A stretch of 64,000 bases of DNA from Lachnospiraceae bacterium (GTDB taxonomy: Bacteria; Bacillota; Clostridia; Lachnospirales; Lachnospiraceae). Location: contig JAFSYI010000041.1 of the NCBI GenBank assembly GCA_017450065.1, forward strand, positions 1 to 64,000. Reading direction: 5' to 3'. Position 1 is the first letter of the stretch; every line of letters begins with the position of its first letter. Of this stretch, positions 1 to 64,000 are shown in pieces. Below the pieces are notes generated by a model. That model did no database searches and was not told the origin of the DNA. It saw only the letters and a program-made list of their open reading frames with translations. The position numbers and the translations under genes are program-made.

Positions 1-14
1 AATAGCAACAGTTT

Positions 15-1079
15 TCAATGTACATTGACAGTTTCATATGACGACAAAAACATTCCACGGGGATAGTGCCCTTTTTTTTGGGGGCATTCACCGCATGTCG
101 TCATAGGGAAAGGTCTAAAACGACACTTCGGGGACGGTCGTGTTTGTTTTTTAAGTCTCCGTGAATAATTCAGGTTTAGTATTATTTTCTCAAAAACTTC
201 TTTGTATATCCAATCTATGTCCTCTTTTTTTCTATTAGATTCAATCAGCTTTTTCCCATACGTCGAAATACTAATTATCATTCTAAACAGATATTTTTCA
301 TTATTTTTTTCACTTTCTATTTCAGTTGCCACTTCCCAACATATAATTGACCCTTTTTTATTATTTGTCACGTCACGACGATCAGGAATATATTGGTTTG
401 CCTTGATGGCCTGTTCCTTATCATTATTATAATAAAATGTTTGTTTTTCTATTACTTGCCGTAAGGCCGAACTCTTCTGTATTAGATCTTCCTTAGATGC
501 CATTCCCTCAAAGGCAGGTGGGCATAGCCACTTCCATTCTCCTTTTTCGTCCAATACAATTGCTGATAAAACAATCTCATTTGCTTTTATTCCATCACAT
601 TCCTCTGCCATGCAATTACCAATCTGAGTAAGAATTTTACTTGTGCGCTCTTTCGGATTAATATAATGTATAATAAAATCTTTTAGATTATTATTGTCAT
701 AAGCAATCTGTTTGTACCCATCTCGTAATATCCTATTCTTTCCCTCCTCATATTCGTCTTCATGAACTGATACTGTACATCTAATTTGATTCTCTGCCTC
801 ATATGAATTCTTATCCATATTATCATGACTGGATATATAATTTGCCATCAAATTTAATACTATACAAAAAATCATAGCTACAATGACAAATATACCGTAA
901 TTATTAAGTCCTCCTCCATCATCAGTCAAAAACACTCTTTGGATAGGAGAAAACGATATTAGAAAAGTAAATGCAATAGGAAGTAACTCAAAGAAAAATC
1001 TCAGAAACCACATTCGATTTATTCTGGATATGATTTCTCTCATCAACTCTTTAAAAGTTTCTTCTGATAAGTCATTCAT
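15..1079 (-). CDS. Two-TM membrane protein with GAF-like cytoplasmic domain, unknown function
   Basis: I do not recognise a named family. Two hydrophobic segments (about residues 24-45 and 63-85) are followed by a soluble region of about 220 residues. Residues about 150-300 (a helix, alternating strands, and a stretch around SSALRQVIEKQTFYYNN) look like a GAF-type ligand-binding fold; this is pattern inference only. The last 40 or so residues, from about 312, are Arg/Lys/Pro/Cys-rich and unlike the rest. They are encoded by intergenic-type repeat DNA (37-150), so the original stop was probably lost and replaced by repeat sequence. The gene is the leftmost of an island of accessory genes on the same strand. 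A membrane anchor plus sensor domain next to a defence-type locus makes a defence or signalling role possible but unproven. Confidence 0.6.
   Translation of the reverse strand: MNDLSEETFKELMREIISRINRMWFLRFFFELLPIAFTFLISFSPIQRVFLTDDGGGLNNYGIFVIVAMIFCIVLNLMANYISSHDNMDKNSYEAENQIRCTVSVHEDEYEEGKNRILRDGYKQIAYDNNNLKDFIIHYINPKERTSKILTQIGNCMAEECDGIKANEIVLSAIVLDEKGEWKWLCPPAFEGMASKEDLIQKSSALRQVIEKQTFYYNNDKEQAIKANQYIPDRRDVTNNKKGSIICWEVATEIESEKNNEKYLFRMIISISTYGKKLIESNRKKEDIDWIYKEVFEKIILNLNYSRRLKKQTRPSPKCRFRPFPMTTCGECPQKKGHYPRGMFLSSYETVNVH
37..105. repeat. Hairpin element overlapping the 3' end of the first gene
   Basis: A 10-bp perfect inverted repeat, TATGACGACA at 37-46 and TGTCGTCATA at 96-105, encloses an inner TGCCC/GGGCA stem around a T8 run. 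A second short imperfect stem (AAACGAC/GTCGTGTTT) follows at 118-145 with the string GGGGACGGTCG. The element is read through in frame by the first gene. Confidence 0.7.
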
Positions 1080-1086
1080 AAAACCG

Positions 1087-1248
1087 TTATCCTCTACGTC
1101 TTTGGCATACCACTACTACAGATTTATTGATTTTTTTCGGTGGGTGTCGTCTAAGTAATATTCTTTGTACAGATGGTTGCTTTCTTACAGATAATACCCT
1201 TTCTCCTTTTTTTAAATCCGCATCTGAATTTTTAACTTTATGTAACAT
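1087..1248 (-). CDS. Possible 53-residue basic protein upstream of the TM/GAF gene
   Basis: An ATG-initiated frame of 53 codons ends 7 nt before the start of the TM/GAF-like gene. The product is Lys/Arg-rich (contains LRRHPPKK and VVVVCQRRRG) with no recognised domain. A GAGG lies about 13 nt upstream of the ATG, which is far for a good ribosome site. Upstream in another frame there is an open stretch containing LLDEGVLAWEIEEKFEP, so this could be the end of a frameshifted older gene rather than a gene in its own right. Confidence 0.22.
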   Translation of the reverse strand: MLHKVKNSDADLKKGERVLSVRKQPSVQRILLRRHPPKKINKSVVVVCQRRRG

Positions 1249-1453
1249 GGTTCAAATTTTTCCTCTATTTCCCAAGCTAAAACGCCTTCATCTAATAATT
1301 TACGATTTCTTAGAAGTTTTTCTTAAACTATATCATATTACTTTGATCATCTTTGTTGTTCTGTTTATATCTACCAAAGTTCCTTAAACTCCCTATGACT
1401 CTGGATTATCTATTATTTGTCTGTTATGCATTATCTAATTATTCGTCTCTTCA
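1249..1453. other. AT-rich intergenic stretch, no convincing gene
   Basis: Together with the weak small frame next to it, this fills the gap between the TM/GAF gene and the sugar transferase. I see only a short open stretch on the minus strand with no start codon, probably a gene remnant, and no clear promoter or terminator. Confidence 0.5.
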
Positions 1454-2875
1454 TTAATGTCTCAATGACATTGTTTTGAACATAATCTTCCAATCCAGAC
1501 CCAGATTCCAATTGGTTATATACTCCGTATCAAGCTCCGTAGCTTCTTCAAAGCTCATTTCCTTACTCTTACCGCTTGCCTGCCATAATCCTGTAATCCC
1601 CGGCTTACATGCCAGTCTTGCACGATGTCTGTGCTCATATTCTTCCCATTCCTGTACTGATGGTGCCCTTGTACCAACAAGACTCATCTGTCCAAGGAAA
1701 ACATTGAAGCCCTTTGGAAGAACCTGCAAGCTCCAACGTCTCATAAATACACCGATACCCGTCTTATACTCACCGTCAACCTCTTTATTTCCTATGAATC
1801 TGGGGTCCTTGGAAAGACCCATCGGCTCGTCTCCATGCTTCTCTTTCCATTCACTTAATCTCTGATCCGCATCAAGATACATAAGGCGCATCGTATACAT
1901 ATTGAACTTCTTGCCATTCTGCCCAATACGCTCGTGCTTCAGCAAAAGAGGACCGGGAGATTCCTTCTTTATCATAGACCCAGCCACAAGCATAACCAAC
2001 AACGCAGCCAAGCTCATAAACAATCCGGCTACTATATCAATAACCCTCTTAATGAACAGTTCCCATGTTCTTGCAATATTAATACTGTTCGTAATAACAG
2101 GCTCCTTGGCTATACGCTCAATTAGCTGATAACCTCTCATCTTTTCTCTGATTATCAGCCTTTGATGTATGGTCACTGCCATTTCTTCACACTCGGAGAT
2201 AAAATCCTCCGGGATATGATCATGATCGCCAACCGCAATATATACTTCGTCAATCCACTGCGTCATAATATAATCCGGAGCATCTTCTATATTGGAAACA
2301 ACAGGTACTCCGGCAACCTCTGTTTCACTGCCGTCCCCATCAACCAAAACAAGTCCGTTTATATTGATACACTCCTCCGGATGAGAGTTTATCCGATTTA
2401 CCATCTTCTCCGCTATCGCCTTATCGGAGACAAGTAGCATATTTCTTCTCTTACCTAGGAATATATAATTGTTTAAAATATACTTATATAGAAGACGAAA
2501 TGCAAAGCTTATAAAAGCATATATAACCACGGTGGCATGCAATACTATACGTGATACGTTATCTGCTTCCTTGGTTGAGAACAGGCAAACCACCGATCCT
2601 GCAAATACCATAGCACTCTGGAACAGGGTCATGCGGAATTCCTCTGCAATCCCGCGACGGAGCACATGTTTCATGGTATTAAAGAACATGGCTACGAATA
2701 TTCCTATTACACACAAAAGAAGTCCGATCTCCCTGTAATACTCGCGAGAATAAGCGAATCTGTTAAAACCGAACCTGTATGCATATGCTGTTATGAAAGC
2801 TATCTGAAGGCAGATGGTGTCAAGCAGTATGAAATCCCAATGCTTGCTCCAGCCCTCCAAAGAACGCCTGTACAT
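1454..2875 (-). CDS. Polyprenyl-phosphate sugar-1-phosphate transferase (WcaJ/WbaP-like), divergent active site
   Basis: Family role: moves a sugar-1-phosphate from a UDP-sugar to undecaprenyl phosphate, starting exopolysaccharide or other surface glycan repeat units. The 473-residue protein has the usual layout: four N-terminal TM segments (about 15-125), a cytosolic CoA-binding-like domain (about 140-250), a further TM (KRVIDIVAGLFMSL) and the C-terminal catalytic domain with MSLVGTR and CKPGITGLWQASGKS. Striking: the catalytic Asp-Glu of the usual SLDELPQ motif is replaced (SLQVLPK, Q384 and V385), and the usual KFRSM stretch reads YTMRLM. It may be inactive, altered, or regulatory. Start is supported by GGGAGG 5 nt upstream. 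A C12 run lies 56-67 bp upstream of the ATG, next to an insertion sequence. Confidence 0.88.
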   Translation of the reverse strand: MYRRSLEGWSKHWDFILLDTICLQIAFITAYAYRFGFNRFAYSREYYREIGLLLCVIGIFVAMFFNTMKHVLRRGIAEEFRMTLFQSAMVFAGSVVCLFSTKEADNVSRIVLHATVVIYAFISFAFRLLYKYILNNYIFLGKRRNMLLVSDKAIAEKMVNRINSHPEECININGLVLVDGDGSETEVAGVPVVSNIEDAPDYIMTQWIDEVYIAVGDHDHIPEDFISECEEMAVTIHQRLIIREKMRGYQLIERIAKEPVITNSINIARTWELFIKRVIDIVAGLFMSLAALLVMLVAGSMIKKESPGPLLLKHERIGQNGKKFNMYTMRLMYLDADQRLSEWKEKHGDEPMGLSKDPRFIGNKEVDGEYKTGIGVFMRRWSLQVLPKGFNVFLGQMSLVGTRAPSVQEWEEYEHRHRARLACKPGITGLWQASGKSKEMSFEEATELDTEYITNWNLGLDWKIMFKTMSLRH

Positions 2876-2930
2876 GAATCCTCCCTGGAATCATCAGAAA
2901 CAAAACAATAATAAAAGGGGGTTATCGCTA

Positions 2931-2942
2931 CCCCCCCCCCCC
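2931..2942. repeat. C12 homopolymer in the upstream region of the sugar transferase gene
   Basis: Twelve consecutive C on the plus strand (G12 as read by the minus-strand gene) lie 56-67 bp before the sugar transferase ATG, within likely promoter or leader sequence. Mononucleotide tracts this long are prone to slippage. Confidence 0.9.
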
Positions 2943-2968
2943 AGAGTTTATAGGCTCTCGGAATCTTT

Positions 2969-2995
2969 AGCCCAGATTCCAAGGGCTTTTTCTTT
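2969..2995 (+). terminator. Possible rho-independent terminator left of the insertion sequence
   Basis: AGCCC, a 9-nt loop and GGGCT, followed by TTTTTCTTT. The stem is only five pairs. It would stop transcripts entering the insertion sequence from the left. Confidence 0.35.
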
Positions 2996-3070
2996 ATGTC
3001 TCTTTTTCAAATCCCCCCAAATTCTCAAAAAAATTTAAGATTAGGGGTTGACAAACCCTCAAAAATCTGC

Positions 3071-3085
3071 GGCCGCTTCGCGGCC
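3071..3085. repeat. GC-rich hairpin before the transposase gene
   Basis: GGCCGC, TTC loop, GCGGCC: a 6-bp perfect stem in otherwise AT-rich DNA, 63 bp before the transposase ATG. Such leader hairpins often limit transposase expression from outside promoters. Confidence 0.55.
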
Positions 3086-3147
3086 TATTGATTAAGAAAG
3101 TGCGTCATGTGCGGCGCTGGAAAAATCTTAATCGGAGGTGTTTGTCT

Positions 3148-4632
3148 ATGTGTAAACCAATTAACCTTGGCGGTCATGCCGCCTATCAGACAAAGATGAT
3201 ATCTTTGCTCAAGCAATACTATCCTGATTCTTTCACTCGTTTCGGCCCTTCCCTCTGGAATACGATTGGCAAATTTTATTCCATGGATCTTACCCAGATT
3301 GATGTAATAATGCAGGACCGCTACTCTATATTCGGTCCAATCCCAAGACTTCCTTCAGATATGATTCGTTCCATGATGGTATCTCTGGTTATGCAGAAAC
3401 CTAACTACACAACCTGGAGCGAAGAGTTAAAAACCAACCATCTTGCTGCAATCCTTAGCGGATTTCATCCCGATGATACTCCCGGGGTAGGTACCTTCTA
3501 TGACTTCTGTGACCGTCTTTGGATGTCCGATAAAGATAACATGTTAGATCACGCCCAGCCTCTAAAAAAGAGAGAAGTCGAAAAGCCTAAGAACCCTGAT
3601 GATAAAGCTGCTCCCATAGAAAAAATCTCAGTGGAAGAACTCATCAATCAGCTTAAATCAACACCTTTATCAACTGGCACTCCCTATGCAAGGCTCTTTC
3701 AGATATTCCATGATGTCTTCCTTATGCATTCATCTGATCTTGGACTTATTGACATGGATAAGCTCGTCCTTTCGGGTGATGGTACAGAAGTAGTAACCTC
3801 AGCCAGAAACAGATACCGGAAGCTTTGTAATTGCAAAGACAGAAACTGTTCCTGCAATCGCTGGTATTCCCAACCAGATACTGACTGTGGCTATGATTCT
3901 TCAAGGCACTTGTTCTACTACGGATATGATATGTACATGTTCACAGCCGCAGATTCTGAAAATGACCTCCCAGTATTTCCTCTTCTTAACAGAGCATCTA
4001 TGCACGATTCCTTTGGGCTATGCTATACCTACCATGCCATGAAAGCATTTCTCAAAGAGGCAAATGTCACAGAGGCTCTACTTGATTCAGCACATGATGT
4101 TATGGCTATATACAAGTTCTGTCAGGAAAACTCTATTGCCGCAATCATCGACCTCAATGAACGAGGAGGCCTGAATTTCAAGTACCGGGATACCTACACC
4201 ATTGGCAAAGATGGTATTCCTGTTTGCCAGGCTGGACTTAAAATGATCCGTGATGGCTATGAAAAAGGAAGAATGCGATACAAGTTCAGGTGCCCTAACT
4301 GCTATCATTGTGACGGCATACACTGTGATTATAAGTGTTCCGACTCTGACTATGGCCTTGTAGTCCATGTTCCCACAAAGGAAAATCCTCGTATATTTAC
4401 TGTTCCTGCAAGAGATTCAAAGGAATGGAAGTTAGAATACAACAAGCGTACTTCTTCAGAAAGATGTAATAAGCGAGAAAAGATTGACTACCAATTAGAA
4501 AACGGCAGGCACCAATCTACAAAGATGTGGTACTGCCGCCTCTATTGCATCATGATGTGTCAGCATCTAGATGCCTGGGGCAAAGCTCAATCCGATAACC
4601 CTATCAAAGATATATTCGCTCAAGCCGCCTGA
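3148..4632 (+). CDS. DDE transposase of an insertion sequence (IS4/IS1182-like)
   Basis: A 494-residue transposase. Residues about 15-130 form the N-terminal DNA-binding part, and the RNase H-like core carries candidate DDE residues D211 (LVLSGDGTE), D313 (ALLDSAHD) and E438 (RTSSERCNKRE). Cys clusters at about 226-235 (CNCKDRNCSC) and 382-396 (CPNCYHC, then HCDYKC) look like metal-binding inserts. The frame is open from 3088, but GGAGGTG at 3134-3140 places the start at 3148. The frame is intact, so the copy may be active. Family assignment within the IS4/IS1182/ISNCY groups is tentative; being a DDE transposase is firm. It is one of few plus-strand genes in this part of the window. Confidence 0.88.
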   Translation: MCKPINLGGHAAYQTKMISLLKQYYPDSFTRFGPSLWNTIGKFYSMDLTQIDVIMQDRYSIFGPIPRLPSDMIRSMMVSLVMQKPNYTTWSEELKTNHLAAILSGFHPDDTPGVGTFYDFCDRLWMSDKDNMLDHAQPLKKREVEKPKNPDDKAAPIEKISVEELINQLKSTPLSTGTPYARLFQIFHDVFLMHSSDLGLIDMDKLVLSGDGTEVVTSARNRYRKLCNCKDRNCSCNRWYSQPDTDCGYDSSRHLFYYGYDMYMFTAADSENDLPVFPLLNRASMHDSFGLCYTYHAMKAFLKEANVTEALLDSAHDVMAIYKFCQENSIAAIIDLNERGGLNFKYRDTYTIGKDGIPVCQAGLKMIRDGYEKGRMRYKFRCPNCYHCDGIHCDYKCSDSDYGLVVHVPTKENPRIFTVPARDSKEWKLEYNKRTSSERCNKREKIDYQLENGRHQSTKMWYCRLYCIMMCQHLDAWGKAQSDNPIKDIFAQAA

Positions 4633-5532
4633 TGTTTAGTTGATCAACTGATAGTATTCTACCACATTGATCAAAAAAGTCACTCAAAACAGGTGCTGTG
4701 TTAAAGTACGCCTTTTTTAGGACATATATCACAGAATCATCGCCTTCATCTTTCTTTTGGGGATAGTATTTACTTTTCAATGTTCATTAGGGGCGACTCC
4801 CCTCTATTTATGGCCTAAATGCCCTTCAATTCCGAAAGGCTATTTTCCGACAATTCATTTGATTATTTCTATTATGTCAGTATACTATTTCAATCAGTCC
4901 CGTATATTGTCTCAATTGTTCCAATATACAGTTTCAATTGTTTCAATATAATTCGATGTCTCGATACTTTCGGGCTTCTTAGCCATTTGCCATATAACAT
5001 CTACCGAAGTATTTATAGAAATCGTTTCAATCGCTATAATACCTATCTTTTTTTATTTAGTCAATATGCAACATGTGTTCTATGCCGTGTCTGATTTTCG
5101 TAATTTTCGTTAACACCACATGTCCTTGTACCCCATCAAACAAACAAATCAATATGTTGTAAATCTTGCTCGCAAGAATTTTTTTCCAAAATTCAGACAG
5201 AGGGACGGTTCTTTTGTCTTGTCACCCATCCTGCTATTCTGATTATCTTTACCTTATAATACAAAAATACATCATCCCTCATACCTCTTATTTGAGTGCA
5301 TTTGCTTCAGGTACCATTAACACTACTTTCGTTATTGTATATGTTTCACGCATTATTGTTCTTCTTTTTAGCCTTTTTCCTAATGAGATTCTATTTTTAT
5401 TGGAAGCCTCATCACATTTGTTTTCATCTCTCACCCTCTTTCTCAGTAGCCACACTCGATAGTCCATTATCTTATTGTAATTCGCATCAACCATCTCCGT
5501 TTCACAAGTGTATAAAAACAATTATTTTTCTT
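4633..5532. other. 900-bp AT-rich region between the transposase and the next gene
   Basis: No convincing coding region on either strand; the frames present are short and of low-complexity composition. It holds a 17-bp near-direct repeat (TCAATTGTTCCAATATA at 4912-4928 and the same with one change at 4934-4950) and a dispersed repeat copy at 5201-5227. It may contain the right end of the insertion sequence and decayed DNA. Confidence 0.5.
5201..5227 (+). repeat. Dispersed repeat, copy near the end of the membrane-protein pair
   Basis: Contains GGACGGTTCTTTTGTCTTGT. It is identical over 22 nt to the copy at 11065-11090 and closely similar to the one at 7463-7494, all in the same orientation. 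The string lies downstream of the minus-strand membrane-protein genes. Confidence 0.85.
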
Positions 5533-6213
5533 CTATCCAATCACATCAAGATTACTGAGATACTCCCTAACCTTTCCGTTAACCTCTTCATACTTAATGT
5601 TGATCTCTCTGGTTCTATTATAATCTTCTTGCTCAAAACTATTCTTATCTTCAGAACGGTTAAACACATCAAAACGTCGTTCATATGAATTCAGCTGTGA
5701 AGACATCATTGAAAGAATATCTCTATATCCTCGATAAAAGTCCTCCGGGATAAATGGGGCAATTGAATAAAGATAATTCTGGGCCTCAACTACTGAATTA
5801 GATGCTTTATTATAATGATCTTCATCCTGTTTTTTTCGTACATGCTCGTCTGCCGGAACATAATTCAAGCCATATGGTATCATTATCTCACAATCTCTAA
5901 CAGCATCAAAAAAGCACTTGGTCAGATTCTGATATATTTCAAATTCTGCATCAAAGCGTTTTACACTGATATGCTGCTTAGTGCTTAGGTTAATCCTGTG
6001 CTCTTCTAACTTTTTATCAATTTCCGCTTTATATGCTTCTATTTCTTTATCAAGTTTCATCTGATATCTGGATTGAAGGCGGTCAGCAATCTTGTCAGAA
6101 GCAAACTTTACCACAGCCGCTACTATTACTGCTCCTCCACCAACAGATGCTATAACGGATAATACAAAGCCCCATATTGTAGATATCGAGAAATATACAT
6201 TTGTTGCAGCCAT
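5533..6213 (-). CDS. Membrane-anchored coiled-coil protein, unknown function
   Basis: 226 residues. One N-terminal TM segment (about 11-36, Gly/Ala/Val-rich) is followed by a charged helix (about 45-80, QMKLDKEIEAYKAEIDKKLEEH) likely to form a coiled coil, then an all-helical C-terminal region. Not a family I can name; single-TM plus coiled-coil proteins of this size occur often in accessory and defence regions. AGGAAG just upstream supports the start. It lies 77 bp downstream of the 401-residue membrane protein on the same strand and is probably co-transcribed with it, and perhaps with ietAS further upstream. Confidence 0.65.
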   Translation of the reverse strand: MAATNVYFSISTIWGFVLSVIASVGGGAVIVAAVVKFASDKIADRLQSRYQMKLDKEIEAYKAEIDKKLEEHRINLSTKQHISVKRFDAEFEIYQNLTKCFFDAVRDCEIMIPYGLNYVPADEHVRKKQDEDHYNKASNSVVEAQNYLYSIAPFIPEDFYRGYRDILSMMSSQLNSYERRFDVFNRSEDKNSFEQEDYNRTREINIKYEEVNGKVREYLSNLDVIG

Positions 6214-6290
6214 ATGCTTCCTACACTAATCCCTTCTTTTTGCTACTAACGCATATATAACAGTTTCCTGTAATCTTTGAAAGGAGTTCT

Positions 6291-7496
6291 CTACTTCAAA
6301 TAATTGATTAGCAGACCAATTAACGGAATGAGAATAGACGAAACAACAGTAAAAATGTTTTTATATGAAAATGTCATCCTTCTCTTTGCCATTTTAATCT
6401 TTTCTTCAATGAGTAAAAGTTTGTGATTTCTATCTTTACACATTTTAATTTCCTTATCATATTCACTCATTAACTTAAACCGTCTTATACGCATACTGTT
6501 TAATAACTCCCTATATGGGACATACAAATAGATAAGAGTAATAATCAAAATCGTCATAACTGATGCAAGGACTATGTCGCCTCTATCAACGATCACCTTC
6601 ATAACACCGCTATCGGTAAACCTTAGATAGCAGACTGTGTAAATCACCAATAATCCTATATATAGCATTGCAAAAGAAAAATCTGCTGCAATAATATTAA
6701 GAAGTTCTACGACACTCTCGTTCTGATCATACTCCTCATCATTGTAGTTAAATACTTTTCCTTCCTTATCATTGGCACAATAAAACACAATAAATCCAAT
6801 TTCGTAAACCATGATGAGCAAAGAAGCAAATATATCCCAACTCATACAAAAGAAAAGGAAAAAATACAAGTGCAAGCCTATAGGAAGCATAATGAACCAG
6901 CAGTTGTTGGATGTTTGAAGTGTAATGAGGCAACACAATGCACCTCCTACTATTGTTCCTGCAATTACAAGTATTGCCGGGAAATTATACTTCTTCTTAT
7001 TCTCTAACTCTTGTCTCTGTGCTGGAATATTTTCCTGAAAGCCACTATCAAAAATAATACTTTTGCACGTGTCAAGTTTATTTGAATAGTATGCTGATAG
7101 CAGGTATGAAAATATAAAAAAAGCATTATTGCAAAGACTGCTTCCCCAATCATCTAAATAGGTAAACATTCTTACATCTTTCCAAAAGGTTCCACAGTAC
7201 ATATTACAGGCAAAATTGAAATAGACAATAAGCAATGGAACCATATAGAACAATGCACGAAAGAGAATCGAATCATACTTTCTTGTCCATCGTTGAAATA
7301 CAAGGGCTAAATTAAACTCTCTCGATAAATCAAACCAATGCAATGCTTTATGGCAGTGTGAATCATTTGGTTGTTGGAATACTTTATTTTTCTTACAACT
7401 CTTTGAGGTATTATTCAGCATATAATTAATAGCCTTATTTTTTTTAGCATATGTATTTCTTAAGACAGATGGTCGGTTCTTTTGTCTTGGCACCAT
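6291..7496 (-). CDS. Polytopic membrane protein, unknown function
   Basis: Up to 401 residues with about seven hydrophobic segments (roughly 78-100, 125-142, 170-190, 196-230, 265-290, 300-322 and 383-400). A charged, helical, probably cytosolic stretch (about 325-375) lies before the last one. No recognised domain. The first residues (MVPRQKNRPS) are encoded inside a dispersed repeat copy, and there is no good ribosome site before that ATG, so the true start may be internal (for example M26). It sits 65 bp after ietS and 77 bp before the coiled-coil gene on the same strand, which makes it a candidate accessory component of the ietAS locus. No homologous system comes to mind. Confidence 0.6.
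   Translation of the reverse strand: MVPRQKNRPSVLRNTYAKKNKAINYMLNNTSKSCKKNKVFQQPNDSHCHKALHWFDLSREFNLALVFQRWTRKYDSILFRALFYMVPLLIVYFNFACNMYCGTFWKDVRMFTYLDDWGSSLCNNAFFIFSYLLSAYYSNKLDTCKSIIFDSGFQENIPAQRQELENKKKYNFPAILVIAGTIVGGALCCLITLQTSNNCWFIMLPIGLHLYFFLFFCMSWDIFASLLIMVYEIGFIVFYCANDKEGKVFNYNDEEYDQNESVVELLNIIAADFSFAMLYIGLLVIYTVCYLRFTDSGVMKVIVDRGDIVLASVMTILIITLIYLYVPYRELLNSMRIRRFKLMSEYDKEIKMCKDRNHKLLLIEEKIKMAKRRMTFSYKNIFTVVSSILIPLIGLLINYLK
7463..7494 (+). repeat. Dispersed repeat between ietS and the membrane-protein gene
   Basis: Contains GGTCGGTTCTTTTGTCTTGG, with the flanking GACAGA also present near the copy at 5201. It overlaps the annotated start of the 401-residue membrane protein and separates that gene from ietS. 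Confidence 0.8.
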
Positions 7497-7561
7497 TTAA
7501 TTCCAGTCTTCAACTATAACTATTTCTTATAGTTACATAGTTCCCTATCTGATAGTATTGT

Positions 7562-10033
7562 CTATACATCTATCTGAACAACATTTCCTATTTTAGTCTG
7601 TATTGCTGTATATAAATCCACTGATGCTTCAGGTGTTGAAAGTGTTACAATTAGTGAATATCTCTGAACGTTATCATATTTCATCAAGTAACTCCTCTCT
7701 CTCCACCATCCAACAACCGGAAATACCGCTATATATTCGCAGTCGCATAAATCAGAAGCGTTAATATCTATCATCATATCAGAGTGAACAGAACCAACAT
7801 CCCTATTATCTGATCCCAAATACCACCGCGCACTTCCGGATGTTCCGTATCCGGTATCTTTTTTATCATCTCGCATTTTAGCATTAATTCTTTTCTCAAA
7901 ATCGCCCAGCGTCTCATTAGAATTAATAACATCAAACCGTAAACCGCATGACGAATATCTGTATTTGTTTTTCCAACCTACCTGGCCGGGCCCCGGTTCT
8001 ATAAAATACGACAAAGTAACTCTCAATGTTACCGGCGTGCTTCCCAATGATAACAATAGTTCCTTTGGCCAGGGCACTTTATGAATATGCATTTCATTCA
8101 TTGACTTCTTGCTATAAGGCTTCAGCTTGCCTTCAATTATCATATTTACATGGTTGTTCATACACATTATTGCTTTTTCTATATTAGGTATTCCATATCC
8201 ACACGTCTTTAATAATTCCCGTCTTCCTGTGGTTTTCTTATCATCCGGGCAAAACTGTTTCTTCATTTCAGCAGTCCAACTTGCAGAATGAATAATAAGT
8301 GCGCGGATTGTTTCCGGCCATAAATCCGGGTATTCAGACATTAGCTGTGCTGCAAACCAGGCCGCCTGCCCAGTAGCCGAACTTGTAGCATTAATAACGT
8401 CATACTGTTTTATCAACGGATTTCTGCTTGTGGTAAGCAACGATAAATCATCGCAGGCAATATAATCAAACCCGTTCGTAGCCATATTTCCTCCATCAAA
8501 CAATACTTCAGGTTTTATTGGCCAGTTTTTATTCCACATTAATGACGTTGAACTGAATGGTGATATTCCATCTATCTGTGCAACAGCCTGATATCCTTTG
8601 AGTTTAGGATTATCAATAAAATCACACCCCGCATATGCACCAACTGTTATTGCATTCCATGCCTGTCCGGGACTTTCAACTGAATGTATCCTGTTTGCAC
8701 CGGGATAAGCAATATCCGCCAATTCGTTCGGTTGAACATTACCGGCACTTACAATTATCAGGCGTTTTATATCCTCTTCACTTGCTCCTGACGCAATGTT
8801 GTCAACTTCCCCAGACCATGATGTGGGGCTTCCGTCCTCTGTATTATATATCGATGAAGTAACGGCCATACAAATAACCCTATTAGACTTAGGATTTACC
8901 ACCTCTGCCATGTTAATTGCCTGTTTAGTCAGATCTCCATACAGCTGAACAGGGTTTTCACCTTTAGGAGGAAGTATTTTTACAGATTCTATCTCGTGAG
9001 TAATGGTAAACAGCTCATCTGAAAGAAGTTTCTTCTTCAAGTCAAAGTAAAGGGTTACTCCAGCCATCTCAGTTCCATGACCATTATGGTCGGATGCTTT
9101 CCACGTAGGGTTTACCGCTTGTATATGTTCATCAACTGTTGCAATTGAAAGTAATGGATGCCCATTATTCAGCCCTGTATCCAATATGCATACCGAGGTG
9201 CCATCCAATGCAATAGATGTCCTCTTTAAAAGATCATCATTCCATTCTTTTTGCTCTTTTCCGGATAACTCTGTAAAAAATGATGTCGGTTCTTGAGCCG
9301 GTCTAATTTCTGCTATATAACAACACGCATCTATCAGATTTTCGAGATTAATTCCATCAACAAAAATAAGCTTAACCAAACGCTCCGGAAATACTATTCT
9401 TTCTTTTTTTATTGGAATTCCCAACTCATAACAAACAGTCTCAGCAGATGCTTCCACCTGTTCATATGCTTCTACGCTATTACTGTTATTCACCGAAACT
9501 CTGAACCATACTTCAACCCATTTCTTCTGTTCCTGTGGAATAGCATTATTATCTCCAAACCAAAAAGAGCCCAATACCGCTCGGCGAATATCATCTATAC
9601 TCGTTATCAGCTTCTCATGCTTCGGGTTTCCCTTTTTTGTCAATTCGCTCTTATATTCATTTAGCTGTTTAAGAAAGAATTGTTCTTTTCCATTTGGGAC
9701 ATAAACAGTAGCTCTTGTCATATTTCTCTTCGGGTCGGCATGAACATTTAGCAACGAAATACCTTGTGTTCGATTATCAAGGCTTTTGATTTCCAAATCA
9801 TACTCAGGAGCACTTACAAACTCAAGATACATTCCCTCCTTATGTCTTACCGCTGCAGCACTTTTTTTATTCGTCTCGTCCTGATAACATTTTTCCAATA
9901 AACTCTTTATATAATCAGCATGTGAAATTTTATCACGTTTAGGATATCTGGTTTCACCTCCGCCTTGTGGCGAAAGTGCAAACTTACGAGAAGTATGGGT
10001 GTTTGTTAATACAATATTTCTCTTTTCGACCAA
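7562..10033 (-). CDS. ietS: Subtilisin-like serine protease of an ietAS-type system
   Basis: 823-residue S8-family protease. An N-terminal region shared by this family (GGGETRYPKRDK near 24-35, YLEFVSAPEYDLEIKSL near 69-85) precedes the subtilase domain (about 275-620). Catalytic residues are visible: D285 (CILDTG), H319 (HNGHGTE), oxyanion Asn N432 (VSAGN) and S551 (NATSSATG). About 200 C-terminal residues form a probable beta-rich domain. No signal peptide, so it acts in the cytoplasm. Start is TTG, with AAGGAGG placed inside the end of ietA 10 nt upstream, so translation is coupled. Known: ietA/ietS pairs of AAA ATPase and protease act as a plasmid stability toxin-antitoxin (Ti plasmid) and were reported as anti-phage loci. 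Here the protease would be the effector. Confidence 0.9.
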   Translation of the reverse strand: MVEKRNIVLTNTHTSRKFALSPQGGGETRYPKRDKISHADYIKSLLEKCYQDETNKKSAAAVRHKEGMYLEFVSAPEYDLEIKSLDNRTQGISLLNVHADPKRNMTRATVYVPNGKEQFFLKQLNEYKSELTKKGNPKHEKLITSIDDIRRAVLGSFWFGDNNAIPQEQKKWVEVWFRVSVNNSNSVEAYEQVEASAETVCYELGIPIKKERIVFPERLVKLIFVDGINLENLIDACCYIAEIRPAQEPTSFFTELSGKEQKEWNDDLLKRTSIALDGTSVCILDTGLNNGHPLLSIATVDEHIQAVNPTWKASDHNGHGTEMAGVTLYFDLKKKLLSDELFTITHEIESVKILPPKGENPVQLYGDLTKQAINMAEVVNPKSNRVICMAVTSSIYNTEDGSPTSWSGEVDNIASGASEEDIKRLIIVSAGNVQPNELADIAYPGANRIHSVESPGQAWNAITVGAYAGCDFIDNPKLKGYQAVAQIDGISPFSSTSLMWNKNWPIKPEVLFDGGNMATNGFDYIACDDLSLLTTSRNPLIKQYDVINATSSATGQAAWFAAQLMSEYPDLWPETIRALIIHSASWTAEMKKQFCPDDKKTTGRRELLKTCGYGIPNIEKAIMCMNNHVNMIIEGKLKPYSKKSMNEMHIHKVPWPKELLLSLGSTPVTLRVTLSYFIEPGPGQVGWKNKYRYSSCGLRFDVINSNETLGDFEKRINAKMRDDKKDTGYGTSGSARWYLGSDNRDVGSVHSDMMIDINASDLCDCEYIAVFPVVGWWRERSYLMKYDNVQRYSLIVTLSTPEASVDLYTAIQTKIGNVVQIDV

Positions 10034-10038
10034 TCCGG

Positions 10039-10992
10039 TTATGCCTCCTTATATATCATATGCCGTTCATCTATCAGTCTTAATAGATCTGAAGTTGATA
10101 TTTTTTTGTCATATAATATGGATGTCTTTATTGCATCGTCACAAATGCGGATAATCTCAGCATGGCTCAAACCATTTGCACAATCCACTATGTCAGAAGA
10201 CACTACAAACTCTTCATCATATGCCTCCAGTTTGTATTTAAACAGCCTGATTACTTCATCCTCTAAAGGCAAGTCATAGTGAAGTACATCATCAAATCTC
10301 CTGAATAAAGCTTTATCTAACAGTTTTTGATTATTTGTAGCTGCAACTATAATAGATTCCGAATCATCCATCTCAATAAACTGAAGAAATGAGTTCAATA
10401 TCCTTCTCATTTCACCTACTTCATTATCCAGATTTCGATCTGAACCTATGGCATCAAATTCATCAAAGAAGTATACTCCTTCCTCTGATGAAATGTATTC
10501 AAAAACCTGATGGAGTTTGGCACTGGTTTCACCCATATATTTCGTCACTAATTTATCCATTTGTACTGTATACAATGGCAGTCCTAATTCTGATGCAATA
10601 ATTGATGCCGTAAAAGTTTTTCCCGTTCCCGGTGCACCCTCCATCAAAAGCTTACGTCTGTTTGTCAGACCGAATGACTGAAGTTTTCTTCTATTATGAT
10701 ATTCGCATAAAACTCTCTGCAATCGTTGTTCCAGATCCCGAGATACAATTAAATCCTTCATGAACACAGAGGGTACAGACATCTGTAACATTGTATTTCC
10801 CGAGTGTATCCTTAAGATACGCCCTGAATTTGCAGACAAAGAATCCACTGTTTTCTTTAACTCACGCGCTGTATTGTCGTGACCAATTCTTGCTTCATGA
10901 GCGGCAATCTGCAAAACAACAGTCTTAAATTTTTCATCATCACGATCTGTATAAGCTCTAACAAGATTCTTTATCTGATCCGCTGTCGCCAT
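10039..10992 (-). CDS. ietA: AAA ATPase of an ietAS-type system
   Basis: 317-residue AAA ATPase: helical N-terminal region (1-75), Walker A GAPGTGKT (119-126), Walker B YFFDE (174-178), sensor 1 AATNN (217-221) and arginine finger LFRRFD (229-234). The frame is open further upstream, but AAGGAGGT directly before M12 of that longer frame fixes the start at 10992. It is followed after 5 nt by the protease gene. In the ietA/ietS family the ATPase restrains or controls the protease and is the antitoxin partner in the plasmid version. A promoter candidate lies at 11105-11133, and a dispersed repeat copy lies in the leader between promoter and start. Confidence 0.9.
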   Translation of the reverse strand: MATADQIKNLVRAYTDRDDEKFKTVVLQIAAHEARIGHDNTARELKKTVDSLSANSGRILRIHSGNTMLQMSVPSVFMKDLIVSRDLEQRLQRVLCEYHNRRKLQSFGLTNRRKLLMEGAPGTGKTFTASIIASELGLPLYTVQMDKLVTKYMGETSAKLHQVFEYISSEEGVYFFDEFDAIGSDRNLDNEVGEMRRILNSFLQFIEMDDSESIIVAATNNQKLLDKALFRRFDDVLHYDLPLEDEVIRLFKYKLEAYDEEFVVSSDIVDCANGLSHAEIIRICDDAIKTSILYDKKISTSDLLRLIDERHMIYKEA

Positions 10993-11064
10993 ACAAGCCA
11001 CCTCCTTCCCGAAACTCATGTTCACATAATAACATTTTTACAATCTTACCGTCAACACAGGCAT

Positions 11065-11090
11065 CGGGACGGTTCTTTTGTCTTGTCTCC
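11065..11090 (+). repeat. Dispersed repeat in the ietA leader
   Basis: Contains GGACGGTTCTTTTGTCTTGT and is enclosed by CACAGG and CCTGTG, which can pair. In the ietA transcript it would form a leader hairpin between the promoter and the ribosome site. Confidence 0.85.
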
Positions 11091-11104
11091 TGTGCAGCAA
11101 ACCG

Positions 11105-11133
11105 ATTATGTATGCTATTAACAGACCCTTCAA
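11105..11133 (-). promoter_or_regulatory. Candidate ietA promoter
   Basis: Read on the minus strand: TTGAAG, 17-nt spacer, CATAAT. It matches the sigma-A consensus at 4 and 5 of 6 positions and lies about 110 bp before the ietA start. It overlaps the opposite-strand promoter of the Rieske gene. Confidence 0.45.
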
Positions 11134-11146
11134 GTAGTGATATAAT
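11118..11146 (+). promoter_or_regulatory. Candidate promoter of the Rieske gene
   Basis: TTAACA, 17-nt spacer, TATAAT: a near-consensus sigma-A promoter, 50 bp before the Rieske ATG, which has GGAGGT at a good distance. Its core overlaps the ietA promoter candidate. Confidence 0.6.
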
Positions 11147-11195
11147 TTGTAATTAATGATTACGCCAAAACATTTTCAATCCACGGAGGTCCCCC

Positions 11196-11603
11196 ATGAT
11201 CAAAAACCAATGGTACGCTGTCCTCTCATCTCACCAGATTAAATCCGGCATGGTAACCGCCGCAAAACGCTTCGGCCAAAACCTCATCTTTTTCCGGACT
11301 TCCACCGGAGAGCTCGTCTGCCTAAACAGCCTCTGCGCTCACCGCGGTGCTTCACTTGCCAAGGGATGCGTAAATAATGATCATATTCAATGCCCCTTCC
11401 ACGGCATAGAATATGAATCTACCGGCAAATGCGTACACATTCCCTCAGAAGATAAGGGCTCTAAAGAGGATTATTCCCGATTCCACCTGATACATTACCC
11501 CGTGCATGAAATCGGCGGTATTGTCTTCATATGGTACGGAGATAAGGATCCTGTCGGAGAACCGGATTATTTCGATGCTATGACCGACCCTGCCATTATA
11601 TGA
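11196..11603 (+). pseudogene. Rieske [2Fe-2S] N-terminal domain, probable truncated oxygenase
   Basis: 135 residues that form a complete Rieske domain: cluster ligands in CAHRG (Cys and His) and CPFHG (Cys and His), 16 residues between the two pairs, with the typical NQWYAVLSS start of ring-hydroxylating oxygenase alpha subunits. Those enzymes are about 300-350 residues with a C-terminal iron catalytic domain that is absent here; the frame stops soon after the Rieske fold. It could act as a small ferredoxin-like protein, but loss of the catalytic half by deletion at the edge of the decayed conjugative element is more likely. Good promoter and ribosome site remain. Confidence 0.75.
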
Positions 11604-11643
11604 TTCTGTGAAATATGATACTTTATCATATGAATAAATGGAA

Positions 11644-11748
11644 ATGATAAAAATAATGCGTAATCTGAACGATATCGGACGTGAGATTGCCGTAGATGTG
11701 GCAAAAGGATTAGAAATGCAGGAGAAATATTCGCATATCCCTATTTAA
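11644..11748 (+). pseudogene. 34-codon remnant after the Rieske gene
   Basis: A short frame with a natural-looking composition (RNLNDIGREIAVDVAKGLEM) and a stop inside the following palindrome. No ribosome site is visible. It looks like the C-terminal end of a deleted protein; I cannot name it. Confidence 0.3.
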
Positions 11749-11780
11749 CCTACAGGTTAATCCCTTAACCTGTAGGTTAA
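11745..11780. repeat. Nested palindrome, two 16-bp arms each itself palindromic
   Basis: TTAACCTACAGGTTAA at 11745-11760, a TCCC spacer, then TTAACCTGTAGGTTAA at 11765-11780. The two arms are exact reverse complements, and each arm is a 7-bp inverted repeat around two central bases, giving four TTAACCT half-sites. It lies at the edge of the conjugative-element remnant. Confidence 0.9.
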
Positions 11781-11784
11781 GTCT

Positions 11785-11827
11785 GCCCTGCCTTTAGTCC
11801 TCCGAAAGACAGGGCTCATGTTTTTTT
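11785..11827 (+). terminator. Probable rho-independent terminator
   Basis: GCCCTG and CAGGGC (11785-11790 and 11810-11815), with an inner CTTT/AAAG pairing, are followed by a T7 run. It would end plus-strand transcription from the Rieske gene. Confidence 0.5.
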
Positions 11828-12514
11828 GTCTTGTCTGCCTCGTTTGCCTTCCCGTCCCTCGCATGGATATATGTTATCAACGGAAGAATCAACCATACGG
11901 TTGCGCACTCTCTCTGCTCTGTCTGCAAGGGATTGTACCATCTCCTTCTGCGCTTCCGAGGGCTTAAGGGTTACGTTTTCATATTTTGCCTCCGGCACGG
12001 GAAGCTTAAGCATATCCGGTGTCTGTATGTCGGCACACTCTTTAAACAATGACATCAGCTCCGGCAGGTTAAAGAACTTCGCAAACCTTGTCTTTGCTCT
12101 GTAGCCTGTCCCTTCGGGTGCCAGCTCTATGGATGTCTGTACTTCTCCAAAGGTTGCCGCCCATGCATCAAACTGCAGCAATCCCATCTTCTCAAGCGTA
12201 TTATACTGAAGATAACGCATATTCGTATATAGCTCAGTCATACTGTTAGAAATAGGCGTACCGGTTGCGAAAGTTACTCCCTTACCGCCTGTCAGCTCAT
12301 CCAGGTATCTGCATTTATTGAACATATCCTGTGATTTCTGTGCCTCTGTCTGGGCTATGCCTGCGTTCCAGTCGCTGGGAGTCTTGCTAACCTCTCCGGC
12401 TATCGTTCCCACCTTATCGTTTACCTGTGTGAACATGCCTTCAAGGTTAGTAAGAACCCATCCCTGCAGCATCTCCTTTATTAGTTCGGTGATCTTATCG
12501 AGTATATTCCCCAT
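11816..12514 (-). pseudogene. In-frame fusion of a VirB6-like N-terminus to a fragment of the conjugative-element helicase
   Basis: Residues 1 to about 52 (MGNILDKITELIKEML, then GWVLTNLEGMF, ending SDWNAG) match the start of the VirB6/TrbL-like membrane protein of Tn1549-like conjugative elements and sit in the right place directly after the Maff2 gene. From about residue 55 the sequence changes to the SNF2-type helicase part of the element's very large helicase/methylase protein (LDELTGGKGVTFATGTPISNS, with GTPISN as a helicase motif). The VirB6 TM segments are missing. The frame ends in repeat-derived residues. I infer a deletion of several kilobases that joined two distant genes in frame near 12345-12360. 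The product is unlikely to work in transfer. Confidence 0.75.
11820..11836 (+). repeat. Partial dispersed repeat at the edge of the conjugative remnant
   Basis: TTTTTTTGTCTTGTCTG matches the right half of the dispersed repeat found at 5201, 7463 and 11065. On the minus strand it supplies the last codons (RQDKKT) of the helicase fragment. Confidence 0.5.
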
Positions 12515-12529
12515 TTAAGGGTTTCCCTC

Positions 12530-12745
12530 TCAACTGAAAAGCGTTGAGAGCTTAGGTATCACCGTCTGGGCGATAATCACAATACCGCCTCCTGCCATCA
12601 ACTGCTTGATCCCCTGAGACTTGGCTCCGGGGTTGTCATTGCCATATCCCTCCAAAAGGTTTATAATACCCCAAACGGCCACACCTGAGCCGATTGCCGA
12701 TACGACGATCTTAAGCGTATCTACTGATGATGAAAAAAATGTCAT
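12530..12745 (-). CDS. Maff2 family conjugative-element protein
   Basis: 71 residues with two hydrophobic helices (about 10-28 and 48-66) separated by a polar loop rich in Gly, Asn and Asp (GYGNDNPGAKSQG). This is the small membrane protein found between the VirD4 and VirB6 genes of Tn1549-like elements; it is pilin-like in size and shape (VirB2/TrbC type), though its role is not established. Position before the VirB6 start agrees with the family's gene order. The roughly 280 bp upstream, back to the coupling protein, hold no gene I can support. Confidence 0.82.
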   Translation of the reverse strand: MTFFSSSVDTLKIVVSAIGSGVAVWGIINLLEGYGNDNPGAKSQGIKQLMAGGGIVIIAQTVIPKLSTLFS

Positions 12746-13029
12746 AATTAATTCAATAACGCCTGTTTTTTAATTATTCACTGCCATTTCTTACTGTGTG
12801 TTATCTTATTCCTGTCAGCCCATAATCCTGATAAACAAGCGTTATATCCTCCTTTCTGTATATTTGATTTAGTGTGTTATTTTTGCAAGTAAAAAGAGCT
12901 TCCGTGTATTCACAAAAGCCCTTTGTCAGTAATTCCCTTCCGGTATTACTGTTACGATATTCAGTTGTAAATTGTGGATCAGATCCCCGGATGCAAATGC
13001 TTCGTACTGTCCGGGATGATCCTGCTATG

Positions 13030-13790
13030 CTATAACTCGATTTCGCCAAGATCATAAGTGTCCATGACCTGGCTGTTCCTCATCTTAAGCTTTGTTGACA
13101 GATATCGATCTATGTCGAACATGTTCTTTTCATCGTAATCTGACAGCTCCTTGTACCGCCTGTGCTTCGTTATGTCATATTTGTCTGAGAGAAAAGGTCT
13201 CACGCCTCTAAGCTGCATGATACATTTTCCGCCGTCCATTACTGCTATTTCATCCATTGCTATCAAATCCCGGCCCGTCTTTTGGTAGCTAAGCCCGTAA
13301 GACGGTGAATTGCCTCTTGTGTCTGATGTATTGTAAAGATCTATGGTTTCCTTTCCGATAATCTCGGTCATCTCCTTAAGGGTGGTCTTTTCCTTGCCCC
13401 CAAGAAACAGCGTGACGTCACAATTACCTTCAATGGTATCGCTGTTATCCTTATATATTGCCTTTAACTGGCTCTTCGACTGAACTATGATCGAAGCCGA
13501 TATCTCACGGCTACGGATCGTTGCGATCAGCTTCTCAAACTGCGGTATCTGCCCGATATTCGGAAATTCATCAAGCAGGCACCTTACATGCACCGGCAGT
13601 TTGCCATGGTGCTTATCATCTGCGCATTCGCACAGAATATTGAACATCTGCGACTGCAGCATTGCAAGTATGAAGTTAAAAGTAGTATCCGTATCGGACA
13701 TTATCATAAACAGGGCTGTCTTGCGTTCCCCGAGCTGATCAAGCTCCATCTCGTCATATTCGGTAAGCTCCCTCAGCTCCTCAATGCCTG
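13030..13790 (-). pseudogene. C-terminal part of a VirD4/TraG-type coupling protein
   Basis: About 250 residues remain of a protein that is normally about 600. Visible: LTEYDEMELDQLGERKTALF and the Walker B region CLLDEFPNIG, then IIVQSKSQLKAIY and the C-terminal LRGVRPFLSDKYD, all typical of the coupling ATPase of Tn1549-like elements. The N-terminal TM segments and Walker A are missing. The coding match continues upstream of the first ATG (13749) to about 13790 and ends at a stop, so the break lies there. Family role: brings the DNA-relaxase complex to the transfer channel. With Walker A gone it cannot hydrolyse ATP. Confidence 0.85.
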
Positions 13791-13975
13791 ATAGCTGCTA
13801 CAAGATCCTTATTCTTATCTGCCATGCTTGATATATCACTGATGTAATCATCCAGCGAATTGGCAAAATCCTTCATGGATTCAAGCTTGATTATATGCCT
13901 TGCAAGGGGTATCACCGCCTTAACCTTGGTATCAAGCAGCACCTTCTTCAACACTTCATTATTATGAGCCACCAT
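13781..13975 (-). CDS. 64-residue hypothetical protein
   Basis: Starts with ATG after GGGAGG at a good distance. Mostly helical, containing KAVIPLARHIIKLESMKDFANSL and SSMADKNKD. No family recognised. Its last codons overlap the truncated start of the coupling-protein fragment in another frame, so its C-terminus may itself be produced by the deletion junction. Confidence 0.4.
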   Translation of the reverse strand: MVAHNNEVLKKVLLDTKVKAVIPLARHIIKLESMKDFANSLDDYISDISSMADKNKDLVAAIRH

Positions 13976-14269
13976 CCTATCGCCTCCCTTCCTGTTGTTC
14001 GTGTGGTAACTTCATGATGTAATGATCATTACTGCGGCCTCGCTTCACTCAGTACATCATTAGATCCGCTCCTGCCGCTTTATGCCAGTGCCCCGGCATC
14101 ATAATTATGCACATAACAAAAGGCAGCGGACCGATCAGGTTTGTTTCCTATCGGCTTTCGCTGCCCGAGTATAATAATATCACACGATTTTCACTTTAAA
14201 AAGGGCTGTAGAGCGGACAATCAGGGGACAATTGCTCCGTGGATCATCCTTTTCATTAATTACACATTA
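13976..14269. other. Intergenic scar region in the conjugative remnant
   Basis: No gene seen. It holds fragments with repeats such as GGACAATC and GGGGACAATTG near 14215-14233 and looks like joined pieces of decayed DNA. Confidence 0.4.
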
Positions 14270-14432
14270 TTATATAAATCCATGCTGCGCCCCCATTTCC
14301 TGTAATGCCTGTTTCATATTTACACCCTTACTGTCTTCAATCTGTTTTCTTGACTCTTCAAGATCAGAAAGAATGTCGTTCTTTGATTTTGGAACAAACG
14401 GATTAGCAGGTTTATTAGAAGTAAATACTCAT
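14270..14432 (-). pseudogene. Frameshifted antitoxin-like gene
   Basis: GAGGAGGGATAGGT precedes an ATG, but the frame stops after five codons. If one T is removed from the ATTTAC just after the start, the frame continues for about 53 residues: SNKPANPFVPKSKND, then LSDLEESRKQIEDSKGVNM and QALQEMGAQHGFI. This layout, with a helical C-terminal tail of the DLEESRxQI type, is common in small type II antitoxins (RelB/Phd-like). No partner toxin is visible downstream; the gene next to it seems to have been lost. Interpretation as an antitoxin is by resemblance only. Confidence 0.5.
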
Positions 14433-14510
14433 ACCTATCCCTCCTCTTATCTTCAATTATATTATACGTTTTATATTAATATTACTCAATCAAAAAATGC
14501 CAATGACCAT

Positions 14511-15512
14511 TCAGAATATATCTATGCCCAATATATATAAAACCTTCCTTATCGACTTATTCAGCACTTCACACGAATCATCCTGCCTTGTTATACAGTA
14601 ACAGTTATCATATGAAGCCACACCGGGGTCGAGGATCCTTACCATTATTATGCCAATACGCTTGCATATCAGGTTCTTAACGTACTCTTTCTTCCTGCTC
14701 TCCCTTTTATTGGAAAACTCTATAGCCAGCTTCCTGTCCGGAAGATAAAGGCTCAGCGGTACGCCTATATCGGGATCGTAGTCTTCCAGGATGCTTAATC
14801 CGCTCTTCTTAATATAATGTGCTATACTCCGCCTTGCTATGGTTCTCTTTCTCCTCCTGCCAAGCTTTCTGGATTCAAGCATGGCAAGATAATTCTGTAT
14901 TGATATTTCTTTCCGGCAGTCCGGACACTCATTGCCGCCTTTGCACCGGGTACTTATCCTTGCCCTCCATTCATAACCACAATCCCTGCATATCCACCAT
15001 ACAACGGCATACGATGATTCCGATACTTCGGCAGGATTGATCTCATTCCTGTCTGACCATTCATCCATTATTGCCGGTCTTGTGGTCGCAAGATCATTGT
15101 AGCCTGCCAGTATCTTACCTGCACAATATGGACAGCCATGTCCTTCATATCTGTCTGCTATTTTCGCCTTCCACTCGTGACCGCAGCCTCCTTTCCACCA
15201 AACGCTCTTATTTGACTTACACATCACCATATCCGGCTTAAGCGTGCCGTTCCTGTCTGACCACTCGGCTGCAAGCCCATGAGCATTGGATTCTAAGTCA
15301 TTGAATCCCTTCAACAGCTTAATACTCGTACAATACGGACAGCCCGATCCGTGAACCCTGTTCTTGACGATTGCCTGCCATTCATGACCGCACTGACCCT
15401 TCCACCAAACCTTCTTGCTTGATCCTAACGTATAATCCGCAGGAGCCGACATATTCTTTTCCGACCATTCCGGTATCAGCTCCGGCTTCCCCGTAACTAG
15501 TGACTCCTTCAT
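14511..15512 (-). CDS. Protein with three treble-clef zinc ribbons and a nuclease-like C-terminal domain
   Basis: 333 residues. Three repeats of a DUF4379-type zinc ribbon are seen at about 35-62, 105-133 and 170-200, each with VWW, CGHEW or CGYEW, and CPYC or CPDC. The C-terminal region (about 235-333) contains VPLSLYLPDRKLAIEFSNK, then a Lys/Arg-rich helix and a strand GIIMVRIL, which fits a PD-(D/E)xK or Vsr-like nuclease core (D of LPD, E and K of IEFSNK). Such proteins are frequent on mobile elements and may cut DNA or serve in defence; that is inference. AGGAG 7 nt before the ATG supports the start. It lies between the conjugation remnants and the replication block. Confidence 0.7.
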   Translation of the reverse strand: MKESLVTGKPELIPEWSEKNMSAPADYTLGSSKKVWWKGQCGHEWQAIVKNRVHGSGCPYCTSIKLLKGFNDLESNAHGLAAEWSDRNGTLKPDMVMCKSNKSVWWKGGCGHEWKAKIADRYEGHGCPYCAGKILAGYNDLATTRPAIMDEWSDRNEINPAEVSESSYAVVWWICRDCGYEWRARISTRCKGGNECPDCRKEISIQNYLAMLESRKLGRRRKRTIARRSIAHYIKKSGLSILEDYDPDIGVPLSLYLPDRKLAIEFSNKRESRKKEYVKNLICKRIGIIMVRILDPGVASYDNCYCITRQDDSCEVLNKSIRKVLYILGIDIF

Positions 15513-15538
15513 TTGTATGCTCCTATCTCATCTAATTT

Positions 15539-15841
15539 TTATCCGGCCAACTCCCTGAGAAATCCCTTGATACCCAATATCCCTTCACCGAGCAATGCTG
15601 TTAAATGCTCCGGTATGATCATAAGACCTATCGCAGCAGCAAACATAGCCACCGCCTGTCCTGTGCTGCTGAATTCACCAAATATAAGGAAGATCAACGC
15701 CAACACAAGGGTAAGGAATCCTAATATACATCCTGCTCCCGACAAAAGCGCCCCTAATCCTGCTACCGCAAAATATATGACCGTAAGCGGAAGCTGTATG
15801 ATGAAAACAATTATCTTAAGAAGAAATCTTAATATTTTCAT
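15539..15841 (-). CDS. Small membrane protein of conjugative elements (CD1845-like)
   Basis: 100 residues with three hydrophobic segments (about 5-25, 28-52 and 60-80), the last followed by an amphipathic C-terminus. Length, composition and position next to the replication block resemble the CD1845 family carried by clostridial Tn1549-like elements. Function unknown. GGACGGAG precedes the ATG. Confidence 0.6.
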   Translation of the reverse strand: MKILRFLLKIIVFIIQLPLTVIYFAVAGLGALLSGAGCILGFLTLVLALIFLIFGEFSSTGQAVAMFAAAIGLMIIPEHLTALLGEGILGIKGFLRELAG

Positions 15842-15864
15842 AGGTAACTCCGTCCTTTCCTCTG

Positions 15865-15937
15865 AAATGTGGAACTGAGTTCCACATTTTGCTTTATCAC
15901 GTTGCAGTCCTAAAATGTGGAACTGAGTTCCACATTT
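15865..15937. repeat. Two identical 25-bp palindromes beside repA, possible partition site
   Basis: Two copies (15865-15889 and 15913-15937) of a perfect inverted repeat, AAATGTGGAACT, a central G, and AGTTCCACATTT. They start 48 bp apart and lie between the end of repA and the CD1845-like gene. Exact duplication of a long palindrome next to parA/parB suggests protein binding sites such as parS or a replication control site. There is no T-run typical of a terminator. Confidence 0.85.
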
Positions 15938-15950
15938 CTTCTCTGAACTT

Positions 15951-17035
15951 CTATGTCATTACTCCGTACATATCGTGATTAACCTCTGCCCTGTAGTAGC
16001 TTCCTATGGTTATCAGCGAATTAAATATGGCTGCTTTCAGGTAACTCTTGATGTTACCGATCTTGGTTGTCGTGTTCTTAAGGCACCTTATAATGTACTC
16101 AACATGCTTCCGCCTCAGCTTGAACAGCCTTGATTTAACATAGTCTGCATCAAAATCCTTGCCTGACAGCCTGATCTTGGGCTCTGTTTCAAGCATCATC
16201 TCAACCGTAAGCTCAACTATCTCGTCAACTGTGTCAATATCCGAATCGTCATAGTCCGAAATATAGCCATAATCTATCTGCTCCCTTATTCCCTCCCTGA
16301 ATACGTTCGCTCTCTTTATATCCGTATCCATCAATCCTATTCCATCAATCTCATGGTTTCTCTTAAACCTTGACAGATAGTATGCATAGAACTTATCCTC
16401 CGTCTCTGATAAGATTGGATTAGGATTGTTATTATTATATTTATTATTTATATATTCCTTATCACTATGACCGGTAAAATTTACCGTTTCATTACCCCCA
16501 AAATCTACTGCTCCATTACCGGCAAAATCTACCGGTATATTGATTTTACTGGATTTCACGGATGCCGGTTCAGGCGATTTTCCACATATTTTCTCATTTT
16601 TTGCCTTTTCTTCTCCAGATCCTGCTTCTCCATTACTGTAATTTTTACCGGTAATGAAAGCCTTGCCCTTAAGATCCTCTGAGATAAAATTCTTAACGTA
16701 GAGTATATTACCCTGTCCGAGACCTACCTTAACCTTCTCAACAAGACCGATCTTTTCAAGCTCCGTCAAATACTTGGTGGCTGTTTTTCCGACAGGTTAA
16801 GGTCACACTCTATATCCTTAATCTTATACCTTATATATACTTTACCCTCTTCATCGCGCCATCCACGTCTGGTTGACAGTCCCATCCTGTCAAGGAGCAG
16901 GCCATATAGCATGACCGCCCCTAACGACAGATCCGAGAATTTCGGATCAAACAACAACAGCTTCGGGATCTTTATAAAGCTGAACAGCTCAGATTCCATC
17001 CCGTAGTAGTAATCAAAAATGGTCTCCTCACTCAT
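15951..17035 (-). pseudogene. repA: Replication initiator RepA, single-base frameshift
   Basis: The N-terminal part (from ATG at 17035; DYYYGMESELFSFIKIPKLL, then LGAVMLYGLLLDRMGLS) is the RepA N-terminal winged-helix domain found on Firmicutes plasmids and conjugative elements. The frame ends early with NLSEKQPPSI. One more A in the A5 run at 16784-16788 would restore the usual NLSEKTATKYLTELEKIGLVEK and continue without stops to 15951. The downstream part includes a low-complexity linker and a helical C-terminal region (FKLRRKHVEYIIRC). I infer a recent frameshift, with slippage or sequencing error as alternatives. The start overlaps parB by 8 nt. Confidence 0.85.
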
Positions 17036-17951
17036 CTGCCTTATCTTCCTCCCTCCGGTTATCCTTCCAATAGTCAAGCAGCTTGAATATAACCCCTTCT
17101 ATATCCTCCTGCGAATAATAAGAAGGAAAGTATTCAGACAGCTTCTTGTCTGACAAAACTACCTTCCTTGGCTTATCCCTGAACACGTCTTTATTAAGGA
17201 CATAATCAGCCACGTCCTGATTGAGTGCGTTCTCTTCGTCCAGCTCCTTCAGTTTGGCAATGACATCTGCTTTGATAGGACCGCCAATACTGACATGCTC
17301 ATAAACCCAATACTGCACTTCCGGCCTCAACCCTGCTATTTCTGCCGCAAGGCTTATTATTATCTTCTTATCATCCAGCATATCCATAAGTTCAGGAAGA
17401 AGATTGTTTAAGCTCAGGTACTTTTGAACCTGTCTCCCTGAAATTCCTGCATCCCTTCCTGCTATATCCCTGCTCCTGTCTCCCTTTCTCATACCGTATT
17501 TCATGAGGTTATTAAGCGAATCAATCTTCATCTTGAGTGAACGGGCTCTTTCCGACGGGAGGATCTCCTCCCTCTGTATGTTGGCATCTACCATTAGCAC
17601 AGTGGCTTCATCATCGGATAATTCCCTTATAACAGCAGGAACCTCATTAAGACCTGCCAATACCGCCGCATGAGTGCGTCTGTGTCCTGAAATAAGCTCA
17701 TACGCATTCTCATGGGGTCTTACAATAACCGGAGCCATTATTCCGTTATCCTTTATACTCTCAACAAGCTCAGCCATCTTATCATCGTCTAAGACCTTGA
17801 ACGGGTGATTTTTAAATGAAACAAGCTTGCTTATCGGTATATATTTGATCTCGTCCCTGCTTATCTTACCTTCCAGACCGCCGTCAAGCAGGATGTCATC
17901 GAAAGTGCTGTCATAATCCTTATTGAGTACTATCTCTTTCTTCTTAGCCAT
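17028..17951 (-). CDS. parB: ParB/Spo0J-family partition protein
   Basis: 307 residues: N-terminal ParB nuclease-like/CTPase fold (about 38-130) with SGHRRTHAAVLAGL in place of the usual GERR motif and NIQREEILPSERA, then a helix-turn-helix (GISGRQVQKYLSL, about 163-185) and a C-terminal region. Family role: binds parS and works with ParA to distribute the replicon, here the element's circular form. It overlaps parA upstream and repA downstream by 8 nt each, which implies translational coupling. Confidence 0.9.
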   Translation of the reverse strand: MAKKKEIVLNKDYDSTFDDILLDGGLEGKISRDEIKYIPISKLVSFKNHPFKVLDDDKMAELVESIKDNGIMAPVIVRPHENAYELISGHRRTHAAVLAGLNEVPAVIRELSDDEATVLMVDANIQREEILPSERARSLKMKIDSLNNLMKYGMRKGDRSRDIAGRDAGISGRQVQKYLSLNNLLPELMDMLDDKKIIISLAAEIAGLRPEVQYWVYEHVSIGGPIKADVIAKLKELDEENALNQDVADYVLNKDVFRDKPRKVVLSDKKLSEYFPSYYSQEDIEGVIFKLLDYWKDNRREEDKADE

Positions 17952-18714
17952 TTCCCAGCACCTCCTTCGCTATCTCAAGGTAGTTTCTTGCTCCCTGCGA
18001 ATTGTGGCTGTAGGAATGTATGCTTACGCCTTCTGATGCCGCCTCTGCTATCGCAACGGCATTAGGAATAGTCAGATCATAGATATTGTACTCAGCACCG
18101 TAAGTAGCCTGAACTGCCTCCTTATTCCTTTTGGTATTGTTGAATCGTCCGGTATCCATTGTAAAAAGAATTCCTTCTATGCTAAGCGAGGGATTGAAAC
18201 GGTTCTTAATGCTGCGGACGCTTCCTATTATTTCCTGAAGACCGTCTATACCGAAATATTCTGCCTTCGTAGGTATTATTACGCCATCCGCAGCCGCAAG
18301 AACGTTTATGTTCATCATCCCAAACACAGGAGAACAGTCGATAACAATGACTTCATAATACTCTCTCATACGGTCTACATAGCCCTTCAGCACCGTTTCC
18401 GGACTGTCAGCAGAATTAAGGGCAATGCCGCTTATCAACTTATTTGCCGGTATTATATCCACGCCTTCTTCTGAAGTAAGCACTGCCTCCGTCGGATCAT
18501 AGTCAAACCCCATGATCTCCTTCTCAAGCATATCCTTAAGCGTCACCCTCTGTTTCTTAGAAAATCCGAATCCTATGGTCAGATGCCCCTGGCTGTCCGT
18601 ATCTATCGCCAATACCTTCTTATTAAGCCTTACAAATGCTGCCGATAAGTCTATTGCAGAAGTAGTCTTACCGCACCCGCCCTTGAAATTAGCTATAGCC
18701 AATACTTTACTCAT
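17944..18714 (-). CDS. parA: ParA-family partition ATPase
   Basis: 256 residues with the deviant Walker A motif KGGCGKTTSA near residues 11-20, Walker A' around LAIDTDSQGHLT (about 36-47) and Walker B VIVIDCSPVFG (about 120-130). No N-terminal DNA-binding domain, so it is the short type also called Soj. With parB and repA it forms the maintenance module of the element, and intact parAB could still segregate or stabilise this region. It overlaps the small upstream gene and parB by 8 nt each. Confidence 0.93.
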   Translation of the reverse strand: MSKVLAIANFKGGCGKTTSAIDLSAAFVRLNKKVLAIDTDSQGHLTIGFGFSKKQRVTLKDMLEKEIMGFDYDPTEAVLTSEEGVDIIPANKLISGIALNSADSPETVLKGYVDRMREYYEVIVIDCSPVFGMMNINVLAAADGVIIPTKAEYFGIDGLQEIIGSVRSIKNRFNPSLSIEGILFTMDTGRFNNTKRNKEAVQATYGAEYNIYDLTIPNAVAIAEAASEGVSIHSYSHNSQGARNYLEIAKEVLGNG

Positions 18715-19006
18715 GATCCACGCCCTCCTTTACCAAAACATCTGAATAAGCCCTGTAGTATCTGTTGGTATCCCTGTTCGGGAACAATTCCGAGAAGTTC
18801 ATCACTTCACACATGCCCATCTCCTGGCACATTTCAAGCATACGCCTGAAATTGTCGATCTCCTCCGGCGTGGATTGCATACGCACCTTCACATAGTCCT
18901 GTTTTTCGGGCTGAACGATCATCTCCCTTTCCTTCTTTGTGGCGTATTCACTTTTCCAGTACTTCTTTTTACGCCACGCCTGTTTCGCTGTGGTCCTCTT
19001 TGACAT
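18707..19006 (-). CDS. Small conserved protein at the head of the partition operon
   Basis: 99 residues from an ATG preceded by AAAGGAGG; the frame is open a little further upstream without a ribosome site. The N-terminal half is very basic (TTAKQAWRKKKYWKSEYATKK). The C-terminal half contains DYVKVRMQSTPEEIDNFRRM and ELFPNRDTNRYYRAYSDVLV, which resembles the small KVRI-type domain (DUF3970-like) of Firmicutes mobile elements. Its end overlaps the parA start by 8 nt. It is the first gene of the parA-parB-repA block; a regulatory role is possible but unsupported. Confidence 0.6.
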   Translation of the reverse strand: MSKRTTAKQAWRKKKYWKSEYATKKEREMIVQPEKQDYVKVRMQSTPEEIDNFRRMLEMCQEMGMCEVMNFSELFPNRDTNRYYRAYSDVLVKEGVDHE

Positions 19007-19130
19007 TCTGATCTCCTCCTTTGAATTTTCATTTGAATTTTCGCTGCTACGCAAAAAGGACGCATCTTCATAATCTTATTGATTATAAAGACACGTCCTC
19101 TGAATAGGATTCTCTTTCAGATTAAACTAA

Positions 19131-19228
19131 CCACAACTTTTTTATTTGAACTTTTCCACTTTGTAAAAAAACTGTTATCGAGTGTTATTCAGTATTATAA
19201 CTCGAAAAAAAGTTGTGGAAAAGTTGTG
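19131..19228 (-). terminator. Inverted-repeat region after lysS, probable terminator and element edge
   Basis: CCACAACTTTTTT at 19131-19143 pairs with AAAAAAGTTGTGG at 19206-19218, and CTTTTCCAC (19151-19159) with GTGGAAAAG (19215-19223). Inside, CGAGTTAT/ATAACACTCG forms a hairpin which, read on the minus strand, is followed by a T7 run (at 19164-19170), fitting a lysS terminator. The repeated TTGTGGAAAAGTTGTG motif also resembles protein-binding repeats, and this is where core and element genes meet. Confidence 0.45.
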
Positions 19229-19249
19229 TTTTTGGCACTTACAACCTTT

Positions 19250-21262
19250 TTAATACAGCTTCGCACCTGCCGGAATGCTGTTGCTCACCCTGATAAGATT
19301 GAGCATTTCCTTGCTTCCCTCCTTGTGCACGGCCGATAATAACATACCGCATGAATCAATTCCCATCATCTTCTTTGGAGGCAGGTTCGTTATCGCAATC
19401 AACGTATCACCTATAAGCGATTCCGGATTGTAGTACTCCTGAATACCGCTTAAAATCACTCGTTCCGTGCCTGTACCGTCATCAAGCGTGAACTTAAGAA
19501 GCTTGTCTGATTTGGGAACTGCAACACAATCTATTACCTTGACCGCTCTGAAATCCGCCTTGCTGAAAGTATCAAAATCAACCATATCTTCAAACAAAGG
19601 TTCTATCTTAATCTTAGGTCCTCTGCTATCTGTAGTGCTTAAGGTTTTGAATCCGTACCTTGCTGCGGACTTCATTGTGGGAAAGAATAAAACTTCTCTT
19701 ATACTCTGGCTGTTAGTAAGAAGCATCGTGAGCCGGTCTATCCCATATCCGATACCACCCGTGGGCGGCATACCTATCTCGAGCGCATTAAGGAAGTCCT
19801 CATCTGTATGGTTTGCTTCCTCATCGCCTGCTGCCGCAGCGGCATCCTGAGCCTTAAAGCGCTCCCTCTGATCGATCGGATCGTTAAGCTCGGAATAAGC
19901 GTTGCACATCTCCCATGTATTTATGAAAAGCTCGAACCTCTCAACAAGGTCCGGTCTGTCGGGCTTCCTCTTGGTAAGAGGGCTTATCTCAACCGGATGA
20001 TCCATTACGAATGTAGGCTGTACCAGATTTTCCTCAACATACTCCTCGAAGAAAAGGTTTATTATATCGCCTTTCTTATGATAAGGCTCGTAGTGGATAT
20101 CCTTCTCATCGGCAAGCTTCTTTGCTGCCTCGGTATCGGGAACCTGATCAAAATCGATCCCCGCGTATTTCTTTATTGCATCTATCATGGTGATACGCTC
20201 AAAAGGCCTGCCAAAGTCAAGCTCGATATCACCGTATTTGAATTTCGTTGTTCCAAGAACCTCCTGAGCCACATGCCTGAACATGTTCTCGGTCAGATCC
20301 ATCATTCCATTGTAATCTGTGTATGCCTGATAGAGTTCCATCAGCGTGAATTCGGGGTTGTGCCTTGTATCAAGGCCCTCATTCCTGAACACGCGGCCTA
20401 TCTCATACACCCTCTCAAGTCCACCGACTATAAGTCTCTTAAGATAGAGCTCAAGTGATATACGGAGCTTAAGGTCCTCGTCAAGTGCGTTAAAGTGAGT
20501 CTCAAAAGGCCTTGCAGCCGCACCGCCCGCATTTGCTACAAGCATGGGCGTCTCAACTTCCATGAATCCCTGCGAATCAAGATAGTTTCTTATAGTTGAA
20601 ATAATACGTGATCTCTTTACAAATGTCTCCTTGACTTCCGGATTCATTATTAGATCAACATATCTCTGCCTGAATCTTAAGTCTGTATTGGTCATTCCAT
20701 GGAATTTCTCCGGCAGTATCTGAATGGACTTAGATAGCAATACTATCGATTCTGCATGAACGGATATCTCACCCGTCATTGTCCTGAACACATATCCCTT
20801 GATACCTACGATATCACCTATATCATATTTCTTGAAATCGGCATAAGACTCTTCGCCTACTGCATCCCTTGCTACATAAACCTGGATATTGCCGGGCTTA
20901 TCCTGGACATTGCAGAATGCAGCCTTACCCATGATTCGTTTACTCATGATACGTCCCGCAATGCTTACGTTTATCGGATTCGCATCCATTGTAGCCCTGC
21001 GCTCCTCATAATCAGCCTTCCTGGCCGCCCTTGCTTCAGCCTCGTCAAGACCGCTCACATCCACCGGCGCACGGTCACCTATAAGCTTAGCCTCCAGCTC
21101 CTCATATTCAGCCTTGGCATCTACCGAATGATGGGTCTGGTCGTATTTGGTTATGATAAAAGGATCCTTGCCTGCTTCCTGAAGGGCTGCAAGCTTCTCT
21201 CTCCTTACCTTAAGGAGCTGTCCTATATCCTGCTGCTGTTCTGTGTTCTGCTCGTTCTTCAT
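19250..21262 (-). CDS. lysS: Lysyl-tRNA synthetase (class II) with C-terminal tRNA-binding domain
   Basis: 670 residues. An N-terminal OB-type anticodon-binding domain (about 60-200) is followed by the class II catalytic core with motif 2 (VFRNEGLDTRHNPEFT, about 290-306) and motif 3 (GIGYGIDRLTM, about 496-506). The usual enzyme ends near residue 510. Here about 110 further residues form a Trbp111/EMAPII-like tRNA-binding OB domain (DFRAVKVIDCVAVPKSDKLL, then LPPKKMMGIDSCGMLLSA). This extension is known in some clostridial LysRS and strengthens tRNA binding. AGAAAGAG precedes the ATG. It lies downstream of greA, a conserved pairing. Confidence 0.97.
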   Translation of the reverse strand: MKNEQNTEQQQDIGQLLKVRREKLAALQEAGKDPFIITKYDQTHHSVDAKAEYEELEAKLIGDRAPVDVSGLDEAEARAARKADYEERRATMDANPINVSIAGRIMSKRIMGKAAFCNVQDKPGNIQVYVARDAVGEESYADFKKYDIGDIVGIKGYVFRTMTGEISVHAESIVLLSKSIQILPEKFHGMTNTDLRFRQRYVDLIMNPEVKETFVKRSRIISTIRNYLDSQGFMEVETPMLVANAGGAAARPFETHFNALDEDLKLRISLELYLKRLIVGGLERVYEIGRVFRNEGLDTRHNPEFTLMELYQAYTDYNGMMDLTENMFRHVAQEVLGTTKFKYGDIELDFGRPFERITMIDAIKKYAGIDFDQVPDTEAAKKLADEKDIHYEPYHKKGDIINLFFEEYVEENLVQPTFVMDHPVEISPLTKRKPDRPDLVERFELFINTWEMCNAYSELNDPIDQRERFKAQDAAAAAGDEEANHTDEDFLNALEIGMPPTGGIGYGIDRLTMLLTNSQSIREVLFFPTMKSAARYGFKTLSTTDSRGPKIKIEPLFEDMVDFDTFSKADFRAVKVIDCVAVPKSDKLLKFTLDDGTGTERVILSGIQEYYNPESLIGDTLIAITNLPPKKMMGIDSCGMLLSAVHKEGSKEMLNLIRVSNSIPAGAKLY

Positions 21263-21362
21263 ATTTTAACTCTTTCTCTTTCTACGGGTAAGTCATAAGG
21301 ACTCCACCGCTTCGCCCTAAAGGACTAGCTTCGCGTCGCGGTACCCCTCATGACATTTCGTC

Positions 21363-21398
21363 GGAGCCATCCTTAATTACGCTCTGCGTAATGGCTCC
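21363..21398. repeat. Hairpin between greA and lysS
   Basis: GGAGCCAT and ATGGCTCC enclose a further ATTACGC/GCGTAAT pairing. No T-run follows on the minus strand, so it is not a standard terminator; it may be a repeat or an mRNA-processing hairpin. Confidence 0.55.
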
Positions 21399-21402
21399 TC
21401 CT

Positions 21403-21900
21403 CTAATAATCCTTATCACCGGGACGGATTATCTGAAGAACCTTATATTTAAGCTCGCCCGCCTGTGTCTCAACCGTAACGGTCTGTCCCTTCTTGGCTC
21501 CGATAAGCGCCCTGCCTACAGGTGATTCATTGCTTATCTTACCGTTGAGCGAATCAGCCTCTGTCGATCCGACTATCTTATATTCCATATCCTCTTTGAA
21601 TTCCAAATCTCTTATCTTAACCTTACACCCGATACTGATCTTGCCTGTATCTACCTCTTCATCGAGGACTACCTCTGCATTCTTAAGTATCTTCTCGATT
21701 TCCTCGATACGTGCTTCTATATCGCGCTGCTCATCCTTGGCTGCATCATACTCTGCATTCTCGGAAAGATCGCCCTGTTCCCTTGCTTCCTTAATCTTCT
21801 GAGCTACCTCTGCTCTTCTAACTACCTTAAGATCATGCAGCTCATCCTCGAGCTTCTTAAGTCCCTCATAAGTTAAGATATTTTTCTTCTCCATTTCCAT
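21403..21900 (-). CDS. greA: Transcription elongation factor GreA
   Basis: 165 residues, the usual length. The N-terminal coiled coil (about 8-78) carries the acidic tip region NAEYDAAKDEQ that reaches into the RNA polymerase secondary channel to trigger cleavage of backtracked RNA. The C-terminal FKBP-like domain contains ISNESPVGRALIGAKKGQTV. AGAGGATGAT upstream supports the start. It is followed by lysS and preceded by dusB on the same strand, as in many Clostridia. Confidence 0.97.
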   Translation of the reverse strand: MEMEKKNILTYEGLKKLEDELHDLKVVRRAEVAQKIKEAREQGDLSENAEYDAAKDEQRDIEARIEEIEKILKNAEVVLDEEVDTGKISIGCKVKIRDLEFKEDMEYKIVGSTEADSLNGKISNESPVGRALIGAKKGQTVTVETQAGELKYKVLQIIRPGDKDY

Positions 21901-21976
21901 CGTATCATCCTCTTTTGATCTGACTTATTATGAATCGGGATCCTTCCTGATATACTGTTTTATTTCTTCATATATC

Positions 21977-22112
21977 GTAACTATTCAGAACCCCATTCGC
22001 AAAGCCGTGCTTCGCACTTCGTTTGCTCATGTGGTTACTTCGCCATATACATACAATCCGGCATTCATGCAAGCATGTGCCGTCTTGTATGTGCATGGCT
22101 CTGAATAGTTAC
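21977..22112. repeat. 136-bp foldable element upstream of greA
   Basis: A 13-bp perfect inverted repeat, GTAACTATTCAGA at 21977-21989 and TCTGAATAGTTAC at 22100-22112, encloses a second palindrome built on CATACAA/TTGTATG with CCGGCAT and TGCCG. It fills most of the dusB-greA gap. The TATTCAGAAC string recurs in the 24031 element. Confidence 0.75.
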
Positions 22113-22181
22113 CATATATCTATTAAAAACAGAGTAAAGATTCCCATACTTGCGTAGTATACTCCATTCACTTATTCACTG

Positions 22182-23147
22182 TCAAGAATGTTTACTACAA
22201 ACATCATCCAGTAAGCGTTCGAGCTCTTCGTAGCTTACTATCTCACTGAGCCTTCCCCTGAGCTTCGATGATCCTGGCAGTCCCTGTGTATACCATGCCG
22301 CGTGTTTTCGCATCTCACGGATCCCGATGTAATCGCCCTTGCATTCAAGCAGCATCCTTGCATGCTTTAGTATCATCTGCCTGCGTTCTTCCATCGTAGG
22401 TCCGTGATACCAAAGCCCTTCATCTGCCATGGTAAGTTCCTTAAAAATCCAGGGATTACCCTGGCATGCACGTCCTATCATAACAGCATCGCAACCTGTT
22501 TCTTCTATTATACTATAAGCTGACTCGGCATCCTTTACATCACCGTTTCCGATGACCGGTATCTTAACAGACTCTTTTACCTGCCTTATGATATCCCAGT
22601 CTGCCTTACCGGAATAATACTGTTCCCTGGTCCTTCCATGTACTGCCACTGCCGATGCACCGCTTTCCTGGGCGATCCGGGCTATTTCAACGGCATTTAC
22701 ATGATCCTCATCAAAGCCTTTACGGATCTTTACCGTGACCGGCTTACTTATCGATCTTACCACTGCCTCTATAATATGACCTGCCAGAACCGGTTCCTTC
22801 ATAAGCGCCGAACCTTCATGATTGTTCACAACCTTCGGCACGGGGCAGCCCATATTTATATCAAGGATTGAAAATGGTCTGTCCTCTATCCTTGCAGCCA
22901 TATCGCCCATGATCGCAGGATCAGAGCCAAACAGCTGCAGGGAAACCGTCTCCTCTTCAGGTGATATCTCCATTAAAAGATCCGTATTCTTATTATTGTA
23001 ATAGATAGCCTTGGCACTGACCATCTCCATGCAGGTCATACCGGCTCCCATCCCGGTGCATAACACACGAAATGGCAGGTCGCAAACCCCTGCCATCGGT
23101 GCAAGTATCCATCTGTTTTTAAGCTTTACATTACCTATTGTTACCAT
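22182..23147 (-). CDS. dusB: tRNA-dihydrouridine synthase
   Basis: FMN enzyme that reduces specific tRNA uridines to dihydrouridine. TIM-barrel protein of about 321 residues with LAPMAGVCDLPFR at the start, DINMGCPVPKVVNNHEGSALMK (catalytic Cys in MGCP), KIRKGFD, AVHGRTREQYYSGKADW and IGNGDV: all Dus signatures. The frame is open up to 23285, but the extra residues are encoded by the end of coaX and by a dispersed repeat (23164-23184), so I choose the ATG at 23147; 23156 is the alternative. Ribosome site weak. It follows coaX closely. Confidence 0.93.
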   Translation of the reverse strand: MVTIGNVKLKNRWILAPMAGVCDLPFRVLCTGMGAGMTCMEMVSAKAIYYNNKNTDLLMEISPEEETVSLQLFGSDPAIMGDMAARIEDRPFSILDINMGCPVPKVVNNHEGSALMKEPVLAGHIIEAVVRSISKPVTVKIRKGFDEDHVNAVEIARIAQESGASAVAVHGRTREQYYSGKADWDIIRQVKESVKIPVIGNGDVKDAESAYSIIEETGCDAVMIGRACQGNPWIFKELTMADEGLWYHGPTMEERRQMILKHARMLLECKGDYIGIREMRKHAAWYTQGLPGSSKLRGRLSEIVSYEELERLLDDVCSKHS

Positions 23148-23163
23148 TCTTCTCATCCGGCAT

Positions 23164-23184
23164 ATGCTGTAGTGAACGAATTTA
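23164..23184 (+). repeat. Fragment of the dispersed hairpin repeat seen at 29920
   Basis: ATGCTGTAGTGAACGAATTT matches the left arm of the multi-hairpin element at 29920-29940 with one mismatch in 21. It lies in the coaX-dusB junction, just before the dusB start. Confidence 0.7.
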
Positions 23185-23220
23185 TCCGAAAGTACCTCTT
23201 TAAATACAGATGTCTGGTTC

Positions 23221-23991
23221 TCACTGGCGGTTCTTGTCATATATGATCCTGAGTCCCTCCAAAGTAAGATCCATGTTGTATTCATCGATCATATCTGTTT
23301 CATCATAGATCGTTCTGCCCAGTCCGCCTGTTGCTACCACTTTAAGGTCATCATATCCGGATTCCTTCTTTACCTGTTTGATTATGTATTCTGTCTGACC
23401 TATCTGTCCATACATAAGACCTGCCTGCATACTCGTTACCGTATCCTGTGCGAGTATCGAATCAGGCTTTACGATCTCTATTTCAGGAAGCTTGGCCGCA
23501 CCCTCGGAGAGCGCATTGGCCGATATCCTTATTCCGGGTGCAGTGATCCCGGCTACGAAATGCCCTTCCTTTGTCACCAGATCATAGGTTGTTGCCGTTC
23601 CGTAATCAAGGACCAGAACGGGACCTCCGTAAAGCTCATATGCCGCAACCGCATCAACTATTCGGTCAGAGCCTATTTCTCGCGGATTCTTCGTAGCAAC
23701 CTTTATTCCCGTTTTGGTTCCGGGACCTACTATAAGGGGTTCCTGTTTAAAATATTTAACTATGCTGCTTGTAAGGGAATGCATTACACCGGGAACGACG
23801 CTTGCTATGATAACACCGGTGATGCCCGAAACTTTCATCCCCTGTCTCTCTATAAGATCCGATATCATGGTCCCGTACTCATCCGATGTCCTTGGTATCT
23901 TGGTCGTCAGGCGGAAATGGCCTTTAAGTGACTTTCCTTCATATAAACCCAATGTAATGTTTGTATTTCCCACATCTATTGCAAGTAACAT
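23221..23991 (-). CDS. coaX: Type III pantothenate kinase
   Basis: Catalyses the first step of CoA synthesis, phosphorylating pantothenate without feedback by CoA. About 256 residues with the ASKHA-fold signatures: [16 protein letters not shown] (phosphate 1), [30 protein letters not shown] and [13 protein letters not shown], and [15 protein letters not shown]. Start chosen at 23991, where AGGAAG lies 4 nt before the ATG; the longer frame adds eight unlikely residues. dusB follows on the same strand. Confidence 0.95.
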
Positions 23992-24030
23992 TTTACTTCC
24001 TCTGCTCCTTATCAAATGTTGTTATTCTAT

Positions 24031-24071
24031 ATTGTAAATATTCAGAACAGACTCAAAATACTACATATTTT
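24031..24071 (+). repeat. 41-bp dispersed repeat, copy 1
   Basis: 34 of 41 positions match a stretch at 40444-40484; the shared core is TTCAG-A-CAGACTC--AATACTAC. It lies in the gap before coaX. Confidence 0.65.
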
Positions 24072-24131
24072 CCGCTGTTTTGGATTCATCCGGCATATAT
24101 ATAATATGCGTTCCGTATTACTCACACCTGC

Positions 24132-24479
24132 TCAAAGCAGATCCTCATCAAGACTCTGACCTAAAAAGACTACTTTATAATACAGCTCGAGGCTCTCGAA
24201 CAGCTCCTGTTTCTTCCTTAATATCTCCTTCACAAGAAGGCCTGAGCTTATCTCGTCATACAGGATATCATCTTCTTCGGCATCTGTTTTTATACTCAAG
24301 CTTCCATCCGGAGCATATTCGAAGGTTATGATACCTCCGACCTCTTCGGTAAACAGCACGCTGATGATGTGAAGCTCATCCTTTATCGAGTCCGGCAGTC
24401 TGTTGAATGTTTCATTAAAATAATACTTCTGTTCGTATGCATTCGCCCCACACAGCACGATGGTTTCATCTGATTGCAT
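24132..24479 (-). CDS. Conserved hypothetical protein (DUF6145-like)
   Basis: 115 residues; contains VLCGANAYEQKYYFN, ISVLFTEEVGGIITFEYAPDG and EEDDILYDEISSGLL, which resemble a small Lachnospiraceae family I know as DUF6145. No TM segment, acidic, probably cytoplasmic. Function unknown. GGAAG precedes the ATG. It is the last gene of argF, the 95-residue membrane protein and this one, spaced closely enough to be one transcript. Confidence 0.7.
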   Translation of the reverse strand: MQSDETIVLCGANAYEQKYYFNETFNRLPDSIKDELHIISVLFTEEVGGIITFEYAPDGSLSIKTDAEEDDILYDEISSGLLVKEILRKKQELFESLELYYKVVFLGQSLDEDLL

Positions 24480-24501
24480 TTTTCTTCCATGTTCTCCTTC
24501 A

Positions 24502-24789
24502 TCATATCTTCAAATAACACAGTACAGCCACTACGGCCATGAGTATCCCAAACCCTCCGAAAGCAAATGCGAAACCGGATCTGGCCCTTATTTTCTTAAT
24601 GCAGTTGAGCATGGACAGAAGAGCTCCGAATCCGAATATCCGGGAAAAATACATTCCCGTGCCTTCACCGAAGGAATTAAGGACAACCATAACCAATATC
24701 CCTACAGCCAGAGCCGCATTAATGAAATCGATCAGGAAATCCTTTCCCCTCATTACATTTCTTATATATGTTCTGGATTCTTTATTCAT
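24502..24789 (-). CDS. Small membrane protein, unknown function
   Basis: 95 residues with three hydrophobic segments (about 18-38, 47-63 and 73-92) and a basic N-terminus (ESRTYIRNVMRGKD). Not a family I can assign functionally; short proteins like it occur beside argF and similar genes in Lachnospiraceae. It starts 2 nt after the argF stop, so translation is probably coupled. Confidence 0.65.
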   Translation of the reverse strand: MNKESRTYIRNVMRGKDFLIDFINAALAVGILVMVVLNSFGEGTGMYFSRIFGFGALLSMLNCIKKIRARSGFAFAFGGFGILMAVVAVLCYLKI

Positions 24790-24791
24790 TA

Positions 24792-25778
24792 CTATCCCAA
24801 TGTAGCGGCCATTACAGCCTTTATGGTGTGCATGCGGTTCTCCGCTTCGTCAAATACAACCTCTGAATATTTCTCGAATACCTCGTCGGTAACTTCCATT
24901 TCCGTCAGGTTAAAACGCTTGCCCATCTCCTCTCCGATCTCGGTCTTAAGATCATGGAATGACGGCAGGCAGTGCAGGAATATGGCTCCTTCCTTAGCAC
25001 GATCCATTATGTCCATGGTAACCTTGTACGGAGTAAGCTCCCGTATCCTCTCCTCCCACACCTCATCAGGCTCGCCCATGGAAACCCACACATCCGTATA
25101 TATAATATCAGCGTCCTTTGTTGCATCCATTGCATCTTCGTTAAAATCAATCGTTCCGCCACTTATCCTGCAGAATTCCCTGCATTCCTCAATAAGCCTC
25201 TCATTAGGAAAATACTTCTTCGGTGCGGCAGCAACGAAATGCATTCCCATCTTGGCACATGTGATCATAAGGGAATTACCCATGTTATACCTTGCATCTC
25301 CCAAGTATACAAGCTTGCGGCCTTCAATGGTTCCCAAATGCTCGCGTATTGTAAGCAGATCGGCGAGCATCTGAGTGGGATGGAATTCATTCGTAAGTCC
25401 GTTCCACACGGGGACTTCTGCATATTTGGCCAGCTCTTCCACTATTTCCTGCTCGAAGCCGCGGTACTCTATTCCGTCAAACATACGTGAAAGCACCCTT
25501 GCCGTATCGGCTGTGCTTTCCTTCTTTCCTATCTGTGAACTCTTGGGATCAAGATAGGTCGTGCCTATACCCATATCATGAGCAGCCACTTCGAATGAGC
25601 AGCGTGTCCTTGTACTTGTCTTTTCGAAAATGAGAGCAACATTCTTTCCCGTATACATCCGGTCAAATATTCCCTTTTTCTTCTTCGCCTTAAGTTCGGC
25701 TGCCAGATCAAGAAACTCCTCAATTTCTTCCTTTGAAAAATCCTTAAGTGTTAAAAAATCTCTTCCCTTTAAGCTCAT
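24792..25778 (-). CDS. argF: Ornithine carbamoyltransferase
   Basis: Makes citrulline from ornithine and carbamoyl phosphate in arginine synthesis (or the reverse in arginine breakdown). About 328 residues with STRTRCSFEVAA (carbamoyl-phosphate site), the NGLTNEFHPTQMLADLLT ornithine/carbamoyl site, DVWVSMGEP and the catalytic HCLPSF loop. Start set at M7 of the open frame (MSLKGRDFLT), where homologues begin; the ribosome site is weak. Lack of other arg genes nearby leaves the direction of use open. Confidence 0.96.
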   Translation of the reverse strand: MSLKGRDFLTLKDFSKEEIEEFLDLAAELKAKKKKGIFDRMYTGKNVALIFEKTSTRTRCSFEVAAHDMGIGTTYLDPKSSQIGKKESTADTARVLSRMFDGIEYRGFEQEIVEELAKYAEVPVWNGLTNEFHPTQMLADLLTIREHLGTIEGRKLVYLGDARYNMGNSLMITCAKMGMHFVAAAPKKYFPNERLIEECREFCRISGGTIDFNEDAMDATKDADIIYTDVWVSMGEPDEVWEERIRELTPYKVTMDIMDRAKEGAIFLHCLPSFHDLKTEIGEEMGKRFNLTEMEVTDEVFEKYSEVVFDEAENRMHTIKAVMAATLG

Positions 25779-25857
25779 GACGGTCCGCCCTTTCAAAAAA
25801 ATAAGAATAGATTAAAGTGTACTATATTACTGTATTTTTTACAAGTATGCAAAACAA

Positions 25858-25884
25858 AAATGGTGGTGTATAACACCACCATTT
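25858..25884 (-). terminator. Terminator between the wall hydrolase gene and argF
   Basis: AAATGGTGGTGT and ACACCACCATTT form a 12-bp perfect stem with a 3-nt loop. Read on the minus strand it is followed by TTGTTTTG, and it lies 16-42 bp after the hydrolase stop codon. Confidence 0.75.
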
Positions 25885-25899
25885 CCTTATATTCTTATC

Positions 25900-27126
25900 T
25901 TACCAAAATACATGATTTCCTACTACAACACCTTCGTAACCTGAGCTTACCGGTCTGAACTTGGTTGCTCCTCCTACATATGATGCACCGCCAAGGGCCG
26001 CCTGAGCTGCCGCTACACAGCTTGATTTCGGACCCTGTGCACATATCTGAGCCACCTTGCCGCTTCCTGCGGGTGAGAACTGTCCCTTGGCATATATTAC
26101 GGAATAAAGTGAATTACCGTATCTGCCTGTACGAAGCCTGTTCATAACGACCGCACCTACGGATACCTGTCCTTCGAAGCACTCGTTTCCCGCTTCACTC
26201 TGTATAAGAGATGCCAACAGTGTCAGATCATCATATGACGCTGCACTGGCCGGTGACGCGGAAGGCTCACTGCTTCCCGATGAACTACCGGAAGTCTTGT
26301 CAGAGCTCTTGGCTGCCTTGGAGCTGCCTGCTGTGGCCGCTTCTTTAGCCTTCTTCTCCGCCTCTTCCTTGGCTCTTATGGATTCGATCGTTTCACCCTT
26401 TCCGATCTCATCCGATATATCAACATATTCGGCTGATACATAACCAACCGTTCCATCGGAGAATTCAACCGATACCCAGTCGCCCAGATCCTCGACAACC
26501 TCAATCTCATCTCCTTCGGCGAGCAGATCGTACACTCCTGCATCCTGACTGGCTTCTTTTCTGACTCTCAGACATGATGTCTTTGATATGGCTACCTTCT
26601 CAACCACTGAATCTGCCAGTTTCCTGGCGTCTGCTCCGAATAATAAATAATCATTCTTTACCCAGCCTGTTAACTTACCTGAGCGAATCTTTGTCCAGCC
26701 CGATCCCTTCTCCAGAATCTCACCGGCACATTCTTTGTAAAGCTTACCTACTATTTCTGAATCTTCAGAGGAAGAAGCTCTGACATTTACCGCCTCTTCA
26801 ACATTAGCCATTGCCAGCTTCCCGTAACTTATGCCTGCGATCTCACCCCTTAGATCGGTATTGCCTTCCGGGACGCTGTCTTCCGATCCGTCTAACTTGA
26901 TATCAATGGTGGAAACAGGACCAACCTTGATATTTATCGACGAATCTTTATCTGACCCACTGTTTTCGGCTACAGTATCATTAACCGTAATCTTTGCCGC
27001 TGCAACATCAGACTTGGTGATAGTCTTGCCTGCTGCGAAAACACTCTGCATACCCCCCAGCATCACGGTCGCTGTGACTGTAACCCATGTCACTGCCGCC
27101 ATACAAGCATGCATTCTGTTTTTCAT
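25900..27126 (-). CDS. Secreted cell-wall hydrolase with two SH3 domains and a SleB-type domain
   Basis: 408 residues. Signal peptide (1-32, cut near VFAAG). Two bacterial SH3 domains (about 110-165, VNVRASSSEDSEIVGKL; and about 180-238, TSCLRVRKEASQDAG) target the wall. A Ser/Ala/Lys linker (about 250-295) leads to a C-terminal Hydrolase_2/SleB domain (about 298-408) with LLASLIQSEAGNECFEGQVSV, where the Glu is the expected catalytic acid, and the usual FSPAGSGK and GNHVFW. Family members cleave peptidoglycan, often in spores. AGGAGG precedes the ATG, and a strong promoter lies at 27251-27279. Confidence 0.9.
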   Translation of the reverse strand: MKNRMHACMAAVTWVTVTATVMLGGMQSVFAAGKTITKSDVAAAKITVNDTVAENSGSDKDSSINIKVGPVSTIDIKLDGSEDSVPEGNTDLRGEIAGISYGKLAMANVEEAVNVRASSSEDSEIVGKLYKECAGEILEKGSGWTKIRSGKLTGWVKNDYLLFGADARKLADSVVEKVAISKTSCLRVRKEASQDAGVYDLLAEGDEIEVVEDLGDWVSVEFSDGTVGYVSAEYVDISDEIGKGETIESIRAKEEAEKKAKEAATAGSSKAAKSSDKTSGSSSGSSEPSASPASAASYDDLTLLASLIQSEAGNECFEGQVSVGAVVMNRLRTGRYGNSLYSVIYAKGQFSPAGSGKVAQICAQGPKSSCVAAAQAALGGASYVGGATKFRPVSSGYEGVVVGNHVFW

Positions 27127-27250
27127 GATTTCCTCCTATAGTGATCGATGACCAGACCTAATTCCTACAACTTGTGGCACCTTCCCTACCACACACCATA
27201 TGTTGTGAATTATTACAATTTTGTTACAAAAATAGAAGTCATCGAACTAT

Positions 27251-27279
27251 ACTATAACAGGGTTTTACAGAATTGTCAA
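27251..27279 (-). promoter_or_regulatory. Promoter of the wall hydrolase gene
   Basis: Minus strand: TTGACA, exactly 17 nt, then TATAGT. This is a near-perfect sigma-A promoter, about 125 bp before the hydrolase ATG, giving a leader of about 115 nt. Confidence 0.7.
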
Positions 27280-27310
27280 ATGTTTGTTACGTTTATTTTA
27301 CAAATTTGTT

Positions 27311-28102
27311 TCACATACTTCTGGATTTTGCGGCGCATGTCCTTTCAGCTTCTATGACCGCAGAGCGGAAGCCCATCTCCTCAAGTACTGCCACGGCATC
27401 GATCGTCGTTCCTGCCGGTGAACATACCATATCCTTAAGCTCTCCGGGATGCTTCCCGGTGTCAAGTACCATCTTCGCACTTCCGAGAACTGCCTGAGCC
27501 GCCATTTCATATGCCGTTTTACGTGGAAGACCTTCTGCCACTGCCCCGTCTGCCATTGCTTCTATCAGCATGAACACATATGCGGGAGAGCTTCCGCTTA
27601 CCGCCACTACGGCATCCATCTGACTCTCCTGAACCTCATAGGCTCTGCTGAAGCTGTTCAGTATCTTTAATACGGTGGCAAACTCCTCATCACTTACAAG
27701 TTCATTCCGGCATACGCCCGTACAGCCTTCACCTACAAGCGCAGGTGTGTTGGGCATGCATCTTACAAGCTTGACGGGCCTGCCATATTTCTCTCTCAGC
27801 CAGTCAAGTGTTTTACCGGGTGCTATGGAAATGATGACAGTGTTGTCCGATACGGTATCCTTTATGTCCTCTATTACAGCCTCATATACCTGTGGCTTAA
27901 CGGAGGTTACCACTATGTCAGCCCTTGCTGCGGTATTATTGGAGGCAGTTACGTCAATACCGTATTCCTTCTCCATCTTCTCCGTTCTTTCGAAGCTGGC
28001 ATCTGCTCCTATGATATCATGCGCTGATACTACATTATTGGATATAAGTCCGCCTATCATGGCCGATCCCATATTTCCGAGTCCTATAAAACCTATTTTC
28101 AT
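27311..28102 (-). CDS. proC: Pyrroline-5-carboxylate reductase
   Basis: Last step of proline synthesis, reducing pyrroline-5-carboxylate with NAD(P)H. 263 residues: Rossmann fold with GFIGLGNMGSAMIGG (4-18), SVKPQVYE, RCMPNTPALVGEGCTG, and the C-terminal dimerisation domain signature (AVSGSSPAYVFMLIEAMADGAV, PAGTTIDAVAVLEEMGFRSAV). The start lies 1 nt after the stop of the RNA methyltransferase gene, with GGAG overlapping that stop, so the two are coupled. Confidence 0.96.
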   Translation of the reverse strand: MKIGFIGLGNMGSAMIGGLISNNVVSAHDIIGADASFERTEKMEKEYGIDVTASNNTAARADIVVTSVKPQVYEAVIEDIKDTVSDNTVIISIAPGKTLDWLREKYGRPVKLVRCMPNTPALVGEGCTGVCRNELVSDEEFATVLKILNSFSRAYEVQESQMDAVVAVSGSSPAYVFMLIEAMADGAVAEGLPRKTAYEMAAQAVLGSAKMVLDTGKHPGELKDMVCSPAGTTIDAVAVLEEMGFRSAVIEAERTCAAKSRSM

Positions 28103-28103
28103 G

Positions 28104-28931
28104 CTATTCTCCTTTTATTGAATACAATAATAATGCGGCGGCCACTGCTGCATTAAGCGATTCCACCTGCCCATGCATGGGAATCCTTATCAGTTCGTCC
28201 GCCATTTCAGATGCTTCATCACTGAGGCCGTTTGCCTCATTTCCTATCATGATCGCGCATCTTCTTCCGTAACTTATCCTGTTATAATCGTGTTTTCCTT
28301 TAAGATGGGCGGCGTATAGCTTAACACCCACTCCTTTAAGCTCGTCCGCTGCTTTCTTAAGCTCGCGGGTATATGTTATCGGTACCCTGAATACCGATCC
28401 CATCGTGGATCTTATGACCTTGGGATTATATATATCGACCGTTCCCTCGCTCGCAAGTACGAAATCGAATCCGGCAGCCTCTGCTGTCCTTATCATCGTT
28501 CCGAGATTTCCGGGATCCTGTATTCCCTCAAGTATCAGGATCCTTAGCGACATATCCTCACTGACTCTTAATAAATCCTCCAGCTCATAGTGTTTTCTTT
28601 CAACGATACAAACAATTCCCTGAGGTGTGACTGTATCCGATATCTTCTTAAATACCTGTCTGCTGACCTCTGTATAACCGGTCTTTTCAAGCTTGTGTCC
28701 GCATTTCTTGAGAAGTTCGGATTCTTCATCCTTATCATCATATCTTATCGCGATATTGACCCTGTCGAGCAGATCCTCGCTTATATATACTTCCTTAATA
28801 CGAATCGGAGGCGCCTCAATAAACATCTTAATACCTTCCGCTGCAAAGGCATTCTGCTCACGACGCGCCCTGGAACTGCTGTTAAGCTGTATTATGTTTT
28901 TAATTCTGCCGTTTGATGTGCTTGTTATCAT
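28104..28931 (-). CDS. SpoU/TrmH-family RNA 2'-O-methyltransferase
   Basis: 275 residues: N-terminal substrate-binding domain (about 1-100, ITSTSNGRIKNIIQLNSSSRARREQNAF) and a C-terminal SPOUT knot methyltransferase domain with LEGIQDPGNLGTMIRTAEAAGFD, IYNPKVIRSTMGSVFRVP and IMIGNEANGLSDE. The family methylates the 2'-O of rRNA or tRNA using SAM; the target here cannot be told from sequence. The start overlaps the pfkA stop (ATGA), and proC follows, so pfkA, this gene and proC form an operon. Confidence 0.9.
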   Translation of the reverse strand: MITSTSNGRIKNIIQLNSSSRARREQNAFAAEGIKMFIEAPPIRIKEVYISEDLLDRVNIAIRYDDKDEESELLKKCGHKLEKTGYTEVSRQVFKKISDTVTPQGIVCIVERKHYELEDLLRVSEDMSLRILILEGIQDPGNLGTMIRTAEAAGFDFVLASEGTVDIYNPKVIRSTMGSVFRVPITYTRELKKAADELKGVGVKLYAAHLKGKHDYNRISYGRRCAIMIGNEANGLSDEASEMADELIRIPMHGQVESLNAAVAAALLLYSIKGE

Positions 28932-29902
28932 ATACTCAGTGATTTGGTTACTTCATATTCATACTCGGGAATGTCCTTCTGCATGGCCAGTGCTTCATCT
29001 ATGTCAAAATCACAGTATTCCCCATGCTTATATCCCACTACCCTGTTGGTCTTGCCTTCGCACAGAAGGTCGGCCGCATATGCGCCCATCATCGAACCGT
29101 AATATCTGTCCTTACAGGTAGGAGAACCGCCGCGCTGCATGTATCCTAAGATCGTTGCCCTGGTCTCCACACCCGTGGCTGCCTCGATACGTCTTGCCAT
29201 TGATGTGGAATGGCCTATTCCCTCCGCATTTATTATAAGATGATGTGTCTTGCCTTTCTTGCGGTTATTGATGATATTATTGATGATCTCCTGCTCTTTA
29301 TACTGGTATTTCTCCGGAAGAAGGATATCCTCGGCGCCCGATGCAACACCGCACCACAGTGCTATATATCCGGCATTTCTTCCCATAACCTCTATTATGG
29401 AGCATCTCTCATGAGAGGAGGATGTGTCTCTTACCTTATCTATTGCTTCCATGGCCGTATTAACGGCTGTGTCAAAGCCTATGGTATAATCGGTACAGGC
29501 TATATCAAGATCTATCGTTCCCGGTATGCCGATAGTATTGATCCCGCGTGCCGCAAGTGCCTGGGCTCCTCTGTAGGAACCATCGCCTCCGATCACAACC
29601 AGACCGTCAATCCCATGCTTTCTGCATATTTCGGCACCCTTGTCCTGGCCCTCGGGAGTCTTGAATTCCTCACATCTTGCGGTTCGAAGGATCGTACCGC
29701 CTCTCTGTATGATATCCGACACATCACGCGGGCTCATCTCATTCATTTCTTCATTGAGAAGTCCCTGATAACCCTTCTGAATACCGATAACACGCTTGCC
29801 GTTGGCAATCGCTCTCCTTACAACGGCTCTTATGGCCGCATTCATTCCCGGCGCGTCTCCTCCGCTCGTCAAAACCGCAACCGTGTTTATCTCTTTACTC
29901 AT
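28928..29902 (-). CDS. pfkA: ATP-dependent 6-phosphofructokinase
   Basis: Phosphorylates fructose 6-phosphate in glycolysis. 324 residues with LTSGGDAPGMNAAIRA, GGDG at 105-108 (the ATP-type glycine rather than the Asp of pyrophosphate enzymes), TDYTIGFDTA and SSHERCSIIEVMGRNAGY. The usual PGTIDND reads PGTIDLD: catalytic D131 is kept but the next residue is Leu (132) rather than Asn. GGAGG precedes the ATG. It lies downstream of dnaE, a common order in Firmicutes. Confidence 0.96.
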   Translation of the reverse strand: MSKEINTVAVLTSGGDAPGMNAAIRAVVRRAIANGKRVIGIQKGYQGLLNEEMNEMSPRDVSDIIQRGGTILRTARCEEFKTPEGQDKGAEICRKHGIDGLVVIGGDGSYRGAQALAARGINTIGIPGTIDLDIACTDYTIGFDTAVNTAMEAIDKVRDTSSSHERCSIIEVMGRNAGYIALWCGVASGAEDILLPEKYQYKEQEIINNIINNRKKGKTHHLIINAEGIGHSTSMARRIEAATGVETRATILGYMQRGGSPTCKDRYYGSMMGAYAADLLCEGKTNRVVGYKHGEYCDFDIDEALAMQKDIPEYEYEVTKSLSI

Positions 29903-29919
29903 GATACTTCCTCCGATTT

Positions 29920-30047
29920 ATGCTATAGTGAACGAATTTAATTCGTTCACTTTGCGCCGATTGCGAGGCATCGAAGATGCCCATCCTATCGCAATCGTGT
30001 GCATCAATTTGGTATAGTAAACGAAATTATTTATTTCGTTTACTATA
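29920..30047. repeat. Three-hairpin intergenic element between dnaE and pfkA
   Basis: GTGAACGAAT/ATTCGTTCAC (29928-29950, 10-bp stem); CGATTGCGA/TCGCAATCG (29958-29997), with GGCATC/GATGCC nested inside; and TATAGTAAACGAAAT/ATTTCGTTTACTATA (30013-30047, 15-bp perfect stem). The first and third stems share GTGAACGAA and GTAAACGAA arms. A fragment recurs at 23164. It takes up about half of the 239-bp gap. Confidence 0.85.
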
Positions 30048-30141
30048 AGTAACTTATCCGGAACGTCTGACTGTGTGCCGTCCCGAATAATTACCATTGT
30101 ATACTTTTCATGCCTTTATTTCAATGGGAACGGAAAAAAGT

Positions 30142-33100
30142 CTATACCGTCTTCACATTTTCTTCGCCATACATTTCCTTAAGCCTGCCAATAAGCTCCT
30201 CATCTGCCTTTACTGTCATATTGCTTCCCCTGATCTGCTTCATCTGCCTGGTTTCTTCTATATAAACAACCGCAACATCCCGGCCGCTGTGGTTCTTAAG
30301 CACATCGCACAGCTCCTGTTCATTGTAGTCCGCCATGGTTTTGAAACGGATCCACAGCTTCCTTGGAACATCCTCAAAAGGTATTATCTGCTCACAGATC
30401 ACCTTGGCATCCTTATCTTCTTCCACCGAAGCTCTTCCTTTAATGAATATCCTGCTGTTTTCCACTAAATACTTCGAATTCTTCTCATAGTCACCCGGCC
30501 AGACGATGACTTCTACCGTACCCAGCAGGTCCTCAAGGTTTATAAAGGCCATGGCCTCACCCTTCCTTGTGTACTTGATCGTCTTACTCTCCACAAGGCC
30601 GCCGACCACGACTTTTTCTTTATCGGTAACCTTAACGGTCCCCGTCTCCTCATCCAGCATAAAATCACCCGTCTTATGGCTCACCATCCGCTTCCACACG
30701 GCTTCATCGGCTTCAAGAGGATGACCGCTTACATAGATGCCAAGCACTTCCTTCTCATATCCAAGCAGTTCATCCTTGGGATACTCACCTATATTCGGAT
30801 ATTTAAGCTCATACTCATCCTTCTCATCATCCGAAAGCATGTCAAACAGTGACATCTGCCCCTCCATGGTGTTCTTACGCTCAACAGAGATGCCGTCTAT
30901 TATCTGCATATATACAGCCATCTTCTGCCTTCTGGTTCCGGGGAGGCAGTCAAGCGCTCCTGCCTTTATAAAGCTTTCAATAGTTCTTTTGTTACTCTCC
31001 TTGCCGGAAAGGCGTTCAATGAAATCCTTAAGACTCCTGTACGGTCCTCCTTCCTCTCTCTTGGCCACAATGGCCTCTATGACCGGCCAGCCCACACCCT
31101 TTATGGATGCGAGTCCGTATCTTATATTTCCGTCCGCTACCGAGAAGCCGGCTACACCTTCATTAATATCGGGAGGCAATATCTTAATCCCCATGGATCT
31201 GCAGGAATATATGTAGAAAGCAACCTTATTGAAATTATCAATAACGCTTGTCATTAAAGCTGCCATGAATTCCACCGGATAATATTTTTTAAGCCATGCG
31301 GTCTGGTAGGCAACGAAGGCGTAAGCTGCCGCATGTGATTTGTTAAATGCATATTTGGCAAAATCCATCATTTCATCATAGATATGGTTCGCCACCTTTT
31401 CATCTATCCCCTTGGATATACAGCCCGGAACTCCCTCTTCTCTGTTTCCGTATACGAAGTTATGCCTCTCCTTCTCCATGACAGACTGCTTCTTCTTACT
31501 CATGGCGCGTCGTACCAGATCGCTTCTGCCAAGAGTATATCCGCCAAGATCCCGCACTATCTGCATAACCTGCTCCTGATAGACTATGCAGCCGTAGGTG
31601 GGCTCAAGAATAGGCTTAAGCTGGGGGCAATCATATGATATTGTATCCGGTGAGTTCTTTCCTTTTATATACTGGGGGATGAAATCCATGGGACCCGGCC
31701 TGTAAAGGGAGATCCCGGCTATGACATCCTCCATCGACCGGGGCTTCAGCTCCTTCATAAAGCTCTTCATCCCCGCACTCTCCAGCTGGAATATTCCATC
31801 TGTCTTACCCGTTCCTATATATTCATAAACAGCCTTGTCATCATAATCAAGAGTGGCCATATCGATGTTGTGCCCCTCCTTTACGGATGCAAGGCGTGAT
31901 GCATCCTTTATGACCGTCAGGTTCCGAAGCCCGAGAAAGTCCATCTTAAGAAGTCCCAGCTCTTCAAGTGTCGTCATAACATACTGTGTGGTTATCTTGC
32001 CGTCGGCTGCTCTTGAGAGCGGTACGAATTCATCAGCCGCCTCCGGGCAGATAACAACTCCGGCGGCATGCATGGACGTATTTCTGGGAAGTCCTTCAAG
32101 TCTCATGCACATATCGATGAGCTTCCTTGCCTGCTCGTCGTTATCATACATCTGCTTAAGCTCCTGACCGTAATCCAGAGCCTTCTTCAGCGTTATATCA
32201 AGCTCCGGCGGTACCAGCTTGGCCAGCGTATCGCAGTAGGAGTAGGGAAGATCCATGGCTCTTCCGACATCTCTTATAACTCCCTTGGCACCCATGGTAC
32301 CGAAGGTTACTATCTGAACGACCTTCTCCTTGCCGTATTTTTCCACAACATAATCTATGACCTTCTGTCTTCCCTCCGGTTCAAAATCAATATCGATATC
32401 CGGCATGGTCACACGCTCCGGATTGAGGAAACGCTCAAACAGAAGATTGTACCTGATCGGTTCTATGTCCGTGATCTTAAGACAGTATGATACTATTGAG
32501 CCTGCTGCCGAACCCCTGCCCGGTCCCACCGCAACATCATGCGTCTTGGCATAGTTGATAAAATCCCATACAATAAGGAAGTAATCCACAAAACCCATGC
32601 TGTTTATTGTGTCAAGCTCATACTCAAGCCTGTCCTTAAGCTCTTTCCCGTTCCCCGGATATCTTTCGTCAAGGCCCTTATAACACAGCTCCTTTAAGTA
32701 TTCAAAGGAAGTATAACCCTTGGGGATATCATAATGCGGCAGCTTATAGGTTCCGAATTCTATTTCCACATTACACCGGTCGGCAATCTTCTGCGTATTG
32801 TCAACAGCTTCCAGGGCATAAGGGAACAGTTCCCTCATCTCATCCTCTGACTTTACATAGAACTGGCCTCCCTCATAACGGAGCCTGTCCTCATCCTGAA
32901 CCTTCTTTCCTGTCTGGATGCATAAAAGGATATCATGACTCTCCACATCACCGGCATATGTATAATGAACGTCATTGGTAGCAACAAGAGGTATGTTAAG
33001 TTCCCTGCTCATCCTCATAAGGTCTGCGTTTACGTTCCTCTGTGCAGGTATCCCGTGATCCTGAAGCTCCAGGAAATAATTACCCGGACCAAAACATTCA

Positions 33101-33588
33101 AGATGCTTTAGTGCCGATTCCCTGGCCTCCTCATACATACCCCTTGCAAGGAAGCGCTGAACCTCTCCGGCAAGACAGGCTGAGCAGCATATGATGCCTT
33201 CATGAAATTCCTTAAGCACCTCCATATCCACTCTCGGTCTGTAATAGTATCCTTCCGTAAAGCCCCTGCTGACTATCTTGCACAGGTTTGCATAACCCAC
33301 GTTATTCTCTGCAAGAAGTATTAAATGGTGGTATCTGTCTTCTCCGTGTGAAGCTTCCTTATCAAACCTGCTGCCGGGTGCCACATATACCTCGCATCCT
33401 ATGACCGGCTTAATACCGGCATCCCTTGCTGCCCTGTAGAAATCAATGACACCGTACATCACGCCATGATCCGTGATGGCAGCGGCGTTCATTCCTAGCT
33501 CTTTAACCCTGTTCACGTATTCCTTTATCTTATTGGAACCGTCCAGAAGCGAATACTCCGTATGGCTGTGAAGATGGACAAATGACAT
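30142..33588 (-). CDS. dnaE: DNA polymerase III subunit alpha
   Basis: About 1148 residues, normal for DnaE. Order: N-terminal PHP domain (HLHSHTEYSLLDG), polymerase palm with the metal-binding PDIDIDF, thumb and fingers (GPGRGSAAGSIVSYCL), helix-hairpin-helix (IKGVGWPVIEAIV) and a C-terminal OB domain (about 950-1050). It synthesises DNA; in Firmicutes DnaE extends primers and PolC carries out most elongation. The frame is open to 33651, but AGAGGTG before ATG 33588 marks the true start MSFVHLHSHT. Confidence 0.97.
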   Translation of the reverse strand: MSFVHLHSHTEYSLLDGSNKIKEYVNRVKELGMNAAAITDHGVMYGVIDFYRAARDAGIKPVIGCEVYVAPGSRFDKEASHGEDRYHHLILLAENNVGYANLCKIVSRGFTEGYYYRPRVDMEVLKEFHEGIICCSACLAGEVQRFLARGMYEEARESALKHLECFGPGNYFLELQDHGIPAQRNVNADLMRMSRELNIPLVATNDVHYTYAGDVESHDILLCIQTGKKVQDEDRLRYEGGQFYVKSEDEMRELFPYALEAVDNTQKIADRCNVEIEFGTYKLPHYDIPKGYTSFEYLKELCYKGLDERYPGNGKELKDRLEYELDTINSMGFVDYFLIVWDFINYAKTHDVAVGPGRGSAAGSIVSYCLKITDIEPIRYNLLFERFLNPERVTMPDIDIDFEPEGRQKVIDYVVEKYGKEKVVQIVTFGTMGAKGVIRDVGRAMDLPYSYCDTLAKLVPPELDITLKKALDYGQELKQMYDNDEQARKLIDMCMRLEGLPRNTSMHAAGVVICPEAADEFVPLSRAADGKITTQYVMTTLEELGLLKMDFLGLRNLTVIKDASRLASVKEGHNIDMATLDYDDKAVYEYIGTGKTDGIFQLESAGMKSFMKELKPRSMEDVIAGISLYRPGPMDFIPQYIKGKNSPDTISYDCPQLKPILEPTYGCIVYQEQVMQIVRDLGGYTLGRSDLVRRAMSKKKQSVMEKERHNFVYGNREEGVPGCISKGIDEKVANHIYDEMMDFAKYAFNKSHAAAYAFVAYQTAWLKKYYPVEFMAALMTSVIDNFNKVAFYIYSCRSMGIKILPPDINEGVAGFSVADGNIRYGLASIKGVGWPVIEAIVAKREEGGPYRSLKDFIERLSGKESNKRTIESFIKAGALDCLPGTRRQKMAVYMQIIDGISVERKNTMEGQMSLFDMLSDDEKDEYELKYPNIGEYPKDELLGYEKEVLGIYVSGHPLEADEAVWKRMVSHKTGDFMLDEETGTVKVTDKEKVVVGGLVESKTIKYTRKGEAMAFINLEDLLGTVEVIVWPGDYEKNSKYLVENSRIFIKGRASVEEDKDAKVICEQIIPFEDVPRKLWIRFKTMADYNEQELCDVLKNHSGRDVAVVYIEETRQMKQIRGSNMTVKADEELIGRLKEMYGEENVKTV

Positions 33589-33760
33589 TTTACACCTCTT
33601 GATAATAGCTTTACCGTCTTTTGGCAAAAATATGTTCTGTATAAATATCATATCATATAAGGCAGAAAATATACAGTTACTTAAAGTTTAAAAAAGGGGC
33701 TTTTATATATTGGGAAAACCATGTAAAATAATAAACAACATATGATTTTTGAAGTATGAC

Positions 33761-33878
33761 TTTCTGAATGCAAACAAGGAAATGCATTCAGAAATCATGC
33801 GTTCCGCATGACACGTCTCTGCTTTCAGCAGAGCCTGGTCGAGTACGAATCCCGAATTTCTGATGAAATTCAGGATTC
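33761..33878. repeat. Array of four hairpins between dnaE and the esterase gene
   Basis: TTTCTGAATGC/GCATTCAGAAA (33761-33794); TCATGCG/CGCATGA (33795-33811); CTCTGC/GCAGAG (33817-33833); GAATCC/GGATTC (33847-33878) with GAATTT/AAATTC inside. The first unit has an inverted relative at 40391-40426 sharing 16 bp exactly. The array and adjoining AT-rich DNA fill the 350-bp gap between the two divergent genes. Confidence 0.85.
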
Positions 33879-33939
33879 TATATGATGTGAAATAACGGTT
33901 TTATATGCAGAAACATATTATATGAGGGGAGAATTCCGC

Positions 33940-35058
33940 ATGAACGACAATCTGATCTACTATGACATCAAGGATGTTTATAATGTAAAGCTTCACGGAC
34001 GAATTGACAGGAGCATGGATGTTATACCGCTTCTGTCAAACGGCCAGGGTATTGAACTGAATTCCACCGGTTCCGAGCTGTGGGTGGATATTGAAGCCGA
34101 TTATGACTTTATGGAGCCGTGGGTTGCCATCGAAATAAACGGGGACATGGTAAGCCGCTTCATGATAGACAGGGGGGAACACACCATATGTCTTTACAGG
34201 GGCATACAGTCAGGAAGGACGACCAGGATTAAGTTCTACCGTGAACTGCAGGCAATGAGCGAGGATCCCAAAACAAGGCTCGTAATAAAGGGGCTTCATA
34301 CGGACGGAACGTTCATGGCACCTCCCTATTATGAGAGAAGGCTTGAATTCATAGGCGACAGCATCACCTCAGGTGAAGGAACCTACGGAGCCCCGGAGGA
34401 CGAGGATTGGACAGCATACTGCATGAGTTATTCAAGAACTTATATCAATCTTACCTGTAAGGAACTCAATGCGGAAAGTCATGTCATTTCACAGGGAGGA
34501 TGGGGTATATTCTCCGGATGGGATAATGACAGAAGACATGTGATAAGAAAGTATTATGAGCAGCAGTGCGGTCTTGCTTTTGGTGAGGAGAATAAGAAAT
34601 ACGGAGCAGATAAGCCTTATGATTTTGCTTCCTGGAATCCCGATGCCGTGATCATCAACCTGGGAACCAATGATGCTTCGGCATTTAACGAGGCTTCTTT
34701 TACGGATCCCGATAGCGGTGATGTATGGAAGCTTAGAAGGAATGAAGACGGATCCATCGTACCAGAGGATGAAAAGAGGATCATTAAGGCAGCCATAGAT
34801 CTGATAAAAATGATACGTAAGGATAATCCGTCATCACATATCGTATGGATGTACGGAATGCTGGGATATGATCTGTCGCTGGTGATATCAGATGCGATCA
34901 ACCGTTATAAGGCAGAGTCCCATGATAATAATATCCAGTATATCATGCTTCCCGCCATTAACAAAGATACCGTGGGAGCGAGACAGCATCCCGGATACAG
35001 GGCACATGAAATAGCAGCCCGCATACTTACGGATTATCTTAAGTCGGTATTTGTGTAA
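33940..35058 (+). CDS. GDSL/SGNH esterase, CE2-like carbohydrate esterase
   Basis: 372 residues from an ATG with GAGGGGAG upstream. An N-terminal beta-rich domain (about 1-130) is followed by an SGNH hydrolase domain with the Ser block FIGDSITSGEGT, Gly in SQGGWG, Asn block GTNDAS and the His block RQHPGYRAHE. This two-part layout is that of CE2 acetyl esterases, which deacetylate xylan and other polysaccharides or their oligomers. No signal peptide, so it probably acts on imported oligosaccharides. It is convergent with truA, only 8 bp apart. Confidence 0.85.
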   Translation: MNDNLIYYDIKDVYNVKLHGRIDRSMDVIPLLSNGQGIELNSTGSELWVDIEADYDFMEPWVAIEINGDMVSRFMIDRGEHTICLYRGIQSGRTTRIKFYRELQAMSEDPKTRLVIKGLHTDGTFMAPPYYERRLEFIGDSITSGEGTYGAPEDEDWTAYCMSYSRTYINLTCKELNAESHVISQGGWGIFSGWDNDRRHVIRKYYEQQCGLAFGEENKKYGADKPYDFASWNPDAVIINLGTNDASAFNEASFTDPDSGDVWKLRRNEDGSIVPEDEKRIIKAAIDLIKMIRKDNPSSHIVWMYGMLGYDLSLVISDAINRYKAESHDNNIQYIMLPAINKDTVGARQHPGYRAHEIAARILTDYLKSVFV

Positions 35059-35066
35059 GCAAAGCT

Positions 35067-35948
35067 TCATGCATAATCAACGCTTATCATTGTAAGACCC
35101 ATAGCCGGGGCAGTAGCTCCGGCTATTCTTCTGTCCCTTGCTTCAAGAAGTTCCGTCATGCTTTCGGGAGCTCTCTTTCCAAGACCCACTTCCAGCAGCG
35201 TGCCTGTCATGATCCTTACCATATATTGGAGGAATCCCGTTCCGTGATAAGTAAAGGTTATATATGGGCCTTTCTTAACTATATCGATCCTGTCCACTTT
35301 TCTCACCGTGGATTTCTTCATCTTCGGATTGGAGCAAAAGCTCTTAAAATCATGTTCTCCCTTAAGCAGCTCTGCCGCCCTTTTCATCCTGTCCAAATCC
35401 GGAGTTTCTTCCATATAATATACATATTTCCTGTCAAACACCGGTTTGACGGAGCCTGTATAACAGGTATATCTGTATGTCTTACCCGTTGCATTATATC
35501 TGCTGTGGAACCTGTCAGATGCTATCCTTACCTCTTTTATACAGATATCATCCGGCAGATAGCGGTTCATGTAATCTCTTATCTCCTCAGGATCCATGCT
35601 GACATCAATAAAGGCATTGGCTATCATTGCCCGGGCATGAACTCCCGCATCGGTTCTTCCTGCCCCTATGACCTCTATCCTTCTTTCTGCAGCCGGTATC
35701 TCTTCCTTAATCGTTACATCAGCCGGTCCGTTATGCTTCATTCCTATAACTGCAGGATTTTCTCCGGCAGCATCCGCATTCCTGACTGTTTTCATGTTCC
35801 GGGCTGCGTCTGTACCGGCAGAAGCTGCCATCCTTGACAATACTGCTTCAAGCTTCCCCTGAATGGTCATATCTGTCGAAGGCTGACGTTCCCAACCCTG
35901 ATATCTGGTTCCGTCATAGCTTATTGTGAACTTATAATTTTGTTTCAT
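35067..35948 (-). CDS. truA: tRNA pseudouridine synthase A with an internal insertion
   Basis: Converts U38-40 of the tRNA anticodon arm to pseudouridine. TruA signatures: YDGTRYQGWERQP at the start, catalytic Asp100 in GAGRTDAGVHA, YNATGKTYRY, HDFKSFC and FLQYMVRIMTGTLLEVG. At 293 residues it is about 45 longer than usual: residues 41-88 form an Ala/Asn/Asp-rich insert between LEAVLSRM and RRIEVIGAGR that I do not see in typical members. The rest looks intact. Confidence 0.94.
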   Translation of the reverse strand: MKQNYKFTISYDGTRYQGWERQPSTDMTIQGKLEAVLSRMAASAGTDAARNMKTVRNADAAGENPAVIGMKHNGPADVTIKEEIPAAERRIEVIGAGRTDAGVHARAMIANAFIDVSMDPEEIRDYMNRYLPDDICIKEVRIASDRFHSRYNATGKTYRYTCYTGSVKPVFDRKYVYYMEETPDLDRMKRAAELLKGEHDFKSFCSNPKMKKSTVRKVDRIDIVKKGPYITFTYHGTGFLQYMVRIMTGTLLEVGLGKRAPESMTELLEARDRRIAGATAPAMGLTMISVDYA

Positions 35949-36075
35949 TTTGTCACCGGTATTTGTGCTTTACCATATTTGTTTATCAACCGATCCCGGT
36001 ATAGCGATCCTTTAATACCCGGACTGTATACCGCCTGCTTATCCTGATTAAACATATCTGAAAGACTCAAAGCAG

Positions 36076-36924
36076 TTAGAAGGAGTGACCACCCGAGTGA
36101 CCGCCGCCTCCGCCTCCGCCACCGCCTCCGCCTCCGGAACCTCCGGAGCTTGAGCTCCTGGGCGAATAAGTCTTTGTGGTAGTAGTCTTGCGCACATTTG
36201 GATTCTCAAAGCTGAACCTGGCATTAATGGCGTTCAGTATCTCGGTATTGGATGGCCTGCTCATACTTGATGCTATTCTTACAATAAAGTAATTGATTAT
36301 AAGTGCCAGAAGGATCGCAAGACATGCGTTGGAAGCATATTTCATCGGAGCGGCTATCTTTTTCCCGGACAGTACGTACGAAACCTCAATGAATGCTTCT
36401 TCCGCACAATCATAATAGTTACCGTTTGAAGCCATCTTGTAAATATTGTCACCGATAATGTTCATTTTCGAGACTGAAAGATCATACTTATAATCCCCGT
36501 CACTGTAGAACTTAAGCTCTCTTGTATCCATATCGATAAGGAATATCACTCCGCTTTCTCCTCCGATACGGTCCACGTAATAAGCCTCGGCATAATCGGC
36601 AGCATCCCCGTATGGGTTATCTTCTATTGTGACAAGAAATATCGAACCGCCCCACGAGCAGTCAGCCATAAGCGGGATCAGACGTCTTTCCTCATCCTGC
36701 GAAAACAGGCCTGCCTTATCGTCAACGATTATTACATTATCATTCTCCGTATTGTATGCAAAAATGTAATCTTTTTCATCAGTTTCTATGCTGTACTGTA
36801 CCTCGGATGAGGCAGAAACCTCTCTGATACATACCCCGCTTACCATGGTCATCACAGCAAAAGCGCATAGAAACATGGAAAATATTCTGCTTTTTATCAT
36901 ATTTTTCTTTTTATGCACGGTCAT
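36076..36924 (-). CDS. TPM-domain membrane protein with glycine-rich tail
   Basis: 282 residues. N-terminal signal/TM segment (about 15-38), an extracytoplasmic TPM domain (about 60-185: VIIVDDKAGLFSQDEERRL, SGVIFLIDMDTRELKFYSDG), a TM helix (about 200-218) and a cytosolic tail ending in SSSGGSG, a run of glycines and HSGGHSF, typical of the family. TPM proteins have been linked to photosystem repair in plants and to acid phosphatase activity; in bacteria the role is unclear. It overlaps the end of the zinc-ribbon gene by 14 nt, so the two are coupled. M9 (36900) is an alternative start. Confidence 0.8.
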   Translation of the reverse strand: MTVHKKKNMIKSRIFSMFLCAFAVMTMVSGVCIREVSASSEVQYSIETDEKDYIFAYNTENDNVIIVDDKAGLFSQDEERRLIPLMADCSWGGSIFLVTIEDNPYGDAADYAEAYYVDRIGGESGVIFLIDMDTRELKFYSDGDYKYDLSVSKMNIIGDNIYKMASNGNYYDCAEEAFIEVSYVLSGKKIAAPMKYASNACLAILLALIINYFIVRIASSMSRPSNTEILNAINARFSFENPNVRKTTTTKTYSPRSSSSGGSGGGGGGGGGGGGHSGGHSF

Positions 36925-38491
36925 CGCCTCCCTTCCTGTCGAACTGAGGAAGTCTCCTGGTAGCCATGATATTATAATTGTTAAAGGTATAGCGGAAACT
37001 AAACATAAAGATTACGGCATTGATCACAACCATCACATAATATGGCATGTCGTTTACCGGCTGTATCAGGAACAGAGTCAGCAGCTCCACTATCACCATT
37101 ACGAGCCCGACTGCCAGAAGTATCTTCTCAGTGCCATCCATTTCCGCCTCTTCTACTCTTATCTGGTTAGGAAGAACGTCACTGTTCTCCTTGTTTTTGC
37201 CGGCTGAAGCGAGTCTTTTCTTATTTAAAATATGTTTCAGACCTTTATCGTTATCTCCCCTTACCGTGTCCTCTATCGAACTTCTCTGGAGCATGTTGAT
37301 TATGAATTCCATTATTGTCAGCACAATCGCCGTTCCAAGAAGAACCCCGGGTGTAAGTACAAGGAACATATTAAGAAACATAAAGATAATAACCGCAAGA
37401 ACCGCCGTCCCTATCAGATATTTTCTGACATCAACAGGCAGGTCGGCAGCAACTTTTCCTGTCTGACCGTTTACGGTAGCATAGGTCACTCTGTCACCGT
37501 TTCTGTATGATAAGAACCATACCGGATACATGGATGAATGTGCATTCGTGGTTTTGGATGAAAAAGCAGTCCTTGTTCCCGGATTCGAAGATACAGAAGC
37601 CGTGGGATTATCCTCGGTTATCGTAAATTTACGGAACTCCGGTGTATCTGATTTGATACGTTCAAGTGATCTGTCGTATGCAAAAACAGATGCCTCCTCA
37701 GCATAGACCTTCTTGTCAACATCCGCTATGTCCGCATAATATCCGCTCATATACGACGGCTCAAACGGTACCCTTTTACTTACATCAAAGGGAGCAAGTG
37801 CCTCACTTATACTGTCGGAAAATGAGGAAGCCGCATCATAACTAAGGCCGTCATATACTGCATCTATATCTCCGGTAAGGGCATAATGATCGGTTATTAT
37901 ATAGTCGCCCGATCTGTGTGAACGTTCTCCCTTTAATCTTACCTTTCCCTTCTGAACCACATCATAGGACCAGTAAGGCATATATATTCCTCTGAAGCCG
38001 TCTATATACTCAGCACTTTTGTATTCTTTCGGAAGGAAAAGAGCTTTCTTCACAAGCTTTAAGTAGGCTTCTTTACAGTCCTCCTTGGTCTTTGAGAATG
38101 GAATTATATACTCGGGACGTTTATCCCGCGCTATTCTTGACGACAGGATCGTGGATGCTCCGCAGAAGCTGCAGAACGCCGCAGCCGTATTCTCATCCAC
38201 GCTTAGCAGTTCACCTCCGCACTGTGGGCAGGTAAATATCGTTACCTGATAGGTGTCCTCTTCTTTCCGGTCTGATGATGTACCGTCCTGTGCATTATAA
38301 GCATTATCTTCTCCGGCAGCTTCATCAACCGGTCCATCACCATACTCCTGCTGTGATATTGTATGCTCCTCTGCATCCTTATTAAGCCCGAACAGTTTCG
38401 GATCGAATTCGGAAGCACAGAAGTCACACAGCATAGTCTGTGTCTTTGGACTGAACTTAAGATTTGCTCCGCAATTGGGGCAGGCTATCAT
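36911..38491 (-). CDS. Zinc-ribbon membrane protein (TFIIB-type ribbon)
   Basis: 526 residues. Two zinc ribbons: CPNCG with CDFC (4-25) and CPQCGG with CSFCG (about 88-110), separated by an acidic linker. A soluble domain (about 120-340, IPFSKTKEDCKEAYLKLVKKALFLP and YMPYWSYDV) is followed by TM segments at about 362-400 and 460-505. The family is annotated as TFIIB-type zinc ribbon proteins and often sits beside TPM-domain genes, as here; a role in membrane protein quality control or trafficking is a guess. The start has a good AGGAAG upstream. Confidence 0.75.
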   Translation of the reverse strand: MIACPNCGANLKFSPKTQTMLCDFCASEFDPKLFGLNKDAEEHTISQQEYGDGPVDEAAGEDNAYNAQDGTSSDRKEEDTYQVTIFTCPQCGGELLSVDENTAAAFCSFCGASTILSSRIARDKRPEYIIPFSKTKEDCKEAYLKLVKKALFLPKEYKSAEYIDGFRGIYMPYWSYDVVQKGKVRLKGERSHRSGDYIITDHYALTGDIDAVYDGLSYDAASSFSDSISEALAPFDVSKRVPFEPSYMSGYYADIADVDKKVYAEEASVFAYDRSLERIKSDTPEFRKFTITEDNPTASVSSNPGTRTAFSSKTTNAHSSMYPVWFLSYRNGDRVTYATVNGQTGKVAADLPVDVRKYLIGTAVLAVIIFMFLNMFLVLTPGVLLGTAIVLTIMEFIINMLQRSSIEDTVRGDNDKGLKHILNKKRLASAGKNKENSDVLPNQIRVEEAEMDGTEKILLAVGLVMVIVELLTLFLIQPVNDMPYYVMVVINAVIFMFSFRYTFNNYNIMATRRLPQFDRKGGDDRA

Positions 38492-38534
38492 AGGTCACTT
38501 CCTCCTCATTTAATTTTTTCATACCCTTATCATT

Positions 38535-40334
38535 TTACTGTTTCTCTACAAGCTCAGGCGGCAGGTATTTAAGTATCATTCTCTCAAGATCCGTTCCCTG
38601 AACAGGCTTGGTCAGATAGTCCGTAAAGCCGGCATCGATATACTCCTTTTCAGCACCCTGAATTGCATTGGCTGTAAGGGCGATCACAGGAGTTCTTTCC
38701 TTATTATATCTGTCACTCCCGATCATTCTGTTAAGCGTCTCGATCCCGTCCATCTCAGGCATCATATGATCGAGCAACACAAGATCATAATGATCCTTTT
38801 CATACATTTCAAGGCACTGCTGGCCGCTGTTTGCCGTATTTATCTGTATTTCCGTAGTCTTAAGCAGGAGCTTTATAACCTTATGATTAACCGCAACATC
38901 ATCAACAATGAGGATACATGCCTTCGGTGCCTTGAATATCTCTTTGTAATTCTCACCCGTTGTTTTCTTGCCGTTAAGCTTATCATCAAGATTTCCGAGA
39001 GGCTCGTCCGACATGATCTCCTGAGGTATCGTTACGGTAAACTCGGAGCCCTCACCCAGTCTGCTGTGAACCCTTATCGATCCGCCCATCAGATCTACCA
39101 GCTGTTTAGTGATCGCCAGGCCAAGACCGGTTCCCTCGATATTTCTGTTTTTCTTTTCATCTGCTCTTTGGAAGGAATCAAAGATCGCACCTATTCCCTC
39201 TTCGGATATTCCTCTTCCGGTATCTTCAACGCATATTATGAGGTCGATCAGTTTCTCACCCTTTTGCCTCTTACTCACCCTGAAAGTAATAGAACCTGTA
39301 TCGGTGTATTTAACAGCGTTGGTCAGAAGATTGGTTATTATCTGCCTTATCCTGAGTTCATCTCCCAAAAGCCCGGACGGAAGATTCTTATCATATTCAA
39401 GATTAAGCTTAAGGCCTTTGTCTCCGGCACGAACCTTAAGAAGACTGTAGCAGTAATCAATAAGCGAATATATCTCATAAGTCTCCGGAATGACCTTCAT
39501 AAGTCCCGATTCGATCTTGGAAAAATCAAGGATGTCATTTATCAGTGAAAGCAGGGTATGGGAGGCATTTTCGATATTGGTCGCATAATCAAGTATATCC
39601 CTTTCATTACTCTCGCGAAGGATCATTTCATCCATGCCGATAACCGCATTTATGGGAGTCCTTATCTCGTGCGACATTCTGGCAAGAAAATCCGATTTGG
39701 CTTCATTGGCAGCTTCAAGATTTCTATTAAGCTCTATAAGCTCCTGTTCCTTTATCTCCAGTTCCTTCTTCTTTCTCTCATATATCCGGCTCTGGAACTT
39801 AAATATTACGCCAAAGATCAATACTATGCTCGCAATCGCGAAGATATAGTCCACATATTCTGCCTTCTTATCGGGCATCGGCTTAACGAGTTCGGGATGA
39901 TAATACTCCATCATAAGAAGGCTGCTGTAAAGGACAACATCACCTATATAAAGAATGATACAGGGCCATCCACGCACAATAAGCCATATAAAAAGTGCTG
40001 ACAGCATCAGCCACATAGGCATTGCGGATTCCTTTCCGCCTTCCGTAAAATACAGTATAGGCATCAGGAAATAACTGGCAACAACTCCAAGGACCACTCC
40101 TGCGGCATTTGGCTTGTTTCTTACATTGGCAACATAGAGTGAAAATATGAACGAAACAATTAGAAGCAGCATTATCCAGAATGTTCTTGATCCCGTGCCG
40201 ATTATAAAATCAAAAACTATACATACCAAAAGAGCCACAGTTCCAACCGTCAGGATTATATTCATAAGACGGTGCTGTATCTCCAGCTCTTCTCTTATAA
40301 GATATTTAAAAACATTCTTATATTTTTGAAACAT
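38535..40334 (-). CDS. Hybrid sensor histidine kinase/response regulator
   Basis: 599 residues. Six TM helices in the first 180 residues with little extracellular sequence, a coiled coil (about 180-215), HisKA with H222 (MSHEIRTP), HATPase_c with GTGLGLAITKQLVDLMGG, and a C-terminal receiver with phosphoacceptor D522 (LVLLDHMMPEMDG) and ILIVDD. No HPt domain, so the receiver must pass phosphate to a separate HPt protein (one is encoded at 45873-48443) or act as a sink. Stands alone here; a hairpin repeat lies upstream. Confidence 0.93.
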   Translation of the reverse strand: MFQKYKNVFKYLIREELEIQHRLMNIILTVGTVALLVCIVFDFIIGTGSRTFWIMLLLIVSFIFSLYVANVRNKPNAAGVVLGVVASYFLMPILYFTEGGKESAMPMWLMLSALFIWLIVRGWPCIILYIGDVVLYSSLLMMEYYHPELVKPMPDKKAEYVDYIFAIASIVLIFGVIFKFQSRIYERKKKELEIKEQELIELNRNLEAANEAKSDFLARMSHEIRTPINAVIGMDEMILRESNERDILDYATNIENASHTLLSLINDILDFSKIESGLMKVIPETYEIYSLIDYCYSLLKVRAGDKGLKLNLEYDKNLPSGLLGDELRIRQIITNLLTNAVKYTDTGSITFRVSKRQKGEKLIDLIICVEDTGRGISEEGIGAIFDSFQRADEKKNRNIEGTGLGLAITKQLVDLMGGSIRVHSRLGEGSEFTVTIPQEIMSDEPLGNLDDKLNGKKTTGENYKEIFKAPKACILIVDDVAVNHKVIKLLLKTTEIQINTANSGQQCLEMYEKDHYDLVLLDHMMPEMDGIETLNRMIGSDRYNKERTPVIALTANAIQGAEKEYIDAGFTDYLTKPVQGTDLERMILKYLPPELVEKQ

Positions 40335-40390
40335 TCTTTATGCCTTTTATCCCGATATTTCAAAATATATGTGCTGTTCTGAACGGTATG

Positions 40391-40426
40391 ACTTTCTAAA
40401 ACATTTCCTTGTTTGCAGTCAGAGAG
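40391..40426. repeat. Inverted copy of the 33.8-kb hairpin unit
   Basis: CATTTCCTTGTTTGCA at 40402-40417 is the exact reverse complement of 33769-33784; both are preceded by GTATGACTTTCT. The arms here pair less well. It lies upstream of the 599-residue kinase gene. Confidence 0.75.
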
Positions 40427-40443
40427 TAATCATATAATGTATA

Positions 40444-40484
40444 ATAGTAAATGTTCAGATCAGACTCGGAATACTACCTATATT
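40444..40484 (+). repeat. 41-bp dispersed repeat, copy 2
   Basis: Matches 24031-24071 at 34 of 41 positions in the same orientation and lies directly after the inverted hairpin unit. Confidence 0.65.
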
Positions 40485-40543
40485 ATATTATAGAAGTATA
40501 GCATGTATATAATATCCAAACAAGATAGGACACTCAGACAGAT

Positions 40544-40888
40544 ATGAATGATAACGATAGTTACTTTAAAAAAGCATTGTCCGATTTTGCATTTGATGCT
40601 GCATATGGCGATTCAATACGTCATCTTTACAGCAAAGGATACTCTCCGGAGGCCATAAAAAAACACTTGGATTGCGAGTCACTAAGTGTCGAAAGGATTA
40701 AGTATGTCATTGACAGATTTAACGACTCGCTCGTCTCAGATATTCCTGCCGATGAAAAAATCCAATCCGATCGATCATCAAAAAACGTTTCCGGTCAGCT
40801 TATAAATAACGCATGCCGTTATGAGTATGTCAAAGAGTATGATGAATATGGAAGAGCTTCCTTTATAAGGCGAAAAGTGCCCGATTAA
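40544..40888 (+). CDS. Small helical protein, unknown function
   Basis: 114 residues, all helical in appearance: FAFDAAYGDSIRHLYSKGYS and EAIKKHLDCESLSVERIKYVIDRF suggest a helix-turn-helix-like N-terminal half, and the C-terminal CRYEYVKEYDEYGRASFIRR is charged. No family recognised; similar small proteins occur in Lachnospiraceae. The ribosome site is poor (AGGAC far upstream). A terminator follows directly. The compact HTH-like region hints at DNA or protein binding, unproven. Confidence 0.6.
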   Translation: MNDNDSYFKKALSDFAFDAAYGDSIRHLYSKGYSPEAIKKHLDCESLSVERIKYVIDRFNDSLVSDIPADEKIQSDRSSKNVSGQLINNACRYEYVKEYDEYGRASFIRRKVPD

Positions 40889-40920
40889 ATATCTCAGGGT
40901 ATTCAATCGGGTACTTTGTT
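40880..40920 (+). terminator. Terminator of the small helical protein gene
   Basis: CCCGATT at 40880-40886 (includes the stop codon) pairs with AATCGGG at 40905-40911, followed by TACTTTGTTT. Confidence 0.6.
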
Positions 40921-40955
40921 TCTGCAGTATGTTTAAATCGCGATTTATATATAGA

Positions 40956-40989
40956 TTATCCACACCGAAAATATTTTCGGTGTGGATAA
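40956..40989. repeat. Perfect 34-bp palindrome containing two consensus DnaA boxes
   Basis: The left half TTATCCACACCGAAAAT is followed with no spacer by its exact reverse complement. Each end is the consensus DnaA box TTATCCACA, in opposite orientation, 16 bp apart. AAATCGCGATTT (40935-40946) and TGGATTTC/GAAATCCA (41000-41027) palindromes flank it. No T-run follows. The whole 309-bp gap lies between two convergent genes; the part after 41030 shows nothing else. Confidence 0.92.
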
Positions 40990-41197
40990 CTGTTCCAAAT
41001 GGATTTCCTGTGTTTTTGTGAAATCCACCTCATTTTTCCTTTAGCGCTTCACATCGGCAAATATTTAACTGTTTATTTAATTTTTCTCTTTTTGAAAACT
41101 CCCGTTTATAAAGAGATAAACGCTGTATCGCAGGTAAATACTGGTTTCTTTATTGACGATCCATGTTTAATACCACTACAGGCTACACATCTTTTTC

Positions 41198-42181
41198 TCA
41201 GCTGAGCGAGTTCACAGCTATAACCACAAGATCATCTTCTAAAAGCTCAAGCTCCGGATCGGCCGGCAGCTTCTCTTTATTCCTCACTACCATAAGCGGG
41301 ATCATATCCGGCATAAAGTGTATTTCTTTTATCCTCAGTCCGACCCATCCGCTGTCCTTTTTAATTCTTGATGTTACGTATTTAAGTCCGCTGTCTTCGA
41401 TCGGCTCTCCCATGACCTTCATTTCAGTATACTGTTCAACAAATCCGGCAGATATTATACCGGTTGGAACAGCCACCATTCCCACTCCCAGGAAGGAAAT
41501 GATAATAGCCATTATTTTTCCTGCAACGGTAACCGGATATATGTCTCCGTACCCTACCGTAAGCAGTGTAGATACTGACCACCATATACCTGAGAAGGCA
41601 TTTTTGAACTGATCGGGCTGTGCATCATGTTCGAGGCTGTACATACACAGCGAGGATGCCAGCATCAGAATCAAAATCATGGTCATTGAAGATATCAGCT
41701 GATTTTTTTTCTCTATCAGTACCGATGTGATCACATTGAAGGCATCATATCTTGAATTTATCCTGAATAACCTAAGTATTCTTATTACTCTGAATATCCT
41801 GAATGCCACAGCTCCTGCCGGAAAAACGAACGGAAGGAAGTACGGTATTATGGCAAACAGATCGATAAGTCCGTATACCGACAGTATGAACTTCAGTCTT
41901 CCCCTCAGCTTATTTCTCTCTTCAGGATACAGATAATCCGCTGTCCATACTCTGAGTATATACTCCACAACAAATATAAGTATCGTTATAAATTCAACAG
42001 CGTTCAGTACCGGCATATACGGTTCCATCTGTTCAAAGGTCTGAGCTACTGTGACGAACAGATTTACAAAGATTGCGATAACTATTAATCTGTCAAATAT
42101 AACACTCGGAAGATCTCCGCCGCTTCCTATTTCTACTATATTAAATACCCGTTTTCTTATATTTTTCTCTTTTCCTTCCAT
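41198..42181 (-). CDS. Voltage-gated-type potassium channel subunit
   Basis: 327 residues. Six-TM ion-channel fold: S1-S3 in 30-120, an S4 voltage sensor with Arg every third position (R128, R131, R134, R137, R140), S5, a pore helix with the K+ selectivity filter TVGYGD (208-213) and S6 (222-250). The C-terminal cytosolic part (about 270-327, GLRIKEIHFMPDMIPLMVVRN and DDLVVIAV) resembles a small TrkA-C-type regulatory domain. It lets K+ flow on depolarisation. It has no obvious operon partner. Confidence 0.9.
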   Translation of the reverse strand: MEGKEKNIRKRVFNIVEIGSGGDLPSVIFDRLIVIAIFVNLFVTVAQTFEQMEPYMPVLNAVEFITILIFVVEYILRVWTADYLYPEERNKLRGRLKFILSVYGLIDLFAIIPYFLPFVFPAGAVAFRIFRVIRILRLFRINSRYDAFNVITSVLIEKKNQLISSMTMILILMLASSLCMYSLEHDAQPDQFKNAFSGIWWSVSTLLTVGYGDIYPVTVAGKIMAIIISFLGVGMVAVPTGIISAGFVEQYTEMKVMGEPIEDSGLKYVTSRIKKDSGWVGLRIKEIHFMPDMIPLMVVRNKEKLPADPELELLEDDLVVIAVNSLS

Positions 42182-42429
42182 AAATGTCCCTCTGATGTTT
42201 CTCTTCTCTGTTTCCGCCTGTTTTTATCTCTCACCGTTTTCCGTTAGTGATTTCTTCACGTACATCCTGTTCTTCTTTTATATATCTCTTTATGCCCTGT
42301 GTTTCAATCTGATACTTCCGGATTTTCCTACTTCATTATAGATTTTCATACTTGATATTTGCAAGCTTTGCTTTTTGTGAAAATGTTTGTCGATTTTATG
42401 TGTTATTATTTCTATTTTCAAAAATTGAT

Positions 42430-42457
42430 TTGACTTACCATTAATTTAATATACAAT
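42430..42457 (+). promoter_or_regulatory. Candidate rubrerythrin promoter
   Basis: TTGACT, 16-nt spacer, TACAAT, about 40 bp before the rubrerythrin ATG. The rest of the 317-bp gap from the channel gene is AT-rich with no gene and no clear PerR box. Confidence 0.45.
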
Positions 42458-42498
42458 ATAAGTATAACTTCAAAACACACGACGAAAGGAGAACTTTT

Positions 42499-43083
42499 AT
42501 GAAGTATGTATGTCAGGTATGTGGATATGTTTACGAAGGCGACACTCCTCCCGAGAAGTGTCCTGTATGTGGTGTCGGAGCTGATAAATTCAAAGCCGTT
42601 GAGGGTGAGATGAAGCTTGCTGCAGAACATGAATACGGAATCTACGCAAAGACTGTTAAAAACAATCCCGATATAACGGATGAGGACAAGAAATACATCT
42701 TTGAACAGCTTAAGGCTAATTTCAACGGTGAATGTTCCGAAGTAGGTATGTATCTCTGTATGGCACGTATTGCTCATCGCGAGGGTTATCCGGAAGTAGG
42801 TCTATACTGGGAAAAGGCTGCTTATGAAGAAGCTGAGCATGCAGCTAAGTTTGCAGAGCTGCTGGGTGAAGATCTTGAGCCCAACATGAAAGCTACCACC
42901 AAGGACAACCTTGCATGGCGTGTTGACTGTGAGTTCGGAGCTACTCAGGGTAAGTTCGATCTTGCTGCATGTGCAAAGAAGAACGGCCTTGATGCGATCC
43001 ATGACACCGTCCATGAAATGGCAAGAGATGAGGCAAGGCACGGCAAGGCTCTTAAGGGATTGCTTGACAGATATTTCAAATGA
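42499..43083 (+). CDS. rbr: Rubrerythrin with N-terminal rubredoxin domain (reverse type)
   Basis: 194 residues. A rubredoxin-like FeS4 site is at the N-terminus (C5, C8, C21, C24: [10 protein letters not shown] and CPVCG), followed by a ferritin-like diiron domain (about 45-194) with the Glu/His helices [29 protein letters not shown] and [17 protein letters not shown]. In clostridia this reverse rubrerythrin reduces hydrogen peroxide and oxygen using electrons from NAD(P)H via rubredoxin or flavoproteins. AAAGGAG precedes the ATG. A single-gene unit in an otherwise minus-strand region. Confidence 0.95.
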
Positions 43084-43163
43084 TCCCGGCAGTTAATCCC
43101 TAAATATGCAGATCCTGCTCCGAATGGTGACAGGGTATTATATTAGGGAAGAAACTCAGTTTG

Positions 43164-45845
43164 TTATGCTTCGGTAAACAGAAGTCCAAAGGTTCCCTCG
43201 CCACAGTTAACAGCTATGGCGGGGGAAGTTTTTTGAAAATATATCTTATCAAACTTCATTCTTTCATCAATATAGGAACGGATCAGCTCCTTATCTCGTT
43301 TCGTCAGTCCCACATATGTTACAAACAGTATATTCCTGTCAATATTACCATTCGGAACCAAAACTGAGTCTATATATTTTTTCCAGACTTTTTCTTTGGC
43401 TCCAAGATAGAACTTACCAACCTTTAGCCTGCCTTTCTTCATTACAAGCACCGGTCTTATCATAAGAACATTCATGAGATTGGCAAGTCTGTGGCTTACC
43501 TGTCCCGCTCTTGCCAGGAAATCAAGGTTGTTTACGATAAAGCTTGTATGGATTTTCTTTATGCTCTCTCCAAGGAGCTCTTTTATTTCATTCGGTGACT
43601 TTCCTTCTTCCACGAGAGCACATGCCTTAAGCACGACAATACCCTGCCCGGATGACAGATGTCTGCTGTCTACAACCGTTACATTGCCAAATGAGCGGGC
43701 TGCATCCACTGCATGAGGATATCCGCTGTTTGTTATATCTCCCGAGATTGATATATGTATTATATTATTGGCCGATACGAGTGCATTTGCAAAGAAGCTT
43801 TCATGATCCGCAACATCCGCTGACTGCGTCGACACCTTATGATCCGGTTCTTCCATATATCTTAACAGACCATCTGTATCTATCTCGACTCTGTCCCTGA
43901 ATATACCTTCATCCGTTACAACCTTATGCTCAATGACAGAAATACCGTACTTATCAAGAAGCTCCTGCGGAAGATCAGCAACGCTCTCCGTCGTTACGGC
44001 GATCGTCCTCTTACGCTCACGGGTCTCCATCCACGACATACTTTCTTCTGTTATTTCTTCTTCTTCGCCGATCTTGTGCACCAGCTCTTTCGGGAGAAGA
44101 CGGTACAGCTCACTTTCAAGTATATTTCCGCTCACAGGTTTTTCTATATAGGAATCAAAACCTGCCTTCCTGTATAGCTGCCTGTTTTCCTCTCCCGCAT
44201 TTGCGGTAAGAGCAACAATTGCCGTTTCCCTGCATTTGCCTCCCGCCTGTGCCCTTATGTTTCTTAAACACTCAATACCATCCATTTCCGGCATCAGATG
44301 ATCCATGAATATTACATTATACTCGTTATTTAATGTGAATTCCAATGCTTCCCGGCCGCTCGATGCCGTATCTATCTGTATCTGTGTGGCACGCAGAAGC
44401 TTTCTTGCCACAAGCAGATTGGATTCATTATCATCCACCACCAGAAGTCTTGCCGAAGGTGCTTCAAATTTCTGTCTGTAAGTCTCCCTTCCATTCAGGA
44501 TGTTCCTGCTTGCCATATCCAGTTCACCTATTACAGAAGTCCCGGATACATCCTGCGGAATCTCCACAATAAAGGTCGATCCCTGAGTATAGATGCTGTT
44601 TACCGTTATACGGCCGCCCATCAGGTCGACCAGTTGCTTGACTATTGACAGTCCCAGGCCCGTACCCTCAATATAACGGTTGTTATCTTCATCAACCCGC
44701 TTGAAAGCATTAAACAGATGGGGAAGGCTTTCCTTCCTTATACCGATACCGGTATCGGACACAGTATATATTATGTTCATGCTGTCCCCACTCTTTTCAC
44801 CACACTGAACGGTCAGGGTTACCGAACCTTCTCTTGTATACTTTATGGCATTATTGACAATATTGATCAGTATCTGCCTGATCCTTACCTCATCACCGAT
44901 AAGCTCTGCGGGAATATCAGGTGAAACATTAACATGAAAATCAAGTTCTTTATCCCTTGCCCTCATCCACATCATAGCCACTATCTCAGAGAGCATGTCT
45001 CCGGGATTGTACGCCGCCTTTGCCAGTTCCATCTGTCCCGACTGGATCTTTGACATATCAAGAATATCGTTTATAAGATGAAGAAGGATCTTTCCGGCTG
45101 CCTCGATATTGGCCGCATCTTCCGCTACCTCTTCCGAAATATCCTCCCTGAGTATCATCTCATTAAAGCCTATTATGGTATTTATCGGAGTACGTATTTC
45201 GTGGCTCATATTTGAAAAGAAACGGTTCTGGGCTTTGCTCATCTCTTCAACCTTTTCAGCTTCCATCCTTGCCTTCTTATTCTCATTAATGAACAGAAGA
45301 TTCTGAAAAGATGTCATTATGTATATGACAAGACCTACAATGATCACAGAAACCAGGGTATCAAGTATGGCCATCTTTGACGAATGCGGAAAGACCAATT
45401 TGGAGTATTTGAAGCCTATATAGCATTCCAGCGCAGCTGTCAAAGGGATTAACGAGAGCATTATGGAACGCCATCTTCCGCTAAGTATGATCCCAACATA
45501 AAAGAAAGTAAGAGAATACCAGATAAGTGAGCCTCCTCTTGTACCTCCTCCGTAGAAAAAGCAGACCGGAAGTACGACAAAGATCGCGTTAATTGCAATA
45601 ATTATCCTGCACAGATCCAGTTTGTTCAATTTAAACAGGATAATGAATAATATCGGAAAGAAAACAGCCGAAGCTCCCAATACGATTATTTCAACAATAT
45701 TCTCACCAAGGATGATATCAGCAACAAAAACACACATTATGGCAAGCTGTACCATAACGGTTAGAAGTATGAACTGGCGATCCCTGAAATCAAGCTCATC
45801 TCCCGTAAGATGCTCTATACCCTTTTTGATAAGCTTCATCATCAC
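43164..45845 (-). CDS. Hybrid histidine kinase fused to a DegV lipid-binding domain
   Basis: 893 residues. Six TM helices in 25-182; HisKA with H215 (MSHEIRTP); HATPase_c with GTGLGLSIVKQLVDLMGG; receiver (about 470-590; LLVVDDNESN, IFMDHLMPEMDG); then from about 613 to the end a full DegV domain: AVTTESVADLPQELL, KVSTQSADVADHESFF, VDSRHLSSGQGIVVL, LDFLARAGQVS and the C-terminal LLFTEA. DegV proteins (FakB-like) bind fatty acids and usually stand alone. The fusion suggests a kinase whose output or input depends on fatty acids. It is the last of four signalling genes, 27 nt after the HPt kinase. Confidence 0.93.
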   Translation of the reverse strand: MMMKLIKKGIEHLTGDELDFRDRQFILLTVMVQLAIMCVFVADIILGENIVEIIVLGASAVFFPILFIILFKLNKLDLCRIIIAINAIFVVLPVCFFYGGGTRGGSLIWYSLTFFYVGIILSGRWRSIMLSLIPLTAALECYIGFKYSKLVFPHSSKMAILDTLVSVIIVGLVIYIMTSFQNLLFINENKKARMEAEKVEEMSKAQNRFFSNMSHEIRTPINTIIGFNEMILREDISEEVAEDAANIEAAGKILLHLINDILDMSKIQSGQMELAKAAYNPGDMLSEIVAMMWMRARDKELDFHVNVSPDIPAELIGDEVRIRQILINIVNNAIKYTREGSVTLTVQCGEKSGDSMNIIYTVSDTGIGIRKESLPHLFNAFKRVDEDNNRYIEGTGLGLSIVKQLVDLMGGRITVNSIYTQGSTFIVEIPQDVSGTSVIGELDMASRNILNGRETYRQKFEAPSARLLVVDDNESNLLVARKLLRATQIQIDTASSGREALEFTLNNEYNVIFMDHLMPEMDGIECLRNIRAQAGGKCRETAIVALTANAGEENRQLYRKAGFDSYIEKPVSGNILESELYRLLPKELVHKIGEEEEITEESMSWMETRERKRTIAVTTESVADLPQELLDKYGISVIEHKVVTDEGIFRDRVEIDTDGLLRYMEEPDHKVSTQSADVADHESFFANALVSANNIIHISISGDITNSGYPHAVDAARSFGNVTVVDSRHLSSGQGIVVLKACALVEEGKSPNEIKELLGESIKKIHTSFIVNNLDFLARAGQVSHRLANLMNVLMIRPVLVMKKGRLKVGKFYLGAKEKVWKKYIDSVLVPNGNIDRNILFVTYVGLTKRDKELIRSYIDERMKFDKIYFQKTSPAIAVNCGEGTFGLLFTEA

Positions 45846-45872
45846 TTACCCCCTTCTGCGGATTTCCCGTGA

Positions 45873-48443
45873 CTATTCTTCGTTTTCATTGGATTCAGGC
45901 TCAAATTCCATCACAAAAGGAGCCGGTTCGAATTCCATAACACAGGATACTGTATCGTCTCCGGGATCAAGCCATCCCTTTATGGCATCTACTGTTTTAT
46001 CATATAGTGCCATCATCTCATCATGCATTTCTTCCGTGATCCCGTTACCACCCTTCTTAGCCTTATCCTCCAGCTCCTTTGCCCTTTCTGAAAGCCCTGA
46101 TGCACCGATCAGCCTGGAAGTACTCTTAAGAGCATGCACATATATCTCGTAATCCTTATAGTCTTCTTTTTTATATGAATCGCTGATTTTTTTCTTCTTA
46201 TCCGGTGCTTCATTTATAAACTGTTTAAGGATAGTCTCATACAGCTCACGGTCATTCTGAGAATACCTGAGGCCTGCTTCCATGTCTATCCCGGCATCCG
46301 AAAGAGGAGAAGTACCACCGCCTTCAATCTTATTTCCCGACTGTAAGCCGGTATTATCATCTGATTCCCTGTTAACATGTTTTGAAATACTCTCATATGT
46401 TATGGCAGACTTGGGAAGAACTCTCTTTAATACCCTTTCCAGCTCAATGATCTCAATGGGCTTGCTTACAAATCCGTCAAAGCCCACAGAAATGAACATC
46501 TCTTTTGCCGTACTGACGGCATTGGCAGTCAATGCTATGATCGGCATATCCACGGCTCCGCCGTGTTTGTCGGCTCTAATGGCTTTCATCGCCTCTATCC
46601 CGTCCATTCCCGGCATCATATGATCCATGAAGACGATATCAAAGCGTTCTTTCCTGCATATATCGATGGCTGCCTGACCCGAAAGCACTGTTGTAACCTC
46701 CATACCATAATTCCTGAAGATCCCTCTTGCCACAGTCAGGTTCATAGGTTCATCATCAACAACCAGTGCTTTAAGTCCAATACACCGCATCCTGTTGTTA
46801 TCCTGTTCATATCCGGGCTCCATGTTAAGGATAGTAGTTACGGGGAAGCAGTAAAAAGGCTTCTCAAGCAGGATCGTATGCGAGCCTTCCGGCAGGGCAA
46901 AATCATCATCTGCCACAACGACAACTGTCATTTCACCTGTAAGCTTCTCTATATAGGAAGGATCGCTTTCATATTCTTCCGCAGCCACAAAAAGATGTGT
47001 CAGCCTCACAGATCCGGTCAGCCTTTTCAGATTCTCTATATTATCCACCCTGTGCATCTGTACATTCAGACCATGTACTATATTGCTTACCATCCTGTTA
47101 TAGTATTCACGCACATGCGGGTCCGGATACTTATCGAAATTCAGATATGCTCCAAGACACAGGCTCTCCCTGCGAAGCAGCGACATGCAGCCCGCAGGAT
47201 CGACAACCTTCTGCGGGATCGATACCTTTATTGTAGTACCATCACCCGGTTTGGAATGAACAGTCAGAAAGCCTCCCAAAGACATAACAAATCCACTTAC
47301 TATGGGAATCCCGAGGCCCAGGCCTCCGCCCATCCTCGTACGTCCCGAATCGGCCTGGTAGAATCTCTCTGTCATACGTTCAAGTTCTTCCTCGTTCATA
47401 CCTATGCCTGTATCGGTAACCTCAATGCACAGGTTAATGCCATAGGACTGCTCCGTTGCCGCGATCCTTACATAGACTCCCCCTTTTACGGTATATTTAA
47501 GTCCGTTCATAATAAGATGCCACAGTATCTTCTTAATCTTGTTGACATCCGAATGCATCACCGACGGTATTGCCGGATCCACATCTATGATCAGCTCTAT
47601 ATCAGGGTTCTTGTAAGGACGCAGCTGCATTACAAGATCATATAGCACAGAAGCCAGCATGTAATCCTCATCATTCCTGACAAGGATATTTCTGTCTATC
47701 TCCGAATAATCGAGAATATCGCTTATCTGCTCACCGACTCTCTTACCTGCATCCCGGATTGCCTTTAGTTCGGAGACCAGTTCATCATCCCCCGCCTTCT
47801 CAATACATACACCGGAAAGTCCGACCACAGCATTAACGGGAGTACGTATCTCATGAGATACATTTGCCAGAAAATCATCCAGTCTTTTCGTAGCATCCTT
47901 AAGAAAATCAATCTCATTCATGGATTCATTAAGTACCTGTCCCCATCTGTCTATAATGGTACCCGCGAACCATCCTGTCATAAAGATTACGATAAGATGC
48001 ATGACCGTACGGCTTATGATAAGTGCATCCAGACGTGTCCCACCCCGGACCATTATGATGATCTCGTATCCCATTGTCAGGTAGTAGGTTAATATACACA
48101 GATTGATGAGCTTCTTGATACCTGTCATCGTATACAGTATTATCACCGCCGACATTACCACTGCAAGATCAAAGGTACTGGTCTCGTGTATACCATAGAA
48201 AAAAAAAGTTCCCATCATCAGCAGGGAATATATCCACAGCCTTTCACGGGGCTTAAGCATCTGCCTGATATGTATGGTCCAGCTTGCCATGAGCGCGACA
48301 CATATTACAATAAGCGCCCATTTTTCCCATGACATAAGTAATGACTCGCCCATCAGAATGATTGAAAAAATGGTATAAGCCAGAAGGATCATGATATGTG
48401 AAGTATTAAACAATTCATTTTTTTCAATATTATGCTCGCTCAT
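45873..48443 (-). CDS. Hybrid histidine kinase with receiver and HPt domain
   Basis: 856 residues. TM helices in 15-165; HisKA with H197 (VSHEIRTP); HATPase_c with GGGLGLGIPIVSGFVMSLGG; a degenerate receiver-like domain (about 420-535, no DD pair at the start); an intact receiver (KALVVDDEPMN, IVFMDHMMPGMDG); and a C-terminal HPt domain with H770 (VHALKSTSRLIGA). It has all parts of a full phosphorelay and the only HPt domain in this cluster, so it may relay for its neighbours. The tail has a short repeated VMEFEPAP/VMEFEPES. The start is 1 nt after the stop of the c-di-GMP gene. Confidence 0.92.
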   Translation of the reverse strand: MSEHNIEKNELFNTSHIMILLAYTIFSIILMGESLLMSWEKWALIVICVALMASWTIHIRQMLKPRERLWIYSLLMMGTFFFYGIHETSTFDLAVVMSAVIILYTMTGIKKLINLCILTYYLTMGYEIIIMVRGGTRLDALIISRTVMHLIVIFMTGWFAGTIIDRWGQVLNESMNEIDFLKDATKRLDDFLANVSHEIRTPVNAVVGLSGVCIEKAGDDELVSELKAIRDAGKRVGEQISDILDYSEIDRNILVRNDEDYMLASVLYDLVMQLRPYKNPDIELIIDVDPAIPSVMHSDVNKIKKILWHLIMNGLKYTVKGGVYVRIAATEQSYGINLCIEVTDTGIGMNEEELERMTERFYQADSGRTRMGGGLGLGIPIVSGFVMSLGGFLTVHSKPGDGTTIKVSIPQKVVDPAGCMSLLRRESLCLGAYLNFDKYPDPHVREYYNRMVSNIVHGLNVQMHRVDNIENLKRLTGSVRLTHLFVAAEEYESDPSYIEKLTGEMTVVVVADDDFALPEGSHTILLEKPFYCFPVTTILNMEPGYEQDNNRMRCIGLKALVVDDEPMNLTVARGIFRNYGMEVTTVLSGQAAIDICRKERFDIVFMDHMMPGMDGIEAMKAIRADKHGGAVDMPIIALTANAVSTAKEMFISVGFDGFVSKPIEIIELERVLKRVLPKSAITYESISKHVNRESDDNTGLQSGNKIEGGGTSPLSDAGIDMEAGLRYSQNDRELYETILKQFINEAPDKKKKISDSYKKEDYKDYEIYVHALKSTSRLIGASGLSERAKELEDKAKKGGNGITEEMHDEMMALYDKTVDAIKGWLDPGDDTVSCVMEFEPAPFVMEFEPESNENEE

Positions 48444-48444
48444 T

Positions 48445-50823
48445 CTATTTCTCCCTCATATCAAAATCCTTATCCTCATCTATCATGGAGAGCATAATAT
48501 CCGCAAATCTCGGATCGAACTGGGTTCCGCTCCCCTGCAGTATCTCATTCCTTACAAAGCCCTGCGGCAACGGCTCTCTGTAGCTCCTGCGGCTCGTCAT
48601 CGCATCATAGGAATCTGCAACGGCTATTATCCTTGCCTCCTCAGGTATCTCATCACCCTTCAGTCCATCGGGATAACCGCCTCCTCCATACCTTTCATGA
48701 TGCCATCTGGCTCCATCTGCAAGCTTAGGCATATCTTTAATATTCTCAAGTATCTTGGCTCCCTTTACAGGGTGGGTCTTAATAAGCTCAAATTCTGCAT
48801 CAGTAAGCTTTGCCGGCTTATTTATCACGGCGTCGGGAACTCCGATCTTACCTACGTCATGAAGCAGTCCCATCATATATATCTCATCAAGCTTCTGTTC
48901 GGAATATCCAAACCTTCTTGCAATCTCTCTCGAATACTCGGCTACTCTGCCGGAATGGCCGTTCGTGTAGGTATCCTTGGCATCTATGGCTTCCGCCAGC
49001 GCTCTTACTATATCAAGCGTCAGATTCTCATTTTCCTCTGTCTTTCTCTCAACCTCCTGCGTGAGGTGGTTCTGCAAAAGTACCAGCTCAAGCGTATGCT
49101 TTACGCGCAGGATAAGACTGTCAGGTACTATGGGCTTCCTGATAAAATCCATTGCACCGAGTGCAAGTCCCCTTGTTTCCGTTTCCTCATCTTCATCGGC
49201 AGTAAGATAAATTACAGGTGTTCTGAATGCTCCTCCACCCTGCTCCCTTAATAATCCGAGAGTCTCAAATCCGTTCATTTCGGGCATTTTTATATCAAGC
49301 AGAATAAGATCCGGGTCATTATCCTTCATAAAATCAAGCAGGGCCTGCCCCGACTTTAGCGCTGTCACCCTGATATTATTCTTACTCAGTACACTTCCCA
49401 CAATAGTAAGGTTGGCAGGATCGTCGTCAACCACAACTACCCAGTCACTCTGTTTCTCATCATTGTATTGGTTTTCGTGAAGATCTGTGTCTACACTGCC
49501 CGATTCAACCATAAGTTCAACAAGCCTTCCGTAATCACCTGCTGACCATGATTTTCTGATGCGGTCGATAACCCGATCCACATTGTACTCTGTTATCTCT
49601 GGAAGCAGCAGAAAGAAATGATTCTCCCCTATCTGCATCATGACATCGCTGTTTCTTAATGAATTCTGAAGGAGTTCTCTGAAATGCTCGATTATCTCCA
49701 TCCTCTCTGCCGCAGGCAGCTGGGTATTGAAAAAACGGACCGTAAAAAGGAGCTTATATGCAGTACCTCTGTAACGGTCCATATATCTTATCATGTAACG
49801 GTATATATTTCCGAAAGCCTCACGTCCCATCCACATGGCGCTCTGTGGCACGCTTCTTTCCTCAAGGATATGAGTCAAAGTCCTGATATCCATATCTCCC
49901 GGCACATCATCTTCCCTGAGGTCATCTTCCCTGATGTACAGCCTGTACCCATGCTTACCGTTATTCTTTACATGATAAAGAACACGGTCGGCAATATGGA
50001 AAAGCTCTGCGAAATCCCTGCCTGCCTCCGGTACCATGACTGCTCCGACAGATGCTCCGATGGGAATCCCCATCGTCTCGCCCATTATTCTGTGCGCAGC
50101 ACCGAGCATCTCGGCATTTATTCTCTCCGAATATGTTTTCAGAGCCTCTTCATCTCTTATATTATTACTGAAAATAAGGAATTCATCCCCTCCTATGCGC
50201 CCGAAGGTTCCGCCGCCTTTCATGTTGTCCCTCATTATCTGCGCAAAGGTTATAAGTACCTCATCGCCTGTCTCATGGCCGTATATATCATTTACCAGCT
50301 TAAATGAATCAAGATCGATTATGATAAGACAGCCCTTTTCCTGAGTACACTGTCTGCTTATACGGTCATTTACTGCCGATTTGTTAAGGAACCCTGTAAG
50401 CTTGTCTATGGTAGCCTCTTCTTCGAATTTAGCCATCTGTCCATGGGTATTTATTATATTTTCTACTCTGCGGACTAAAATATCGGGGTCAAAAGGCTTC
50501 CTTATGTAATCGGAAACTCCCATATCAAAGCCTTTTTTCTCGGATGTGCTGTCATCATCTGCCGTGAGAAAGATCACCGGTACCTCGGAAAAACCAAGCT
50601 CCTTCTCCAGGTCACGGTATTTTTCAAGTGTGATAAATCCGTTCATCACAGGCATTTTTATATCAAGCAGAATAATGTCCGGAGCACCGTTCGTACGTAC
50701 ATAATCAAGAAGTGACTGTCCCGAATTAAGAGCCGTCACCCTCATATTATGGCTGCTAAGTATTTTACCGGCTGTCTTTAAGTTAGAAATATCATCATCA
50801 ACTACGATTATCCAGTCTGCCAT
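48445..50823 (-). CDS. c-di-GMP signalling protein, REC-GGDEF-REC-HD-GYP
   Basis: 792 residues, no TM. Receiver 1 (1-120, IIVVDDDISN, IILLDIKMPVMNG); GGDEF domain (about 140-300) with an intact GRIGGDEF but no RxxD inhibition site; a degenerate GGDEF-like stretch (about 310-450, QIGENHFFLLLPE); receiver 2 (about 465-585, VVVVDDDPAN, LILLDIKMPEMNG); and HD-GYP (about 600-792) with LLHDVGKIG and HHERYGGGGYPDGLKG. It could both make and break c-di-GMP under control of two phosphorylation inputs. It lies between two hybrid kinases that may supply them. Confidence 0.93.
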   Translation of the reverse strand: MADWIIVVDDDISNLKTAGKILSSHNMRVTALNSGQSLLDYVRTNGAPDIILLDIKMPVMNGFITLEKYRDLEKELGFSEVPVIFLTADDDSTSEKKGFDMGVSDYIRKPFDPDILVRRVENIINTHGQMAKFEEEATIDKLTGFLNKSAVNDRISRQCTQEKGCLIIIDLDSFKLVNDIYGHETGDEVLITFAQIMRDNMKGGGTFGRIGGDEFLIFSNNIRDEEALKTYSERINAEMLGAAHRIMGETMGIPIGASVGAVMVPEAGRDFAELFHIADRVLYHVKNNGKHGYRLYIREDDLREDDVPGDMDIRTLTHILEERSVPQSAMWMGREAFGNIYRYMIRYMDRYRGTAYKLLFTVRFFNTQLPAAERMEIIEHFRELLQNSLRNSDVMMQIGENHFFLLLPEITEYNVDRVIDRIRKSWSAGDYGRLVELMVESGSVDTDLHENQYNDEKQSDWVVVVDDDPANLTIVGSVLSKNNIRVTALKSGQALLDFMKDNDPDLILLDIKMPEMNGFETLGLLREQGGGAFRTPVIYLTADEDEETETRGLALGAMDFIRKPIVPDSLILRVKHTLELVLLQNHLTQEVERKTEENENLTLDIVRALAEAIDAKDTYTNGHSGRVAEYSREIARRFGYSEQKLDEIYMMGLLHDVGKIGVPDAVINKPAKLTDAEFELIKTHPVKGAKILENIKDMPKLADGARWHHERYGGGGYPDGLKGDEIPEEARIIAVADSYDAMTSRRSYREPLPQGFVRNEILQGSGTQFDPRFADIMLSMIDEDKDFDMREK

Positions 50824-50873
50824 GGTGTTCTCCGTGAATTTATTCCCTGAATCAATTGGTTGCTGTTACCCGG

Positions 50874-53129
50874 TTAACTTTTTATTACTTTATCCCTCGG
50901 AAGATACTTAATAAGCGTCTGTTCCAGTTCATGACTGTTGATCGGCTTTGAAAGATAATCCGTGAAGCCTTCAGCCATATACCGTTCCTTTGCTCCGATT
51001 ATGGCATCGGCAGTCAGACAGATGACCGGCGTCCTGACATTTTTGCCATCCTTTTGCTCTCTTATATGCATAAGTGCCTCTGTTCCGTCCATCTGAGGCA
51101 TCCGTTGGTCCATAAGAATGAGGTCATATGTATTCTCACGAGCCATCCTTATTGCCTGTTCACCGCTTTCGGCAGTATCTATCTTTATCAGTGTTTTCTT
51201 TAACAGTCCCTGTGCCACCTTATGATTTACTTTTGTATCATCAACAACCAGTATGTGCGCCTCGGGTGCCCTGAACTCTTCACTGTATTCCTTTACAGAC
51301 AGTATTTCCTTTTCAAACCTTTCCCTGAAATCCCCTACAGGCTGCGACGAAACTATCTTCTGCGGAATCTCTATCGCGAAGGTGGAACCACTTCCGTATG
51401 TACTTTCAACCTGTATAGATCCTCCCATCATTGTCATAAGCTGATGTGAGATCGCAAGTCCGAGGCCTGTTCCCTCTATTGTGCTGTTATGAGAGAGATC
51501 CAGCCTCTGGAACTTGGTAAAGAGCTTATCCATTTCCTCGCGGTGCATACCTATGCCGGTATCCTTTATCTCTATCGAAAGTCTCAGCATCTGCCCGGGC
51601 TCCATTCCGTTATCGGCCGTGCCCCTCACCTTTATACGCACACTTCCTTTATCGGTATATTTTACGGCATTTGACAGGATGTTTGTTATCACCTGACGCA
51701 CTCTTGCCTTGTCTCCGTAAAGTTCATCGGGCAGAGCCTCGTCTACATCCACCGAAAATTCCAGGCCCTTTTCATTTGCCTTAAAGAACACCATGTTGCT
51801 TACATCATTAAGAAGATCGGTCAGTGAATAGGGAGCATCTACTATATCCATCCTGCCGGCTTCTATTTTTGAGAGATCAAGTATATCATTGATTATAGAA
51901 AGAAGATTTCCGCCGGCGCTCTGGATATTACCGGCGTACATTCTTATATTGTCAAAGTATCTGTCATTTCCGGCAGATTCCCGCGCTTCCGTACATTCTC
52001 TGATTATCAGCTCGTTAAAGCCAAGCACCGCATTGATCGGTGTCCGTATTTCATGAGACATATTTGCAAGGAATTGCGATTTTGCCGCGTTTGCTTCGTC
52101 GGCTATCTTCTTCTGCTCCTTTAGTTCCTCCATATAACGGTAATGCTCGCTGTCATCGGAAAGTGTATACAGCGTACCCACTACATTGCCTTTTTCGGTA
52201 AGGCGGTTTGCTCTGGGTGTGTATATTTTCCCGTTCAGTCTCAGCGGCTTACCCTCTCCGATAGCGTTTTTGAAGCTCTCTATCAGCTCATTTGAGCTAC
52301 TCTCTTCATCTCTTTGCACAACCGTTTCTTCGATCAGCTTCTGCGCAGGCTTGTTATAGTATGTTATCATTCCGTCGGCATCGGCAAATATTATCTCCTC
52401 GGACAGCTCATCCACAAAATAATTCTGAGCCGCACTTTTTATATCAAGCATTCTGTATCTTATTATCGCAACGAGCATAAAGACCGTACATATGGCAAAT
52501 CCGATTATCATTACATCGATCTTGCGGGCAAGCGGTACCAGCTTGAAGAAATAGATCACATAGCTTACACCCAGAGAATAGATCGCTATTGTCATCACAA
52601 AGTATCGTTTTTTTGCAATAGAGTTCTTTTCATGTATGAATGATCTGGTTATCATATACATTCCGCCCACGGTATAAAAAAGATTCAGGGCAGTCAGAAC
52701 ATAATAAAGAGGTCCCCCTGTGTGCAGCAGCTTTGGGAAATCTCCGTCCATTACGAATTCCATATAATTATAATAGAGATCGTTGCTTTCAAGATTAAGA
52801 ATAGTGGCGTATATACCTATATGAATTACGGAAGCTACGGTCCTAAGGCATTCCGGGAATTTAACATCACAAAGCTCGACCAGGAACAGAAAGAGTGACA
52901 GTCCTATCCATATCCTGCCAAGATATGCCATTTTTAAAGCCGTAACATATGTTTCCTGATTATAAGAATGAAGCTCAAGAAGACAGCCTGTATCATATAC
53001 AAGATTGGCAGCAGCGCTGAAAAAAAGGTATGTGTGAAGTCTGCTTTTCCATTTCCTTAAAGCGAACCAGCATACGGCAAATAATCCTGCTATCGTAAAA
53101 TATAGAACACCTATAACAAACTGATACAT
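50874..53129 (-). CDS. 7TM hybrid histidine kinase with PAS domain
   Basis: 751 residues. Seven TM helices in 1-225 of the histidine-kinase 7TM type; a PAS-like domain (about 235-335, EIIFADADGMITYYNKPAQKL); a coiled coil; HisKA (MSHEIRTPINAVLGFNEL); HATPase_c (GTGLGLAISHQLMTMMGG); and a C-terminal receiver (ILVVDDTKVNHKVA, LILMDQRMPQMDG). No HPt. It is the first gene of the cluster, 50 nt before the REC-GGDEF-HD-GYP gene, and carries a promoter candidate at 53176-53204. Confidence 0.92.
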   Translation of the reverse strand: MYQFVIGVLYFTIAGLFAVCWFALRKWKSRLHTYLFFSAAANLVYDTGCLLELHSYNQETYVTALKMAYLGRIWIGLSLFLFLVELCDVKFPECLRTVASVIHIGIYATILNLESNDLYYNYMEFVMDGDFPKLLHTGGPLYYVLTALNLFYTVGGMYMITRSFIHEKNSIAKKRYFVMTIAIYSLGVSYVIYFFKLVPLARKIDVMIIGFAICTVFMLVAIIRYRMLDIKSAAQNYFVDELSEEIIFADADGMITYYNKPAQKLIEETVVQRDEESSSNELIESFKNAIGEGKPLRLNGKIYTPRANRLTEKGNVVGTLYTLSDDSEHYRYMEELKEQKKIADEANAAKSQFLANMSHEIRTPINAVLGFNELIIRECTEARESAGNDRYFDNIRMYAGNIQSAGGNLLSIINDILDLSKIEAGRMDIVDAPYSLTDLLNDVSNMVFFKANEKGLEFSVDVDEALPDELYGDKARVRQVITNILSNAVKYTDKGSVRIKVRGTADNGMEPGQMLRLSIEIKDTGIGMHREEMDKLFTKFQRLDLSHNSTIEGTGLGLAISHQLMTMMGGSIQVESTYGSGSTFAIEIPQKIVSSQPVGDFRERFEKEILSVKEYSEEFRAPEAHILVVDDTKVNHKVAQGLLKKTLIKIDTAESGEQAIRMARENTYDLILMDQRMPQMDGTEALMHIREQKDGKNVRTPVICLTADAIIGAKERYMAEGFTDYLSKPINSHELEQTLIKYLPRDKVIKS

Positions 53130-53175
53130 TTATCACCTACGTTTTCTTTCGTGAAAAATGGACATACCTGTTAAC

Positions 53176-53204
53176 AGTATATCAAAACACGGCTTTGATT
53201 ACAA
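53176..53204 (-). promoter_or_regulatory. Candidate promoter of the four-gene signalling cluster
   Basis: Minus strand: TTGTAA, 17-nt spacer, TATACT, about 50 bp before the 7TM kinase ATG. Confidence 0.5.
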
Positions 53205-53371
53205 CGGACGAAGACGAAAGGAATGTGGCTTTATTCCCATTATTATGATATGATTCTAAGGTCAAAAACTTCTCTTAACATGATTTCATGGAAAAAGCAG
53301 CTTATGAAAACAGAACATGGTCATAAGGAATCCATAGTCTCATGACGAAATACAGGCAGGAAAGGGACATT

Positions 53372-54433
53372 ATGAAAAGAATAATACTTACCGGCGGAGG
53401 AACTGCCGGACACGTTACACCGAATATTGCTCTCATCCCCACTCTTAAAGAGTCAGGATATGACATCCAATACATCGGATCATATGAAGGTATAGAGAAA
53501 TCGCTTATGGAGGACATAGGGATACCGTATCACGGGATCGCCTCCGGCAAGCTGAGAAGATATTTTTCCCTCCGGAATTTTACCGATCCTTTCAGAGTTC
53601 TAAAGGGTTTCTCGCAGGCAAACCGACTTATCCGCGAGCTTAAACCCGATGTCATATTCTCCAAGGGCGGATTTGTATCCGTACCTGTGGTAATAGCTGC
53701 GGGAAGGAATCATGTTCCTGCGATCATCCATGAATCGGATATGACACCGGGACTTGCGAATAAGCTGTGTTTCAGATCTGCGAAAAAAATATGCTGCAAC
53801 TTTCCGGAAACACTTGAACTGCTTCCCAAAGAAAAAGCTGTGCTGTCGGGTTCTCCAATAAGAAAAGAGCTGCTTGAAGGTAATCCCGAAGCAGGAAAGG
53901 TATTCACGGGATTAACCGATGATAAGCCTGTTATCATGGTGATAGGCGGATCACTCGGCGCTGCCAACGTAAACAGGGCGGTTAGAAATATACTTCCCGA
54001 ACTTCTTAAAAAATACAATGTGATCCATCTTACCGGCAAGGGCAAAGGAGATACTTCGCTTAACAATACGCCCGGATACCGCCAATATGAATATATCAAG
54101 GATGAACTAAAGGATCTGTTTGCACTTGCGGATGTTGTCATATCCCGGGCAGGTGCAAATGCCATCTGTGAACTCCTGGCTCTGAAAAAGCCCAACCTCC
54201 TTATCCCCCTGCCGTCAGGCAGCAGCCGGGGGGATCAGCTCCTCAATGCCGAATCCTTTAAAAAACAGGGGTATTCCATGGTTCTTACAGAGGACGTCCT
54301 TACAGACGGGCTTCTTCTTAAGATGATAGATGAACTGTATGAGAGCAGAAATATGTATATTAAATCTATGACTGACAGCAACCAGAATGATGCCATAAAT
54401 ACAATCATCTCCCTGATCAGGAAATACTCGTGA
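53372..54433 (+). CDS. murG: UDP-GlcNAc:lipid I N-acetylglucosaminyltransferase MurG
   Basis: Adds GlcNAc to lipid I to give lipid II at the inner face of the membrane, the last cytoplasmic step of peptidoglycan synthesis. 353 residues, GT-B fold, with RIILTGGGTAGHVTPNIAL at the N-terminus, FSKGGFVSVPVVIAA, HESDMTPGLANKL, VIGGSLGAANVNR and SRAGANAICELLALKKPNLLIPLP. The start at 53372 is set by AGGAAAGGGA and homology; the open frame begins 10 codons earlier. It stands alone and not in a mur/dcw cluster. Confidence 0.96.
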   Translation: MKRIILTGGGTAGHVTPNIALIPTLKESGYDIQYIGSYEGIEKSLMEDIGIPYHGIASGKLRRYFSLRNFTDPFRVLKGFSQANRLIRELKPDVIFSKGGFVSVPVVIAAGRNHVPAIIHESDMTPGLANKLCFRSAKKICCNFPETLELLPKEKAVLSGSPIRKELLEGNPEAGKVFTGLTDDKPVIMVIGGSLGAANVNRAVRNILPELLKKYNVIHLTGKGKGDTSLNNTPGYRQYEYIKDELKDLFALADVVISRAGANAICELLALKKPNLLIPLPSGSSRGDQLLNAESFKKQGYSMVLTEDVLTDGLLLKMIDELYESRNMYIKSMTDSNQNDAINTIISLIRKYS

Positions 54434-54441
54434 TCAGGGAG
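54409..54441. terminator. Hairpin across the murG stop codon
   Basis: CTCCCTGATCA and TGATCAGGGAG form a perfect 11-bp stem with an 11-nt loop around the murG stop. There is no T-run, so it may be a transcript-end protecting hairpin rather than a full terminator. murG and the HIT gene converge here. Confidence 0.45.
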
Positions 54442-54494
54442 ACGGGCAGCTTCACTTCAATATTGTTAAATATATTAAGGAACTTTCTTATGTT

Positions 54495-54902
54495 CTATAA
54501 AGAGAGCAGCCTGCAAAGCTCCTTCTGTTCATCGGCGTCAGGTGATGTCGGCTTCCACTGAAGCACGGCTCCATCATCCTTATATCTCGGGATCAGGTGA
54601 ACATGAAAATGGAATACAGTCTGTCCTGCCGCTTCGCCGTTGTTCTGTATAATGTTGAATCCGTCGCAACCAAGCTTATCTGTCATATGTATGGCCAGCT
54701 TCTTAGCCAGTTTTAACGCCTTTCCTGCCGTCTCATCATCAAGCTCATAGATATTGGCATAATGTTCCTTGGGAAGTATCAGAGCATGACCCTTAGTTGC
54801 AGGCGCCGCATCAAGGATTACGGTAAAATCATCATCCTCATAGATCTTGTTGGTTTCAAATACACCGTTTGCAAGCTTGCAGAAAATACAATCATCTTTC
54901 AT
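54495..54902 (-). CDS. HIT-family nucleotide-binding protein
   Basis: 135 residues with CIFCKLANG at the N-terminus (zinc-type Cys pair), KGHALILPKEH and the histidine triad HFHVHLIPRY. HinT-type proteins hydrolyse nucleoside phosphoramidates and AMP conjugates. AGAAAGGG precedes the ATG. It lies 17 nt after the flavodoxin-SCP2 gene and is probably co-transcribed with it. Confidence 0.93.
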   Translation of the reverse strand: MKDDCIFCKLANGVFETNKIYEDDDFTVILDAAPATKGHALILPKEHYANIYELDDETAGKALKLAKKLAIHMTDKLGCDGFNIIQNNGEAAGQTVFHFHVHLIPRYKDDGAVLQWKPTSPDADEQKELCRLLSL

Positions 54903-54919
54903 TTCTTTTTCCCTTTCTT

Positions 54920-55927
54920 CTATATATTTGTTTCATTTGAAAATGCAAACATCTGGTCAAGCATCCTTAGCCTTCTGAAATCTCCCTTGACCTGCATATT
55001 ACCTGACATAAAGGCTCTCTGGAAGCTCATCTGACCGGCAACAATGCTGTTAAGTACATCATCCGTGACCTTGCACAGGACCTCCGGATCGTCATAATTT
55101 CCATAGTAACAGTTAAGCTCCGAACCCTTTATGTCCAGAATCAAAGGCTTCTTCTTTTCCTTTATTAAAAACTTATATACGCCGTTTGCACCTGAGAGAG
55201 GCTTAAATTTCTCCCTGAAATCCGCAATATAAAGCGTATTCTCGTCAATACCCCTGTGCTCCATCTTACCACGGAACAGATTGGCAAGCTCCTCTATATC
55301 TTCCCTCTGCTTCTGTACATAGCTTTCATCGGCCGCATATTTGGACAGCTGCTCCGATTCCTGTGGTGTCAGCGGTATGTTACGGTTGCCTCCGCTTATC
55401 TTGTTAACCGCCTTATTGCTGGCGGGCAGTGACTTGAACTTCTGAGATATCGTACGATACAGATTCTCAGCCTTCTTTTCAATTATACCAAGGTAATCCT
55501 GGTTAAGCTCAAAGGAAACAAGATCCTCAACATATCCGCACAATCCACTGCACGGCAGTCCTCCGAGCAGCTCCCATGCCAGTGTGAGATCTGTCATTGC
55601 CTCCCTCTCACCCGGAGCTGTGGACATGACAACGGGACACATATATGTAGTCTCGAACTTCTCTTTATTTCCGTAAAGCCAGCAGGCATCAAGAAACTGC
55701 TGCATATATCCGCCTATCCCGAACCATTCGACCGTCGTTGCCAGTATTATACCATCGGAATCGTTTATTGATGCAGGCAGAGTCGTTATCGTGTTCTTGA
55801 GTTCATAGAGGTTAAATCTCTCAACCCTGACATTAAGCTCATCGAGCACTTCCTGAAGCTTGCCCAATACAAACAGCGTAGGATCATCGATTATCCCTCT
55901 TCCTCCATAATAAATATTTATCTTCAT
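54920..55927 (-). CDS. Flavodoxin-like reductase fused to an SCP2 sterol-carrier domain
   Basis: 335 residues. Residues 1-165 form a flavodoxin-like fold of the NADPH-dependent FMN reductase type (KINIYYGGRGIIDDPTLFVLG, ILATTVEWFGIGGYMQQFLDACW, VVMSTAPGE). After a charged linker (about 165-225), residues about 230-335 form an SCP2-like lipid-binding domain (GVYKFLIKEKKKPLILDI, DDVLNSIVAGQMSFQRAFMSGNMQVKGD). The pairing suggests flavin chemistry on, or electron delivery to, a hydrophobic ligand. AAGGAGAG precedes the ATG. HIT gene follows. Confidence 0.85.
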   Translation of the reverse strand: MKINIYYGGRGIIDDPTLFVLGKLQEVLDELNVRVERFNLYELKNTITTLPASINDSDGIILATTVEWFGIGGYMQQFLDACWLYGNKEKFETTYMCPVVMSTAPGEREAMTDLTLAWELLGGLPCSGLCGYVEDLVSFELNQDYLGIIEKKAENLYRTISQKFKSLPASNKAVNKISGGNRNIPLTPQESEQLSKYAADESYVQKQREDIEELANLFRGKMEHRGIDENTLYIADFREKFKPLSGANGVYKFLIKEKKKPLILDIKGSELNCYYGNYDDPEVLCKVTDDVLNSIVAGQMSFQRAFMSGNMQVKGDFRRLRMLDQMFAFSNETNI

Positions 55928-55989
55928 TCGTTATACTCTCCTTGACTCTTCCAATACCTGTGCAAGCTTTAGTATAACACATTTTTTCT

Positions 55990-57360
55990 TTATCTGAAAT
56001 AAAACAATTCCTTCCCGAAGCTTATCTCATCGTTAATATTCAGTCTTATCTTATCACCCGACCTAAGCCTGCTGCCATTCACAAAGGTTCCGTTTGTACT
56101 GTTAAGATCGGACATATAGTATTCTCCTCCTTCGAATAAAAGTCTTGCATGTATCCTGCTGACCGCATCGGATTCGATTATCCCGTCACAGACGCCTCTT
56201 TTCTTTCCTATTGTATAGGGAAGCCTGTCTATCTTAAGTTCGTTAAGCCCCCTCTGTGAAAACTGTACCAGTCTGTGTATCATTCCATGCGTGTTTGATG
56301 CGCTGTCGCTTTCCGGCTCCGGATCTTCCGTAAGTCTGACAGTATTGCCTAAATGTCCGTCTTCTGCGACCATAATATTTTCCTGCGTCAATAATACCGT
56401 ATCTGTCCGGTCACTGCCTATCCTTCCGGCAGCTGTTGTCTGTATGTTGCCGGTCATATACATATAAATATCATCCCGGTCACCTTCTGCTTCGTTCAGC
56501 AGCTTCTTAAATCTTCTTACACTGCCATACCATTTTATGATGATCAATACCGGCATCAGGATACATACAGCGCATGTTATGGCGGTTAATACCCTCATTT
56601 CCGTCATGGCAAGGAGAGCTGTCAGTGTTTCGTTATCGTATATGACTGAAGTAAGGATGGTTCCCGTTACTATAAGAAGAAGGACAGAGCATACGATCAT
56701 TATAACTTTCCCCTGAGCAGGGATCACAGGCATATCATCCTCATCCGGAAGATACAGATCGTTTATATCCTCTATAAGGAAGCTGTCTTCTTCACTGTCT
56801 TCACCGGCTTTTGCAGCTTCTGTCTCCTCATTTCGCGAGAGCAGCTCACGTAATGTATAATCCTCGTTAACAACCTGCTTATACAGATCATAGGCAAGAG
56901 TCGTCGCAGCCTTATCGGTATGGTCGGCTCTTTCAAGAATATATTCCGCCAGACCGTTCATTCCTTCGAACAGGGTGGTACAGGAAGCAGGATAATAGCA
57001 GAAAAGAATACGGTCGTTACTCTGATCGACATATATATGCTTCGGATCAAACATTAAATGTTCAACGGGAAGAAGATATTCATCACATGCTTCCAGACCG
57101 CATGCTATCGCACTTATGAAAGCACCGATAAAACGTCTGTCCATCTCGGTGTGCTCATAAAGACTGTAAATACTTGTCTTGGAAGTTATATCATAAACAT
57201 ACTGTTCCTTCCCGTCAGTATGTACTATCCCGGTCTTCAAAAACGCATTTATCGGGTTTTCAACAAGCATCCTTGATTTATATCCGGCATTTACCGCCTG
57301 CCCGTTTTCCAATATAAGAAAATTTCCGTTTATTCCGTTATCATATCTTTCTACAAACAA
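55990..57360 (-). CDS. FHA-domain protein with DUF6382-like N-terminus, Tad locus
   Basis: 456 residues. The N-terminal domain (about 1-175) resembles DUF6382 (YDITSKTSIYSLYEHTEMDRRF, YLLPVEHLMFDPKHIYVD, FCYYP). Two TM helices (about 220-240 and 255-275) follow, and the C-terminal FHA domain (about 375-456) contains YTIGKKRGVCDGIIESDAVSRIHARLLF and NSTNGTFVNG. FHA domains bind phosphothreonine, so the protein may link Ser/Thr kinase signals to the pilus. It overlaps the upstream TadE-like gene by 10 nt, placing it in the Tad operon. Confidence 0.85.
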   Translation of the reverse strand: MFVERYDNGINGNFLILENGQAVNAGYKSRMLVENPINAFLKTGIVHTDGKEQYVYDITSKTSIYSLYEHTEMDRRFIGAFISAIACGLEACDEYLLPVEHLMFDPKHIYVDQSNDRILFCYYPASCTTLFEGMNGLAEYILERADHTDKAATTLAYDLYKQVVNEDYTLRELLSRNEETEAAKAGEDSEEDSFLIEDINDLYLPDEDDMPVIPAQGKVIMIVCSVLLLIVTGTILTSVIYDNETLTALLAMTEMRVLTAITCAVCILMPVLIIIKWYGSVRRFKKLLNEAEGDRDDIYMYMTGNIQTTAAGRIGSDRTDTVLLTQENIMVAEDGHLGNTVRLTEDPEPESDSASNTHGMIHRLVQFSQRGLNELKIDRLPYTIGKKRGVCDGIIESDAVSRIHARLLFEGGEYYMSDLNSTNGTFVNGSRLRSGDKIRLNINDEISFGKELFYFR

Positions 57361-57815
57361 TATCCTGCACCTGACTTCCTTTTTGTTCTGATATATTCAG
57401 CTTCATTAAGTCTGTAGCTTTCGCATTCGTAATCATGCCCCGTTGTTCCTGGGCTTATAAGCCTCCGGATAAGTCCCCCTCCCATACCGGTATTTCCCTT
57501 AAAGCTTACTCTTACGGCATCCTCCCCCACATCTATCCGTGTGCTGTAATCCCATTTGCCTATGAGACGTCCCGGTATCACTTCAGATATTGCTTCGTTT
57601 GCCATATCCAGGGCTTTATCCGGATCCGTCTCTTCACTGCCCCGAAGAGCCGCCGACATGCAGGCTTTATTGACAATACATTTATCATGTAATATAAAAC
57701 CCGAAAAAATAATAAAGATAAAAATCCCAAGTATGAAAGGCATCAAAAGAGTCATCTCGATCGTCATACTTCCCTTTAACTTCCCGGTCACTGTTTCTGT
57801 TCCCCTTTCTTTCAT
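57351..57815 (-). CDS. TadE-like pseudopilin
   Basis: 154 residues. Short basic N-terminus and a pseudopilin-type start (LKGSMTIEMTLLMPFILGIFIFIIFSGFIL) in which a Glu follows a conserved Gly-Ser-Met-Thr-Ile, as in TadE/TadF proteins cut by the Tad prepilin peptidase; a short extracytoplasmic domain follows. It is probably a minor pilus or assembly subunit. GGAA lies just upstream of the ATG. The next gene upstream is the prepilin peptidase. Confidence 0.8.
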   Translation of the reverse strand: MKERGTETVTGKLKGSMTIEMTLLMPFILGIFIFIIFSGFILHDKCIVNKACMSAALRGSEETDPDKALDMANEAISEVIPGRLIGKWDYSTRIDVGEDAVRVSFKGNTGMGGGLIRRLISPGTTGHDYECESYRLNEAEYIRTKRKSGAGYCL

Positions 57816-57840
57816 AATTTCCGGTTCCCTGTCCCTCCTG

Positions 57841-58326
57841 TCATAATCTGAGCTCTGCTCCCCGTATCATCCCGGAAAACAGCATCCACACATAAGCTCC
57901 CAGCAGAAACGGCATATACGGAAGGGTCTCTTTTCTGTTCTTTCCCTTAAACAGCATCAGTATGACGCCAAAGACCGATGCCGTGAACATTGATACAAAC
58001 ATCAGCGCTGCCGTGTTTGCAAAGCCCATCATAAAGCCAAGCAGAAGCATCACATAAACATCACCCATCCCTATTGCTTCCTTTGTAAGTCTGCTTACTG
58101 CAAACAAAACCATCCCCGGAATAAGGGAACACACAATTTTAGAGATATCCGGCTCATATATAAGCAGGCTGTCAATATACTCATATCTGTCTCCCAATAT
58201 TTCAACGCATATCATAAGCAGGACACAGGATATGAGGGATGCGGCAAGAAGCCAAATGCTTATGCCGCGCTCCCTGAGATCTGTATAACTGCAAATGATC
58301 AGCAATAACAAGCAAATTATCCACAT
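57841..58326 (-). CDS. tadV: Type IV prepilin peptidase (A24 family, TadV/CpaA-like)
   Basis: About 161 residues, polytopic. The two catalytic Asp of A24 peptidases are visible: YTDLRER near the N-terminus and IGMGDVYVM in the middle. It cleaves the Flp prepilin and pseudopilins at the membrane. The frame is open to a GTG at 58359, but GAGG 8 nt before the ATG at 58326 makes that the better start. The methylation domain of larger enzymes is absent, as is usual for Tad systems. Confidence 0.88.
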   Translation of the reverse strand: MWIICLLLLIICSYTDLRERGISIWLLAASLISCVLLMICVEILGDRYEYIDSLLIYEPDISKIVCSLIPGMVLFAVSRLTKEAIGMGDVYVMLLLGFMMGFANTAALMFVSMFTASVFGVILMLFKGKNRKETLPYMPFLLGAYVWMLFSGMIRGAELRL

Positions 58327-58362
58327 AAAAAATACCTCAAACGGAGTTTCTCCTCCCACTAT

Positions 58363-59262
58363 CTAATGTTTGTGTCCGCATCTTGAACATGCCCTTCTCC
58401 CATTGGCCTCAGATAAAGGAATACTGAAAACCGTCCTCTTTAAACCACTGCACTTAAGGCTGCTGTGATAGCATGTTCCGTCATGGGTTATATATACCCT
58501 GTTACCGGCTGAATGGCCGCATATCTCACATGCATAATATTTATGTCCGGAACTGTTCCTTAAATTCTTAAGACTTCCGATGTCTGTCTCCCTTACAGAG
58601 AGCCTTAAGTAACTGCATTCCCTGTCAGTATGATATACGGTTCCGGTCTCTGTTACATATACATATTCTTCCTCTTCTTTTCTCTCGGCTGTTCTCTCAA
58701 CAAGCCCCTTTTCATAGCCGATATAGGTATGCATTACACATCTGGCGGCAAAGCAGTGCTCAAAAAGATGGAAAAAATCATACGGGAGCTGTGCCTCATA
58801 GGATGCATTTATCTCTACCACTTCCCGGTTATCAAGCCTGCTGCCGGAAAAATCTATTCCAGCACTCCCTCCTTTTACAGGTGCCTTGCTTATCAGGCCA
58901 TCATTAAGCCGTGACAGAACCGCACTCCTGACAGAACCCTCGGTGCAGTTCCAGCTGTCATATGCGGTCATTGCAAGCTTCTTTGTTTCCTGATGTACTG
59001 CCTCCTGAAGATTAAGATGAAACCTCAGCAGGTTAATTACCGACAAAATAAGGAACATGGCAAAAAGAAAAACCGGTATCACAAGTGATGCTTCTATGGT
59101 CAGGCTTCCCCGGACTTTTCGCGGCAGCGCATCGCCGGATTCATTGTATTTGTGCCAATTACCCGGCCGGGTATGCATATTCATCTTATGATCCATATAT
59201 ACACTTAAGCTCTGCGCTCCCGCTTTTTCCCGGGATCCATGTTTATTCATATATACAGTCAC
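58363..59262 (-). CDS. TadE-like protein with a duplicated Cys/His domain
   Basis: 299 residues. The pseudopilin-type segment VRGSLTIEASLVIPVFLFAM (about 50-70) begins a TM helix. After an extracytoplasmic region (about 75-200) come two copies of a roughly 45-residue motif: VYVTETGTVYHTDRECSYL to YYACEICG, and VYITHDGTCYHSSLKCSGL to RACSRCG. Each has YH, a single Cys and a C-x-x-C pair, fitting a metal site or disulfides. This motif occurs in other clostridial surface proteins, but on a TadE protein it is unusual. It overlaps the DUF5702 gene by 20 nt. Confidence 0.78.
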   Translation of the reverse strand: MTVYMNKHGSREKAGAQSLSVYMDHKMNMHTRPGNWHKYNESGDALPRKVRGSLTIEASLVIPVFLFAMFLILSVINLLRFHLNLQEAVHQETKKLAMTAYDSWNCTEGSVRSAVLSRLNDGLISKAPVKGGSAGIDFSGSRLDNREVVEINASYEAQLPYDFFHLFEHCFAARCVMHTYIGYEKGLVERTAERKEEEEYVYVTETGTVYHTDRECSYLRLSVRETDIGSLKNLRNSSGHKYYACEICGHSAGNRVYITHDGTCYHSSLKCSGLKRTVFSIPLSEANGRRACSRCGHKH

Positions 59263-60619
59263 GTTTTATTTCATGACTAAAACCATATCCGCTTGACATT
59301 TTCACACCTGCCTCCAGATAGCTTACACAGCCGTCTATTCTGAAGCTTCCGTTATGGAAGCACCTTTGGTTACCTTCTATGATATCCATACATCTCATTC
59401 TTTTTGTCCTGTCATCTGTCTCTTCCAGAAAAACCCCCACATAGTCCTTGTAGCTTATGCCCTGACCGCCCTTATCATTAAGGAACGATCTGAATCTCAT
59501 AATATCGTTTAGTGAAAGCTTCACCTGTGACGGACTCTTTATAACCGGACTTCTGCCATTATTAAGCAGTCTTCCCACATCCACTGCCGATTCCGCATAG
59601 GCCCATGCATACACTATGGAATCCCTTACAAGCCCCACAAGATACGGATCCGGCATTCCCCACTCAAGAGGCATATTCAAAATGACCACCTCTACAGCCT
59701 TATTCCACGCTGCACTCATCTTTCCCGCATCACTCTTTATACAGTGCAGGTTATCACTTTCTCTTAGTTCAAGCAGTTTTTTTACCACACATTTAAGATT
59801 ATCCCTGTCTGAATCCATGCCATAGATTATATATTCAAGCTCGGCGGTAAGCTGCTGTTCATCCGAATGTTCCGTATAACAGCCTGATTTCTGCATAAGG
59901 TACTCTGTGAACATATCATCACCGGCAGTATCTCTCTTGATACGCGACATTGCATTCCCTTTGTTAAGAGTGCGTCGTGACGGTATATCACCGAACCTTA
60001 AAGCTTTAAGATCCCCTCCTTTAAGGAAGTCATCCTCGGACATTACCATGCCTCTTACAATGGCACCCGGATTGGTAAGTGGAAAACCGTAGGAATCGAT
60101 TGCCCTTAGCTTTCTATCCCATTCAGCTATAAAATCATCATTTATTCTTATTCCTTCCACACTGCCTTTATTTGCAGAAATATCATTCAGATATCTAATC
60201 TTCCCATATTTTTTTATATAACCGGCAGCCTGCGCCTTAAGCACTTCTCCGTCTCCGTCACTTGCCAATACATAGCTTTCCGCTCTGGAATCTCCAACGG
60301 TTTCCCTGTACCATTCACCGGTTACCCCTGTGCCGGAATAATCGGTATTGACGGTAATATACTGTGACAGATGTCTTGCCACATTATCTATACCCGCACT
60401 GCACTCACCCCTGTAACTGCTGTCTATGAACAGAAGATCATATCTTTTATACAACTCCTGATCATATTCACCAAAGCATGAATTCAGGCCCGCATCCATT
60501 ACGCCTTCAACATTCATACGGATAAGCTGAAGCCTGGCGCTTTCTATAAGAACGCAGATAAGACCTGTTAACACGGCAAGAACAAGAGAAAGAAATACGG
60601 TGATCTCAGCCTTTTTCAT
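59243..60619 (-). CDS. DUF5702-like (TadG-type) pilus locus protein
   Basis: 458 residues. One N-terminal TM/pseudopilin-like helix (EITVFLSLVLAVLTGLICVL, about 4-24) with the DUF5702 signature region ESARLQLIRMNVEGVMDAGLNSCFGEYDQELYKRYDLLFID, and a large extracytoplasmic domain. The family is found in Firmicutes Tad loci in the place of TadG and probably anchors or shapes the pilus at the surface; the role is inferred. It follows the Flp pilin gene and overlaps the next TadE-like gene by 20 nt. Confidence 0.8.
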   Translation of the reverse strand: MKKAEITVFLSLVLAVLTGLICVLIESARLQLIRMNVEGVMDAGLNSCFGEYDQELYKRYDLLFIDSSYRGECSAGIDNVARHLSQYITVNTDYSGTGVTGEWYRETVGDSRAESYVLASDGDGEVLKAQAAGYIKKYGKIRYLNDISANKGSVEGIRINDDFIAEWDRKLRAIDSYGFPLTNPGAIVRGMVMSEDDFLKGGDLKALRFGDIPSRRTLNKGNAMSRIKRDTAGDDMFTEYLMQKSGCYTEHSDEQQLTAELEYIIYGMDSDRDNLKCVVKKLLELRESDNLHCIKSDAGKMSAAWNKAVEVVILNMPLEWGMPDPYLVGLVRDSIVYAWAYAESAVDVGRLLNNGRSPVIKSPSQVKLSLNDIMRFRSFLNDKGGQGISYKDYVGVFLEETDDRTKRMRCMDIIEGNQRCFHNGSFRIDGCVSYLEAGVKMSSGYGFSHEIKRDCIYE

Positions 60620-60634
60620 ATTCCGTTTAATCGC

Positions 60635-60826
60635 CTAAACAGCCGAACTGTCGTTGACAATTCTTTCAAAGATCCCGTTTACAAGAGATGTAAGCTGATC
60701 CCTGAATATAACTACCAGTCCGATCAGAACGACCAGGATCAGTATCAGTTCCACCACTCCGATACCCCTGTTATCCTTTGTACATCTTTTTGTAAGCTCC
60801 ATAAATCCTTTCATAATATAAAACAT
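60635..60826 (-). CDS. flp: Flp-type IVb pilin
   Basis: 63 residues. A short basic leader (KRCTKDNRG) precedes the cleavage region and the hydrophobic helix IGVVELILILVVLIGLVVIF, with Glu at the usual position 5 after Gly. Fits the Flp1-like family of Firmicutes Tad pili, forming the fibre after processing by the prepilin peptidase. GGAGG lies 7 nt before the ATG. It is placed between tadC and the DUF5702 gene. Confidence 0.9.
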   Translation of the reverse strand: MFYIMKGFMELTKRCTKDNRGIGVVELILILVVLIGLVVIFRDQLTSLVNGIFERIVNDSSAV

Positions 60827-60853
60827 TCCATGTCCTCCTTTTTGATCAGTGTT

Positions 60854-62278
60854 TTACATCCTAAATGCAATAAATGCCGGTACCATGACTATAACCAACA
60901 CAACAAACAGCATCATAAGCATCGGAAACAGCAGCCTTGTTCCGGCTTCCTCTCCCAGTTCCCTGGCTCTGTCCTTTCTCTCACAAAAGGCTTCTCTTGC
61001 CTCCATTTCAAGCATTGGCATAAGGTCTGCCCTTCCGCGTCCCATTGCCTGACCTATGAGGCTTATAAACTGTCTGTATTTATTAAGACCGCATCTTGCG
61101 GCAAACCCTTCATATGCCATCAGTTCTCCCATTCCTTCATTCATCCGTCCCTCACATATAAGCATTTCCTCATACAGATATCTCCTGTCTCCGCCATTGT
61201 TTACCCGGCTTAAATAGTCCCTGCAAAGCTTGCTCCATATACCCCTTGTGGTCAGTCCCGCAGAGTAAAAGAGTACAAACCTGTTAACAAGCCTCGGATA
61301 ATCACTCATCAGCTCTCTGTCCCGCTTTTTAACCCTGTTATGAAGCTCCTGATCCTCCCTGAAATACATCGCGGCAGCAGCAATAAGGACCATAATGAGA
61401 ATGACCATACTCTTATTATCCCCGGCCTCCTCATATATCACAGGCGTGTCCTCTACTATGTCCGGAAGTTCCAGATACTCATCCTCTCTGGTATTTTCAT
61501 CAAGCTCACCGGCCAGAAGCTTAACGTATTCCCCGAGAGTATATTCACTGCTTTCTTTTTTCTGATATATCCGGATACTGAAATCCATTTCATACAGAAA
61601 ATCTTCATAGCCAAGCTCTGCATGTATTCCTGTCAATATACCTTCGTTTATATTCTTTATCCCGGCAAGTTTTTTCAGTCTTTCCTCCGAGATCGTTCCT
61701 TTGGAGCTTATCAGCAGCGGATCATCGGTCCTCCATGTTATAATAAAGGGGAATCCCTCAAGAGAAGCCGGAAAATACATATCGGTCTCTATATGGTCAA
61801 CCGATCCGTTATCCTTAAGGATTTTTTCCATAAGTATTCCGTCAGCCTCTTTTGCCATTTCCATGAGTCTTTCGGTTCCATACTTCATTTCACTGACCTG
61901 TATATCGATCATCTCAGGTTCATCGGAAGCCTCTTCCCTTACCTTAAGCCTAAGCTTCTTCTCTGTTCCCATATATGGATTTCTCTTTATCAGATTTCCT
62001 TCCAGAAGCTCACCCGTCCTTAACCCTGCCAATTCGACTGCAAAAGCCGTTATAGCTCCGGCACATATGATAAGAACAGTCATCCTCAGCTTGCGTTTGC
62101 AGAATTCAGTGCTCTTTTGGTACACATCCTGAGCCGGTTCTGTCTTCCTGATACCATCCTTAACCCGCTCACTAGTCAAATGCCTTATTATGATCCGGCG
62201 TTTTTCTTCCGACAACCTGTTAAATATGATCAGAAACGAAAGCCCCGCTATCAGTATAAATCCGTATATTATCAACAT
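60854..62278 (-). CDS. tadC: TadC-like inner-membrane platform protein
   Basis: 474 residues, longer than a typical TadC (about 300). TM segments at about 2-20, 70-90, 293-312 and 450-472. The long middle region (about 95-290) is acidic and probably extracytoplasmic. The C-terminal half carries the T2SF/GspF-type domain (ADLMPMLEMEAREAFCERKDRA, LLFPMLMMLFVVLVIVMVPAF). With TadB it forms the membrane platform on which the TadA ATPase acts. The extra domain may interact with the wall. It starts 51 bp after tadB. Confidence 0.85.
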   Translation of the reverse strand: MLIIYGFILIAGLSFLIIFNRLSEEKRRIIIRHLTSERVKDGIRKTEPAQDVYQKSTEFCKRKLRMTVLIICAGAITAFAVELAGLRTGELLEGNLIKRNPYMGTEKKLRLKVREEASDEPEMIDIQVSEMKYGTERLMEMAKEADGILMEKILKDNGSVDHIETDMYFPASLEGFPFIITWRTDDPLLISSKGTISEERLKKLAGIKNINEGILTGIHAELGYEDFLYEMDFSIRIYQKKESSEYTLGEYVKLLAGELDENTREDEYLELPDIVEDTPVIYEEAGDNKSMVILIMVLIAAAAMYFREDQELHNRVKKRDRELMSDYPRLVNRFVLFYSAGLTTRGIWSKLCRDYLSRVNNGGDRRYLYEEMLICEGRMNEGMGELMAYEGFAARCGLNKYRQFISLIGQAMGRGRADLMPMLEMEAREAFCERKDRARELGEEAGTRLLFPMLMMLFVVLVIVMVPAFIAFRM

Positions 62279-62329
62279 CCTTGATCCGCTCCGTTCGGTT
62301 TATGTACTCTTAAATTCCGGTACCCTTAT

Positions 62330-63067
62330 TCAGACCTTTATATCTATAAGCTTTTCAGACAGCAGATACGATGAGGCGTATATGAGAAGACATACCGTCA
62401 TAACCGCTATCCCAACCGGATTATGATACAGCACACTCAGGAAGCTTCCGCTCGTTATCCTGAGATACAGTATTATGGCAAAGGGAATGATACACATAAG
62501 TCTCTGTTCGTATTTCCTGCCTGTAAGTATCACTCTTATTTCCTTCTCCGTATCATCCTTTTCCTTCATCATCCTGACTGTTTTTCTTATGATCCCTCCA
62601 AAATCACCACCGCTTCTCTTGGCCAGTGTAAATATTTCCGCAAAATCCGTGATATCCTCAATATCAGCTCTCTTTGCGAATTCCTCCAGCACACTCTCCA
62701 GGGCAGCCCCCGCTTCCAGCATGGAGAAGAAATATTCAAGCTCCCTGACTATAAGGCTGTTCCTGCCATAAAGCCTGAGCATGTCCTTATGGGCTTCGTA
62801 AAAAGAATTCTCTATCGAATATCCTGCCGAAAGAGCCGATGCCACACTGTCGATCATGTCCTGAAACTGTCTTCTGAGCCTCGTCTTCTGTTCTTCCTTA
62901 AGCTTTTCCTTTATCCTTTTAAAAAACAGTACTGCGAAAGGAAGTGATATAATAAAAGCAAATAAGGAATCATAGAAGGCGTAGGATATAAACAGACAAA
63001 TACCTACATAGAGAATCGAATATTTAACTGTGTCCTTTATGTCCATCCTGTAACTGTTATAATCCAT
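62330..63067 (-). CDS. tadB: TadB-like inner-membrane platform protein
   Basis: 245 residues. T2SF-type protein with TM segments at about 13-45 and near 195-235, and a cytosolic helical domain between (SVASALSAGYSIENSFYEA, LEAGAALESVLEEFAKR, TLAKRSGGDFGGIIRKTVRMM). Works with TadC and the TadA ATPase in pilus assembly. Its start overlaps the tadA end by 11 nt. Confidence 0.9.
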   Translation of the reverse strand: MDYNSYRMDIKDTVKYSILYVGICLFISYAFYDSLFAFIISLPFAVLFFKRIKEKLKEEQKTRLRRQFQDMIDSVASALSAGYSIENSFYEAHKDMLRLYGRNSLIVRELEYFFSMLEAGAALESVLEEFAKRADIEDITDFAEIFTLAKRSGGDFGGIIRKTVRMMKEKDDTEKEIRVILTGRKYEQRLMCIIPFAIILYLRITSGSFLSVLYHNPVGIAVMTVCLLIYASSYLLSEKLIDIKV

Positions 63068-64000
63068 CTATTCCTGCCTTTATCAGCTTCTCCCTGTGTT
63101 TTAGCGATCCCAGTTTTCTGAATTCACCCATAATCCTGCCTCTTATCTCTTCTGTCTCCTCGAAACGATACAGAATCTGTGACTGTACTTCGCCATTGTC
63201 ATATCCTGTAATTTCCCTTATTTCAAGAAGCCGTCTGCTCTTATCCCTAAGCCTTCCAAGCTGGATGATAATGTCTATCCCGGAAGCCATCTGTCTTCTG
63301 AGCGCTCCTATGGGTATCTCCGTGTGCAGCATCATCATGGTTTCCAGTCTGGATAAAGCATCAGCCGCACTGTTTGCATGTATGGTCGACATCGATCCGT
63401 CCTGTCCCACATTCATGGCCTGGAGCATATCTATCGATTCGCTGCCCCTTACTTCCCCGACAATGACTCTGTCTGGCCTCATCCTGAGTGCTGTCTTTAT
63501 AAGATCCCTTATACTGATCGCATTGCATCCCTCTACATTTGCATTCCTTGCCTCAAGGGAAACCAGATTCTCTATACCCTGAATGATAAGCTCCGCACTG
63601 TCTTCGATGGTTATTATCCTTTCCGTTGTTGGAATATATCCGCTTAAAACATTCAGAAAGGTTGTCTTTCCGGCACCGGTTCCGCCGCTTATCAGGATAT
63701 TATACTTTGCCTCTACAAGCCTGCTTAAAAAACCGAGCACCTCCCTGCTTACCGAATCCATCGCTATAAGCTTTTCCCCGTCAATCGGTATCTTAGGAAA
63801 ACGTCTGATCGTCAGGATCGGTCCGTTAAGCGCCACCGGCTCAAGAACAACATTTACTCTGGAACCGTCCTTAAGCCTTGCATCAACTATCGGCTGCGCG
63901 GCGTTTACGGTCCGGTTAGCCCCCGCCACTATCTGCTGGATTATATCTGAGAGCCTGTCTTTGGAATCAAAGCTCCGTCCGGTATCAATAAGGCCTCCGT
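63057..64000 (-). CDS. tadA: TadA/CpaF pilus-assembly ATPase, partial at the window edge
   Basis: The C-terminal 314 residues of a secretion ATPase that powers Tad pilus assembly; the frame is still open at position 64000, so the start lies outside. Visible: DARLKDGSRVNVVLEP, GPILTIRRF, Walker A SGGTGAGKTTFLN, Asp box ITIEDSAEL, Walker B RMRPDRVIVGEVRG and the His box STIHANSA. It heads the visible part of the operon, with tadB, tadC and flp downstream. Confidence 0.95.
   Translation of the reverse strand, partial: GGLIDTGRSFDSKDRLSDIIQQIVAGANRTVNAAQPIVDARLKDGSRVNVVLEPVALNGPILTIRRFPKIPIDGEKLIAMDSVSREVLGFLSRLVEAKYNILISGGTGAGKTTFLNVLSGYIPTTERIITIEDSAELIIQGIENLVSLEARNANVEGCNAISIRDLIKTALRMRPDRVIVGEVRGSESIDMLQAMNVGQDGSMSTIHANSAADALSRLETMMMLHTEIPIGALRRQMASGIDIIIQLGRLRDKSRRLLEIREITGYDNGEVQSQILYRFEETEEIRGRIMGEFRKLGSLKHREKLIKAGIDGL

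What the first reader, a model, noticed from the sequence alone, without database searches (positions are those of the whole stretch)
7562..10992. ietAS-type AAA ATPase and subtilisin-like protease pair
Two adjacent genes 5 nt apart: an AAA ATPase with complete Walker A, Walker B, sensor and Arg-finger motifs, and an S8 protease with the full D285/H319/S551 triad plus the N-terminal region typical of the ietS family. From established knowledge, such pairs act as a plasmid toxin-antitoxin (Ti plasmid) and as a phage-defence locus. The cytoplasmic protease has no signal peptide, which fits an abortive or toxic effector. The Lachnospiraceae setting on a mobile island is little studied.
Basis: partly seen in the sequence, partly recalled or inferred. 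Interest (0 to 1): 0.75.

Follow-up and report, generated by a model that had tools for sequence, protein, structure and literature searches.

The report
Ordinary IetAS toxin-antitoxin gene pair
Two neighbouring genes encode a protein-cutting enzyme and the molecular motor thought to keep it in check, an intact-looking new copy of the known IetAS pair that in relatives helps mobile DNA persist and is linked to virus resistance; it is a sound identification but not a new kind of system.

Summary
On the minus strand, ietA (10039-10992, 317 aa, AAA+ ATPase) is followed after 5 nt by ietS (7562-10033, 823 aa, S8 protease). PADLOC names both (IetA 1.4e-70, IetS 2.7e-30). IetS aligns over nearly its full length, 33-41% identical, with 9 relatives from plasmid and phage records. 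The triad D285/H319/S551 is invariant in 73 of 73 IetS; K125, R231 and R232 in 69 of 69 IetA. A complete IetA lies directly upstream in 76 of 77 loci with room to tell, and the two proteins diverge in parallel (r = 0.875). Hydropathy shows no signal peptide. Others showed toxin-antitoxin behaviour for three relatives (one known to me through citations only). Likely mechanism: a cytosolic subtilase toxin restrained by an AAA+ motor; the molecular steps are inferred. Against strict equivalence: NCBIfam cut-offs are not met. New member of a known kind; modest interest.

The parts
10039..10992 (-). ietA: AAA+ ATPase, 317 aa, antitoxin/regulator
7562..10033 (-). ietS: subtilisin-like (S8) protease without signal peptide, 823 aa, TTG start, toxin/effector
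11026..11055 (-). promoter-like TTGACG-18-TATTAT (10 of 12, TG before second hexamer) upstream of ietA
   Evidence: promoter matches in the region are no commoner than in shuffles (20 found, mean 24.5), so only its position speaks for it
11001..11009 (-). ribosome-binding site GGAAGGAGG of ietA
   Evidence: read from the sequence
10044..10050 (-). ribosome-binding site AAGGAGG of ietS, inside the ietA 3' end
   Evidence: read from the sequence
10615..10638 (-). IetA Walker A, residues 119-126
   Evidence: G119, G122, G124, K125, T126 in 69 of 69
10528..10542 (-). IetA aromatic pore loop K-Y-M-G-E, residues 151-155
   Evidence: F or Y at 152, M or L at 153, G154 and E155 in 69 of 69
10297..10302 (-). 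IetA arginine-finger pair R231 R232
   Evidence: 69 of 69
9299..9523 (-). IetS beta-alpha-beta-beta-alpha-beta module, residues 171-245, propeptide-like (inferred)
   Evidence: secondary structure of the model; no sequence relative among solved structures
8192..9202 (-). IetS Peptidase_S8 domain, residues 278-614, with D285, H319, S551
7565..8158 (-). IetS C-terminal part with many strands, residues 626-823

Best explanation
An intact-looking, single-copy IetAS module. IetS is a cytosolic subtilase able to poison the cell by cleaving proteins; IetA, encoded first and probably translationally coupled, is a hexamer-forming AAA+ motor that keeps IetS harmless as long as it is made and powered. 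If the element is lost, or infection disturbs IetA or presents a trigger, IetS is released and the cell stops growing or dies, which stabilises the element and limits phage spread. Shown here: gene order, intact catalytic and ATPase motifs, conserved pairing, parallel divergence, no signal peptide by hydropathy, threading-type pore loop, mobile context. Shown by others for relatives: toxicity of the protease alone and neutralisation by the ATPase. Inferred: hexamer, direct contact, trigger, targets, and that this copy is expressed and active.
For: PADLOC IetA/IetS hits. Near full-length alignment with 9 IetS from plasmid and phage records, one from Agrobacterium, and 42-50% identity of IetA to 8 partners there. 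Triad 73 of 73; Walker and Arg residues 68-69 of 69. IetA directly upstream in 76 of 77 loci, gap -20 to 99 nt. Mantel r 0.875, 0 of 2000 permutations as high. IetA model closest to proteasomal, PAN and FtsH motors; pore loop [FY]-[ML]-G in 69 of 69. IetS model closest to subtilases. Relatives covering at least 80% of IetS in 379 of 484 matching plasmid records and 50 viral-contig loci. No full-length match in the 36 other genomes of its genus searched. Toxicity and neutralisation: PMC5006074 section 4; PMC6755753 passages. Association with phage resistance, mechanism unknown: PMC11878078 and PMC9958689 passages.
Against: NCBIfam equivalog cut-offs for anti-phage IteA/IteS are not met, so function need not be identical to that of the tested pairs. 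No expression, toxicity or phage data for this copy. In SGI1 the operon gave no post-segregational killing from its own putative promoter. The propeptide reading is weak: no sequence relative in the PDB in a single-sequence search, and superposition on propeptide-bearing subtilases is poor (rmsd about 23 A for 3afg and 3whi).
Confidence: 0.82

Rival explanations
1. The pair is primarily an addiction module of a mobile element (plasmid or ICE stabilisation, incompatibility), and phage defence is a by-product or absent.
For: Remnants of a conjugative element nearby: RepA_N, ParA-type, ParB_N, part of a VirD4-like gene; relatives on 484 plasmid records, 341 typed conjugative; TA evidence in SGI1 and syn3A.
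Against: Neighbours of relatives include restriction and defence genes (7 HsdS, 4 HsdR_N, 2 JetD_C of 122 scanned; no control set was scanned); papers report association with phage resistance. The element here looks decayed, so an addiction role may be vestigial.
Confidence: 0.4
2. An energy-dependent protease: IetA unfolds and feeds substrates to IetS, as FtsH or PAN-proteasome do, rather than restraining it.
For: IetA model closest to proteasomal, PAN and FtsH motors; aromatic pore loop in 69 of 69.
Against: In SGI1 the protease is toxic without the ATPase and the ATPase abolishes toxicity; in syn3A loss of the ATPase alone is lethal.
Confidence: 0.12
3. A secreted or surface subtilase with a chance AAA neighbour.
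For: Many S8 proteases are secreted (general knowledge).
Against: No signal peptide or transmembrane segment by hydropathy; IetA neighbour in 76 of 77 loci; parallel divergence.
Confidence: 0.01
4. A four-gene cargo: ietAS together with the two downstream genes for membrane-type proteins (5533-7496) acts as one system.
For: All four genes share low GC3 (0.30-0.34 against 0.43-0.56 for seven other genes) and are interspersed with the same 35-nt repeat.
Against: The two genes have no match on plasmids; the one other family genome with a relative of the 401-aa protein (G332) is not among those with IetS, and no IetA or IetS is seen in its 4-kb locus; a repeat copy lies between them and ietS. The 226-aa protein was not searched in genomes.
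Confidence: 0.07

Closest known systems
IetA/IetS of Agrobacterium Ti plasmid pTiC58 (Yamamoto 2009, seen only as cited in PMC5006074 and PMC6755753)
   Same: AAA ATPase plus S8 protease; relatives on another Agrobacterium plasmid (pAtCFBP7129c, L007) have the same gene order and align at 37% (IetS) and 46% (IetA). The pTiC58 proteins themselves were not aligned here.
   Different: Different clade (Bacillota-rich); beside a decayed element rather than on an intact plasmid; no functional data
SgiAT (S026-S025) of Salmonella Genomic Island 1 (PMC5006074, section 4 and passages seen)
   Same: AAA ATPase antitoxin and subtilisin-like toxin on an integrative mobile element
   Different: Not aligned here; host and element differ
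_0132/_0133 of the syn3A minimal cell (PMC6755753, passages seen)
   Same: AAA ATPase gene first, S8/S53 peptidase gene second; loss of the ATPase alone is lethal
   Different: Not aligned here
ietAS anti-phage system (PADLOC models; Gao 2020 recalled, not read)
   Same: Both proteins hit PADLOC models
   Different: Below the NCBIfam IteA/IteS equivalog cut-offs

Membership tests
IetAS | AAA protein matches IetA models | tested here: met
   PADLOC 1.4e-70; also phrog_3757, unnamed function, 1.3e-84 over 1-309
IetAS | Protease matches IetS models | tested here: met
   PADLOC 2.7e-30, best stretch 276-818; phrog_3964, unnamed function, over 6-820; near full-length alignment
IetAS | ietA directly upstream of ietS, same strand | tested here: met
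   5-nt gap; 76 of 77 relatives
IetAS | Intact Asp/His/Ser triad and Walker/Arg-finger motifs | tested here: met
IetAS | No secretion signal | tested here: met
   hydropathy only
NCBIfam IteA/IteS anti-phage equivalogs | Curated whole-protein score cut-off | tested here: not met
   201 of 510 bits; 32 of 900 bits
Toxin-antitoxin pair | Protease toxic alone, neutralised by the ATPase | not testable with these tools
   shown by others for SGI1 and syn3A relatives
Anti-phage defence system | Protects cells from phage | not testable with these tools
   literature on relatives only
Subtilase with subtilisin-type propeptide | Inhibitory propeptide fold docked on the active site | tested here: inconclusive
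   order of strands and helices fits; no sequence match; poor superposition

The most novel reading that the evidence does not exclude
IetA is not a passive antitoxin but a threading AAA+ motor that spends ATP to keep IetS's own N-terminal propeptide-like modules locked in the inhibitory state, so that any phage act that stalls the motor or drains ATP fires the protease: a subtilase gated by an unfoldase, a control logic not described in the passages seen here.
Probability: 0.3. Interest if true: 0.6.

Novelty: new member of a known kind. Interest (0 to 1): 0.3.

Why it matters
The mechanism of IetAS is called unknown in the papers whose passages I saw. The conserved pore loop, the propeptide-like module and the parallel divergence of the pair give concrete residues to mutate. 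This copy looks intact and comes from a Bacillota-rich clade of the family, so it could serve as a second model beside the proteobacterial pairs. As a genome annotation it is ordinary.

Tried and rejected
Secreted subtilase: rejected. Longer ietA from the GTG at 11025: rejected, because relatives' annotated starts align with the ATG, which has a good ribosome-binding site. A second copy in the genome: none in the held assembly, which is 88% complete. A solved structure of the pair: none recognisable in the listings (13 hits, ordinary subtilases; best 60 of 266, p97-, AFG2-, Rix7- and FtsH-type motors). The IetA N-terminal bundle as a known domain: one insignificant hit (E 0.74). Propeptide by sequence: no hit. 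The 35-nt repeat as the ends of a mobile cassette: not supported; in other genomes the same core is a many-copy, often paired REP-like element. Repeat in viral contigs, exact 22-mer: none. A second copy of the lysS-like 3' end as distal attachment site: nothing beyond 15-nt matches in the window. Promoter matches are not above shuffles. Paper searches aimed at IetAS or its mechanism listed no structure or mechanism paper by title or abstract start; this covers only the open-licence library.

Full report
Observation. The minus strand of the window holds ietA (10039-10992, 317 aa) and ietS (7562-10033, 823 aa), 5 nt apart. The ietS ribosome-binding site lies in the last codons of ietA, so translation is probably coupled. 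PADLOC assigns both with E-values of 1.4e-70 and 2.7e-30; Pfam gives AAA and Peptidase_S8; PHROGs gives phrog_3757 and phrog_3964, both of unnamed function. NCBIfam's IteA/IteS equivalog models are hit but well below their cut-offs, so by that standard this is a relative of the anti-phage proteins, not an equivalog.

Family. tblastn of IetS found 484 plasmid records, 379 with at least 80% of the query covered, all under 60% identity, and 2 phage records, 1 with at least 80%. A scan of viral contigs gave 50 loci. IetS was aligned for the window and 72 of the 80 genome loci; 8 were left out as broken, cut or without an assigned start or with a doubtful one (L022, L024, L026, L060, L070, L077, L081, L085). 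The triad and N432 are invariant in 73 of 73. In 69 IetA (window and 68 loci) G119, G122, G124, K125, T126, E178, T219, N220, R231 and R232 are invariant, and D177 is D in 68 and E in 1.

Pairing. One search assigned IetS starts in 83 loci (74 genome loci, 8 plasmid loci, 1 phage record). Six more genome loci got no start and were dropped; four of them (L022, L024, L077, L081) have an IetA ORF upstream and two (L060, L070) begin at a contig edge. Of the 83, 77 have at least 1 kb upstream, and 76 of those have a complete IetA ORF at a gap of -20 to 99 nt. The exception, L061, has a shorter IetA-like ORF (343 bits) for which the script found no start. Pairwise divergence of IetA and IetS is correlated over 68 pairs, the window's included (r 0.875, 0 of 2000 permutations as high). 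A functional pair, inherited together, is very likely.

Distribution. The tree (quick method) puts the window's IetS beside a Spirochaetales MAG (62% identity) in a 13-row clade with 9 Bacillota rows. Phyla need 29 label changes against a minimum of 17; against free mixing, labels are still far more clustered than in shuffles (mean 46.5, 0 of 200 as low), and the tool warns that extra changes are no proof of transfer. In the genus 0 of 36 other genomes has a full-length match (one weak 82-residue match in G025). In the family 6 of 299 genomes match at 1e-20: four nearly full length including the window's own, one cut at a contig end (G357), one distant (G201). This sporadic pattern fits a horizontally moving module. 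In its own assembly it is single copy.

Setting. RepA_N, ParB_N and ParA-type genes and the C-terminal part of a VirD4-like coupling protein lie between 13 and 19 kb, next to a lysS-like gene (19250-21262; name recalled from the sequence), so the locus borders a decayed conjugative or integrative element. ietA, ietS and the two genes after them have GC3 of 0.30-0.34, against 0.43-0.56 for seven other genes tested. Three copies of a 35-nt repeat lie at 5192-5226, 7460-7494 and 11056-11090. A 16-nt stretch of it occurs exactly twice in the 3.2-Mb assembly, both times here. A 13-nt core occurs at five places, three here and two elsewhere, where the flanks do not match; with one mismatch there are 17 places against 13 for the reversed control, so only the longer core is telling. 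A 17-nt core occurs in 6 of 100 family genomes including this one, and 73 times in G139, with inverted pairs among the listed places; the reversed control has none. That is REP-like. I infer that the block came from a genome rich in such repeats. For neighbours of relatives, one search listed 171 proteins from 75 loci (ORFs over 900 aa left out), printed 150, and I gave 122 of these to (28 dropped by hand, nearly all short): 7 match HsdS, 4 HSDR_N, 4 phage integrase, 2 JetD_C (only the 25 commonest families are shown, and no control set was scanned).

Structure. The IetA model (pLDDT 83.3, pTM 0.69, 69 rows) has three N-terminal helices, a low-confidence linker and an AAA+ module closest to proteasomal Rpt, PAN and FtsH-type motors. 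Its pore loop is [KR]-[FY]-[ML]-G-E in 69 of 69, as in protein-threading motors (general knowledge). The IetS model (pLDDT 89.1, pTM 0.78, 73 rows) has an N-terminal part with two strand-helix modules (about 68-151 and 171-245), an S8 core and a C-terminal part rich in strands. The second module has the order beta-alpha-beta-beta-alpha-beta, as in subtilisin propeptides (general knowledge); its last strand carries E242 (73 of 73) and R244 (70 of 73). The best fold hits are subtilases, several by title solved with propeptides (3afg, 9ues, 3whi), but rmsd to 3afg and 3whi is about 23 A and a single-sequence search found no solved relative, so docking on the active site is unproven.

Mechanism. 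For relatives, others showed that the protease is toxic and the ATPase neutralises it (SGI1: PMC5006074 section 4), and that loss of the ATPase alone is lethal while loss of both is tolerated (syn3A: PMC6755753 passages). Papers describe association with phage resistance and an unknown mechanism (PMC11878078 and PMC9958689 passages); a review table lists ietAS in a row on altered functional phage proteins (PMC10286901 passage). In SGI1 the operon did not kill after segregation from its own putative promoter. I take IetS as the toxin or effector and IetA as its active, ATP-dependent keeper. Trigger and targets are unknown.

Verdict. The family label for this genome (Lachnospiraceae) could not be checked. 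The finding is a new member of a known, widespread system. Its value is in the testable residues, not in novelty.

Noticed in passing
5192-5226, 7460-7494, 11056-11090: Three same-orientation copies of a 35-nt REP-like repeat around ietAS; its 16-nt core (exact) occurs nowhere else in the held assembly, yet a 17-nt core is many-copy in some family relatives (73 in G139).
   Followed up: partly
6291-7496 and 5533-6213 (-): Two genes of unknown function after ietS: a 401-aa protein with seven hydrophobic segments (1 of 298 other family genomes has a relative, 28%) and a 226-aa protein with one N-terminal hydrophobic segment (weak phrog_26391 hit). Possible further cargo.
   Followed up: partly
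19250-21262 (-): lysS-like gene (name recalled) of 670 aa: matches in the 28 other genus genomes that have one end by residue 558, so about 110 or more C-terminal residues are extra here. In six relatives printed, differing DNA follows the gene; by eye one reads like a serine recombinase and one like ParA, suggesting an insertion hotspot.
   Followed up: partly
21325-21405 (-): GA-cis RNA (RF02987), 44.1 bits, between the lysS-like gene and a greA-like gene (name recalled); also in 2 of 6 relatives scanned.
   Followed up: no
11196-11603 (+): A Rieske-domain ORF of only 135 aa, divergent from ietA; it looks cut short against 350-aa relatives.
   Followed up: no
3088-4632 (+): IS1182-like transposase ORF (NCBIfam 2.9e-12, below cut-off) near the low-GC3 block.
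   Followed up: no
11745-11780: Perfect inverted repeat, two 16-nt arms 4 nt apart, between the Rieske ORF and the conjugative-element remnants.
   Followed up: no
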